From: a virus
Reading direction: 5' to 3' (one strand)
IMG/VR virus record: IMGVR_UViG_3300017751_000078
Coordinates: 1-35,597 of that record
DNA: 35,597 nucleotides
The notes under the pieces were generated by a model. That model was not told the origin of the DNA and did not search any database. It saw nothing but the letters and a program-made list of their open reading frames with translations. The translations under genes and the position numbers were made by a program. Position 1 is the first letter of the stretch. Every line of letters starts with the position of its first letter. This document shows positions 1-35,597 of this stretch, one piece after another.

Positions 1-236
1 AGGTCGATATCAGAAGCTAAAATTAAATCTTCTAATGACTTAATTCTTTTTGATTTATCAGTTGTAAGAGTAGCTGAAGATTTCTTTTCTTCAAATGTTA
101 TGTTTCGAGTATCAGATTTTGTTGCGTCATACAACAACCTTTTTTGAGTATCAATAGGTAATCTTCTGAATAATTTTACATATTCAATTAAATCTTTTTT
201 CCAACGAGGTCTGTAAGTATTATCGCTTACATCCAT
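1..236 (-). CDS. Partial unknown protein, runs off the left edge
   Basis: The frame opens with ATG at 236 and stays open to base 1, giving at least 78 residues without a stop, so the 3' end lies outside the window. The start overlaps the end of the upstream holin-like gene by 17 bases, as is common for co-translated genes here. The protein is hydrophilic and rich in Lys, Asp and Ser, with a basic N-terminal segment (YRPRWKKDLIEYVKLFRR) and no membrane segment. I do not recognise a family. Its place after two small membrane proteins suggests it belongs to the lysis or late accessory genes, but that is inference only. Confidence 0.6.
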   Translation of the reverse strand, partial: MDVSDNTYRPRWKKDLIEYVKLFRRLPIDTQKRLLYDATKSDTRNITFEEKKSSATLTTDKSKRIKSLEDLILASDID

Positions 237-495
237 TGTTGCAAGAATTTGATTTTTCAAAAACACTAAAGCATAAAGGCAAAATTCCTAATCCAAATAG
301 GATTAAAGCATTTGTATCTATTCCGTATTTCTCAACATGCAGGGAAGCACTCACAACTATTACTCCACTAATTGTCCTTTTGCTACTCCACTTTCCTTTA
401 CTATCAGTAAATAAATCTTTTACTGCTTTTAGTAATTCAGTTACGGGTTTTACTCCACCCGAAACTAAAGCCTGTCCAATCCACTTCTTAAACAT
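220..495 (-). CDS. Holin-like small membrane protein
   Basis: This is a 91-residue protein with an amphipathic basic N-terminus, a charged stretch near residues 30-40 (DSKGKWSSKR) and two hydrophobic segments at about residues 42-52 and 62-80 (ALILFGLGILPLCFSVF). Size, two hydrophobic segments and a charged tail fit a phage holin, which would permeabilise the inner membrane at lysis. Its ATG shares one base with the stop of the upstream 53-codon gene (TAATG), so the two are probably translationally coupled. The family cannot be named from sequence alone. A structural membrane protein is an alternative. Confidence 0.6.
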   Translation of the reverse strand: MFKKWIGQALVSGGVKPVTELLKAVKDLFTDSKGKWSSKRTISGVIVVSASLHVEKYGIDTNALILFGLGILPLCFSVFEKSNSCNNGCKR

Positions 496-656
496 TATTT
501 TTTCTTTTTATAGTTAGGAACAAACGCGTCTATTACTGTGTCTAGCCACCCAAAGATTTTATTATCTTTATCTGATGGTGTTAAGTTTGTTACTACTTTT
601 GCGAAAGCCATTAAACCAACTAATAACTCTAACCAATTGTTTTGTACAAATTCCAT
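495..656 (-). CDS. Small (53 aa) membrane-associated phage protein, lysis-cluster candidate
   Basis: This is a short gene found by reading the minus strand between the DUF5675 gene and the holin-like gene. ATG at 656 and TAA at 495-497 give 53 residues. The N-terminal half is hydrophobic (WLELLVGLMAFAKVV), the middle is NLTPSDKDNKIFGWLDTVID, and the end is KKKK. The stop overlaps the next ATG by one base (TAATG) and the start is 2 bases past the upstream stop. That exact fit between neighbours, plus the hydrophobic start and basic tail, argues that it is real. Similar short proteins with a membrane segment and an FGWLD-like motif are, from memory, frequent in Bacteroidetes phages. Its function is unknown; it may be a second holin-like component. 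Confidence 0.65.
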   Translation of the reverse strand: MEFVQNNWLELLVGLMAFAKVVTNLTPSDKDNKIFGWLDTVIDAFVPNYKKKK

Positions 657-658
657 AA

Positions 659-1069
659 TTATCTATTTTTAATTGTTAATTGAATACTATTACTTTTTGT
701 AGCTTCTAGAACATTCATTAATTGCTCATGTGCTATTCTGCTATTTGCTATACTGTCATTATTTACTCTATATTCTCCTGTCAAAATACAACCCTTACTA
801 TCTTTATGTGTATTGCCAATATGAAAAAGTATCCACGATCTACCAACAACTTCATCAACTAGAATATGGTCATATTTGTAGCTACCACTTTCTATTGCTC
901 GTCTAATCCTGCAATCATATACACCTCTTGGAATGCAAGAAATTGATTTCATATTTTCTCGCCACGGCAATTCAAGAGTATGTGACATAAATTCTCCATT
1001 TATGTAAAGCTTCCCAAGTATTTCTGCTTCATTAAAAGTATCTCTAATCAATAATAAATTAGTATTCAT
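659..1069 (-). CDS. DUF5675 family protein, lysis-region
   Basis: This is a 136-residue soluble protein with the pattern I associate with DUF5675: TLELPWREN at residues 31-39, SCIPRGVY at 44-51, ILFHIGN at 80-86 and GCIL at 93-96. The conserved Cys, His and HxGN positions resemble a small enzymatic fold. Family members sit in phage lysis or tail-end regions of Gram-negative hosts and are suspected of cell-wall activity, but I know of no proven reaction. The start overlaps the upstream 56-residue membrane protein gene by 11 bases. No other lysozyme, amidase or peptidase is visible beside the holin-like genes, so this is the best endolysin-like candidate in the window, by inference. Confidence 0.7.
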   Translation of the reverse strand: MNTNLLLIRDTFNEAEILGKLYINGEFMSHTLELPWRENMKSISCIPRGVYDCRIRRAIESGSYKYDHILVDEVVGRSWILFHIGNTHKDSKGCILTGEYRVNNDSIANSRIAHEQLMNVLEATKSNSIQLTIKNR

Positions 1070-1229
1070 TATTCTTGTTTAATTTAATAAATTTATAAAT
1101 AGTAAAAATTATTGCTAGTGATAGAGAAATGAAAGTTAAAAGCTCATTCACTTCGGCAAAGCCTATTGTTAATGCACCGCCATTTGCTATGCCTACTTGG
1201 ATTGTATCTTTTACTTCTGTCATTTTCAT
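1059..1229 (-). CDS. Small (56 aa) single-pass membrane protein, holin candidate
   Basis: ATG at 1229 (a second ATG is at 1223) and TAA at 1059-1061 give 56 residues. The N-terminus is charged (MKMTEVKDTI), followed by IANGGALTIGFAEVNE, one strong hydrophobic segment at about residues 31-47 (LTFISLSLAIIFTIYKF) and a basic tail (KLNKNNEY). This is the layout of many short phage holins and of the small membrane proteins of Bacteroidetes phages. It starts 8 bases past the stop of the fibre gene and overlaps the DUF5675 gene by 11 bases, which supports translation. Its exact role (holin, antiholin or other) is inferred. Confidence 0.7.
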   Translation of the reverse strand: MKMTEVKDTIQVGIANGGALTIGFAEVNELLTFISLSLAIIFTIYKFIKLNKNNEY

Positions 1230-1236
1230 TTTATTA

Positions 1237-2421
1237 TTATGTAATTCTTATATCTATTGATTGAATTAGTTGTCCATTAACATTTTCGTTAGGATTTAAA
1301 CTAATTACTGAATACAAAATTTCATGTTGTGCTAGTGTACCTCCAATTGCTGTAGTGCTGAATTGTAAACTATCTGTACCTGCAGGATAACTAACATTTA
1401 TTTGAGCACATTCATTTAAAGTGACATTACCCGTACTGTTTGGAATTACTCCTCTGTATAAATGTATCGTACAATTTCCACTTCCAACAATAGTACCTTC
1501 AACAGAAGCAATTTCTTCTCCACCTACTGCTTGAAATATAGCACCCTGCATTGCCGTTATTTTACTTATAACCATTGCAGGTTGTGGTGTTGGAATAACT
1601 GTAGAGTACCATTTACCATCAAATCTTGTGTCGGGTGTTGCTCCAAAAATATAACCTATTGGACTTCTACCATCTGTTGCTCTATGATTAATACCACCAT
1701 TAATTGTTACGCATTTTGTATTTGCACTCGGTGTTGGTGTTGAAACAACAAAGTTTAATTTGTTTCCTGCGTCATCATAAGTTACTGCTATTCCCGTTTC
1801 AGTATTTCCCGAAACCATTCCACCTACTATGTCTGCTATTGTTTCGTTTAAATCTTCAACTATAAAACCACCATGTGAATAGTCATACATTAAAATACCA
1901 TCATTTGAAGCTAGAGTTGTTGTTGTCGTAATTGTAAAACCTGTGTCCACATCTACAATAGGTGTTGGCACTCCCTTTTGAGTAATTGAAATTCTATTAG
2001 TAGCTACCGAAATTCCTGTGTAAACATGATTTTTCTTCGAAGCATACAAAGAGGTTTCTAATGCTATCAATGATGTGTGTACGGCAGTCGCAACTGCATT
2101 AGCATTATCATTACTTGAAATTACGATAGGTTGCATATTATCATAACCCGATGGCAAAGTAAAACTACCGCTTCCATCTACATCAAAATACATTGCAGTC
2201 TTTATTGCACCATGTTCTGAATATATACAAAAGTATTTATTTTGTAAACTAGCACTCGTATCAGCAATAGTGTCAATTGTAGTTTCTAGTAAATTATGTG
2301 GCTGAATATATCCAATAGTATTACCATCAATTTTTAATGGTATACTCTGACTATTTCCCCTTTCATAATCTCTTGGAAAGTGTACTTGCTTACCTGTTTG
2401 TTTTGAATGTAGATTGCTCAT
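1237..2421 (-). CDS. Tail fibre or receptor-binding-type virion protein
   Basis: This 394-residue protein has a Thr/Ser/Gly/Asn-rich, beta-strand-like composition and few charged clusters. Its centre carries a motif seen in many phage tail fibres, around residues 190-225: ETIADIVGGMVSGNTETG followed by IAVTYDDAGNKLNFVV. The N-terminal part (to about residue 60) would attach to the virion and the C-terminal part (from about 230) looks like a beta-rich distal domain. It sits between head-completion-like genes and the lysis cluster, a usual place for fibres. The host receptor and the attachment point cannot be read from the sequence. Confidence 0.7.
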   Translation of the reverse strand: MSNLHSKQTGKQVHFPRDYERGNSQSIPLKIDGNTIGYIQPHNLLETTIDTIADTSASLQNKYFCIYSEHGAIKTAMYFDVDGSGSFTLPSGYDNMQPIVISSNDNANAVATAVHTSLIALETSLYASKKNHVYTGISVATNRISITQKGVPTPIVDVDTGFTITTTTTLASNDGILMYDYSHGGFIVEDLNETIADIVGGMVSGNTETGIAVTYDDAGNKLNFVVSTPTPSANTKCVTINGGINHRATDGRSPIGYIFGATPDTRFDGKWYSTVIPTPQPAMVISKITAMQGAIFQAVGGEEIASVEGTIVGSGNCTIHLYRGVIPNSTGNVTLNECAQINVSYPAGTDSLQFSTTAIGGTLAQHEILYSVISLNPNENVNGQLIQSIDIRIT

Positions 2422-2427
2422 TGTGTT

Positions 2428-2970
2428 TTAATAAAATATTATTCCATGATTTTTATTTGCACTTCCACTATCTGTTTTGCCATCTTCATTTGGTGCGTTT
2501 TTTCGAAATGTTGGATAAGCAGAAATTTGTGCGTCACCATGCAGGAAGTCAATCATATCATTTAAATATACTGTAGCTTTTCGGTAAGTATCTTGCTTTA
2601 TTAAATCATATTGCTTCTGACTTACTGCGGTACTGAAATCATCTATATTAGTCGTTATACCTGAATTAGAGGTATTGTATTGTAAGTCATTCATGATTTC
2701 AAACTTCACAAACCATGATAAAGTTCTTATTAGATAGTCATTCATTAAAGTTTGATTTGCAACACTCAATGTACCCGCGTCATTCTCGGTAACTAATTCC
2801 TCGTAATACAATCTACTCAATGGCTTTTCAAGATGATTTATTTCTGCTAACTTAATCATATTCATACTAATAAGAGTAGTGTCAAAATTCAAATTAGTTA
2901 TGCTATTTGACATCACCTGTAGAGGTGTAACCAAAGTTTGTAAATTATTTACATTGTTATAGACAGCCAT
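2428..2970 (-). CDS. Probable head-tail connector-like protein (DUF6712-like)
   Basis: This is a 180-residue, largely helical protein. It has a characteristic central run, LYYEELVTENDAGTLSVANQ (residues 54-73), then NDYLIRTLSWFVKFEIMNDL, and a Tyr/Asp-rich segment KQYDLIKQDTYRKATVYLND. Bacteroidetes phages have proteins of this size and pattern after the portal, annotated as DUF6712 or head-tail connector-like; I assign it by resemblance and position only. It starts 2 bases from the upstream stop, which implies one transcript with the head genes. The function remains inferred. Confidence 0.5.
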   Translation of the reverse strand: MAVYNNVNNLQTLVTPLQVMSNSITNLNFDTTLISMNMIKLAEINHLEKPLSRLYYEELVTENDAGTLSVANQTLMNDYLIRTLSWFVKFEIMNDLQYNTSNSGITTNIDDFSTAVSQKQYDLIKQDTYRKATVYLNDMIDFLHGDAQISAYPTFRKNAPNEDGKTDSGSANKNHGIIFY

Positions 2971-2971
2971 A

Positions 2972-3424
2972 TTATGAAGTAATAGATATCATTTCTATTT
3001 CAACACTTTCTGTAAGTCCCATACCAAATACTGCCGTTAAATCTTCAAGAGTACCAGGTGTTGTAGCATGTCCATTTGGTGCACTCTGATTATTCATCAA
3101 AATGAAACTTTCATGAGGTCCAATTTTTTGTATCCAATTGTTTGCTGAAGCATATTGCAGTTGGATAACTAAATTATTTGTGTCATCTACATTTGTAATT
3201 CGAAGATACTTCATTTCATCTCCAATTATTGTTCCAAGCCTATCTGTACTTCCTAAAGCTAAAATTTGTGCATACTCACCTCTTGGCAATTCCATTATTC
3301 TTTGATAAACCTTACCCTGTGTTTGAGTAGTGTGGATAATTGTATTTCCATGAGTTTGTCCATTTAAAGAAATGCTTTCTTGTATTGTACTTGTTAAAGT
3401 AGCAGGTATAATTGTTGTTGCCAT
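2972..3424 (-). CDS. Virion-associated hypothetical protein
   Basis: This 150-residue protein is rich in Thr, Ile, Gly and Gln with an alternating beta-strand pattern (for example NTIIHTTQTQGKVYQRIMEL, and LVIQLQYASANNWIQKIG). It has no cysteines, no signal peptide and no membrane segment. It lies 4-5 bases from both neighbours between a portal-linked gene and a connector-like gene, so a structural role such as head decoration or stopper is likely. I do not recognise the family. Confidence 0.55.
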   Translation of the reverse strand: MATTIIPATLTSTIQESISLNGQTHGNTIIHTTQTQGKVYQRIMELPRGEYAQILALGSTDRLGTIIGDEMKYLRITNVDDTNNLVIQLQYASANNWIQKIGPHESFILMNNQSAPNGHATTPGTLEDLTAVFGMGLTESVEIEMISITS

Positions 3425-3427
3425 AAT

Positions 3428-3790
3428 TTAATATTTTTTCTTTTTACTATAATTATCTATTTGTTCTAATTTTCTTATTGCCCATTCTACTCCCGAAGTT
3501 CCACCCCATGCGTCCCACATTAAACCTCCACAACCCTCGTCATAAGGTACATCTTTGTGTTGTTGGTGTCTTTTGAATGAAGCCATTCGAGCAATAGTTT
3601 TACGGGATAATGGCTCACGATTTGCTAGTTGATTTGCTCTTGTCCAACCTACTTGTGTGCCACATTTACTTCCGTTTTTCTCCTTATAAGCTAATGCCTT
3701 TCTTGCGTTATTTGAAGCTGATTTCGGATAATCCGAATAAGTTTCCATTGCAAAATTTATCTTGTCTGCTATGTCTTTATTAATACTCAT
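3428..3790 (-). CDS. Conserved portal-linked phage protein of unknown function
   Basis: This 120-residue protein has a clear motif series: ARKALAYKEKNGSKCGTQVG, then WTRANQLANREPLSRKTIARM (starting at about residue 49), then ASFKRHQQHKD and GGLMWDAWGGTSGVEWAIRK. I have seen this series, with its RANQLANREPLS and WDAWGG blocks, in proteins or domains coded near portal and prohead protease genes in many tailed phages; no biochemical role is known to me. The start overlaps the portal gene end by 11 bases. The basic, aromatic character would suit binding to DNA or to the portal. Confidence 0.6.
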   Translation of the reverse strand: MSINKDIADKINFAMETYSDYPKSASNNARKALAYKEKNGSKCGTQVGWTRANQLANREPLSRKTIARMASFKRHQQHKDVPYDEGCGGLMWDAWGGTSGVEWAIRKLEQIDNYSKKKKY

Positions 3791-5042
3791 TTTGATCTTC
3801 AGTTTTTACACTTTTTTCGTCATCAACTTCTTTCTTGTTGCTTAATTTATCGTATCCTTCAATCGCTTCATATCCTAAACAAGCTCTTAATTCGTTTATT
3901 TCAAGAACATCTGATATAGTAATGTCACTCATGAAACTAATCGGTGGCTCATGTTTTACCATAAACTCGCTTGTATCTAATCCATTATCCTGCCAAACCT
4001 TTTTAATAGGTTTTAATAATTGATAGCAAGTTCCTTTGACAATTGTATTCATTACCATTTCGTATGCTATTCTAATTTCGCTACCTGTGTTACTCATCTT
4101 ACCCGAAGATACAATTCCCGATAAAGCAGGTTGCCACCTATGGCTTGAAATTATATTTTGGTGTGTTGTTGTCTGCAAATCTAAAAAACTACCCTCTGTA
4201 TTATCTTGAATAGTTGTTACACTAGCAGGAGAACTGTCACCATTTTTTACTAAAAATAATATCTTACCATTATTTCCCTCACCCGTAAATTTGCTTTTAG
4301 CTTCTTCTACTAAATTCTCTGCTTCTTCATCTGACATGTCACCATTGATTTCGACAATACTGCTTGGCTGAAAATGATTTTTAAATTTAGTATTATTCCA
4401 TCTTCCAATTTCATAATCTACACTTATACTTTCTAATGCTGCCACATAGTCGGGTAATCCATAATGATTAAATTCTGGCTCGTAATCTTTAATATGTATT
4501 ATACTCCTTTTGTTTCCACCATCATTTACAAATGCAGGATAAAAAGGTACTACTTGTGCTTTATTTTTTTGAGAATTATACTTACTCCAATTCGGGTGTA
4601 TAATTACATTCTCTTTATCTTTTGAAACTCTAACTTTTGTTGCGTCTACATGAAACATATTAAAGCCACCATTAAATGTAACTACTTCAATATAAGCATT
4701 TCCAAAAGTGTAATAGTCATCTATGACTTTCTTAAACACTTCCATAAAGCTTTCATCATTAGAATTCATATCTTCTAACTTTGCTTTAAGTTTCTCGTTT
4801 TCACAAATGAAACCTGTACCTAAAGTAAATACTGTCTTTTGCGAAAGTATTGCTCTGTGAGTAGCTGACTTTCTTTTTAATTCTGCTAAATGTTGTGGGA
4901 AGTCGTTTTTAACTTTATCTCCAAATGGGATATAGTCATAAGATAGAAGATCTAAATCTTTTTCCTCTTGAACATCTTTAGGATTAGTAAGATTAAATAC
5001 TCCAAATTTTAAAACACTTTTTGGATTACTTTTCTTTGACAT
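3780..5042 (-). CDS. Phage portal protein
   Basis: This is a protein of about 420 residues with portal character. It has an N-terminal DYIPFGDKVKNDFPQHLAEL segment, then KSATHRAILSQKTVFTLGTG, the central YYTFGNAYIEVV and HIKDYEPEFNHYGLPDYVAA blocks, and the wing/stem region with HQNIISSHRWQPALSGI and SNTGSEIRIAYEMV. These match the PBSX/A118-like portal pattern. The portal forms the dodecameric ring through which DNA is packaged and ejected. I start it at ATG 5042 (MSKKSNPK) because the longer reading from 5072 adds only MILKLLHRKQ and would overlap the upstream gene by 47 bases; 5042 leaves 17. It lies downstream of the capsid gene, the reverse of the usual portal-protease-capsid order. Confidence 0.8.
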   Translation of the reverse strand: MSKKSNPKSVLKFGVFNLTNPKDVQEEKDLDLLSYDYIPFGDKVKNDFPQHLAELKRKSATHRAILSQKTVFTLGTGFICENEKLKAKLEDMNSNDESFMEVFKKVIDDYYTFGNAYIEVVTFNGGFNMFHVDATKVRVSKDKENVIIHPNWSKYNSQKNKAQVVPFYPAFVNDGGNKRSIIHIKDYEPEFNHYGLPDYVAALESISVDYEIGRWNNTKFKNHFQPSSIVEINGDMSDEEAENLVEEAKSKFTGEGNNGKILFLVKNGDSSPASVTTIQDNTEGSFLDLQTTTHQNIISSHRWQPALSGIVSSGKMSNTGSEIRIAYEMVMNTIVKGTCYQLLKPIKKVWQDNGLDTSEFMVKHEPPISFMSDITISDVLEINELRACLGYEAIEGYDKLSNKKEVDDEKSVKTEDQNEY

Positions 5043-5280
5043 CTGTTTTCGGTGTAGAAGTTTCAATATCAACTAAATCACTACCTGCTTCGTACATTGC
5101 TCTCATAATATCCGAAGTTACAGTTGCTACTTTAAATCTTGTTCCGTTAAATTGGATAGTAGCATTTTCATCAAGCTTAACTGTCCAAATATATTTTCTG
5201 TTCTTTTTTGCCATGTTCTCTAATTTTTTTGCTAATGTAACAATTTTATTTTTATTTCCTCTACAATTACAATCTTTCAT
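5026..5280 (-). CDS. Small basic hypothetical protein of the head module
   Basis: This is an 84-residue protein. Its N-terminus is Cys-containing and basic (MKDCNCRGNKNK), followed by a helical stretch (IVTLAKKLENMAKKNRKY) and a beta-like part (TVKLDENATIQFNGTRFKVA). It begins 16 bases after a strong hairpin that separates it from the tail-tube-like gene and it overlaps the portal start by 17 bases. I recognise no family. The position suggests an accessory head or portal-loading factor. Confidence 0.5.
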   Translation of the reverse strand: MKDCNCRGNKNKIVTLAKKLENMAKKNRKYIWTVKLDENATIQFNGTRFKVATVTSDIMRAMYEAGSDLVDIETSTPKTDVKEK

Positions 5281-5295
5281 TTTTTCTTTTATAAA

Positions 5296-5337
5296 CTAAA
5301 AGGGTGGGTAAGCCATTCACCTACTCCACCCCTTTAG
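5296..5337 (-). terminator. Stable hairpin between tail-tube-like gene and portal group
   Basis: Read on the minus strand, CTAAAGGGGTGG and CCACCCTTTTAG form a 12-base-pair stem with one G-U pair and a loop of about 18 bases. The downstream stretch (TTTATAAAAGAAAAA) is AT-rich but has no solid T run. It could be a partial terminator, or a processing/stability hairpin protecting the abundant capsid and tail-tube message while lowering portal expression. Confidence 0.55.
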
Positions 5338-5364
5338 AATAAAACACTATGAAGAAACTAACTT

Positions 5365-5946
5365 TTAAGTTATTGAATATTCATTTATGTTAGCAGTCGC
5401 AACTGCTATTCCTGCACCCGATGGTACATATTCTCTTGGATATTCTGCCATGAAACCTGTAAGTTTAACTACTGTTTCATTTGCGTCTTGCAATGCACTA
5501 CCTGTGTTTTGCTCTCCACTTGCGAACTCTAGAAATGCTTCTGGTGAAAATATCTCATCATATCCTAAAACGAATTGGTAAGTATTTGTTCCATCATCTG
5601 CAAAAGTTTCAACTACTGCAAATAAACCACAAGTATTAGATAATTCTTCTAATCTAGCTTGTACTAGCTTTGTGATTTTTGGAACTGTAAAACCTAATTC
5701 AGTTTCAACTATTGTAGACCCGTTCTCTCTTGTTGCGTTTGCAGTAAAGTAAGCAGTTTCTCTATCAAATTCAAATTTATAGATAAACTTACCTGCTCCT
5801 AATGCAAAAGATGTATACTCGTGAGTACCTGCCGTAGCAACTGTTGTAGCTACATCATCTACTTGTCCAAGATAGATTGCTTTCAAACCACCTCTTCTAT
5901 TTCTGTCCGTACAAGTTATTATATGTCCTGCTGTTAATACACTCAT
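5365..5946 (-). CDS. Virion structural protein, probable major tail-tube protein
   Basis: This 193-residue protein is rich in Thr, Ala, Gly and Val with alternating beta-strand segments (KFIYKFEFDRETAYFTANAT, TYQFVLGYDEIF, ETVVKLTGFMAEYP). Size and composition fit a tail-tube or head-decoration protein. The internal LVQARLEELSNTCGLFAVVE helix-strand element resembles one I recall in Bacteroidetes phage tail-tube-like proteins. It follows the capsid gene by 27 bases and is itself followed by a stable hairpin, consistent with high expression. Decoration protein is the main alternative. Confidence 0.5.
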   Translation of the reverse strand: MSVLTAGHIITCTDRNRRGGLKAIYLGQVDDVATTVATAGTHEYTSFALGAGKFIYKFEFDRETAYFTANATRENGSTIVETELGFTVPKITKLVQARLEELSNTCGLFAVVETFADDGTNTYQFVLGYDEIFSPEAFLEFASGEQNTGSALQDANETVVKLTGFMAEYPREYVPSGAGIAVATANINEYSIT

Positions 5947-5973
5947 TTTTTATTTATTTTTTAGAGGTTAATA

Positions 5974-6990
5974 CTATGCGTTACTATCTGCCGTTACTGT
6001 TAATTCGTCATTCTTGTAGTTTACTCCCATAACATACTCAAATCTGAAACGATTATATTTCAAATCTTTGTTATACCACAAGTCTGCACCACCAACACTA
6101 TCGTAATCAGTTGCAACAACAATGTTATTCTTAACAGTTAAAACTGCAAGATGTCCATCTAATTTATTAGCAGGTGTATTTAAACTTGGAGCAGTTAAAG
6201 GAACTGCTATATTACTATCATTAGCAATAACTGTATCCCATAATCCCATTTCTACAATCGGAATGCCTTGGTAAGAAAGTTGTTTAGTACCATCAGTCAT
6301 TGATATGTAAGCTAACTCTTGTCCACCCGCTGCCAATGTTTGTCTGTAATTGTCTGCTAAAGAACGAGTAACGAAAAATACTAAATCATCTCTCATCTCC
6401 ATACCCTCGCTTGGCATTGCGTCAATCATTGTTTGAAATTCTGCTTTTGCAACATTTGCTCCAAGAGCACCCGAAGCGATTGCCAATCTTTGTGAAGCAG
6501 GAAGTCCTGCTAATTGCTTTAAGATACCATCATAAGAATTATAATCAACATAAGGTGCAGTAGCATTAGCACTATCGTTAAACCATAATTGTCTTTGTAA
6601 ATCTCTGTCTACTCCTCTTAACATTACATTAGCTACAATTTCTTGAAGAATTGTTCCTGTAATATCATCTTTGTTTAATCCTAAACGAAGTAATTCGCCT
6701 TTGATTGTGTTGAAGAAAGCTCCACCTGCTTGCTCTACTTCTGCTTCCATACGAGCAACCGAAATTGTTCTTTGTGTGTAAGATACACCTGTTGCACCTG
6801 CAAAACCCGAAGCTTCTGCTTTAGTGATTTTGTCTAATGTAGAAAACTTGTCTAGTTTTTGAGAAGATTTTACTCCTGTCATTACTTCAAAGTAATCCAT
6901 TGCTTTGTTACCTACAAATAAAGGTTGCAAGAAGTATGCTAATGCGTCCTCTTTTGAGTAAGTTAAAGCCGTTGTAATTAAATTTGCCAT
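5974..6990 (-). CDS. Major capsid protein
   Basis: This 338-residue protein lies directly after the prohead protease. It starts MANLITTALTYSKEDALAYF and has the mixed alpha/beta, Ala/Gly/Asp-rich composition of capsid proteins. Features include FLQPLFVG (residues 20-27), a mid-region DRDLQRQLWFNDSANATAPY, a central domain with DDLVFFVTRSLADNYRQTL, the YQGIPIVEMGLWD block and the C-terminal FRFEYVMGVNYKNDEL. These are typical of HK97-fold capsids that carry no long delta domain, where the separate or protease-fused scaffold does that job. The N-terminus is short, so a large cleaved scaffold inside this gene is unlikely. There is no promoter directly upstream; it would be read from the protease gene. 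Confidence 0.8.
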   Translation of the reverse strand: MANLITTALTYSKEDALAYFLQPLFVGNKAMDYFEVMTGVKSSQKLDKFSTLDKITKAEASGFAGATGVSYTQRTISVARMEAEVEQAGGAFFNTIKGELLRLGLNKDDITGTILQEIVANVMLRGVDRDLQRQLWFNDSANATAPYVDYNSYDGILKQLAGLPASQRLAIASGALGANVAKAEFQTMIDAMPSEGMEMRDDLVFFVTRSLADNYRQTLAAGGQELAYISMTDGTKQLSYQGIPIVEMGLWDTVIANDSNIAVPLTAPSLNTPANKLDGHLAVLTVKNNIVVATDYDSVGGADLWYNKDLKYNRFRFEYVMGVNYKNDELTVTADSNA

Positions 6991-7021
6991 TTCTTTTTTA
7001 CTTTTTGTTAATTATTAATTA

Positions 7022-8038
7022 TTATTTCTTTTTATTAAATCTGAATACACTATCACTTCCTAGTAAATCGGCAGCTTGCTCGAAGCTTGATTTTTCTTTC
7101 GGTAAATCTGTACTCTCAACAACAGGGTCTGAAGTATCTTCAGCAGTTGTCGGTGTAGCATTTGACTTATTGATTTCAGTCTGTAAAGAATTTTTTTCAG
7201 CTTCTAATGTTTCAATGTTTTCTTCCATTGTAATCATTAGTCCCGTAGCAGTTTCTAATTCTGCATTTACTGTACTCCACTTTTCTTCTTGTTCGTGAAT
7301 TTTTTCTGTAAGATCAACAATCTGATTTTTAATAGCAGTATCATTTAATGCACTAACTTCTTCAGAATTATTATCTTCGGGATTGTTAGTAACAAAATTA
7401 GATACAGTTTCTTTTAATTCAGATAGCATGTTAAATAATTTGTCCATTTCTTTATTTTGATTATTACTAATTTCTAATTCTTCTTCTTTTGAATACTTTT
7501 CCTCAACCCAATTAGGTGCGTTAAAGTTGGATATATCAAAATGTGCTGCCAACTTAATTGTGTCGCCAACTTTATCAATCATTCCAATTTCCAAAGCTTC
7601 TTCAGCAGTTAGCCAAGTTTCTTTGTCCATCATTACGGCAATTTCTTCCGCTTGCATACCTGTTTTGTCGGTGTATACATTTAGCATTTGCTCTTTAATT
7701 TTATTAAGCAATTCTACTTTATTTTGCAAGTCGGCACTATCACCCTGTACTCCCACTTGTGGGTTATGTATCATTATTAAAGAATTAGCAGAAGCAGTAA
7801 TCTCATCACCTGCCAACATAATAATTGAAGCCATTGAAGCACTTAATCCCTCAATAGTTACATTTACTTTTCCGTTATGTTTTTTTAATGCGTTGTAAAT
7901 AGCTATTCCCTCAAAAACATCTCCACCTACTGAATTTATTCTTAAATCTACATCAACACCATCTTCTAATTGTTCGATAATTGATTTAGCAGAAACTCCC
8001 ATTCCACCTATCATATCGTAAATAAAAACTTCTTTCAT
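7022..8038 (-). CDS. ClpP-like (S14) prohead protease with scaffold-like C-terminus
   Basis: This is a 338-residue protein. Residues 1-165 form a ClpP-like serine protease: RINSVGGDVFEGIAIYNAL near 33-51, GLSASMAS with the likely nucleophile Ser68, MIHNP with His91, and MDKETWLTAEEALEIGMID with Asp138 as candidate third residue. Residues from about 190 to the end are Glu/Lys/Asn-rich and coiled-coil-like (KEMDKLFNMLSELKETVSNF, then EEKWSTVNAELETATGL), which looks like a fused capsid scaffold that the protease would remove. I start at ATG 8038. The longer in-frame start at 8077 lies inside the predicted -7 promoter element. It is followed by the capsid gene after 31 bases. Confidence 0.8.
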   Translation of the reverse strand: MKEVFIYDMIGGMGVSAKSIIEQLEDGVDVDLRINSVGGDVFEGIAIYNALKKHNGKVNVTIEGLSASMASIIMLAGDEITASANSLIMIHNPQVGVQGDSADLQNKVELLNKIKEQMLNVYTDKTGMQAEEIAVMMDKETWLTAEEALEIGMIDKVGDTIKLAAHFDISNFNAPNWVEEKYSKEEELEISNNQNKEMDKLFNMLSELKETVSNFVTNNPEDNNSEEVSALNDTAIKNQIVDLTEKIHEQEEKWSTVNAELETATGLMITMEENIETLEAEKNSLQTEINKSNATPTTAEDTSDPVVESTDLPKEKSSFEQAADLLGSDSVFRFNKKK

Positions 8039-8074
8039 ATTATAATTTTTTGTTTTGTAGTGTTTTAATTGTTG

Positions 8075-8082
8075 CAAAAATA
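8075..8082 (-). promoter_or_regulatory. Candidate promoter -7 element for protease-capsid genes
   Basis: On the minus strand TATTTTTG matches the Bacteroidetes -7 consensus TAnnTTTG. It lies in the 74-base gap before the protease ATG at 8038, which leaves a leader of about 30 bases rich in A. No good TTG -33 element is seen at 19 bases, so this is a moderate call. Confidence 0.4.
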
Positions 8083-8112
8083 CAAAGTAACATTTTTCTT
8101 TACTCGAAGTTT

Positions 8113-8433
8113 TTACCGAAAAAGAATGTTATCCTTTTGAAATTGCTTCTGATACTCATATACTATTGTCTGTATTTGCCTTTCGCTTAATTCATATTCT
8201 ATACTCAAATCCATAAAAGTATGTGTAACATGTCCCTCATTTTTTCTTAATATAGTGTAGAAGTCGCAAATGATTAAATAATTTCTTAATCTAATTGGTG
8301 GGATAAGTCCCTGTGTCGATAAATGAGTAAGTATATCCATAGTACTAGGATTATCTCCGTACTTTAAAAATAGGTTTTCACTTAATACGGAAGCAAACCT
8401 TTTTATATCTTCTATATGATTTTTCTTTGCCAA
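8113..8433 (-). CDS. Putative HTH (Mor-like) DNA-binding protein
   Basis: This 106-residue protein appears to start at TTG (8433), since no ATG occurs before residue 32. The C-terminal half reads THTFMDLSIEYELSERQIQ followed by TIVYEYQKQF, a helix-turn-helix shape resembling the Mor/late-activator C-terminal helix pair. The N-terminal part is helical. It overlaps the upstream gene by 22 bases and stops just before the candidate protease promoter. A regulator of head-gene expression is possible, but the fold is inferred from a short motif. Confidence 0.45.
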   Translation of the reverse strand: MAKKNHIEDIKRFASVLSENLFLKYGDNPSTMDILTHLSTQGLIPPIRLRNYLIICDFYTILRKNEGHVTHTFMDLSIEYELSERQIQTIVYEYQKQFQKDNILFR

Positions 8434-8687
8434 ATCTCAAATAATATATAACTCCAAAACTTAATAATTGTATTCTGACAATCTTCACAATTAATATCGT
8501 CTTGTGAAAATTTTTCCAATGATACAAAATAATTGTTATAATTGTCAAATAATTCCCACATTAATTTTGAATGATTTTGATCGTGCTCTGCAAAGTAATT
8601 ACTATTACTCATAAACACCTCATAGATTTTTTGTCTTTCTTTCTTTGGAATAGCATTAGCTACTCTCACCATTTCTTCTTCGGACAT
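8412..8687 (-). CDS. Hypothetical helical protein
   Basis: This is a 91-residue, mostly helical protein with an aromatic-rich middle (NYFAEHDQNHSKLMWELF, NYNNYFVSLEKF) and a single CEDCQ pair at residues 68-72 before a hydrophobic C-terminal helix (IIKFWSYILFEIW). It overlaps both neighbours by about 22 bases. The CxxC pair, next to a Cys-rich neighbour gene, may bind metal. No family was recognised. It lies between the tape measure and the protease. Confidence 0.5.
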   Translation of the reverse strand: MSEEEMVRVANAIPKKERQKIYEVFMSNSNYFAEHDQNHSKLMWELFDNYNNYFVSLEKFSQDDINCEDCQNTIIKFWSYILFEIWQRKII

Positions 8688-8848
8688 TTTGATATTTTTA
8701 ATTTAGTTTTTTTTGGTATCGAACATTTGCAAATCGAACATGCGTCTTCCTCAAATACGATTAGCCACCTATCAGTTTTAAATTCACATTTATTGCAAAT
8801 GCTTTGTCTTTCCTTTTGTATTTCTGATTTAACAAATAAATTCCACAT
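8666..8848 (-). CDS. Small zinc-ribbon-like Cys-rich protein
   Basis: This is a 60-residue protein with the pattern CNKC (residues 18-21), CSICKC (37-42), and the ending SKCPKKKW. Two CxxC pairs, a further Cys and a terminal CPxxxW motif recall a family of short Cys-rich phage proteins found near tail genes in Bacteroidetes phages (from memory). It very likely binds one zinc ion. It starts one base after the tape-measure stop and overlaps the next gene by 22 bases. Its role is unknown; a protein-protein adaptor in assembly is conceivable. Confidence 0.6.
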   Translation of the reverse strand: MWNLFVKSEIQKERQSICNKCEFKTDRWLIVFEEDACSICKCSIPKKTKLKISKCPKKKW

Positions 8849-8849
8849 A

Positions 8850-11800
8850 TTAAAATTCTGCTCTACTTTCTAATATACTTACTGTTTCCTGCGTAGTTGT
8901 AACATCACTTTCCAATAGTGTTACTCTTTGGCTACCTAAAGCCATTGCTATCCTACCAACATCTTGCTCTGTTATAATGCTTCTATTAGATGTTTCTACT
9001 AATTGATTTTGTATTGCAACTGTACCACCATCAGCAAATTTAGTACCACCACCTGCTTCATTCATAGCAGAAAGTTGTCCTCTAAACATTGCAGTACTTC
9101 TTCTATTTATAACTGCTTCTCCACCCTCTAATTCTGCAACTTGTCCACCGACTGCAAACTTTACACCACCCTGTGCATGTCTAGGTCCTTTAACCATTCC
9201 ACCTTTAGCAAACTTTTCGGGTACTATTCCACCATGTTCTGCTCTAAATTGTGTTGCATTAATAGCTTGAATTTGTTTATTTGTATTTCCTATTTGAACA
9301 CCAATCATTCCTAATTTAATAATTGCGTCTACAACAGGATTACCTGTAATCTTTCCACTCCATATTCTCATTATTGCTAATGCACCCGATATTTTGGCTT
9401 CTGATTTATCTAGTTGCTTTTGCTTATTAAATTGTGTTTCTCTTAATTTATTTGCCTGTGTGTCATATCCTGCATTTAATTCTAATAATTTTGCGTCTTG
9501 ATCTTCCTGCGACAAAACCTTAAAGCTAGAACTTTCTTCTAGGTTTTTAATTGCTTCTTCTCTTTCTTGATTTATCCCGTATATTTTATTTTCAGTATTT
9601 ACTCTGTCTAATTCTGCCTGTCCTTGTCCCATTTGTTGAATGGTGCTTAATCCTGCCGACAAACCTGCTAATGCCATTTGTACATCTTCTCCATAAAATG
9701 CTTTAGCAAAATTACTCATTCCATCTTCAGCTTGAAGTGTTTGTTGTAATCCCTCAACCTCACCTTTTAGTGCTTGAAGATTTGCTATTTGAATTTTACT
9801 TAAAAAGCCTTCCTCAACTCCCTGCTTAATAATTTGGTCAATCTGCATTTGTTTCAGCTTTAATTGTGACTGAAGAACTTCATCTTCATATCCTGCAACC
9901 TTACTTAAAACATCAATAGTAGTTTGTTCTGCAATTATTCTGTCTGCTATACTATCTACTTTCTTCTTGTCACCATCAACTGATTTAGCAGTAGCTTTTC
10001 TTTGCTTTTCCTGTAATGCAGTTAATTCTTTTGTAGCCAATTTATACTCCTCGCTATTGATAACAAGTAAATCTCTGTTCTTTTTTACTTGACTTATTTT
10101 CTCTGAAAGTTTGGCTAGAGTATCATCTTCTAATGCTAATGCTTTTTCTAATGATAATAATTTCTTTTCTGTATCGTCTAGACTTGTAGTATAATCATCT
10201 TGTCCCTTTTTATTCTTTTTTAAATCATCACCAATAATGGTATTTAATTTATTATATCTTCTGATTTTACCCGTTACCTCGTCATAAGTAATCCCGAATT
10301 TTTCCAACTCAAGAGCATTCATTTTCTCTTTTAATTCTTGTTGTGCTTTAGCTAACCTTAAGGCTTCCATCTTACCCTCAAAAGTTGATTGATTTACTTT
10401 TTTATATGCACTCCCATAATTCTTTAATGCTATTAAATTCTGCTTAAAAGTTTCGTCCTTATCACGATATACTTGTATTGAAGCTTTCTGGACATTTAAT
10501 TCTTCTAGTGTTCCCTGTGTAGCACTTTGTAGTTGAGCTTTTTGTGTCTGATTTAATTTTTCGTATATCTGAATTCTTTCTTCAATATCAGTAACATTGC
10601 CTTGTAATTCTTTTCCTCGTCTTAATTCCTCATTCAAACTTGCTTGTTCTCGTTTTGCTTTATTTGCATTACTTGCAAACAATCCTAAAGCAGTTACTAA
10701 TGTTGTTAAAACCGAAGCAGCGAAAACATAAGGATTAGCTTTTACCGCTTTATTCAAAGCACTCTGTTGAATTTTTGCAATTCCTAATGCAACAGAAAAA
10801 CCTTTTGTAGCTATTGCGTTGGCTAACATCAATCCTTTATAGATTACAAAACCTGCTATACTTGATTTGACAACTACTGCTATTTTATCTAAATTTTTAA
10901 GCAGGAATGAGAAGCCATCAATAATACTTATAACGGCAGGTTTAAGTTTTTCTCCTACCTCAATTCTAATTGCTCTAAACTCTGCTTTGCTACTAGCTAG
11001 TTGTTGCTCAAGTGTTGCTTGTTGCATTTCTACCGCATTAGCCAAAGAAGAATTATCTCCATAGTCACTTGTTACTTCTTTTAATATTTCACTATATTCT
11101 TCTAGTTGTGCAGTCCCTAAAGCACCAACACCTGTCAATGCTCTAACATTTGGAATAAGTTGTGCTAGGATATCGGGTTGTTCTTCTGCTACTGTAGATA
11201 TTTTTGTAAGTATATTAAAGAAACCCTCTTGTTGTATTCCTGTTGCACCATACGCAATTCCTAATTTGTCAAATGTGTCGGCTGCGTCTTTACCGGGTTT
11301 AATCAAAGCAGTAATAGTAGACCTCAAAGCAGTACTTGCTTTATCAGTCGATATACCCTGTTTAGTTAATTCTGCAAAACCACTTAATAATTCTTGGTAC
11401 GATATTCCTGCTTGCCTAGCGATTGGAGCAACACTACCTATTGTTTCTGATAATTCAGCTACCGTTGTTTTACCAAATTTCTGTGCACTAAAGAAAGCAC
11501 TCGCTACTTGTTCTGCTTCGTCTGTTTCTAATCCATAAGCATTTATAACTGATGTAATACCATCTACTGCCGTACTTAATTCTGTAACACCACCAACTGC
11601 TAATTGAGAAGCAGTCCTCAAGAAGTCAATACTTTCAGAAGCAGGAACACCTGCCGATACTGCGTCAAATAAAGATTTGTTTAGATCGTCAATCTCAAAA
11701 CCAAATTCTTTCATTACATCAATAGCACCCGTTTTCATGCTTTCACCAAACTTGTTGATGTCATCACTAGACATAAGTGTTAGAACATTTGTAAATGTTT

Positions 11801-12374
11801 TTTCAAACCTACCAAAATCTTCAGTAGCACCCGAAACTAATCTGCTTAAAGCAGTAAAACCTGCCATTGCACCTGCTAATGCTACACCAACTCCTAGAAG
11901 CTTTTCTTTTGCACTTCCTAATGCACTCCCATAATTACCTACATTTCTTTGATTGTTTCCTAGTCCTGCGTCAAATTCTTTAAGCTTTTGATTGTTAGCA
12001 GTATATTCTGCTTTCATCTTTTTCATTTCAGCAGTATTTGACCCGATACCACCTTTAGTAGCTTTCATTTTAGAAAGCAACTGCTTATTCCTTTGTACTA
12101 ATCCATTATAACTTCCATCTAATTTTTTAACAGATTTAGTGTTGGCTATTATAGATTTTTGTTCTTGATTTCTTTGTTGCTTTAAATCTTTAATTGCAAC
12201 TCTTGTTGTAGCTATATTCTTGGCATGGATTTTCTGCATTCCTGCATTCTTCTTCCCTGCTTTAGTCATATTTTTAAGCTTGACTTCTGCTTTTGTTATC
12301 TCCTGCTCAAGCCTTACTAACTCGTCTGTTCCAACGATTTTAATATCTACTATCTTTGTTATATTTGAAGCCAT
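8850..12374 (-). CDS. Tail tape measure protein (TP901 family)
   Basis: This 1174-residue protein, the longest in the window, sets tail length and acts as a scaffold for the tail tube. The N-terminal 150 residues are a Lys/Gln/Asn-rich coiled coil. Residues of about 190-480 match the TP901-type PhageMin_Tail core: DVMKEFGFEIDDLNKSLFDA, SAGVPASESIDFLRTASQLA, AYGLETDEAEQVASAFFSAQ and FAELTKQGISTDKASTALRS. Hydrophobic helices follow near 505-590, where tape measures often carry membrane-active segments. A long Glu/Lys coiled coil (about 590-990) comes next, then a Gly-rich C-terminal part (AEHGGIVPEKFAKGGMVKGP) typical of tape measures. Start and upstream stop share one base (TAATG). Confidence 0.9.
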   Translation of the reverse strand: MASNITKIVDIKIVGTDELVRLEQEITKAEVKLKNMTKAGKKNAGMQKIHAKNIATTRVAIKDLKQQRNQEQKSIIANTKSVKKLDGSYNGLVQRNKQLLSKMKATKGGIGSNTAEMKKMKAEYTANNQKLKEFDAGLGNNQRNVGNYGSALGSAKEKLLGVGVALAGAMAGFTALSRLVSGATEDFGRFEKTFTNVLTLMSSDDINKFGESMKTGAIDVMKEFGFEIDDLNKSLFDAVSAGVPASESIDFLRTASQLAVGGVTELSTAVDGITSVINAYGLETDEAEQVASAFFSAQKFGKTTVAELSETIGSVAPIARQAGISYQELLSGFAELTKQGISTDKASTALRSTITALIKPGKDAADTFDKLGIAYGATGIQQEGFFNILTKISTVAEEQPDILAQLIPNVRALTGVGALGTAQLEEYSEILKEVTSDYGDNSSLANAVEMQQATLEQQLASSKAEFRAIRIEVGEKLKPAVISIIDGFSFLLKNLDKIAVVVKSSIAGFVIYKGLMLANAIATKGFSVALGIAKIQQSALNKAVKANPYVFAASVLTTLVTALGLFASNANKAKREQASLNEELRRGKELQGNVTDIEERIQIYEKLNQTQKAQLQSATQGTLEELNVQKASIQVYRDKDETFKQNLIALKNYGSAYKKVNQSTFEGKMEALRLAKAQQELKEKMNALELEKFGITYDEVTGKIRRYNKLNTIIGDDLKKNKKGQDDYTTSLDDTEKKLLSLEKALALEDDTLAKLSEKISQVKKNRDLLVINSEEYKLATKELTALQEKQRKATAKSVDGDKKKVDSIADRIIAEQTTIDVLSKVAGYEDEVLQSQLKLKQMQIDQIIKQGVEEGFLSKIQIANLQALKGEVEGLQQTLQAEDGMSNFAKAFYGEDVQMALAGLSAGLSTIQQMGQGQAELDRVNTENKIYGINQEREEAIKNLEESSSFKVLSQEDQDAKLLELNAGYDTQANKLRETQFNKQKQLDKSEAKISGALAIMRIWSGKITGNPVVDAIIKLGMIGVQIGNTNKQIQAINATQFRAEHGGIVPEKFAKGGMVKGPRHAQGGVKFAVGGQVAELEGGEAVINRRSTAMFRGQLSAMNEAGGGTKFADGGTVAIQNQLVETSNRSIITEQDVGRIAMALGSQRVTLLESDVTTTQETVSILESRAEF

Positions 12375-15300
12375 TATCCTTTTATTATTTTAGAAACACT
12401 TTTGTCATCTTCAGAAGCATTGCTTTCTGTATACAAGTCAATATAATCCCCATTGTTATCAGTTGTAACCATATTACTCCCACCGCCAATGTCACCGAAC
12501 TCGATTGCACCATCATGTGTTATTGTTAGTATATTTTTTCTGTCTGCTTCTGAAGTACCACCACCTATAATTACACTAGCTTTTGGATTATCTATATTAT
12601 ACTTTCCTAATATCATTTGTCCTGTACCACCACTCATTGATTTAAGATGGCTACCGATTAGAATATTACCTGCTTTATTTGGTGTGAAGTTATGATTACC
12701 ATTCAATACAAGAGAAGTGTTAGCACCTATATCAGATAGATTTATATTACCACCCAAACTTCCATGTGTATGCACGATATTATCTTTATCTTTATCTAAT
12801 TCTGTGTGTACATTTACTCCAATTCCAACTGTACCTACTCCCCATACTCCAACTGTACCTACTCCACCATCGTCTTGATTTCCATCATTCACTCCTGTGC
12901 TTGGACTACCCTCGTCTACTATTGTGTAAGGTGGTATTTTAAGATTAGTACTATTTGCACCTATTTGTAGAAGCCTTACTTTTGTAACACTATCTTCATG
13001 TGGCTTGTAATCTATTATCTTTTCAATAATCCAATAGCTACCATTTGCATGTCCATCTTCAACTAAAAATATAGGTACTCTTAAATCTAGTTGTGCAATA
13101 TCGCTTGGTGTTAGATATAGATAACATTCTTTTATTCTAGGATTAGAAGTGATTGAATCAATGTAAGGTTTCCAAAACCTAGTATATAATCCGTCCTGTA
13201 TATTGTCGGCATAATCTAATGTTTCTCCAAAACTATCGTCTACATCATGGAATGTCTGTGCACATGGATATTCATTAGTATGTCCTGCCGTGCCATCATG
13301 AGAACTATCATTCCATTTATATCCTGCATACATAGTACCGTTAAATGTCTTAACTCCCTCGTAAGAAAGTATTCTCAACTTCCAACCACCCATACTCCTT
13401 TCGGGTTTTGTTTGCCAAGATACATTACTAACATGGTCTTTAACAATTAAGGGTACCCATGGTGCGTCACCATTATTTCCGTCAATGTATTCTCTATCTC
13501 TAATGCTTGTTGTTGGTGCATAAAAGCTAGTGCCATGTTCTTCTATTTCGGGAAGATATTCATCTTGTAATGATATTAGAGTAGAATGGTAAGGATAACC
13601 TAAATTGCTTTCTAGGTATTCCACCTCTCCGTCCTTACTATCTTCTTTGTATCTAAATCTTAAATCTTTGCCTAATTTATCAGTTAGAAATAAAGTTTCT
13701 TGTGGCTTGGACATATCTAATTTATGTGTCCAATCTAATGCGTATGCACTCTCTTTGTAGAAGTCTTTGTAAGGCTCAACATATACTTTCTTTAATGCTT
13801 CATCAGTATACCAATACAGATTAAATAATCCTGTTAATCCCGATATGAAATCAAGTTTTGTTTCGTCACATGGTAAATAATCACTTGAATGAATGAAATC
13901 ACCATAAGCTAAATCTCCAAATCTTTCAATCAACACTCTAGTATCTCTTACATTCCCGTCACCCGGAAAGTTTAAAGGAGTAACTTGACTACCATCTTTC
14001 TGCATATCATACATGTGGAAGTTTTTAGTAAGCAGGTATCCATCAGAAGGCTGTATGTGATAGCCATTTTGTAACTCCTGCATATAGCACTCAATGATTA
14101 CAGTTTCTCCTTGATTTATTGTAACATATCCACTATCTAAATTAACTTCTCTATATGTACTTCCACTATAACTAGAGTAACTATTTATGTCGTCATCTAG
14201 CACTGTTTGGCTACCACCCGAGTATCCATTTACATTTGTCAAATTATTAACACTAGCACCCGACCCTATCATTTGCTCACAAGCATTGAAAGTTGTGCTC
14301 GAACTACATACTGTAATCTTACAATGTAATTTAGAATAGTTTCCTTGAATTAATGATAGCCACGATCTAACACGATATTGTGCAGTCTGTGGACATTCCC
14401 AATGCCATTGTGCATTTCCTTGCTCACTTTCTTTGTACCTAAAACCTCTTGCCAAAGCAAAAGGACTATTTGCACCATTATTTGCAGGTATCCCGTAAGG
14501 ATATTGGTAATGACTTGCGTCATCTCCTGCATTTGAAGGGTCTGTAATCTCAACATCAAATGGTGCATGTCTAGATATACCTCTTTTATAATTATTACTT
14601 CCTGTTGCCTTTATTGATAATTTAAAACAATGATTACAATGTCTTTCTTGTTCGTATGATGAATTCCAAACAGGTGACGGTGAATGTCCTGTTCCATCAT
14701 CAAATCTAAATCTTGCGTCATATTTATATTCGGCTGCCAAGTCGTCGGGAAAGACAAAGTTCTTCGGGTCTAATGGCATTACTAATTTCATAAAGAAATC
14801 AGAATTAAAGAAATCACTTTCTAACTCATATCCTGCTTGAGCAAAATAATAGTACACCAAATACCTTACAGAGTAAGATGGTGTCTGCTCCATTATATGT
14901 GCTTTAAAGCTATTTAAAGTTGCGTAAGGGTATTCATGCTCACCCCAAGTTATTAATGGTATTACAATACTTCTATGTGCAGGTATGGGACTAGGAACAT
15001 TATCATTAAACCATTGCCAAGCTCCGTGCGACCAAACAAATGAATGAAAGTCATCTCGATTAGCGTCACACATAGGTGCTTCCTTAAATTGCTTTACCCA
15101 TGAATTGTTATCACCTAATATAGTAATCTTGTAGCTATGAGGTTTGTTGTCTTTTATTATTGCTTTTACAGTTAGTGTGCCTTGAAAAACTTTCTGTCCA
15201 TTTACCAAGCATGTGCATTCTATTCTGCCATCAATTAAATCAGTAATATCTTCAAGTTGGTCGCTATGAGAATGATTTAATAATATATTGTTATTGTTTG

Positions 15301-15484
15301 TTGCAGGAATATCGAATGTCTTTGAAAAGCTTCCCCTAGATTTACTGATATTATCAATACTCTTAATAGAGAAATTTAATGCTAATGGTAGTTTATCACT
15401 ATCGTATAAATCTAAGTCACCATTCTTAATTGCTCTTGCTCCACTAACTTGATAGCTAATACTTAACTTAACCTCTCTTGCCAT
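12374..15484 (-). CDS. Large tail/baseplate protein with adhesin-like C-terminus
   Basis: This is a 1036-residue protein. The N-terminal 140 residues (ISYQVSGARAIKNGDLDLYD and SRGSFSKTFDIPATNNNNIL) look like a tail-attachment beta domain. The middle is rich in Trp, Tyr, Asp and Ser and resembles a large beta-structured host-interaction module. Near residues 873-888 a GVGTVG unit occurs twice. The last 140 residues contain GNILIGSHLKSMSGG, GQMILGKYNIDNPKASVIIG and NILTITHDGAIEFGD, a pattern like the head repeats of trimeric autotransporter adhesins and phage fibres. It is coupled by TAATG to both neighbours. Adhesion is inferred; no enzyme motif was seen. Confidence 0.65.
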   Translation of the reverse strand: MAREVKLSISYQVSGARAIKNGDLDLYDSDKLPLALNFSIKSIDNISKSRGSFSKTFDIPATNNNNILLNHSHSDQLEDITDLIDGRIECTCLVNGQKVFQGTLTVKAIIKDNKPHSYKITILGDNNSWVKQFKEAPMCDANRDDFHSFVWSHGAWQWFNDNVPSPIPAHRSIVIPLITWGEHEYPYATLNSFKAHIMEQTPSYSVRYLVYYYFAQAGYELESDFFNSDFFMKLVMPLDPKNFVFPDDLAAEYKYDARFRFDDGTGHSPSPVWNSSYEQERHCNHCFKLSIKATGSNNYKRGISRHAPFDVEITDPSNAGDDASHYQYPYGIPANNGANSPFALARGFRYKESEQGNAQWHWECPQTAQYRVRSWLSLIQGNYSKLHCKITVCSSSTTFNACEQMIGSGASVNNLTNVNGYSGGSQTVLDDDINSYSSYSGSTYREVNLDSGYVTINQGETVIIECYMQELQNGYHIQPSDGYLLTKNFHMYDMQKDGSQVTPLNFPGDGNVRDTRVLIERFGDLAYGDFIHSSDYLPCDETKLDFISGLTGLFNLYWYTDEALKKVYVEPYKDFYKESAYALDWTHKLDMSKPQETLFLTDKLGKDLRFRYKEDSKDGEVEYLESNLGYPYHSTLISLQDEYLPEIEEHGTSFYAPTTSIRDREYIDGNNGDAPWVPLIVKDHVSNVSWQTKPERSMGGWKLRILSYEGVKTFNGTMYAGYKWNDSSHDGTAGHTNEYPCAQTFHDVDDSFGETLDYADNIQDGLYTRFWKPYIDSITSNPRIKECYLYLTPSDIAQLDLRVPIFLVEDGHANGSYWIIEKIIDYKPHEDSVTKVRLLQIGANSTNLKIPPYTIVDEGSPSTGVNDGNQDDGGVGTVGVWGVGTVGIGVNVHTELDKDKDNIVHTHGSLGGNINLSDIGANTSLVLNGNHNFTPNKAGNILIGSHLKSMSGGTGQMILGKYNIDNPKASVIIGGGTSEADRKNILTITHDGAIEFGDIGGGSNMVTTDNNGDYIDLYTESNASEDDKSVSKIIKG
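12824..12865. repeat. Short direct repeat inside the 1036-residue tail gene
   Basis: The 18-base unit TCCAACTGTACCTACTCC occurs at 12824-12841 and again at 12848-12865. The period of 24 bases keeps the reading frame and encodes two GVGTVG units. It looks like a small tandem duplication forming a flexible glycine-rich linker before the adhesin-like C-terminus. Confidence 0.7.
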
Positions 15485-16869
15485 TATTGTCTTTGTGTTA
15501 CTAAATCGTTTGACCTAACAAATTCTAATTTAATTTGTCCTACATCTCTCTTTTTAGGATTAGTAATGACTTCACCTGTTGTAACTATTATGGCTTGTCT
15601 GCTTTGCCAATTTCTTGCATTGTCTACTCTAGCTTCACCCGAATAAAATATACCTGTAAATTTATCACTTTGCACCCATACTCTAGGTGAAGTGTATATT
15701 TCTGATAGCCATGTTAATATTTCTTTTGGTAGGTGTCTACTATAAACAGTAAACTTCATATTACCCTCTATGTTGATCTTACCTCTACCTAAACTCATTT
15801 GGGAAAAAGTATTATTCTCTTTTGTAAAAGCATAATGATTTGTGTCCTCATGCTCCATTCTCCTAAAACCTAGTGCTCTTTGGAATGTACTGTAAGATGT
15901 ATTTAACTTTTCTTCAAAATCTCCAAGAAACTTAAAGCTATCGACACCACCCTTTCTATTTTTCCAATATACCGTTATCCCTCTATTATTGCATTCACAA
16001 TTCTTATAATTAAATCTTCTAGATATTGAAGGTGTAAGGTTTATTTCATTACCATTTCCTGCAACTCTAAAAATACTCAATTCCATTGAAGCTACTTGAT
16101 TGTTAGTTAATGATAATCCATAAGTAGCAGGATTACTACCATTATCGTCTACCATTGCATATAGCTCTGGAATTCCAATAGGTACAGAATATAAATCTCT
16201 TGGATTAATCATGTAATCCATTTCAAAAAGTTGAGTACTCCCATTAAGTAGAAAGAATTTAAATTTAAATCTATGTGTTCCTGTAGAATAAAAGCCATAA
16301 TCCAAATATGCGTGCTCATCTTCACATTTAAATGTTTCAAAAGGAATATTAGAAGATGGGTGAAGTTTTATGTCTGCTTGATTATTACCTCCATAAGTCC
16401 AATTGTTTTCTAGCCATTGGTGTTGTGCTTTAAAGAATGTCTGCTCATGTTGTGTCGCCGCGTCAATTCCGTAAAACCTGTAACCCTGTTGCCATTCCTC
16501 ATGATTTTCTGAATAATTTAGAGTACCATCATTATTAAATTGTGCACCCGTAAATATAAATCTATAACTTCTTATATTGTTCGGCTTGTGCATTACCCCC
16601 TTATTTACAGGTGTTAATGTTGTAACTACATAATCATTACATATTTGTGACGGGTCTATTAAGAAACGGTTATTACCCAACTCGATATCCTGCACTAAAA
16701 CTTTTGTTATGTCATAGTAAATTCCACTATCGTTTTCGCTTTCTACCTGTATTTTATAAAGCATTTTAATTGTATTCAGTTGTTGTGGATTAAACTGAAA
16801 CACGAAAGGTCTGCTCGTATCATATAGTACGGAATAATTTGCATATTGATTTATTATATGTTTTCCCAT
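15484..16869 (-). CDS. Virion structural protein, probable distal-tail component
   Basis: This 461-residue protein is dominated by beta-strand-like aromatic segments (YSVLYDTSRPFVFQFNP near the start, FKFKFFLLNGSTQLFEMDY in the middle, NIEGNMKFTVYSRHLPKEIL then TWLSEIYTSPRVWVQ towards the end). The C-terminal part, with RVWVQSDKFTGIFYSGEARV and VGQIKLEFVRS, resembles a beta-sandwich. It is coupled by TAATG to both neighbours, between tail-completion-like genes and the large tail adhesin. Distal tail or baseplate hub is the most likely role. I do not recognise a named family. Confidence 0.55.
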   Translation of the reverse strand: MGKHIINQYANYSVLYDTSRPFVFQFNPQQLNTIKMLYKIQVESENDSGIYYDITKVLVQDIELGNNRFLIDPSQICNDYVVTTLTPVNKGVMHKPNNIRSYRFIFTGAQFNNDGTLNYSENHEEWQQGYRFYGIDAATQHEQTFFKAQHQWLENNWTYGGNNQADIKLHPSSNIPFETFKCEDEHAYLDYGFYSTGTHRFKFKFFLLNGSTQLFEMDYMINPRDLYSVPIGIPELYAMVDDNGSNPATYGLSLTNNQVASMELSIFRVAGNGNEINLTPSISRRFNYKNCECNNRGITVYWKNRKGGVDSFKFLGDFEEKLNTSYSTFQRALGFRRMEHEDTNHYAFTKENNTFSQMSLGRGKINIEGNMKFTVYSRHLPKEILTWLSEIYTSPRVWVQSDKFTGIFYSGEARVDNARNWQSRQAIIVTTGEVITNPKKRDVGQIKLEFVRSNDLVTQRQ

Positions 16870-17339
16870 TATAATTTTTTTAATATAGTCTCAACATTCC
16901 TGCCTATGACTTTGTCAATTGTTTGCTCTATTGTTCTTTTCTCTTTACGCAATGCCTTGTCTACAAAATTCATTTTATGTCTTGCTCGTCTACCATTCTG
17001 TGTTGGCATTCCTTTTTTACTATGAGTATAAGCTATTGCATAAGCAATTCCTCGTATAATCTCATTACTGCTTCCTATCCCTTTACTCTTTAGCCATTTT
17101 ATTAAGGCATTAATTCTTGGTGGTGCAAATGGCTTTTTAATTTGTGAAGCCTTAACTCCTTTATCTACAAATCTCCAATAGTAATTTCCCATTATGCTAA
17201 CACCAACACCCGTTACTTTAGAGTGAAGCGAATTGATTAAGCCACCCGACTTTTTACTTCTTCCTTGTCGAACTAACTCTAATCCAAATGCTTTGGCATA
17301 AGCATTCCCTATTGTAATTTTGTCTTTATCCGATAGCAT
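16869..17339 (-). CDS. Putative tail-completion / HK97 gp10-like protein
   Basis: This is a 156-residue basic protein. The segment GNYYWRFVDKGVKASQIKKP followed by RINALIKWLKSKGIG, and IAYAIAYTHSKKGMPTQNGR, resemble the gp10/minor tail-completion family, where the YxxxvdkGt and h-x-x-x-GiPa motifs recur. Such proteins join head and tail or cap the tail tube. Both ends share one base with neighbours (TAATG at 17339 and 16869). The assignment rests on motif resemblance and position. Confidence 0.5.
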   Translation of the reverse strand: MLSDKDKITIGNAYAKAFGLELVRQGRSKKSGGLINSLHSKVTGVGVSIMGNYYWRFVDKGVKASQIKKPFAPPRINALIKWLKSKGIGSSNEIIRGIAYAIAYTHSKKGMPTQNGRRARHKMNFVDKALRKEKRTIEQTIDKVIGRNVETILKKL

Positions 17340-17815
17340 TAATAGTAGCTTTGATTAGCTAAACAATCAGTTAGCTTGTTAATAGTTATAGTTGCCGTAA
17401 TACTTACCAAGTCATCATTGAATTCATGGCTTAATCTTGAAATGTTCCAACCATCTTGCAATACATATTTGTTCTCATTATTTCTTACTAGGACATTTAC
17501 TGTACCTCTAAACTGATGAAGCAAAGCATCAAATGTATTCTCTAAACTTGTTGTTGCATTTTGTGGCTTTATTATTTGTCCTGTATCTTCGTTTACTTCT
17601 TTAATCAAAGGTTGATAGCAATGGAATTCTAATGTCATTGTTTCGTATCCACTATGCACATCTGCAAAATTACTTGTTGGTGGTAATAACAATATGAGTG
17701 GATAATCTGTGCTATTGCTATTTACCTCGCCAAGATATCCAAACTTATATGTATCAAAAAAACCTAATCTTGCATTATTAACATCAGTGCTTAAATTTTG
17801 TAAATCTCTTATCAT
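17339..17815 (-). CDS. Putative tail terminator-like protein
   Basis: This is a 158-residue protein with a mixed alpha/beta pattern: an N-terminal helix (MIRDLQNLSTDVNNARLGFF), strands YPLILLLPPTSNF and ETMTLEFHCYQPL, a helix TSLENTFDALLHQF and final strands LVSITATITINKL. This is the arrangement expected for tail terminator/minor tail U-like proteins, which also lie beside the gp10-like gene. The name is tentative. It starts 4 bases after the frameshift-extension ORF. Confidence 0.45.
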   Translation of the reverse strand: MIRDLQNLSTDVNNARLGFFDTYKFGYLGEVNSNSTDYPLILLLPPTSNFADVHSGYETMTLEFHCYQPLIKEVNEDTGQIIKPQNATTSLENTFDALLHQFRGTVNVLVRNNENKYVLQDGWNISRLSHEFNDDLVSITATITINKLTDCLANQSYY

Positions 17816-17818
17816 ATT

Positions 17819-18100
17819 TTAACTTTTTTGTCTTGCTTGTTTATGTGCAATCTTTTGATACTCTGTTTCATATTCTGCTTGGCTAGACTTCCAAGATAGG
17901 TATGTGAATATCTGATACACATTTGTTTCTTCTACACTTTCTACTGCACTCATGCTTCCTGTGGTAAATATGCCGTCTTTAGCGACATCATATATTTGAT
18001 TAAGCCACCCGTATCCGTCGATAAGATAGGACACTTTTGAATGAATGTTTGAGGATTTTCCGTATAAGCTTGGATATTGTCTTGCAAATTTCTCGTCCAT
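17819..18100 (-). CDS. -1 frame extension of the tail-assembly chaperone (gpT-like part)
   Basis: This open frame of 93 residues from ATG 18100 overlaps the upstream ORF by 151 bases in the -1 frame. In that frame there is no stop between the nine-T run at 18107-18115 and the ATG, so a -1 slip would join the first 197 residues of the upstream ORF to Ala-Gln and this segment, giving a protein of about 292 residues. This is the G/GT organisation of tail-assembly chaperones, where the rare fusion recruits tail-tube subunits to the tape measure. Independent start at 18100 is possible but not needed. The C-terminus is helical and basic (AEYETEYQKIAHKQARQKS). Confidence 0.65.
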   Translation of the reverse strand: MDEKFARQYPSLYGKSSNIHSKVSYLIDGYGWLNQIYDVAKDGIFTTGSMSAVESVEETNVYQIFTYLSWKSSQAEYETEYQKIAHKQARQKS

Positions 18101-18696
18101 TTGAGCAAAAAAAAAGCGAACTGTAAAGCTTTATCAGTTGTTACTCCCTTAAACTCATTCTCCCTTTCGGTTACATCATACTCCCCTTTAGCTTCCCCTT
18201 TCTTCTTACATAGGATTGCCATTTGTCTAGGTAAATAATCAAATCTATTAGCCACATCTTTACCTAATATCTGTTCGCATTGTTTCATTTCTGCATACTC
18301 CCCAAATGATAAATCATTTAAAGCTAGAGTAGGATAATAATAGTCTACTCCATTATGCTCAAAAGAAATTCCTTGCATATCTTTTTCATGCTTCTCGCTT
18401 AACATTGTATCATTAAATATATCTGTTATCTTCATAGCTACATCAAAGTCCATTGCTTTGGCTTCCTCAATAGTTATTTCTAATAGTGTAGATACTAACT
18501 CAAATGTTAAATCAAATTCTTGCTGAATAGATTTAGTCATTTCCTCGTCTGTTATGTCACGATCTAATTCTTCTTCCTTGTCTGAAGTATCGTATTTCCT
18601 CAACACTTTCCAAATCTCACTAAACTTTTTTAATGATAATTCAGAGTGCTTTGTTGGTACTCGCTTTTCTTTTCCGTTTATTTCAATGATTAACAT
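17950..18696 (-). CDS. Probable tail-assembly chaperone (gpG-like), frame-0 product
   Basis: This is a 248-residue, helical, acidic protein starting at ATG 18696. Its start resembles a small beta ubiquitin-like lead (MLIIEINGKEKRVPTKHSEL) followed by helices with many Glu/Lys. The frame crosses GCT TTT TTT TTG at residues 194-197 and then continues for 51 residues to its stop at 17950. The slippery run, the overlapping -1 frame, the position ahead of the tail genes and the tape measure, and the size all fit a tail-assembly chaperone. Sequence identity to known chaperones is not visible to me, so the assignment rests on architecture. The upstream gap to the large terminase is 48 bases. Confidence 0.65.
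   Translation of the reverse strand: MLIIEINGKEKRVPTKHSELSLKKFSEIWKVLRKYDTSDKEEELDRDITDEEMTKSIQQEFDLTFELVSTLLEITIEEAKAMDFDVAMKITDIFNDTMLSEKHEKDMQGISFEHNGVDYYYPTLALNDLSFGEYAEMKQCEQILGKDVANRFDYLPRQMAILCKKKGEAKGEYDVTERENEFKGVTTDKALQFAFFLLKWTRNLQDNIQAYTENPQTFIQKCPILSTDTGGLIKYMMSLKTAYLPQEA
18107..18115 (-). other. Slippery sequence for programmed -1 frameshift
   Basis: Nine consecutive T on the minus strand, read in frame 0 as GCT TTT TTT TTG, contain the heptamer T TTT TTG, the same slippery heptamer known from the P2 tail gene E. After a -1 slip the ribosome reads TTT GCT CAA ATG GAC and enters the overlapping ORF. No clear downstream pseudoknot was worked out by eye. A simple homopolymer sequencing error is the competing explanation. 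Confidence 0.65.
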
Positions 18697-18744
18697 AGTG
18701 CAAAAATAGTTTTAAGTTTATATAAAATATCGTAGTTTTTACTG

Positions 18745-20040
18745 CTACCCAAAGTAAACAACTTTACTCTTGGCTAATTCGAAATACATTCTCATCATTA
18801 ATGCGTCTGCTATGTCGGGACTTCTTCCGATTAAGTCTTTAATCTTTGACTTCTCCATGACATTAAGCTTCTGCTCACTATCTAGTTTTCTGACTTGGAC
18901 TATTTCTAATTCCTGTGCTAATGCGTCTCTATCTTCCATGACTGCATTAACATATATTTCTCCATTGTTTACTTTGTCTGCAAACATATAGTAACATTGT
19001 GCTTTAAGGTTTGCGTAATTCTCTTTGCCAATAGGTCTACTATTATTCACAAAACCTTTACACCTCAACACATCAACAAGTCCACCGCCTACTCCATCTT
19101 CATCAACTATTATATTGCTTCTGCCTACTTTGTTCTTGTTGGCTATCTCTAAAACATAAGTTGCTAATTCAGTAATGCTAGTTTTTGTGTATTGTAGAAT
19201 ACTCTCACATCTAAAACCATTCCATAAGCAGACAACACTTCTATCATTTCCATATCTTGCCACATCAACACTAATGTGTAAATCTCCTTTTGGTACGAAA
19301 CTGTTACTAAATATATCATTTATTTTATCATATTCGAATAGCTTACCTAATGTGTCATCATATTCCCACATACCCTCAAGTAATCTTTGTCTACTCACAT
19401 TGTCTAACCTTTGCAGTTGTCCTATATAATGCTTACTAATATGAGGATTATCTGTTACTAAAGACTGTAAGAAGTACCTATGATTTAAGATGTTACCATC
19501 TTTCCAAGGTTTGTAGAACTCATTATATAACCAATTCTTTGTAGGGTTGCAAGTTAGTAAGACTTTTGGCACAAGATTATGCAGGTCTAACTGAAATCTT
19601 ATTCTACTACTTAATATCATTATGGCTTTCTGCGTACATTCACTCGCTTCATCTACAAAAGCACCCGTTATCTCCATACTACCAAGCTTGTCAAAGTTAG
19701 GGTCTGATGGATAATAGAATAAATCTTTTAATACTATTTGGCTACCTGTAGAATGAAATGTCATGAAGCCCGAAGTCCTATTAAAGTAATAATCATTAGA
19801 TGTAATCCCCTGCATCTTCATGATTTCAAACAGGGTGTTAAGAGTAGTTGATTTAAGAGTATGCAGTTTTGATCTTCCGATAAGCCAACGAGTACCGGGA
19901 TATTTAAAACAATTCTTCAATATCCAATAACAACCTAATGCTGATTTACCACCACCTGCACCACCACCAAACAATAAGGTATTATGCTTACTATTTTCTA
20001 GTATATCTAATGCCTTTGTCTGCTTTATTGTTAATCTCAT
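18745..20040 (-). CDS. terL: Terminase large subunit
   Basis: This is a 431-residue packaging motor. The ATPase domain has Walker A GGGAGGGKS at residues 25-33, Walker B GAFVDEASE around 126-134 with acidic Asp130/Glu131, and the coupling motif LLTCNPT at 161-167. The nuclease domain carries the three acidic positions expected for an RNase H-like fold: SVDVA (Asp259), IVDEDG (Asp313) and DIADAL (Asp409 or Asp412). It overlaps the HNH gene by 4 bases. It translocates DNA into the prohead through the portal and cuts the concatemer. The length is normal for the family. Confidence 0.95.
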   Translation of the reverse strand: MRLTIKQTKALDILENSKHNTLLFGGGAGGGKSALGCYWILKNCFKYPGTRWLIGRSKLHTLKSTTLNTLFEIMKMQGITSNDYYFNRTSGFMTFHSTGSQIVLKDLFYYPSDPNFDKLGSMEITGAFVDEASECTQKAIMILSSRIRFQLDLHNLVPKVLLTCNPTKNWLYNEFYKPWKDGNILNHRYFLQSLVTDNPHISKHYIGQLQRLDNVSRQRLLEGMWEYDDTLGKLFEYDKINDIFSNSFVPKGDLHISVDVARYGNDRSVVCLWNGFRCESILQYTKTSITELATYVLEIANKNKVGRSNIIVDEDGVGGGLVDVLRCKGFVNNSRPIGKENYANLKAQCYYMFADKVNNGEIYVNAVMEDRDALAQELEIVQVRKLDSEQKLNVMEKSKIKDLIGRSPDIADALMMRMYFELAKSKVVYFG

Positions 20041-20291
20041 TTTTTCATTGAGTTGAATTTATCTTTGCCTTGAAAGTCGTATGCGTAATGGCACTCCATA
20101 CAAAGCAGTTGGATATTGTCTTTATTATATTTCAATTCAGGATAAGCACCCTTACCTTTTATGTGGCTAAAGTAATGTGCTCTTGGCTCGTAACCTAAAT
20201 GCTTACCGCAATTAGTACACTCATGTTCTCTCTCGTCCCATATTTCAAGAAACATTTTCTTCTCACTCCCTTTCTTCTTCTTCTTGCTCAT
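20037..20291 (-). CDS. HNH-type endonuclease between the terminase genes
   Basis: From ATG 20291 this is an 84-residue protein; a longer reading from 20333 would overlap the small terminase gene by 71 bases. Visible motifs are CTNCGKH (CxxC) near residues 26-32, HYFSHIKGKG in the middle and LLCMECHYAYD (CxxC-H) near the end. This is a zinc-bound HNH fold with the His-rich centre as active site. HNH proteins beside terminases in cos-type phages such as HK97 are needed for DNA cutting during packaging (established), so a packaging role is more likely than a homing role. The Lys-rich start (SKKKKKGSEKK) fits DNA binding. Confidence 0.7.
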   Translation of the reverse strand: MSKKKKKGSEKKMFLEIWDEREHECTNCGKHLGYEPRAHYFSHIKGKGAYPELKYNKDNIQLLCMECHYAYDFQGKDKFNSMKK

Positions 20292-20640
20292 TAGAATAGG
20301 TTTTAATTTCTTCCCATTGAATAGGTCTACCATCTTCTCCTGTCAATTCAATCCTTTCTCCGTAACCTCTCTCTCTATTATAGGTTTTACTCGCATGGAT
20401 TACTGCACTAGGTATCTCTTTATCTACTAATTTCAATAGTTTGCTTTCTATGAAATCACCCTTCAATTTCTTTGTGTCTAATTTAGAACATGCTTCTCTA
20501 TACTCCTCGTCATCTTCACACCATCTGTAATGGGTTTGTCTGCTAATCCCGACTACCTTACAAGCAGTTGTAACAATACCCATTGCTTGTTCTAATGCGT
20601 CAAGCATTGCTTCCTTTTGTATTTTGCTCTTATCTGTCAC
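20263..20640 (-). CDS. terS: Terminase small subunit
   Basis: This is a 125-residue protein reading from GTG at 20640, 11 bases after the IbrB-like stop; ATG at 20607 is the alternative start. The N-terminal domain is a helix-turn-helix: ALEQAMGIVTTACKVVGISR followed by QTHYRWCEDDEEYREAC, the typical DNA-recognition part of small terminases. The middle is a helical oligomerisation region and the C-terminus has GYGERIELTGEDGRPI, which recurs in small terminases, before a Glu-rich tail that would contact the large subunit. It overlaps the HNH gene by about 29 bases. Confidence 0.8.
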   Translation of the reverse strand: MTDKSKIQKEAMLDALEQAMGIVTTACKVVGISRQTHYRWCEDDEEYREACSKLDTKKLKGDFIESKLLKLVDKEIPSAVIHASKTYNRERGYGERIELTGEDGRPIQWEEIKTYSNEQEEEERE

Positions 20641-20651
20641 TTTCTGTAACT

Positions 20652-21170
20652 TTACAGGGTTTCACTCGGTTTCCATGCTTTTCCAAAATCTGCGTCTTTG
20701 AATACATCTGATTTAGGTATTCCTGCTCTAAATAGTAGCCTCGTTACTTCCTCTTTCTCCATTTGTAATCGCTTCATTATTTCGCTACCATCTAATCCTG
20801 CTTCTACCATATCGGTTACAAGATTACTCATCTCTAATATGCCATGCGTTCCTCTTGCTCTGTTATGTCTAATAGTTGCCATCTTCTGACTTTCCTCATC
20901 TTTAGGATTAATCATTACTGTTGGCACATGTCCATCTGTTAGATTAAATATCTCTTTATGTCCCGAAACAGTCCACCTATGAAATCCATCTACTATTGTC
21001 ATATCGGGGTTTATTACTATCGGTTGTGTCCACCCATCTTCTTGTATGGATATCTTCAATAGCTTTAATTCTTTAGGTGCTACTTTATTTGGGTTGTAGT
21101 TGTTACTACTTAATTCTTCCCTGTTTCTCCAAACTATCTCGTTTAAAGGCTGATTTTCATATTTACTCAT
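20652..21170 (-). CDS. IbrB-like ParB-fold protein
   Basis: This is a 172-residue protein with a ParB/sulfiredoxin-like domain. Residues 27-66 run NPNKVAPKELKLLKISIQED to IVDGFHRW, where DGFHRW (61-66) replaces the usual GxHR motif. RHNRARGTHG (101-110) is a signature of IbrB-type proteins, and a C-terminal helix pair (SEIMKRLQMEKEEVTRLLFR) resembles the ParB helix-turn-helix. In E. coli, IbrB acts with the PAPS-reductase-like IbrA to activate prophage-linked genes (established). Here the IbrA-like gene is the immediate neighbour, 18 bases upstream. Catalysis by the ParB fold, possibly nucleotide-dependent, is inferred. Confidence 0.8.
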   Translation of the reverse strand: MSKYENQPLNEIVWRNREELSSNNYNPNKVAPKELKLLKISIQEDGWTQPIVINPDMTIVDGFHRWTVSGHKEIFNLTDGHVPTVMINPKDEESQKMATIRHNRARGTHGILEMSNLVTDMVEAGLDGSEIMKRLQMEKEEVTRLLFRAGIPKSDVFKDADFGKAWKPSETL

Positions 21171-21188
21171 GATTGTATTGTTTTATTT

Positions 21189-22370
21189 TTATCGTTTACC
21201 AAATCGCTTCCTAGCTTCTTCTAGTGTCATGTCTAACTTCTTTAATTCCTTATTACTTTGTGCCGTTAGATAATCTGCTTGCCTACCCTTAAAATCACCA
21301 CGCATTGCACATCTACAACAAAATCTCCAAGACATTCCCGTTAATGGGTGTGGCTCATTGTCTTGTATCATGTCATTTGTTTTATTATAATGTTGCTTAA
21401 TGTATTTGTTGATATTATTCTTTACTTGATTTCTATGTTTTAATCCATAACTATCTAATAATACATGTAGATATTCTTTATATGACAAGTGTTCGGGTTT
21501 AGTTTTAGCATTAGAATATAATTCACTATTACCATATCTCCATGCAGTAGCAACTCCTGGTACTCTATTTAACATTTTATGCCACATATTCGGGAAGCAT
21601 TCACTAAACAACCACAATCCACGAACAGGCTCTTCACCAAACGGTGGACATACTCTTTGCGTTAGCCATCTACCATGTAATTTTGTCTGATTGTATCTAT
21701 CGTAAGTTTCGTTATAGTCCCAACCAAATTTACTTACTGCAATCCATACATCTTTAGATGTCCAATCGTAAATAGGGTGGCACATGAAAGTTGCGTATCC
21801 TCTACTCGCTTGTGCTATATAGCTATCATGCTTTTTACTTGCTATTACTTTATGTCGTCTTAAACTTTCTTCTGTTCTAATTCCTGTAAGCATTGCAACT
21901 CTACCATTTGTCCTGCTATATATTAAATCACTAAAGTCGGGTATTGTCATTCCCTTTTTAAATTTCGGGTGTTCCTTTATTGCTTTTTTCGGCATATCTC
22001 TTACCCAAATATCTTCCTTTCCCTTTTCCCAATTATACCACCACGGCTCTTCATTTGAGCAAGCATTTCTATGCTTAAATTCTAGACAATACCATTTTAA
22101 ATCTACATCTTCTCTTTCACTTACTCTATGTACATACTCAATAGTTGTTGGGTGAATTGCTTCCTCATCAAAGAAAACTACTTCCAATGGCTCTTTGATA
22201 CCTCGTTCCTCTCTTACTTTTAATACTGTCTGCAAAACTGCCGTACTATCTTTGCCACCCGAAAAGGATACTACTATTTTATCGAAGTTGTCATATATAT
22301 AATTAACTCGCTTCTTGCTTTCTTCCCAAACATTTGTGTCTATGAATTGCTTCTTTCTAACTCTTGCCAT
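21189..22370 (-). CDS. IbrA-like PAPS-reductase-family protein
   Basis: This is a 393-residue protein of the PP-loop ATP pyrophosphatase superfamily. It shows the nucleotide loop SGGKDS at residues 37-42, FFDEEAIHP at 66-74, the GIRTEES block at 163-169, and CHPIYDWTSKDVW at 197-209. A C-terminal cysteine cluster FCCRCAMRGDF (350-360) may bind a metal or carry sulfur. The length and C-terminal extension (DUF3440-like) match IbrA and DndC-type proteins rather than CysH. It shares one base with the upstream PAPS-reductase-like gene (TAATG). The likely reaction is activation of a substrate with ATP and transfer of sulfur or an equivalent; the substrate is unknown. Confidence 0.8.
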   Translation of the reverse strand: MARVRKKQFIDTNVWEESKKRVNYIYDNFDKIVVSFSGGKDSTAVLQTVLKVREERGIKEPLEVVFFDEEAIHPTTIEYVHRVSEREDVDLKWYCLEFKHRNACSNEEPWWYNWEKGKEDIWVRDMPKKAIKEHPKFKKGMTIPDFSDLIYSRTNGRVAMLTGIRTEESLRRHKVIASKKHDSYIAQASRGYATFMCHPIYDWTSKDVWIAVSKFGWDYNETYDRYNQTKLHGRWLTQRVCPPFGEEPVRGLWLFSECFPNMWHKMLNRVPGVATAWRYGNSELYSNAKTKPEHLSYKEYLHVLLDSYGLKHRNQVKNNINKYIKQHYNKTNDMIQDNEPHPLTGMSWRFCCRCAMRGDFKGRQADYLTAQSNKELKKLDMTLEEARKRFGKR

Positions 22371-23035
22371 TATCTGAATTTATTAGTGAAGTCCTGCTTT
22401 GGCGAAGTATTCTCTACTATTTGCCAACATCTATTTAAGTTATTATTATGGTATTTAGGATTAATAGAATAAAAAGGACTATTACCCTCTGTCTTTCCAT
22501 GCTCTGTTGAATATATCCAAGGTGGTGGAATGTTAAACATTTTAAAGTATTGCCAAACTTCTTCTTCTTTCCAATCTCTTATCGGGTGGCATTGCATACC
22601 ATTTTCTTTCGTACTATACAATTCATTTTTCACAGTATTTTCCTCTGTTCTCCTACCTGTATAAGTCACTCCTGCGTTAATTGATTTGCCAAACTTTTTA
22701 ATACTTGCTTGTTGTCTGACTGAAAAGCTTCTAGATCGTACTGCCTTATCGCTTGAAAATATCATTTGCTTATTTCTATTAAGCCATTCATCTGATAAAG
22801 AACATACATAAGTAACATTTAGCCTTAACATTTTTGCTATTGCCTTAATATCTTCTAGTTGTTCGGGATAATAAAAACTCGTTTCGCAAATCATTGGAAT
22901 GTCGGGTATAATATGATTTACTAAATGTGCACATACAATGCCATCTTTTCCACCGCTAAATGCTACTGCACCTTTCCCATATTGAGAATTAGCAAAATTG
23001 ATTAGCTTTCTTGCTTTGTTTATTTTCTCGTGCAT
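22370..23035 (-). CDS. Compact PAPS-reductase-like PP-loop protein
   Basis: This is a 221-residue protein from ATG 23035, placed one base after the cupin stop; an earlier start at 23062 would overlap it. Motifs are AFSGGKDG (25-32; Gly replaces the usual Ser), ETSFYYPEQL (51-60), TGRRTEEN (126-133), CHPIRDWKEEEVWQYF (149-164) and a PPPWIYS block near 170-176. The final CysH catalytic motif (ECGLH) is missing, so this is unlikely to be an assimilatory PAPS reductase. It is a second, diverged member of the family beside the IbrA-like gene. It is co-translated with it through TAATG. Confidence 0.75.
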   Translation of the reverse strand: MHEKINKARKLINFANSQYGKGAVAFSGGKDGIVCAHLVNHIIPDIPMICETSFYYPEQLEDIKAIAKMLRLNVTYVCSLSDEWLNRNKQMIFSSDKAVRSRSFSVRQQASIKKFGKSINAGVTYTGRRTEENTVKNELYSTKENGMQCHPIRDWKEEEVWQYFKMFNIPPPWIYSTEHGKTEGNSPFYSINPKYHNNNLNRCWQIVENTSPKQDFTNKFR

Positions 23036-23036
23036 A

Positions 23037-23894
23037 TTACTTTGTTCTGATATCCTCAACACTTCCTGCTGACACTAGCTTACCATCTTGTCTTACTATT
23101 GTTCTATTAATCATTGGGTGTACCTCATCAGTACTTCCAAAATCACTATCGGGGTGAAAAGCTATTACATCCATTCCTGTTTCTACAGGTGTATTAAATG
23201 CGTGCATACCACAAGCATGAGTTTCTCCGTCTAATCCCTTTGCAAAAGCATTACCTTTGGCTACCATTTCTTCTGTCCACTCTTTAATAACAAATATCAT
23301 TCCTTTTACTAATGGTAAGTTTCCGAATGGTGTTACACATACTCCATGACCATCAGCTACTATTCCTATTCTATGACTTGGGTGCGTATGTTGTGTCTGT
23401 ACAATATCTTTCGGAAAGTGTAAATGATTAAAGCACGGGTCTCCCTTTTTTACAGGTGAAATAAGTAAGCTATCAGTACACCCATCTATATATTTTAATC
23501 TTCCTACTTCTTCAATAGGTCCACCAAATGATGGCATTGCTCTATAATTATTTTCGGGATATATTCCTTTTGTATGTAACACTTCAATAACTATCAGTTT
23601 TGAACTTTCGTAACTATTGATTTCGAATTCTCCTGTTACACTAAAATATTGTCCGTCTATTAAATTTTGTGTTGGATAATGGCTTTGAGTTATTTTTAAG
23701 TTTCCACCGTAAACATATCCATAATAACTACAGTCTGCTTTGCTCTTAAAGTCATTACCATTTCCGTTTATTATATTGTAGTATCTAATCGGATATTTAC
23801 TATGCTTGCTATCGTCAAAGATTAATCCTGCTACATTATTATCAAAGCTTATGAAAGCATTGTTTTCTTCATACTTAATATTACTTGGTATCAT
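23037..23894 (-). CDS. Cupin-like metalloprotein in the ParB/PAPS-reductase cassette
   Basis: This is a 285-residue protein. The C-terminal half carries cupin-like metal motifs: NHLHF (His157, His159), QTQHTHPSHRIGIVADGHG (His169, His171, His174, Gly182-Gly184), and HACGMHAFNTPVETG (His226, His231), followed by IAFHPDSDFGSTDEVHP (His247, His259). The N-terminal 140 residues are beta-rich (YYGYVYGGNLKITQSHYP). Cupins can be oxygenases, isomerases or ligand-binding proteins; the set of His residues favours a metal enzyme. It overlaps the ParB-like gene by 14 bases and precedes the PAPS-reductase-like gene, so it probably acts in the same pathway. The substrate is unknown. Confidence 0.6.
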   Translation of the reverse strand: MIPSNIKYEENNAFISFDNNVAGLIFDDSKHSKYPIRYYNIINGNGNDFKSKADCSYYGYVYGGNLKITQSHYPTQNLIDGQYFSVTGEFEINSYESSKLIVIEVLHTKGIYPENNYRAMPSFGGPIEEVGRLKYIDGCTDSLLISPVKKGDPCFNHLHFPKDIVQTQHTHPSHRIGIVADGHGVCVTPFGNLPLVKGMIFVIKEWTEEMVAKGNAFAKGLDGETHACGMHAFNTPVETGMDVIAFHPDSDFGSTDEVHPMINRTIVRQDGKLVSAGSVEDIRTK

Positions 23895-24489
23895 TTTCTA
23901 GGTATTTGTTAGTTAATATCATAATTGCGTCTTCAAGTTTTTCTAGACTATTGTCTAATTGTATACTTTTAATTGTAGTCATAAACTTTAATTTGTTTTC
24001 ATATAGCATGACTAATTCTAGTTTTGAATAATCGTCATCATCTCCAGACACTTTGGTGTCGTCATCTTTAATGTCTACATCGTCCATTCCAAGATAATCA
24101 TCTTGGTTTTTCCATAAATCAACTCCCCAATCTCCAAGTTGTACACTATTCCATTCATTACTCAACATGTCCCACTCCCATTGTCCGAAGCTTACATTGT
24201 CTTTAATAATAAACTCTTTCTTTTGATCGTCTGATAAATCGGATATTTTAATAGCAGGTATCTCTTTAAGTCCTGCTTCTCGACATGCTCTGTATCTCAT
24301 GTTTCCACCTAAAATAGTCATGTTCTCATCAACTACAATAGGTCGAAGATTTAACATTTCGGGAAACTCTTTAATTGATTGGACTAATTTCTTGAATTTA
24401 TCCTCTTGAATGTTTCTTGGGTTTTCGGCATTAAGTTTGAAGTCATCTACTTTTACCGATTTAATGTTTGGTAATTTGGGTTTGCTCAT
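23881..24489 (-). CDS. ParB-like nuclease-domain protein, first gene of the late cluster
   Basis: This is a 202-residue protein. The ParB/sulfiredoxin-like domain spans about residues 11-100: DDFKLNAENPRNIQEDKFKK, then RPIVVDENMTILGGNMRYRA, where GGNMR (61-65) stands for the GG-R motif. The pattern continues FIIKDNVSFGQWEWDMLSNE (93-112), seen in phage ParB proteins coded near terminases and methylases. The C-terminus is Asp-rich and then helical. It is the first gene after the two terminators at 24548-24604. No ParA partner is in the window, so plasmid-type partition is not supported. It differs clearly from the second ParB-like protein at 20652-21170. Confidence 0.75.
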   Translation of the reverse strand: MSKPKLPNIKSVKVDDFKLNAENPRNIQEDKFKKLVQSIKEFPEMLNLRPIVVDENMTILGGNMRYRACREAGLKEIPAIKISDLSDDQKKEFIIKDNVSFGQWEWDMLSNEWNSVQLGDWGVDLWKNQDDYLGMDDVDIKDDDTKVSGDDDDYSKLELVMLYENKLKFMTTIKSIQLDNSLEKLEDAIMILTNKYLENDTK

Positions 24490-24547
24490 TGTGTCTAAAA
24501 TTTTTTACAATGTTACAAATTATATTTCAATAAAAGCCAAAAAAAAA

Positions 24548-24576
24548 GAGGTAACTTTCGTTTCCTCTAAAAAACT
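24548..24576 (-). terminator. Rho-independent terminator
   Basis: On the minus strand AGAGGAAAC, a GAAA loop and GTTACCTCT form a 9-base stem with one mismatch, followed by TTTTTTTTT. This is a good intrinsic terminator ending transcription of the early region. Read on the plus strand, the same stem is followed by AAAAAA only, so it is directional. Confidence 0.8.
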
Positions 24577-24604
24577 TCGCTAACACACACGAAAACGCAG
24601 TTTG
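24570..24604 (-). terminator. Second terminator-like hairpin
   Basis: On the minus strand AAACTGCG and CGAAGTTT form a stem with one mismatch and a loop of 16 bases (including TGTGTGTT), with T residues continuing past the stem. It lies just upstream of the first terminator, so the two would act in tandem. The loop is long, so this is a weaker call. Confidence 0.45.
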
Positions 24605-24699
24605 TTTTATTTAGACCTTATGGCGTCATACCTTCGTTTGATAATCATGCAGGTTATCTGCTTTAACTATCGTGCATTCATGATTGCATTGCAAATGTA

Positions 24700-24933
24700 C
24701 TACATTTTACTTGACTTGATGGTATATTTTCCAATTTCTTTCATTCTCATAATATCATGTCGAACATCAGTTACCATTGATTGACATACTATGTAGCTAT
24801 GCTCCATTCCTTTGGCTTTCTCTAATTGTAAATCTGTACCTGTATAAGCAGTATATTTTCTTTTGATCTTATCCTGCTCTTTCTTTAAATCAGTTTCTAG
24901 TTTAAGAAGCCTTGCTATTATTCTATCTTTCAT
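24700..24933 (-). CDS. Hypothetical helical protein
   Basis: This 77-residue protein is helical and charged, beginning MKDRIIARLLKLETDLKKEQ, with a central YTAYTGTDLQLEKAKGMEHS and a helix SYIVCQSMVTDVRHDIMRMK. The start overlaps the upstream gene by 11 bases and its stop is followed by the intergenic terminators, making it the last gene of the early transcript. No family was recognised. Confidence 0.55.
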   Translation of the reverse strand: MKDRIIARLLKLETDLKKEQDKIKRKYTAYTGTDLQLEKAKGMEHSYIVCQSMVTDVRHDIMRMKEIGKYTIKSSKM

Positions 24934-25147
24934 TTTTAATAAATTTAGATTTAGTTTGCTCTGATAAATTCGTTAGCAGAACATTTAATTGAGCTAATTG
25001 TGTTACCTTAATCGGCTCAACATAAACAACCTTTACATTAAAGAAGCTTTTATCCTGCATGTTCTGACTTACTTCTGTCCAATCTTTTAATTTCTCGTTA
25101 AGTTTACATGTATCCAAGTATAGCTTTTTGTGTATAATATATTTCAT
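24923..25147 (-). CDS. Hypothetical protein
   Basis: This is a 74-residue protein with a basic start (MKYIIHKKLYLDTCKLNEKL), strand-like NVKVVYVEPIKVTQLAQL and a helical end. The start shares 4 bases with the end of the DUF3310-like gene. No motif suggests a function; it belongs to the early small-gene block. Confidence 0.5.
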   Translation of the reverse strand: MKYIIHKKLYLDTCKLNEKLKDWTEVSQNMQDKSFFNVKVVYVEPIKVTQLAQLNVLLTNLSEQTKSKFIKNER

Positions 25148-25425
25148 AAGTTTCGTCTATCGGTTTTTAAATTAATATTAGTTGGGTTTTCTTTTAATCT
25201 TTCTATCTCAAATTCTAAATGATTTATAGCTTTCTCCAAACACTCTATTGGACTATCGTGCTTTCTCGAATTTCTTAATAAGTATGCTACTGCATTCCCG
25301 ACATTATATGTTAAATCAAAATCGCTTATAACATATCGTGCTTGAATTTGTCCTGTCCTATGATACTTACCTAAATAATATTGGGGTATCTTTCCATCTA
25401 ACCATTTGTCTTTCTTGTCTGCCAT
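25144..25425 (-). CDS. DUF3310-like small protein
   Basis: From ATG 25425 this is a 93-residue protein; a longer reading from 25488 would overlap the upstream gene by 59 bases. The core PQYYLGKYHRTGQIQARYVI, then FDLTYNVGNAVAYLLRNSRK and PIECLEKAINHLEFEIERL resembles DUF3310 (SaV-like) proteins of phages, whose hallmarks are a short HY start, a GNxxxYLxR motif and a KAxxxL helix. The function of that family is unproven. The C-terminus is Asn/Lys-rich. It starts 5 bases after the previous stop. Confidence 0.55.
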   Translation of the reverse strand: MADKKDKWLDGKIPQYYLGKYHRTGQIQARYVISDFDLTYNVGNAVAYLLRNSRKHDSPIECLEKAINHLEFEIERLKENPTNINLKTDRRNL

Positions 25426-25429
25426 GTTT

Positions 25430-25603
25430 TTATTTTTGGCTAATATATAAATTATATTCACTTGCCGAAGTACACATATAGTGAACATCTGAAAGCTTAT
25501 GTCCCTGCTCTGATATATACAATTCTATATCCAATTCTTTGTCATCAGTAATTTTGTAATGGTAGACATATCCGTCATTGTAATCGAGTACTATTATATT
25601 CAT
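25430..25603 (-). CDS. Conserved small phage protein
   Basis: From ATG 25603 this is a 57-residue protein, chosen because its start overlaps the previous stop as ATGA. The sequence MNIIVLDYNDGYVYHYKITD followed by DIELYISEQGHKLSDVHYMC resembles a short phage family of unknown function with the same strand-strand-helix order and the GHxLSxxxYM motif (from memory). No catalytic residues are evident. Confidence 0.5.
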   Translation of the reverse strand: MNIIVLDYNDGYVYHYKITDDKELDIELYISEQGHKLSDVHYMCTSASEYNLYISQK

Positions 25604-25860
25604 GATACTTGTTTTAGAGTAATGTAATTTTTCTTTGCAAACCATTCTTTCACTTTTACAGTCCACAATTTTAATGGTCTATCATTATGAAATAATTCTG
25701 TTGGCTCTACACTTATTATTTCTAATGCTGATTTCGGAAGCCATTGATTTCTGACATACATTCCTCTTATACATATTGCTTTGTCGCTATCAGTTTCAAT
25801 GTATACATCATCAAAACTACATTTAAAGTTTACTATTTTAATTTTGTCCCTGTACTCCAT
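25600..25860 (-). CDS. Small phage protein with WLPKS motif
   Basis: This is an 86-residue protein with strand-rich IKIVNFKCSFDDVYIET, then YVRNQWLPKSALEIISV and VKVKEWFAKKN near the end. A WLPKS followed by a terminal WxAxK segment is common in short phage proteins in early regions, but no function is established that I know of. Its start overlaps the previous gene by 28 bases and its stop overlaps the next start by 4 bases (ATGA). Confidence 0.5.
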   Translation of the reverse strand: MEYRDKIKIVNFKCSFDDVYIETDSDKAICIRGMYVRNQWLPKSALEIISVEPTELFHNDRPLKLWTVKVKEWFAKKNYITLKQVS

Positions 25861-26030
25861 TTGTCTATTTTTTCTATTAGTTTATATAATTCCATTTTAC
25901 TATATGGCTTAAATTCCTGCTCACCATTACCCTGTGCACATTTGTTTATTAGTACTCTTACTGATAATTGTAATATGCTTAATTGAGTAGGTGTTAAATC
26001 TATCCAATACTTCTTAACTTTCTTTGACAT
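25833..26030 (-). CDS. Hypothetical protein
   Basis: This is a 65-residue protein with a basic start (MSKKVKKYWIDLTPTQLSIL), a helix LSVRVLINKCAQ and helix SKMELYKLIEKIDKW. It overlaps both neighbours, by 17 and 28 bases. It could be a small regulator, but no family was recognised. Confidence 0.5.
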   Translation of the reverse strand: MSKKVKKYWIDLTPTQLSILQLSVRVLINKCAQGNGEQEFKPYSKMELYKLIEKIDKWSTGTKLK

Positions 26031-26313
26031 AGTCTGCTAGTTTTTTAGTTTCTCTGATTAATCTTCTTTCCCAATATAGTTGTGCCATATATAGCACCTC
26101 TATTTTTCTCTTTCTTTTAGTGGCACTATATAGCCACTTGTACATGTCTTTATTCATAGTAGCCAATGTTGTTTCGGTATATTGTTTTGATCTTCGAACA
26201 TTATCATTGACTTGTTCTATTACCTCTAATTGTTTTTCAATGTCTTTAGTGTTAATGTTTCTTGACATTGTATTAAAAGTTATGTCTGATGGATTGCCGT
26301 TAAATGTATTCAT
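26014..26313 (-). CDS. Hypothetical helical protein
   Basis: This is a 99-residue protein, mostly helical and basic, with VIEQVNDNVRRSKQYTETTL and KRKRKIEVLYMAQLYWERRL segments. It lies 4 bases from the SprT-like gene stop and overlaps the next gene by 17 bases, so it probably shares the transcript started at promoter D. No function is suggested. Confidence 0.5.
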   Translation of the reverse strand: MNTFNGNPSDITFNTMSRNINTKDIEKQLEVIEQVNDNVRRSKQYTETTLATMNKDMYKWLYSATKRKRKIEVLYMAQLYWERRLIRETKKLADYVKES

Positions 26314-26317
26314 GATA

Positions 26318-27154
26318 TTATTTGTTTAGGTGAATTGTTTGTTTTAGTCCTGCTAGTGTTCTATTTCTAAATTGCTTTGTGTCTGCTAAATCTAATGTCA
26401 TTTTGCATGAGTGAATAGTTTCTTCAATGTCATTATTAATGATTGGTGCAGAAGCAAACACTCCGTATCTTACACAAAAATATAGTAAGTGATTATTCAT
26501 TACCCATGCAGTAGTCTTTTGCTTGTATTCTGCTATTGCAGGATTGTTAATTTTCTTTGCTTTAGATGGAACACTAGATTTAGCTTCATTTGATATTGTC
26601 ATATCTTTAGTGTAAATCTTCATTAGTAATCTGTAAATCTCTATCCACATTTTAGAGTGTCCTTGAGCAGATTTGAATAAGTCAAGCTTATCTTGTTTGC
26701 TTGTGTACTGCTCAAATGCTGACATCATGCAGTCCCATTTCTCGCTATTCATTGGTGTGTAAATCAATTCATATTGTAAAGCATGAGCAATTTCGTGTAG
26801 TATTGTATCCATTGATTGACAAATTCCAATCTCTTTATTTTGGATATTTGCCGACATGCTTACGAAAGGTCTTTTGTTTCTTCTTCCACCTCTACTACAA
26901 ACATTATCACTTGATGTTTGTATTTGGAATTGAGATAGTAATAAGTGTGCTAAATCTTTTGAGTAGATTTCATTTAGTACTAATTCAGTAGCTGATTTTG
27001 TAGCTTCATTGATATTCTTTTTAGCTACTAATTGATTGCTTAACTCTACCATTCTTGAGTAAGTATCTTCGCATTTAGAAAACTTGTTGATTACTGATGG
27101 GTATTCCCATACATTTAGTTTCTTGTCTGCTTGTGTGTGTATTATGTTTCTCAT
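26318..27154 (-). CDS. SprT-like zinc metalloprotein
   Basis: This is a 278-residue protein with LHEIAHALQY at residues 119-128; His120, Glu121 and His124 form the HExxH zinc motif. About 40 residues later GHSKMW (165-170) provides a further metal-ligand candidate, His166. This is the SprT-like zincin layout. SprT/Spartan proteases cleave DNA-bound proteins. Phage members are known, with unproven substrates. The remaining sequence is helical, with a Lys-rich region (SKAKKINNPAIAEYKQK) near residue 200. ATG 27154 follows an AACACACACACAAG leader and lies 42 bases after the -7 element of promoter D, so this is the first gene of that transcript. Confidence 0.65.
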   Translation of the reverse strand: MRNIIHTQADKKLNVWEYPSVINKFSKCEDTYSRMVELSNQLVAKKNINEATKSATELVLNEIYSKDLAHLLLSQFQIQTSSDNVCSRGGRRNKRPFVSMSANIQNKEIGICQSMDTILHEIAHALQYELIYTPMNSEKWDCMMSAFEQYTSKQDKLDLFKSAQGHSKMWIEIYRLLMKIYTKDMTISNEAKSSVPSKAKKINNPAIAEYKQKTTAWVMNNHLLYFCVRYGVFASAPIINNDIEETIHSCKMTLDLADTKQFRNRTLAGLKQTIHLNK

Positions 27155-27173
27155 CTTGTGTGTGTGTTATGAT

Positions 27174-27245
27174 GGATTATTCCCTCATTTCTTATACAAA
27201 TATAAGAAATATACTTTGTTCCACCATGCTTTTATGTACTTTTTT
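27174..27245 (-). promoter_or_regulatory. Phage promoter D (TATATTTG class) with operator-like palindrome
   Basis: Minus strand: -33 CATGG (27224-27228), 19 bases, -7 TATATTTG (27197-27204), then TATAAGAAATGAGGGAATAATCC. CTTAT and ATAAG flank the -7 as an inverted repeat (27191-27206). This is one of four copies in the window and has one base fewer in the leader than copies A-C. It drives the SprT-like gene. Confidence 0.75.
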
Positions 27246-27304
27246 TACAAAATATGCAAATTTCTTTTACAAACTTACTCATTCTGCAACAACTCTTACA
27301 CCAC

Positions 27305-27505
27305 TTAAATTTCACTATTTTGTATTTTTGAAGCCAACTCAAAGCTTTCCTCGTCAAAGTTAGAATTGTCCATTTTTAAGTGCATTTGCAGAATTAGTTG
27401 AAATAGTACTACTGCGTCTATTGGCTCATCTATCCTGTCATTTAATCGTCTTTTAAGATTAGCTAATTCCTGTGCTAAACTTTTGTAAGTGCTAATTGTC
27501 ATCAT
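27305..27505 (-). CDS. Hypothetical helical protein
   Basis: This is a 66-residue protein beginning MMTISTYKSLAQELANLKRR, with helix IDAVVLFQLILQMHLKMD and an acidic end. It shares ATGA with the gene before it (27502-27505), so it is translated with that gene. The promoter D region follows. No recognised family; it could be a small partner protein. Confidence 0.5.
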   Translation of the reverse strand: MMTISTYKSLAQELANLKRRLNDRIDEPIDAVVLFQLILQMHLKMDNSNFDEESFELASKIQNSEI

Positions 27506-27690
27506 TTTCCTTTCTTCATTTTAATTACTTGTCTTGCTACCATTCTATGCTTATGCCAACATGATGGTATTGTACATTCTGTCATTTCCTTATAACATTC
27601 TGCTAGATCTTCTAATGTCATCTTACCCATTGTTTTAATTATGTAGGTATAAGTGTCCTGCTCTTTGAAATAGGGTGTTAGCTTATTCAT
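27502..27690 (-). CDS. Hypothetical protein
   Basis: This is a 62-residue protein with helical YIIKTMGKMTLEDLAECYKE and a Cys/His pair in CTIPSCWHKHRMV before a basic tail. The Cys and His residues may bind metal, but there are too few for a clear zinc motif. It starts 2 bases after the upstream stop and shares ATGA with the next gene. Confidence 0.5.
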   Translation of the reverse strand: MNKLTPYFKEQDTYTYIIKTMGKMTLEDLAECYKEMTECTIPSCWHKHRMVARQVIKMKKGK

Positions 27691-27692
27691 TT

Positions 27693-28202
27693 CTATTTAT
27701 TTAATTGTTCTATTTCTCTAGGTCTGAATATCCACAAACACTCGTCCCTGCGTTTAATATGTTTTTTGTCATTTATGTAGTAATTCCAATATGCCTGTAC
27801 ACTACAATGTTCCTTAAATTCGTTTGGCATACATTGAGGAGGTTGAGTAAATTGCTTGTCGGGTATTCCAATAGGTGCTTTATCCATTTGAGAAGTATAC
27901 AATTTAATAAATGACATGTGGACTTTACCGTATCTCTGCTCGTACTCAGCAGATATTGAGGTGAAATATTTCCATAGCCACTCGTAGTTTGCCTTACTTT
28001 CTCTTACCCACTTGTTGCTAGGGTGATTATAATAAGCTTTCTTGTATGGAATATATGTACTTGTGTCATTGTTTTCTTCTGCATAATGTTGTTGAGCAGT
28101 GCACAGAAGTTGAGCAGTTTCCAACACCATCTTTACTACATGTTTTGAGTAAAGGTAAGTTGGTGCTACTTGAGGGTCGGGGTGTAGGTAGAATATATTC
28201 AT
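27693..28202 (-). CDS. Conserved phage protein of unknown function (MNIFxLHPDP family)
   Basis: This is a 169-residue protein. The start MNIFYLHPDPQVAPTYLYSK leads to HVVKMVLETAQLLCTAQQHY, then NHPSNKWVRESKANYEWLWK, EYEQRYGKVHMS and a terminal CLWIFRPREIEQL. This order, with KHVVKMxLETAQLL, NHPxxxWVxES and RYGKxH, is a family I recall from many tailed phages (marine and Bacteroidetes phages). Its enzyme role is not established; it is not T4 DenV. Conserved His and Trp residues suggest a binding pocket. It shares TAATG with the upstream gene at 28202. Confidence 0.6.
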   Translation of the reverse strand: MNIFYLHPDPQVAPTYLYSKHVVKMVLETAQLLCTAQQHYAEENNDTSTYIPYKKAYYNHPSNKWVRESKANYEWLWKYFTSISAEYEQRYGKVHMSFIKLYTSQMDKAPIGIPDKQFTQPPQCMPNEFKEHCSVQAYWNYYINDKKHIKRRDECLWIFRPREIEQLNK

Positions 28203-28426
28203 TACGCAATAGGGTTTATGTAGTCCTCAATTTCATAATCCCAATTTTCTAAAACTGAAATAATTCTGTTTCTAGCTATTCTACTTTCTGATGGGTCGCA
28301 GTAAGGCATTATTGCGTTTTGTAATTCGAAATATAAATCGCTTTCTCCCTGCTCGTTCTTGACGTTATGCAGGATAGTCCAATTTTGGTACTCGATTTTT
28401 TCTAGTAATGATTGTGTGTTTGACAT
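28202..28426 (-). CDS. Hypothetical protein
   Basis: This is a 74-residue acidic protein (LEKIEYQNWTILHNVKNEQG, YFELQNAIMPYCDPSESR, VLENWDYEIEDYINPIA). ATG 28426 follows an AATAACACACAC leader, and its stop shares one base with the next start. No family was recognised. Confidence 0.5.
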   Translation of the reverse strand: MSNTQSLLEKIEYQNWTILHNVKNEQGESDLYFELQNAIMPYCDPSESRIARNRIISVLENWDYEIEDYINPIA

Positions 28427-28459
28427 GTGTGTGTTATTAAAGTTAGTATTGTGTTATGT

Positions 28460-28675
28460 TTATGCTAGACAGTCACCGAATGTGTATTTTACTCCACCTA
28501 TTCTTTCGGCTTCTTTTTCAAATCTCATTCTTAATTTTATCATCTTAATGCTATCTCTTTTTCTCGCCCAATTTCCACCGTCATTTACCCATTCCCATGC
28601 AGTAATTTTAATTTTTTCTAGTTTCTTTGAAGTCTTAACTCCGTATTGGTCGATGTATGATTTGTTATTTGCCAT
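28460..28675 (-). CDS. Hypothetical basic protein
   Basis: This is a 71-residue basic protein with helix GVKTSKKLEKIKITAWEW, GGNWARKRDSIKMIKLRM and a Cys near the end (GDCLA). It is the first gene after promoter C, with ATG 35 bases from the -7 element and an AAAAAAACACACA leader. It could be a nucleic-acid-binding protein, judged only by charge. Confidence 0.5.
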   Translation of the reverse strand: MANNKSYIDQYGVKTSKKLEKIKITAWEWVNDGGNWARKRDSIKMIKLRMRFEKEAERIGGVKYTFGDCLA

Positions 28676-28686
28676 TGTGTGTTTTT

Positions 28687-28754
28687 TTATTATTCCCTTT
28701 CTTTCTTATACAAAGATAGGTAATCTACATTAGACTGCAATGGGTATTGTGCAA
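28687..28754 (-). promoter_or_regulatory. Phage promoter C (TATCTTTG class) with conserved leader
   Basis: Minus strand: TTGCA (28750-28754), CATTG at -33 (28738-28742), 19 bases, TATCTTTG (28711-28718), then TATAAGAAAGAAAGGGAATAAT. The left palindrome half is CCTAT here instead of CTTAT (28705-28720). It drives the 28675 gene and those after it. Confidence 0.8.
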
Positions 28755-28829
28755 ATTATTTTCAATTATTGTAATCTTTTTTGTATATCAAATAGAGTAG
28801 CCAAATAATCAGAAACAAGTAAAATTCCA

Positions 28830-29183
28830 TCATTGCGACATATACCATTTAATTGTTTCAATCGCTTCATCTAATCCTGTACATATTCTAGCACAATATC
28901 CACGATTACCTAAATCCATTTGCCACTTCTTCTGATGTTCATTCGGGTAGTTTCCTTTGACTTTTAATTCTATTGCCAAGCCACACCAATTACCTCTGCA
29001 TTCATAAATAAATAAATCGGGGAAGCCTTTCTTGTATCCTGTTGCTTTCATTTTTCTAGCTTGGGACATACTTGTTCTTATCCCACCTGCACTTGCACAA
29101 TACAATGCTTTTGGATATTTGATCGTAAGATAAGTGATTAATGCTTTCTGAAGTTCGTACTCGGGTTGATTATTCTTCGCCAT
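28830..29183 (-). CDS. VRR-NUC domain nuclease
   Basis: This is a 117-residue protein, the size of a stand-alone VRR-NUC phage nuclease. The pattern runs EYELQKALITYLTIKYP (8-24), ASAGGIRTSMSQARKMKATG (30-49), then GFPDLFIYECRGNWCGLAIE (53-72) and LKVKGNYPNEHQKKW. The PD...(E)xK nuclease core is Asp56, Glu72 and Lys74, with the conserved Q of HQKKW. Members of this family cut DNA or act with phage replication proteins. The start overlaps the upstream gene by 14 bases. A gap of about 75 bases between the stop and promoter C holds no gene. Confidence 0.85.
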   Translation of the reverse strand: MAKNNQPEYELQKALITYLTIKYPKALYCASAGGIRTSMSQARKMKATGYKKGFPDLFIYECRGNWCGLAIELKVKGNYPNEHQKKWQMDLGNRGYCARICTGLDEAIETIKWYMSQ

Positions 29184-29367
29184 CTAATTTATCTTTAATT
29201 TTAGTGGCTATTTCCTCATACATTTTCTGCTCTTTCTCTTTTGTAAATGTTCCTCTAGTTGAAGAATTCCAATACAAATGGCCTTTAGTCCTTAACTTTT
29301 GTTTCTGATTTTCTTCCTTTCTTCTTTTCTTGTAATCCTCGTAACTTTCGTCTTTCTCTCTTTTCAT
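29170..29367 (-). CDS. Hypothetical charged protein
   Basis: This is a 65-residue, Lys/Glu-rich, helical protein (KDESYEDYKKRRKEENQKQK, then KGHLYWNSSTRGTFTKEKEQ). Its ATG at 29367 lies inside the upstream small membrane-protein ORF, with an 83-base overlap. A stop-to-start overlap of 14 bases with the VRR-NUC gene supports translation. The KGHLYWNSSTRGTF block does not look like random frame noise. Its function is unknown. Confidence 0.45.
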   Translation of the reverse strand: MKREKDESYEDYKKRRKEENQKQKLRTKGHLYWNSSTRGTFTKEKEQKMYEEIATKIKDKLDGEE

Positions 29368-29485
29368 ATTCTCTGATGTTATTTTCTAGCTTTGAAGCAG
29401 ACTTTGAGGTAAAAAAATCTTCCCAATTAAATAGTAGCCAACCTGCAAATAATAAAGTTAATCCAATTATATTATAATTTTCCAT
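29285..29485 (-). CDS. Small single-pass membrane protein
   Basis: From ATG 29485 this is a 66-residue protein; a 72-residue reading starts at TTG (29503). The N-terminal MENYNIIGLTLLFAGWLLFN is a membrane segment, followed by a highly charged cytoplasmic tail (YEKRERRKLRGLQEKKKGRK). Its last 83 bases are shared with the next gene in another frame. Role unknown; an early host-membrane-targeting protein is possible. Confidence 0.45.
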   Translation of the reverse strand: MENYNIIGLTLLFAGWLLFNWEDFFTSKSASKLENNIREYEKRERRKLRGLQEKKKGRKSETKVKD

Positions 29486-29514
29486 AATAAAATCTTTTTG
29501 CAATTATACGAAAT

Positions 29515-30042
29515 TTATTTTAGTTTATTTATTTTGTCTGCAAAAGGTAATGCTTCGGTTGTCCTAGTGCCTGTAAATTTTGTTTGAGAATGTTGAGTTT
29601 CTGCATTCATAATAATTAAATCTTCTCTCTTTTTATTATACTGCGTAAACCAATCCATAATTGTACCCCCATCTAATCTTTCGTAAATCTTTCCATACCT
29701 GCCAAGTTTTCCGTTCTTCAAACATAATGCTATGTCGTACATATTAAAGTGCTTATACTCGCTTAAAACAAGTCCTGCTACCTCAAACAACATGTCCTCG
29801 TCTAGTGCATTCTTAACATTGTAGAATTTCTGTGCGTCTAGGATTAAAAGAGCAATCTCGCTAGTTGTTAATTCTTCATTCTGCATTGCACATCTTAATA
29901 AACTTGGAGTAGTACCTATATTGGATACTTGTTTTGTTAAGTCAAGTTTTCTGACTACCTGCTTAAATTCCGAAATGTTGTTGGCTATTAATCCTACTTC
30001 GTATTCTAGCTTCAATACTGCTACTTGATTTTTCACTTTCAT
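29515..30042 (-). CDS. Conserved replication-linked protein of Bacteroidetes phages
   Basis: This is a 175-residue protein with helical repeats and the motif FNMYDIALCLKNGKLGRYGK then IYERLDGGTIMDWF near residues 98-131. The pattern KxGxYGKxYxRLDG is one I recall from proteins following replication initiators in Bacteroidetes phages and mobile elements. ATG 30042 lies inside the preceding ORF, with an 80-base overlap, and no later ATG gives a sensible start. It may be a helicase loader or a primase-associated factor; both are inferred. Confidence 0.5.
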   Translation of the reverse strand: MKVKNQVAVLKLEYEVGLIANNISEFKQVVRKLDLTKQVSNIGTTPSLLRCAMQNEELTTSEIALLILDAQKFYNVKNALDEDMLFEVAGLVLSEYKHFNMYDIALCLKNGKLGRYGKIYERLDGGTIMDWFTQYNKKREDLIIMNAETQHSQTKFTGTRTTEALPFADKINKLK

Positions 30043-30679
30043 TCTTTAATTGTTTTATGATGTTTACTAAATTAGAATTTATTTGTTTGAGTTTAATCTG
30101 CTTCTGATAAAATGGCTCTACCTTATTCCAATTTTTGAAAATAAAGGCTAGTGCTCTACTGATGTTTTGATCTTCGATATTTGCAGTTAGATAAGATATA
30201 ATTTCTTTCATTGCTTTTCCCTCACTCGCATTCATCTTACATTTCATTCCTGTTTGTTCTTTACAAAAATTATCATAAAGAGCAACGCAATCTTTATATG
30301 TATTATTAGATGTATTAGTATTATGTATTATTATGTTTTCAGATTTTGAATGAGTGCCTTTCACTTTTTGAAAAGCAGGTTTTTTATCTTTAGCCACCTC
30401 GCTTTCAAAATCTTTATTAGTGCATTTCAAAATTCTTTTTCTTCCATCAAATGAAACTTTCTCTATATATCCTAATTCGATTAGCTTCTTTATTCCTAAC
30501 GAAATGCTAGTAATAGATACACCTAGAAAACTTGCGAAGTAGCTATTTCCTGCAAAGCAACCTTTCTCATTGTCAAGTGATGTTATTTCTACTAGTAGTA
30601 TTTTTTCGATTAAGGATAGTTGTGTGTTGAGGTATACTTCTTTTGGTATCCATACACCTTTAAAATCTCTGTTTGTCAT
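29963..30679 (-). CDS. Winged-helix replication initiator-like protein
   Basis: This is a 238-residue protein. Residues 1-90 form a winged helix: FKGVWIPKEVYLNTQLSLIE, then GCFAGNSYFASFLGVSITS with the turn, and ELGYIEKVSFDGRKRILKC as wing. This is the HTH_36/phage replisome organiser-like N-terminus. The C-terminal part (ALYDNFCKEQTGMKCKMNAS to EKSSSSIEARIRSRINSQ) is DnaD-like helical. Together they suggest an origin-binding protein that recruits the replication machinery. It is preceded by an XRE-like HTH gene and an SSB-like gene, in keeping with a replication module. An origin sequence was not identified. Confidence 0.6.
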   Translation of the reverse strand: MTNRDFKGVWIPKEVYLNTQLSLIEKILLVEITSLDNEKGCFAGNSYFASFLGVSITSISLGIKKLIELGYIEKVSFDGRKRILKCTNKDFESEVAKDKKPAFQKVKGTHSKSENIIIHNTNTSNNTYKDCVALYDNFCKEQTGMKCKMNASEGKAMKEIISYLTANIEDQNISRALAFIFKNWNKVEPFYQKQIKLKQINSNLVNIIKQLKNESEKSSSSIEARIRSRINSQQHFGI

Positions 30680-30682
30680 GTG

Positions 30683-30880
30683 TTATTTTTCTAGAATATC
30701 GGTATTATTTAACTTGCTTGCAAATTCAATAGGATTATTTAAAAACTGATTTAATGTAAATTCCTTATTGATAATTGCGTGTACTATGTTCGTAGGTAAA
30801 ACAATCGGCTTCCCTGCTTCTCCAACAGTTCCACCGATTGCTTCTAGTAAATCATTTGTAGCCTTTACTGTAATTTTCAT
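30683..30880 (-). CDS. Hypothetical protein
   Basis: This is a 65-residue protein (TVKATNDLLEAIGGTVGEAG, KPIVLPTNIVHAIINKEFTL). It shares ATGA with the upstream XRE-like gene and ends 3 bases before the initiator gene. The GGTVGEAGKPIVLP turn-strand start and the helices after it give no family. It is likely a partner of its neighbours. Confidence 0.5.
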   Translation of the reverse strand: MKITVKATNDLLEAIGGTVGEAGKPIVLPTNIVHAIINKEFTLNQFLNNPIEFASKLNNTDILEK

Positions 30881-31113
30881 TTAGTCATAATCTTAACTTT
30901 GTCGTTTTCCATAACAACATAGTGGCTACCAAAAATTAGTCCCGATAAATCTTGAAAACTTACATTAGTTTCATTACATAAACTTACCATTTGGCTAATC
31001 TTCATATCCATAGGTTTGTCTAATAGTAATCTTGTACTTGGTGGTGAAACATCTAGTAAGTCACCTATCTTTGTTCTATTTAAGCCGTTGGCTTTTAAAA
31101 ATTGCTCTAACAT
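30877..31113 (-). CDS. XRE/Cro-like HTH protein
   Basis: This is a 78-residue protein with the helix-turn-helix pattern FLKANGLNRTKIGDLLDVSP, then STRLLLDKPMDMKISQMVSL, followed by CNETNVSFQDLSGLIFG. The small size, the helix order and the LDVSP turn are typical of Cro/CI-like regulators. It could switch the early genes or control replication. It starts 18 bases after the SSB-like gene and overlaps the next gene by 4 bases. Confidence 0.55.
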   Translation of the reverse strand: MLEQFLKANGLNRTKIGDLLDVSPPSTRLLLDKPMDMKISQMVSLCNETNVSFQDLSGLIFGSHYVVMENDKVKIMTK

Positions 31114-31131
31114 TATTTATTATTTTAATTA

Positions 31132-31755
31132 TTAAAATGGTAAGTCATCACCCTTTTGGGTTTGCTTGTCAAATTCTGCACCCTCAAGCTGACTTATGCG
31201 ATTATCATATTCGGGTGTATTTTTAATTGTTTCTGCTAACCAACTTGGACAAGTATCAGAAAGCCATTGAGTATCAAAACTATCTTCATAATTAAATTGA
31301 AAAGTTGGATTGATTTGATCTTCACAAGTAGTACCTTTAGTCATCTTACTTATTGCAGTAATCTTCGGATATGTTTTCCCTGCTTTTGTTTCTGCATGGA
31401 TAATAGACAACAAACAAGTTTTGCTTAATAGTTTTGTTATATCAAACATTGCAAGCTCATCATTAGTAAATGCTTTCCCTCTCCAAGTTTCTAAATCTTT
31501 TCTTAAATTAGATTGCTCATGCAAACTTAATGAGTACTCCTTATCAATTACCATAGGTTTTTCCTCGTTTCCGAATGTTCTCATTTCATTTGGTAATTCA
31601 AATGATACTCTTACTTTGTCTGCTGATTTTACTTCTCCCTGCCATTCAAATTCTTGTGTTCCGACATGTATCATTGCGTAACATCTTGCAATGTGTGTTC
31701 CTGCAGGTACGACTTCTTTAGTCATGTTTGTTTTCGTGCTTACGTTAATAGCCAT
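31132..31755 (-). CDS. Single-stranded DNA-binding-like protein (phage SSB)
   Basis: This is a 207-residue protein. The N-terminal part has AGTHIARCYAMIHVGTQEFE, WQGEVKSADKVRVSFELP and WRGKAFTNDELAMFDI, a layout I recognise from phage SSB-like or replication-associated proteins. It ends in QKGDDLPF, like the acidic DxxPF tail by which SSBs contact partner proteins. This makes an SSB role likely, though the OB-fold cannot be proven by eye. A separate promoter lies 34 bases upstream of the ATG, as expected for a protein needed in quantity. Confidence 0.6.
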   Translation of the reverse strand: MAINVSTKTNMTKEVVPAGTHIARCYAMIHVGTQEFEWQGEVKSADKVRVSFELPNEMRTFGNEEKPMVIDKEYSLSLHEQSNLRKDLETWRGKAFTNDELAMFDITKLLSKTCLLSIIHAETKAGKTYPKITAISKMTKGTTCEDQINPTFQFNYEDSFDTQWLSDTCPSWLAETIKNTPEYDNRISQLEGAEFDKQTQKGDDLPF

Positions 31756-31788
31756 AATTTAGTGTTTTATTAGTTAAAAATTAGTTTC

Positions 31789-31796
31789 CAAATATA
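31789..31796 (-). promoter_or_regulatory. Promoter -7 element for the SSB-like gene
   Basis: TATATTTG on the minus strand (consensus TAnnTTTG) lies in the 79-base gap ahead of ATG 31755. A TTTG is found 16 bases upstream, a short spacing for a -33 element. It lacks the conserved leader of the four repeat cassettes. Confidence 0.5.
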
Positions 31797-31834
31797 CAAA
31801 ATTTCTTTCAGTCAAAGAAATATATTTGCAATGT

Positions 31835-32104
31835 TTATTTATTTAATTCATATTTTGCAACGACTGATGTTCCACGAGAAACCATTCGAGTACCCGTTTG
31901 GACTTTCATTTCAGTTGTTTTGATCTTCCAACCTAATTCATGTCTTAATCTGTGTATCTTACTCGATAATCTTCTGCAACCATAATATTCTGTTGCTTCT
32001 TTTTGAGTTAATCCACCTATGTGTTTTAGGTGAAATTTTACTCCGTCCATTTGTGTTTCAAACTTTCTTTCCATTACTTTACATTTAGTTAATAAATCTA
32101 CCAT
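31835..32104 (-). CDS. HTH_39-type DNA-binding protein
   Basis: This is an 89-residue protein. The GGLTQKEATEYYGCRRLSSK stretch followed by IHRLRHELGWKIKTTEMKVQ (about residues 29-68) matches the HTH_39 pattern, in which LT..EA..Y.G..RLss.I..LR..lGw.I.T is a hallmark. The small size suits a phage-coded transcription or replication regulator. It starts overlapping the upstream gene by 7 bases. Its target site is unknown; the shared CTTAT-ATAAG palindromes are candidates, by inference. Confidence 0.65.
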   Translation of the reverse strand: MVDLLTKCKVMERKFETQMDGVKFHLKHIGGLTQKEATEYYGCRRLSSKIHRLRHELGWKIKTTEMKVQTGTRMVSRGTSVVAKYELNK

Positions 32105-32694
32105 ATTTCAATCACTTGGTAGTTAGTGATATTTTCTCTCTTTGCATAATCGTGTGCACTTTTAACATTAAAGAAGTGAGCAGGATTATCGCTTACATAT
32201 TCTCCAACTCTTAAAGGCTCAAATGTTCCGTCTGATAATTTAATTTGTACATCTGACATTAACTTCCATGTAGGTGTGAAGCCTCTATGTTCTTGCCATA
32301 ACTGACAACCTTTTATTCTGCCATCAAACCATTTGTCTTTGTGTTCGTCAAGTAAGTGTAATTCTTCACTCCACTCGCTTATTTTTATTTGCTTCTTAAT
32401 CATATCTTCACCATCTAAAGTATATCTGTCAAATATGTAAAGTTCGTCTAGCTGAAGATTATCATCTCCTAAATTGTCAAGCCATTCTTCAAACTTAAAG
32501 AATTTATCCTCGTCTGCTAGAAAGCAAATAGTAGGTGTGTATTGTGTTAAGTCATTATCAATGTATCCCGAAATTCTTGGTGGTGGTACATCAGTTGAGT
32601 AGCTTCTAGGTGAATAGCCACTTGCGAATGTTGTCTTTGTAGTAAATTGCTTGTTGAATTGTGCAATTATAATTTTGTGTAATTGTGCTTCCAT
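32098..32694 (-). CDS. Hypothetical protein
   Basis: This is a 198-residue acidic protein with Tyr/Asp-rich segments (ISGYIDNDLTQYTPTICF, EEWLDNLGDDNLQLDELYIF, KWFDGRIKGCQLWQEHRGF). No membrane segment, signal peptide or known motif was seen. It is coupled to the upstream gene by TAATG at 32694 and overlaps the HTH_39 gene by 7 bases. Role unknown. Confidence 0.5.
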   Translation of the reverse strand: MEAQLHKIIIAQFNKQFTTKTTFASGYSPRSYSTDVPPPRISGYIDNDLTQYTPTICFLADEDKFFKFEEWLDNLGDDNLQLDELYIFDRYTLDGEDMIKKQIKISEWSEELHLLDEHKDKWFDGRIKGCQLWQEHRGFTPTWKLMSDVQIKLSDGTFEPLRVGEYVSDNPAHFFNVKSAHDYAKRENITNYQVIEIW

Positions 32695-33017
32695 TAGTAA
32701 ATAAAGTTTTGAAGTTCCTCATATACCCAATCAGTATAATTTTCGTTTATGTAATCTAATTCTTCTGTTGTTAATTCTTTATCATTCAAATTTGCATTGG
32801 ATAAATATGCGTCTACAAAATCGGGGTAATCTCTGCCGTCTATACCCTCAAAATATAGATTATCTAATTTGTCTAAATCTTCATACTTAAATAGTACACC
32901 TGCTTTCTTCTCGATTTCAATCCATTCAGATGATACTCTTTCGCTAATTGCTTTGCTTTCGTCTGCTAACTTTTGTACCTCATTAAGCAGTTCTTCAAAT
33001 GTTCTTTTCTTTGCCAT
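32694..33017 (-). CDS. Hypothetical acidic protein
   Basis: This is a 107-residue, acidic, helical protein (TFEELLNEVQKLADESKAIS; SDNA-like negative charge at DELYIF is absent here, but DLDKLDNLYFEGIDGRDYPD and LTTEELDYINENYTDWVYEE are strongly acidic). Such small acidic proteins may mimic DNA or bind host factors. No family was recognised. It ends one base into the next start (TAATG). Confidence 0.45.
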   Translation of the reverse strand: MAKKRTFEELLNEVQKLADESKAISERVSSEWIEIEKKAGVLFKYEDLDKLDNLYFEGIDGRDYPDFVDAYLSNANLNDKELTTEELDYINENYTDWVYEELQNFIY

Positions 33018-33023
33018 GATATA

Positions 33024-33293
33024 TTATTTTATGTAATTAAATTGTTCTATAATTTCTTTAGTTTCATTGCACATGATTATCTCTTTTAAGATATGTCCAT
33101 CAACAGAAAACTTAAAGATTGTTTGATCGTCTACTACTCGTCTAGTAGTTTTGATTTCTGCTAACTCGGTTGAGTTTTTAGCACCTGTGCCTACGCATAT
33201 ATTTTGTATGCTTGTGTCTTTGCTTCCGAAAGACTTACTTGTTTGGTAGTTACATGCAGTAACTTTTGTGTAAATAGGGTAGCTTCTAGCCAT
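33024..33293 (-). CDS. Hypothetical protein
   Basis: This is an 89-residue protein, Thr/Ile/Lys-rich and beta-like (SYPIYTKVTACNYQTSKSFG, AEIKTTRRVVDDQTIFKFSV). ATG 33293 follows an AATAACACACACAATC leader. It lies 28 bases after the preceding gene. No recognised function. Confidence 0.5.
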   Translation of the reverse strand: MARSYPIYTKVTACNYQTSKSFGSKDTSIQNICVGTGAKNSTELAEIKTTRRVVDDQTIFKFSVDGHILKEIIMCNETKEIIEQFNYIK

Positions 33294-33321
33294 GATTGTG
33301 TGTGTTATTTAAGGTTATTAA

Positions 33322-33534
33322 TTATTCTGATTTTAGGAAACTATCGCTTAAATCGTATAAGCTTCTGTCATAAGGATTTGCGTATCCTAATAGTTGTTTT
33401 ATTCCGTACTCTCCGTATGCTTTAAAATGTCTAGCTTCTGAAGTACCTCTTACTGCGTCATCTAATAGATTTGAAGCTTCTTTGATTAATTCGATTGCTT
33501 CTTCTATCTTTTGTCTTCTTTCTTGATTGCTCAT
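33322..33534 (-). CDS. Hypothetical helical protein
   Basis: This is a 70-residue protein, helical with RQKIEEAIELIKEASNLLDD and a Gly/Tyr-rich C-terminal half (YGEYGIKQLLGYANPYDR). It is the first gene after promoter B, 47 bases from the -7 element, with an AAAAACACACACAAC leader. Unknown function. Confidence 0.5.
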   Translation of the reverse strand: MSNQERRQKIEEAIELIKEASNLLDDAVRGTSEARHFKAYGEYGIKQLLGYANPYDRSLYDLSDSFLKSE

Positions 33535-33557
33535 GTTGTGTGTGTTTTTAGTGTCGG

Positions 33558-33624
33558 GGATTATTCCCTTTCTTTCTTATACAAAGATAAGTCAATTATA
33601 TTACTCTACCATGCTTTTGTGCAA
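33558..33624 (-). promoter_or_regulatory. Phage promoter B (TATCTTTG class) with conserved leader
   Basis: Minus strand: TTGCA (33620-33624), CATGG (33609-33613), 19 bases, TATCTTTG (33582-33589), then TATAAGAAAGAAAGGGAATAAT and CC. The inverted repeat CTTAT-ATAAG (33576-33591) is intact. It drives the gene at 33534. Confidence 0.8.
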
Positions 33625-33651
33625 ATATATTGCATAAATTGTAAAGTTTTT

Positions 33652-33951
33652 TTACTCGTTTTCCATTTCTGCTAGAGCAATATATTCCTCTTGCAATCTA
33701 GCTAATTGAGTAATGATGTTGCCAACATTTCCCTTAATACCAAAGTATTTTTTTACATGGGATATTTTCCACGATCTATTAGGTCGAAGTCCTCTGTCGT
33801 ACAATTTTACATCTCTGATGGATACAATAAGATTATAGTAACCTCTGTGCATTGGATTACCATTCATACTGAAAATTGTTTCGTTTGTGCAGTCCTTTAG
33901 ATATGGAGAATTTTGTACTGCTTCCGTATAAGTTAAAATTTCGTTATTCAT
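33652..33951 (-). CDS. Hypothetical protein
   Basis: This is a 99-residue protein with MNGNPMHRGYYNLIVSIRDV then KLYDRGLRPNRSWKISHVKK, and an acidic helical end (RLQEEYIALAEMENE). ATG 33951 follows an AATAACACACACAAG leader. The RxWxISxVKKYFGIKG block may be nucleic-acid binding by charge. Unknown family. Its stop is followed by the AT-rich upstream part of promoter B. Confidence 0.5.
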   Translation of the reverse strand: MNNEILTYTEAVQNSPYLKDCTNETIFSMNGNPMHRGYYNLIVSIRDVKLYDRGLRPNRSWKISHVKKYFGIKGNVGNIITQLARLQEEYIALAEMENE

Positions 33952-33971
33952 CTTGTGTGTGTTATTTAAGG

Positions 33972-34154
33972 TTATTTTAATTTTAAGATTTCTTTATTTA
34001 CATTATCTAGCTTGACTTGATATTCTTCTTTTAATATCGACAGAGTTAAATGTTCTGTTACATAGTCCAAGCCACATAACATATTCATTCCTGTTACGAG
34101 TGCTCTAATTCTTTGGTCGTAATTGTGTGCTTTTATTTCTAGTTCTGATTTCAT
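33972..34154 (-). CDS. Hypothetical helical protein
   Basis: This is a 60-residue, helical, basic/acidic protein (SELEIKAHNYDQRIRALVTG, then LSILKEEYQVKLDNVNKEIL). It starts one base into the preceding stop (TAATG). Probably a small partner or regulator; nothing more can be said. Confidence 0.45.
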   Translation of the reverse strand: MKSELEIKAHNYDQRIRALVTGMNMLCGLDYVTEHLTLSILKEEYQVKLDNVNKEILKLK

Positions 34155-34480
34155 TATCTTGAGAATTTAGTTTTACGAGTTAGGTTTCCGAATTTGTCTA
34201 GAAATATTCTAGTTTCAGATTTAAAGTGTAATGTAGTGTTTCCATCTTCATGCTTAAATCTTCTCATCATTTCTTCAGCAGTCGCTTTGTGTCCTGCATT
34301 CCACATGTCTAGTAAATCACCTGCCGTACCAAAAAATGCGTTATCTGATGTTAATTTTGTATCCTCGTCTAGTGAAAATAGAGTTCTTAATTCGTGTGAA
34401 GTTATGTGAAATGTTGCTCCATTATCACCGCAAAATCTTGCTCCAAGTTGTTGTCCGTCTAGTGTTTCAAATCGTGTCAT
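34154..34480 (-). CDS. Hypothetical protein, first gene of promoter A
   Basis: This is a 108-residue protein from ATG 34480. A longer reading uses TTG at 34552, but that codon lies upstream of the promoter's -7 element, so it would be untranscribed from it. Features are RFETLDGQQLGARFCGDNGA, HITSHELRTLFSLDEDT and HKATAEEMMRRFKHEDG. The ATG follows an AACACACACGATACA leader. No recognised family. Confidence 0.55.
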   Translation of the reverse strand: MTRFETLDGQQLGARFCGDNGATFHITSHELRTLFSLDEDTKLTSDNAFFGTAGDLLDMWNAGHKATAEEMMRRFKHEDGNTTLHFKSETRIFLDKFGNLTRKTKFSR

Positions 34481-34505
34481 TGTATCGTGTGTGTTAGTGA
34501 GATTA

Positions 34506-34572
34506 GGATTATTCCCTTTCTTTCTTATACAAAGATAAGTATATGTAATCAAATGACAATGGGTAATTGCAA
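34506..34572 (-). promoter_or_regulatory. Phage promoter A (TATCTTTG class) with conserved leader
   Basis: Minus strand: TTGCA (34568-34572), CATTG at -33 (34557-34561), 19 bases, TATCTTTG (34530-34537), then TATAAGAAAGAAAGGGAATAAT and CC. The inverted repeat CTTAT-ATAAG (34524-34539) flanks the -7. It matches copy B over 34 bases (34506-34539) without a difference. Confidence 0.8.
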
Positions 34573-34599
34573 TAAATTTGCAAATTATGTAAAGTTTTT

Positions 34600-35597
34600 T
34601 TACTTAATGTTGTGCATATATTGAGCAACCATTCCGTCTTTCTTACTCCAAACGAAAGCTTCACATCCCTGTAAACTACCTATATAACCTTTCTGATTAT
34701 GCCATGCGTCTGTACCGGATAAGCTACGCATATATCTGATTGTTGCACCTTTATGTTCTTGAGTAGACATAAATTTAATTTCTTTCTTGTGGTGAAGATG
34801 TCCTAAATGCCATTCTCTAAATTTAGTAGCACTCCACAATTCGGGTTGCTCTTGTGCGAAGATCAAAGGCAAATCTATTACTTTCTCATTATTTCCATGA
34901 GTGAGTGCAATACCACATTGTCCATACTTATAATACTTTCTTGGACTAGCAGAATTATTTACTGTAACTCTGTCATTTGTGTTATACCAACATTCGATTG
35001 CGTCACCAACATAAAAGCTTCTTTCCCAATCATGATTTCCTTGCACGACTACAACATCAACGGGACAAAACATACTCATGATGTCAATGGCTTCTACTAA
35101 CATCTTTCTTCCTGCTCGAAAGGTTTTTTGCCAACGCACATCTTCATCTTGTGGTGTTCCTGCCGTTGTTTGATTGTTTAAATTATCGGAATTAAAGAAG
35201 TCTGACCCAATAGGGAATAGTATTCTATCAATCTTATATCCACTAGCAACGGATAGTAAAAACTTAATAGCAGTAATAAATCTTTTTCTTGCAATTTTAG
35301 TATCATAATTGTCACCTGTTTCTTCACCCCAACAAAGTTTTCCAAAATGTAAATCAAATATGTTTATTTGCAATAGATGATTACCTGTTTTGTCTGTGGC
35401 TATATTATTATAATTATATACAGGTGAATGCTTCTTCATCTCCTGCATAATCTCTTGCTTAACAAGTTTAGAACGGAATGCAGTTTTATTCTTTTTTAGC
35501 CAAGCTTTGACTTGGAATAGTGGCTCGACAATAATTTGTCCGTCTACTGTACTACCTACGTCCCATTTATTTACAACATATCTTTCAACTTCCCAAA
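34600..35597 (-). CDS. Calcineurin-like metallophosphoesterase, 5' end cut by window
   Basis: The frame is open from its stop at 34600-34602 to the right edge, about 332 codons, so the start is outside the window; the first internal ATG is at 35448. Motifs of the metallophosphoesterase fold, numbered from that ATG, are FDLH (Asp32, His34), GSDFFN (Asp83), GNHD (137-140), THGNN (His184) and GHLHH (216-220). These are the five di-metal motifs. Such phage enzymes are thought to act on nucleic acid ends or nucleotides. The missing upstream part, which begins WEVERYVVNKWD at the edge, continues into an unseen N-terminal region. It ends 28 bases before promoter A. Confidence 0.8.
   Translation of the reverse strand, partial: WEVERYVVNKWDVGSTVDGQIIVEPLFQVKAWLKKNKTAFRSKLVKQEIMQEMKKHSPVYNYNNIATDKTGNHLLQINIFDLHFGKLCWGEETGDNYDTKIARKRFITAIKFLLSVASGYKIDRILFPIGSDFFNSDNLNNQTTAGTPQDEDVRWQKTFRAGRKMLVEAIDIMSMFCPVDVVVVQGNHDWERSFYVGDAIECWYNTNDRVTVNNSASPRKYYKYGQCGIALTHGNNEKVIDLPLIFAQEQPELWSATKFREWHLGHLHHKKEIKFMSTQEHKGATIRYMRSLSGTDAWHNQKGYIGSLQGCEAFVWSKKDGMVAQYMHNIK

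Follow-up and report, generated by a model that had tools for sequence, protein, structure and literature searches.

The closest precedent for the gene cassette described here is a ligase of Synechococcus phage S-B43, the asparagine-synthetase homologue CmoY, which couples glycine to the 5-carboxymethylcytosine of DNA; ParB-domain genes often lie near the genes of its pathway (PMC12783734). The CmoA–CmoX–CmoY system (5-glycyl-carboxymethylcytosine; PMC12783734) resembles the cassette in its AMP-forming asparagine-synthetase-like ligase, in its ParB neighbours and in the glutamine-hydrolysing domain of some of its ligases. The cassette differs from it in having PP-loop enzymes of the PAPS-reductase/IbrA type and an obligatory cupin; no CmoA was seen, and a cytosine-C5 methyltransferase (PF00145) was found in 0/28 cassette contigs, which may be incomplete. 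The initial annotation of the locus had made no connection with amidotransferases or with ligases of the asparagine-synthetase kind. 7-Deazaguanine DNA modification (DpdA, QueC/D/E, FolE, DpdB) likewise combines a ParB-fold protein with base-modifying enzymes and includes an amide-forming PP-loop enzyme, QueC, whereas no TGT/DpdA, QueD, QueE or FolE was among the matches listed for the DNA analysed here. In DNA phosphorothioation DndC, a PAPS-reductase-fold ATPase, has a ParB/Srx-fold partner (DndB), again as in the cassette. In E. coli prophages the IbrA/IbrB pair, annotated as transcriptional co-activators, is homologous to two of the cassette proteins.

The cassette was analysed in a viral sequence of 35,597 nucleotides (IMG/VR record IMGVR_UViG_3300017751_000078), the whole of which is referred to as the window. 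It consists of five intact open reading frames on the minus strand, in agreement with the initial annotation: ParB1 (23881..24489; 202 amino acids), a ParB/Srx NTPase-fold protein with an LGGNMR motif; a bicupin (23037..23894; 285 amino acids); PAPS1 (22370..23062), a protein of PP-loop ATP-pyrophosphatase type with SGGKDG and GRRxEEN motifs; PAPS2 (21189..22370), an IbrA-like PP-loop protein with a DUF3440 region and the motif SGGKDST; and ParB2 (20652..21170), an IbrB-like protein with the motifs VDGFHRW and RHNRARGTH, paired with PAPS2, in which a ParB N-domain is joined to HTH-like helices. Directly downstream lies a TerS-like HTH protein (20263..20640, minus strand; PHROG 4044, 1e-7), followed in gene order by HNH (20037-20333) and TerL (18745..20040, minus strand; Terminase_3 2.5e-9; PHROG 2, 3e-31). 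The cassette had been described as fused to the packaging operon; the genes are contiguous, and there is no protein fusion. The spacing reported earlier was reproduced, with a 14 nt overlap of ParB1 and cupin, a 1 nt gap between cupin and PAPS1, a TAATG junction of PAPS1 and PAPS2, 18 nt between PAPS2 and ParB2, and 11 nt between ParB2 and TerS. The 1 nt gap holds for a PAPS1 start at ATG 23035, which is the likely start; GTG 23062, the first start called by the program, would give a 26 nt overlap with the cupin. Promoter-like sites were fewer than in shuffled sequences (19 vs 31) and terminator-like sites were at chance level.

Single-protein queries returned no viral relatives of PAPS1 and one of PAPS2, and were replaced by alignment-based searches and by searches seeded with the cupin or ParB2. 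Cupin, PAPS2 and ParB1 were present in 40/40 testable ParB2-seeded loci of uncultured phages (29 clusters at 90% ParB2 identity), PAPS2 and ParB2 in all 53 testable cupin-seeded loci, also of uncultured phages (36 clusters), and the cupin had ParB1 upstream in all 62 testable loci. The co-occurrence count proposed with the initial annotation thus gave strict linkage of the core genes beside the terminase in all testable loci, a recurrence of gene order far beyond chance. The invariant unit comprises four genes in one order, ParB1–cupin–PAPS2–ParB2; PAPS1, counted earlier among the five genes of the cassette, is optional (9/40 ParB2-seeded and 15/53 cupin-seeded testable loci). All carriers were uncultured contigs and prophage-like loci, among them the 1.39 Mb Chitinophagaceae contig JANINS010000004.1, which also bears a terminase-like gene; no cassette match was obtained by tblastn in 50,697 records of cultured phages, and the literature collection searched contained no paper on the combination of cupin, ParB, PAPS and terminase.

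By PHROG, most of the large open reading frames downstream of the cassettes encode a terminase large subunit. These downstream frames formed 13 clusters at 35% identity, and ParB2 was 46-82% identical to that of the window. The block therefore moves as a unit, and its four core genes travel together before unrelated terminases. In most testable loci the cassette comes before a large terminase frame, in the window with TerS directly after it; together with the ParB fold and HTH-like segment, this location would also suit control of packaging or segregation, the ParB proteins acting near pac as NTP-gated clamps that help the terminase and the enzymes modifying terminase or capsid proteins. The extreme diversity of the neighbouring terminases (13 clusters) argues against a specific terminase partner, and close relatives package without the cassette, so that this role is very improbable.

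In these close relatives (58-67% TerL identity) other ParB-containing modules are found just upstream of TerS, and the window TerS is 43-48% identical to the TerS proteins that follow them. One relative (L259) carries in this slot a 7-deazaguanine-type module of PTPS/QueD, QueE-like, GTP cyclohydrolase I, ParB, TGT/DpdA-like and methyltransferase genes; L255 and L257 carry ParB, TAGT (TET-associated glycosyltransferase, 1e-10) and NAD epimerase; L248, L249 and L253 carry ParB, an N6/N4-methyltransferase-like gene, AdoMet decarboxylase and divergent PAPS2/ParB2. ParB1 of the window and its counterparts in the slot analogues share only about 30% identity, and phages at large often encode ParB proteins. 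The use of the slot for recognisable DNA-modification modules by neighbouring phages was absent from the initial annotation, which had listed DNA modification among its candidates; the slot analogues support it as a leading one. Because the cassette recurs as a unit and occupies the DNA-modification slot of its relatives, its probable function is the chemical marking of phage DNA. We favour, with moderate confidence, the explanation that it is a mobile phage DNA-hypermodification cassette by which phage DNA would acquire a group derived from an amine or from ammonia, probably to counter restriction; that DNA is the target is what we infer. The slot between the early genes and TerS, at which phages swap DNA-modification systems, could be mined for more chemistries.

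Methyltransferases were found in 1/28 cassette contigs; among TerL-related contigs that lack the cupin cassette the figure was 9/25, a contrast which rests on contig fragments and related phages and which is not significant when only matches above curated cut-offs are counted (1/28 vs 5/25, p=0.09). Enzymes that would install a handle (C5- or N6/N4-methyltransferase, thymidylate synthase) were essentially absent from the cassette contigs, which weighs against the favoured explanation. Given this near-absence of cytosine-C5 and N6/N4 methyltransferases and of thymidylate synthase, the modification may fall on an unmodified base carbonyl and not on a pre-installed C5 handle.

PAPS1 and PAPS2 both match the Pfam family PAPS_reduct (PAPS2, 1e-17, with DUF3440 at 7e-11 and PHROG 2302 at 7e-91; PAPS1, 2e-15). 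An SGGKD/SAGKD loop was present in 94/100 PAPS2 and 23/24 PAPS1 sequences, partial ones included; the window proteins read SGGKDS (PAPS2) and SGGKDG (PAPS1), which places them in the N-type PP-loop ATP pyrophosphatase superfamily. The CysH motif ECG[ILVM]H occurred in 0/100 PAPS2 and 0/24 PAPS1 sequences, there was no invariant cysteine column in either alignment, and the CysH models gave the two window proteins 24.9 and 42.8 bits (TIGR00434, cut-off 165) and 33.9 and 52 bits (NF002537, cut-off 154). The name 'PAPS reductase' is misleading because the ATP-pyrophosphatase loop is intact while the CysH motif and the conserved cysteines are absent; judged by their sequences, both proteins look like adenylating ligases. 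Identity with PAPS/APS reductase (CysH) was ruled out by the absent ECGxH motif and the sub-cut-off scores.

A place in sulfur metabolism, either as auxiliary metabolic genes of sulfate assimilation or in DndC-type phosphorothioation, would fit the family name and the PAPS_reduct matches, and a phage gene of the PAPS-reductase family has been published as an auxiliary metabolic gene (PMC10434257). Against it stand the absence of ECGxH and of any invariant cysteine and, for DndC, which was rejected as an identity, a model score of 38.1 bits against a cut-off of 290.4. No IscS, DndD or DndE was found among the other proteins of the window in two family scans (for PHROGs, among the best 25 of 72 families). 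The sulfur or DndC reading of the initial annotation was accordingly abandoned as highly improbable.

PAPS2 is 30% identical to IbrA and ParB2 40% identical to IbrB of Escherichia phage PhiR5_2, with the same gene order of a PAPS_reduct and DUF3440 protein followed by a ParB-domain protein. The resemblance to IbrA/IbrB noticed initially is therefore borne out for one conserved pair; the second such pair then proposed dissolves into an additional ParB1 and an optional PAPS1. Those PhiR5_2 homologues are annotated as co-activators of prophage gene expression and the cupin has a weak Pfam match of AraC-binding type, as might be expected of a regulatory cassette in which ParB2 binds DNA, with PAPS2 and the cupin as sensors of a nucleotide or metabolite; gene regulation by ParB-fold proteins is known from VirB/BisD (PMC12704722). 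Regulation leaves unexplained, however, why cassettes should include a further PP-loop gene and genes for an amidotransferase and a dehydrogenase, and why recognisable DNA-modification modules take the place of the cassette in close relatives; the ATP-pyrophosphatase loop is also fully conserved in the IbrA-like protein, which suggests catalysis. We consider a regulatory cassette unlikely. In contrast to IbrA/IbrB, the cassette has an obligatory ParB1 and cupin, optional PAPS1, glutamine amidotransferase (GATase) and dehydrogenase (SDR) genes and a location beside the terminase; the IbrAB pairs inspected in cultured phages were without an annotated cupin, and a cupin-less layout is that of Arthrobacter phage Salgado and Fusobacterium phage phiFN37.

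The window cupin alone gave no Pfam match above cut-off, and members of its family match Cupin_2 down to 1e-9. Its AlphaFold model (pLDDT 88, pTM 0.84) is a bicupin, and Foldseek returned bicupins (E 3e-11). In the alignment the N-terminal half is variable and the C-terminal half highly conserved, with His169, His171 and His231 invariant as putative metal ligands (HxH...H motif). Fold and motif place the protein, earlier called cupin-like, in the cupin superfamily. For the enzyme class, a PDB sequence search gave nothing significant, Foldseek gave only generic bicupins and a search among viral entries gave no closer match; the bicupin enzymes (S)-ureidoglycine aminohydrolase (4e2q, 1rc6) and BacB share the two-cupin fold (TM 0.48-0.60) but only 10-13% identity.

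In about 43 loci a cellular relative of the cupin has as its neighbour a gene for asparagine synthase or an AsnB-like PP-loop enzyme. These cellular pairs lie well away from phage genes; the one in Maricaulis adjoins a gene resembling that of sialic acid synthase (NeuB). Metabolites and tRNA are common substrates of PP-loop ligases and of AsnB-like enzymes. Both observations would accord with an amide or amine transfer to a metabolite or tRNA base which aids infection and in which DNA is not involved. The invariant presence of two ParB-fold, DNA-associated proteins, one with an HTH-like segment, speaks against such a function, as does the filling of the slot with DNA-modification modules in relatives, and it too appears improbable.

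Under the favoured explanation, DNA hypermodification, the machinery would be held on phage DNA, or loaded onto it, by ParB2, with its NTP-binding ParB domain and HTH-like segment, and perhaps by ParB1 as well. PAPS2 would spend ATP on the adenylation of a carbonyl or carboxyl group, the AMP then being replaced by an amine, ammonia or another nucleophile, and PAPS1, where present, would help PAPS2 with or without a glutamine amidotransferase. The cupin would supply or finish the added group by metal-dependent small-molecule chemistry at its putative three-histidine site, and the virion DNA would become resistant to host restriction enzymes. Some cassettes do contain an added glutamine amidotransferase or dehydrogenase (SDR) gene; class II glutamine amidotransferase genes occurred only in PAPS1-containing cassettes (4/14 vs 0/22 clusters, p=0.017, Fisher).

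TilS and TtcA, enzymes that act on tRNA, offer a model for a more specific and distinctly tentative proposal, in which the cassette might represent an unknown class of DNA modification: IbrA-family PP-loop adenylating enzymes, guided by ParB, would act on the native base in a TilS-/TtcA-like manner, with a group made or finished by the cupin and without a C5 handle. If this were true, IbrA/IbrB and many phage 'PAPS reductase–ParB' pairs would be DNA-modifying enzymes and not regulators or sulfur genes. Such pairs occur in hundreds of phage genomes, where annotations assign them to sulfur metabolism or describe them loosely as co-activators; a testable alternative is a role as the ATP-consuming step of a machine that modifies DNA, of which the obligatory-cupin form described here would be the most elaborate. 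The four-gene unit is compact enough to be expressed, with mass spectrometry as the readout.

Of the two ParB-fold proteins, ParB2 matched Pfam ParB_N at 2.5e-4, under the curated cut-off, PHROG 2159 ('ParB-like') at 5e-61 and, over residues 18-150, TIGR00180 at 17 bits (cut-off 58). Its best Foldseek match was to the N and HTH domains of Noc/ParB (E 3e-6, TM about 0.5). A free-serine kinase, suggested by the DGxHR motif, was dropped as an identity for ParB2 because the Foldseek match to Noc/ParB was better by over three orders of magnitude (SerK 1.2e-2, SbnI 1.4e-2). No ParA-type family was among the Pfam matches of the 49 other open reading frames of the window in a general scan (PHROGs: best 25 of 72 families). 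ParB1 matched Pfam ParB_N at 2e-11, with PHROG 498 (ParB-containing DNA methyltransferases) as its best PHROG, and its C-terminal tail (YSxxExxM...NK...EDA) also recurs.

All five ORFs that the initial annotation placed at 20652–24489 (minus strand) are present and open throughout, directly before the packaging genes TerS, HNH and TerL, and its junction spacings all agree with the ORF coordinates: a 14 nt overlap between ParB1 and the cupin, a 1 nt gap between the cupin and PAPS1 (taking the ATG at 23035 as the PAPS1 start), TAATG between PAPS1 and PAPS2, 18 nt between PAPS2 and ParB2, and 11 nt from ParB2 to TerS. The ParB, PAPS_reduct and DUF3440 assignments were backed by domain searches. 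The cupin was assigned by Cupin_2 matches at family level; its AlphaFold model (pLDDT 88) matched bicupins in Foldseek, and a three-histidine site is conserved. ParB2 combines a ParB-type fold with an HTH-like segment. ParB1 proteins (23881–24489 in the window) share a C-terminal segment (DDxYSxFELxMxHENK...EDALxxLIxxY, about residues 150–195), which suggests a docking domain because it is kept even where the ParB domain is of a different subtype (loci L006 and L016).

About 295 relatives of the cupin were found in IMG/VR; no tblastn match was obtained in 50,697 cultured-phage records. Among ParB2-seeded loci with 4 kb or more of upstream sequence, 40/40 have PAPS2, the cupin and ParB1 in one conserved order (29 clusters at 90% ParB2 identity); these are the nearest relatives (69% identity or more), and the count does not extend to more distant IbrB proteins. 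Cupin-seeded searches gave PAPS2 and ParB2 downstream in 53/53 loci (36 clusters) and ParB1 upstream in 62/62. The proposed five-gene cassette beside the terminase was thus upheld for four genes but not for PAPS1, which was found in only 9/40 ParB2-seeded and 15/53 cupin-seeded loci; the stable unit is therefore ParB1–cupin–PAPS2–ParB2. The large ORF downstream matched a terminase-large-subunit PHROG in most cases. Since these terminases form 13 clusters at 35% identity, most of them with no BLAST match to the TerL of the window, while ParB2 and PAPS2 remain 46–82% and 35–64% identical to those of the window (leaving out the near-identical contig L099), the cassette moves as a module. An annotated cupin was present in 0/8 cultured-phage PAPS2-family loci inspected. 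The cultured Arthrobacter phage Salgado (L246, 3284–8303) carries a cupin-less version of the same layout (ParB, PAPS2, ParB, methyltransferase, HTH protein, terminase large subunit). In Fusobacterium phage phiFN37 (L245, 5998–7786 and 10745–12915), a PAPS2–ParB2 pair lies a few kilobases from a block of ParB, queuine TGT and queuosine precursor transporter.

The SGGKD/SAGKD PP-loop is kept in 94/100 PAPS2 and 23/24 PAPS1 sequences (partial ones counted), and neither the ECGxH motif of PAPS reductases nor an invariant cysteine was found in these two alignments. PP-loop ATP pyrophosphatases such as QueC, TilS, AsnB and CysD carry out adenylation chemistry. The intact ATP-pyrophosphatase PP-loop, together with the missing ECGxH and cysteine, argues for adenylation by PAPS2 and PAPS1 as well. 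The same features argue against PAPS reduction and a DndC-type reaction; the candidates were thereby narrowed away from the sulfur-based reading of the initial annotation, while DNA modification was retained from its list on account of slot replacement, described below.

Accessory genes in some cassettes point the same way, to adenylation chemistry. Some cassettes insert a class II glutamine amidotransferase (MCGIWG..., Pfam GATase_6, 2.6e-7) after PAPS1 and before PAPS2, and it is confined to cassettes that have PAPS1 (10/10 locus entries, some from the same contig; in non-redundant clusters 4/14 with PAPS1 versus 0/22 without, p = 0.017). In five loci, ParB1 and the cupin are separated by a short-chain dehydrogenase gene. 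Between PAPS2 and ParB2, 32 locus entries (e.g. L125:2669–3166 and L041:9000–9497) carry a YWxM protein of ∼165 residues (PHxYTTRD ... YWEMGRP ... NKA) with no Pfam match, and other cassettes a PD-(D/E)XK protein. Fusion of a YWxM-related domain to a SAM methyltransferase (L307:4253–5041) also ties this accessory to modification chemistry.

The strongest hint about the target comes from slot replacement. Phages sharing the packaging backbone (TerL 58–67% identical to that of the window, TerS 43–48% and HNH 67–80%, except L259 with TerS 32%) carry other genes directly upstream of TerS. The L259 slot holds PTPS/QueD, QueE-like, GTP cyclohydrolase I, ParB and methyltransferase genes and a match to phage queuine tRNA-ribosyltransferase, a family that includes DpdA; those of L255 and L257 combine a ParB protein with a TET-associated glycosyltransferase (PF20691, 1e-10) and a sugar-nucleotide epimerase. 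Both are recognisable DNA base-modification gene sets. Three further slots (L248:512–4616, L249:303–4525 and L253:3057–7273) contain a YWxM protein, an N6/N4-methyltransferase-like protein, a SpeD-like AdoMet decarboxylase (1e-12), divergent versions of PAPS2 and ParB2, and one or two additional ParB proteins; adjacency of the decarboxylase to the DNA methyltransferase-like gene suggests an aminopropyl-type DNA modification. A similar set, with no AdoMet decarboxylase seen, occupies L307:3723–7483 (TerL 53%), and the L254 slot holds two ParB proteins. Because the same slot holds recognisable base-modification sets in relatives, DNA modification is the most economical function for the cassette. 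Four rival readings were weighed: transcriptional co-activation in the manner of IbrA/IbrB, modification of a metabolite or of tRNA, control of packaging, and sulfur metabolism. None accounts as well for both the enzyme-rich make-up and slot replacement. The cassette is best described as a phage DNA-hypermodification cassette of a variant not described before, with DNA its reasonably likely target.

N6/N4 or C5 methyltransferases occurred in 1/28 cassette contigs versus 9/25 TerL relatives (p = 0.004), or 1/28 versus 5/25 (p = 0.09) counting above-cut-off matches only, a contrast limited by contig fragments and the relatedness of the phages. The 28 cassette contigs contained no C5-methyltransferase or thymidylate synthase, which suggests either that the cassette acts on a native base or that some enzyme not recognised as such, perhaps the cupin, makes the handle.

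In the proposed mechanism, NTP-dependent tethering of the complex to phage DNA would fall to ParB2 (and ParB1); ParB-fold domains can bind CTP, ATP or GTP (PMC12704722). PAPS2 would adenylate an oxygen, either of the base itself or of an added group, an amine or ammonia then replacing AMP; PAPS1 and the amidotransferase might provide ammonia or attach it in some versions, and the cupin might prepare or finish the added group. Gene cohesion, PP-loop integrity, the ParB2 fold with its HTH-like segment and the three-histidine site are the directly observed parts. A precedent for such ligation is CmoY of Synechococcus phage S-B43, an asparagine-synthetase-like enzyme of a ParB-linked phage cluster that performs ATP-dependent ligation onto DNA (PMC12783734).

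PAPS2 accompanies the cupin in only 4/80 bacterial loci (L159, L160, L170 and L233), with ParB1 in 4/4 and ParB2 in 3/4 (in L159 the contig stops inside PAPS2); L160, with a terminase-like gene downstream, looks like a Chitinophagaceae prophage. In ∼31 others, from Planctomycetota, Verrucomicrobiota, Acidobacteriota, Myxococcota and Bacteroidota, the cupin accompanies a Zn-ribbon membrane-like protein and/or asparagine synthase (the one tested matched Asn_synthase at 5e-70, with GATase_7), and in 12 it adjoins a GATase-less AsnB-like PP-loop protein ('LWSGGIDSTVAL'), called from its motif with no Pfam match. Neighbourhoods with the Zn-ribbon protein and asparagine synthase, or with the AsnB-like protein, include L184:6767–10205, L195:8498–12004, L162:7637–9663 and ∼40 more genome loci from many phyla. 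By these neighbours, the cupin accompanies putative PP-loop ligases in two unrelated settings, phage cassettes and cellular loci. The cupin seems to have joined such cassettes on more than one occasion, since phage cupins need ∼4 label changes in a quick ML tree, at least three of them forced by well supported branches.

Outside the cassette, family scans of the window ORFs gave matches to Pyr_excise (pyrimidine dimer DNA glycosylase), a ClpP-type head maturation protease and a DNA-repair exonuclease.
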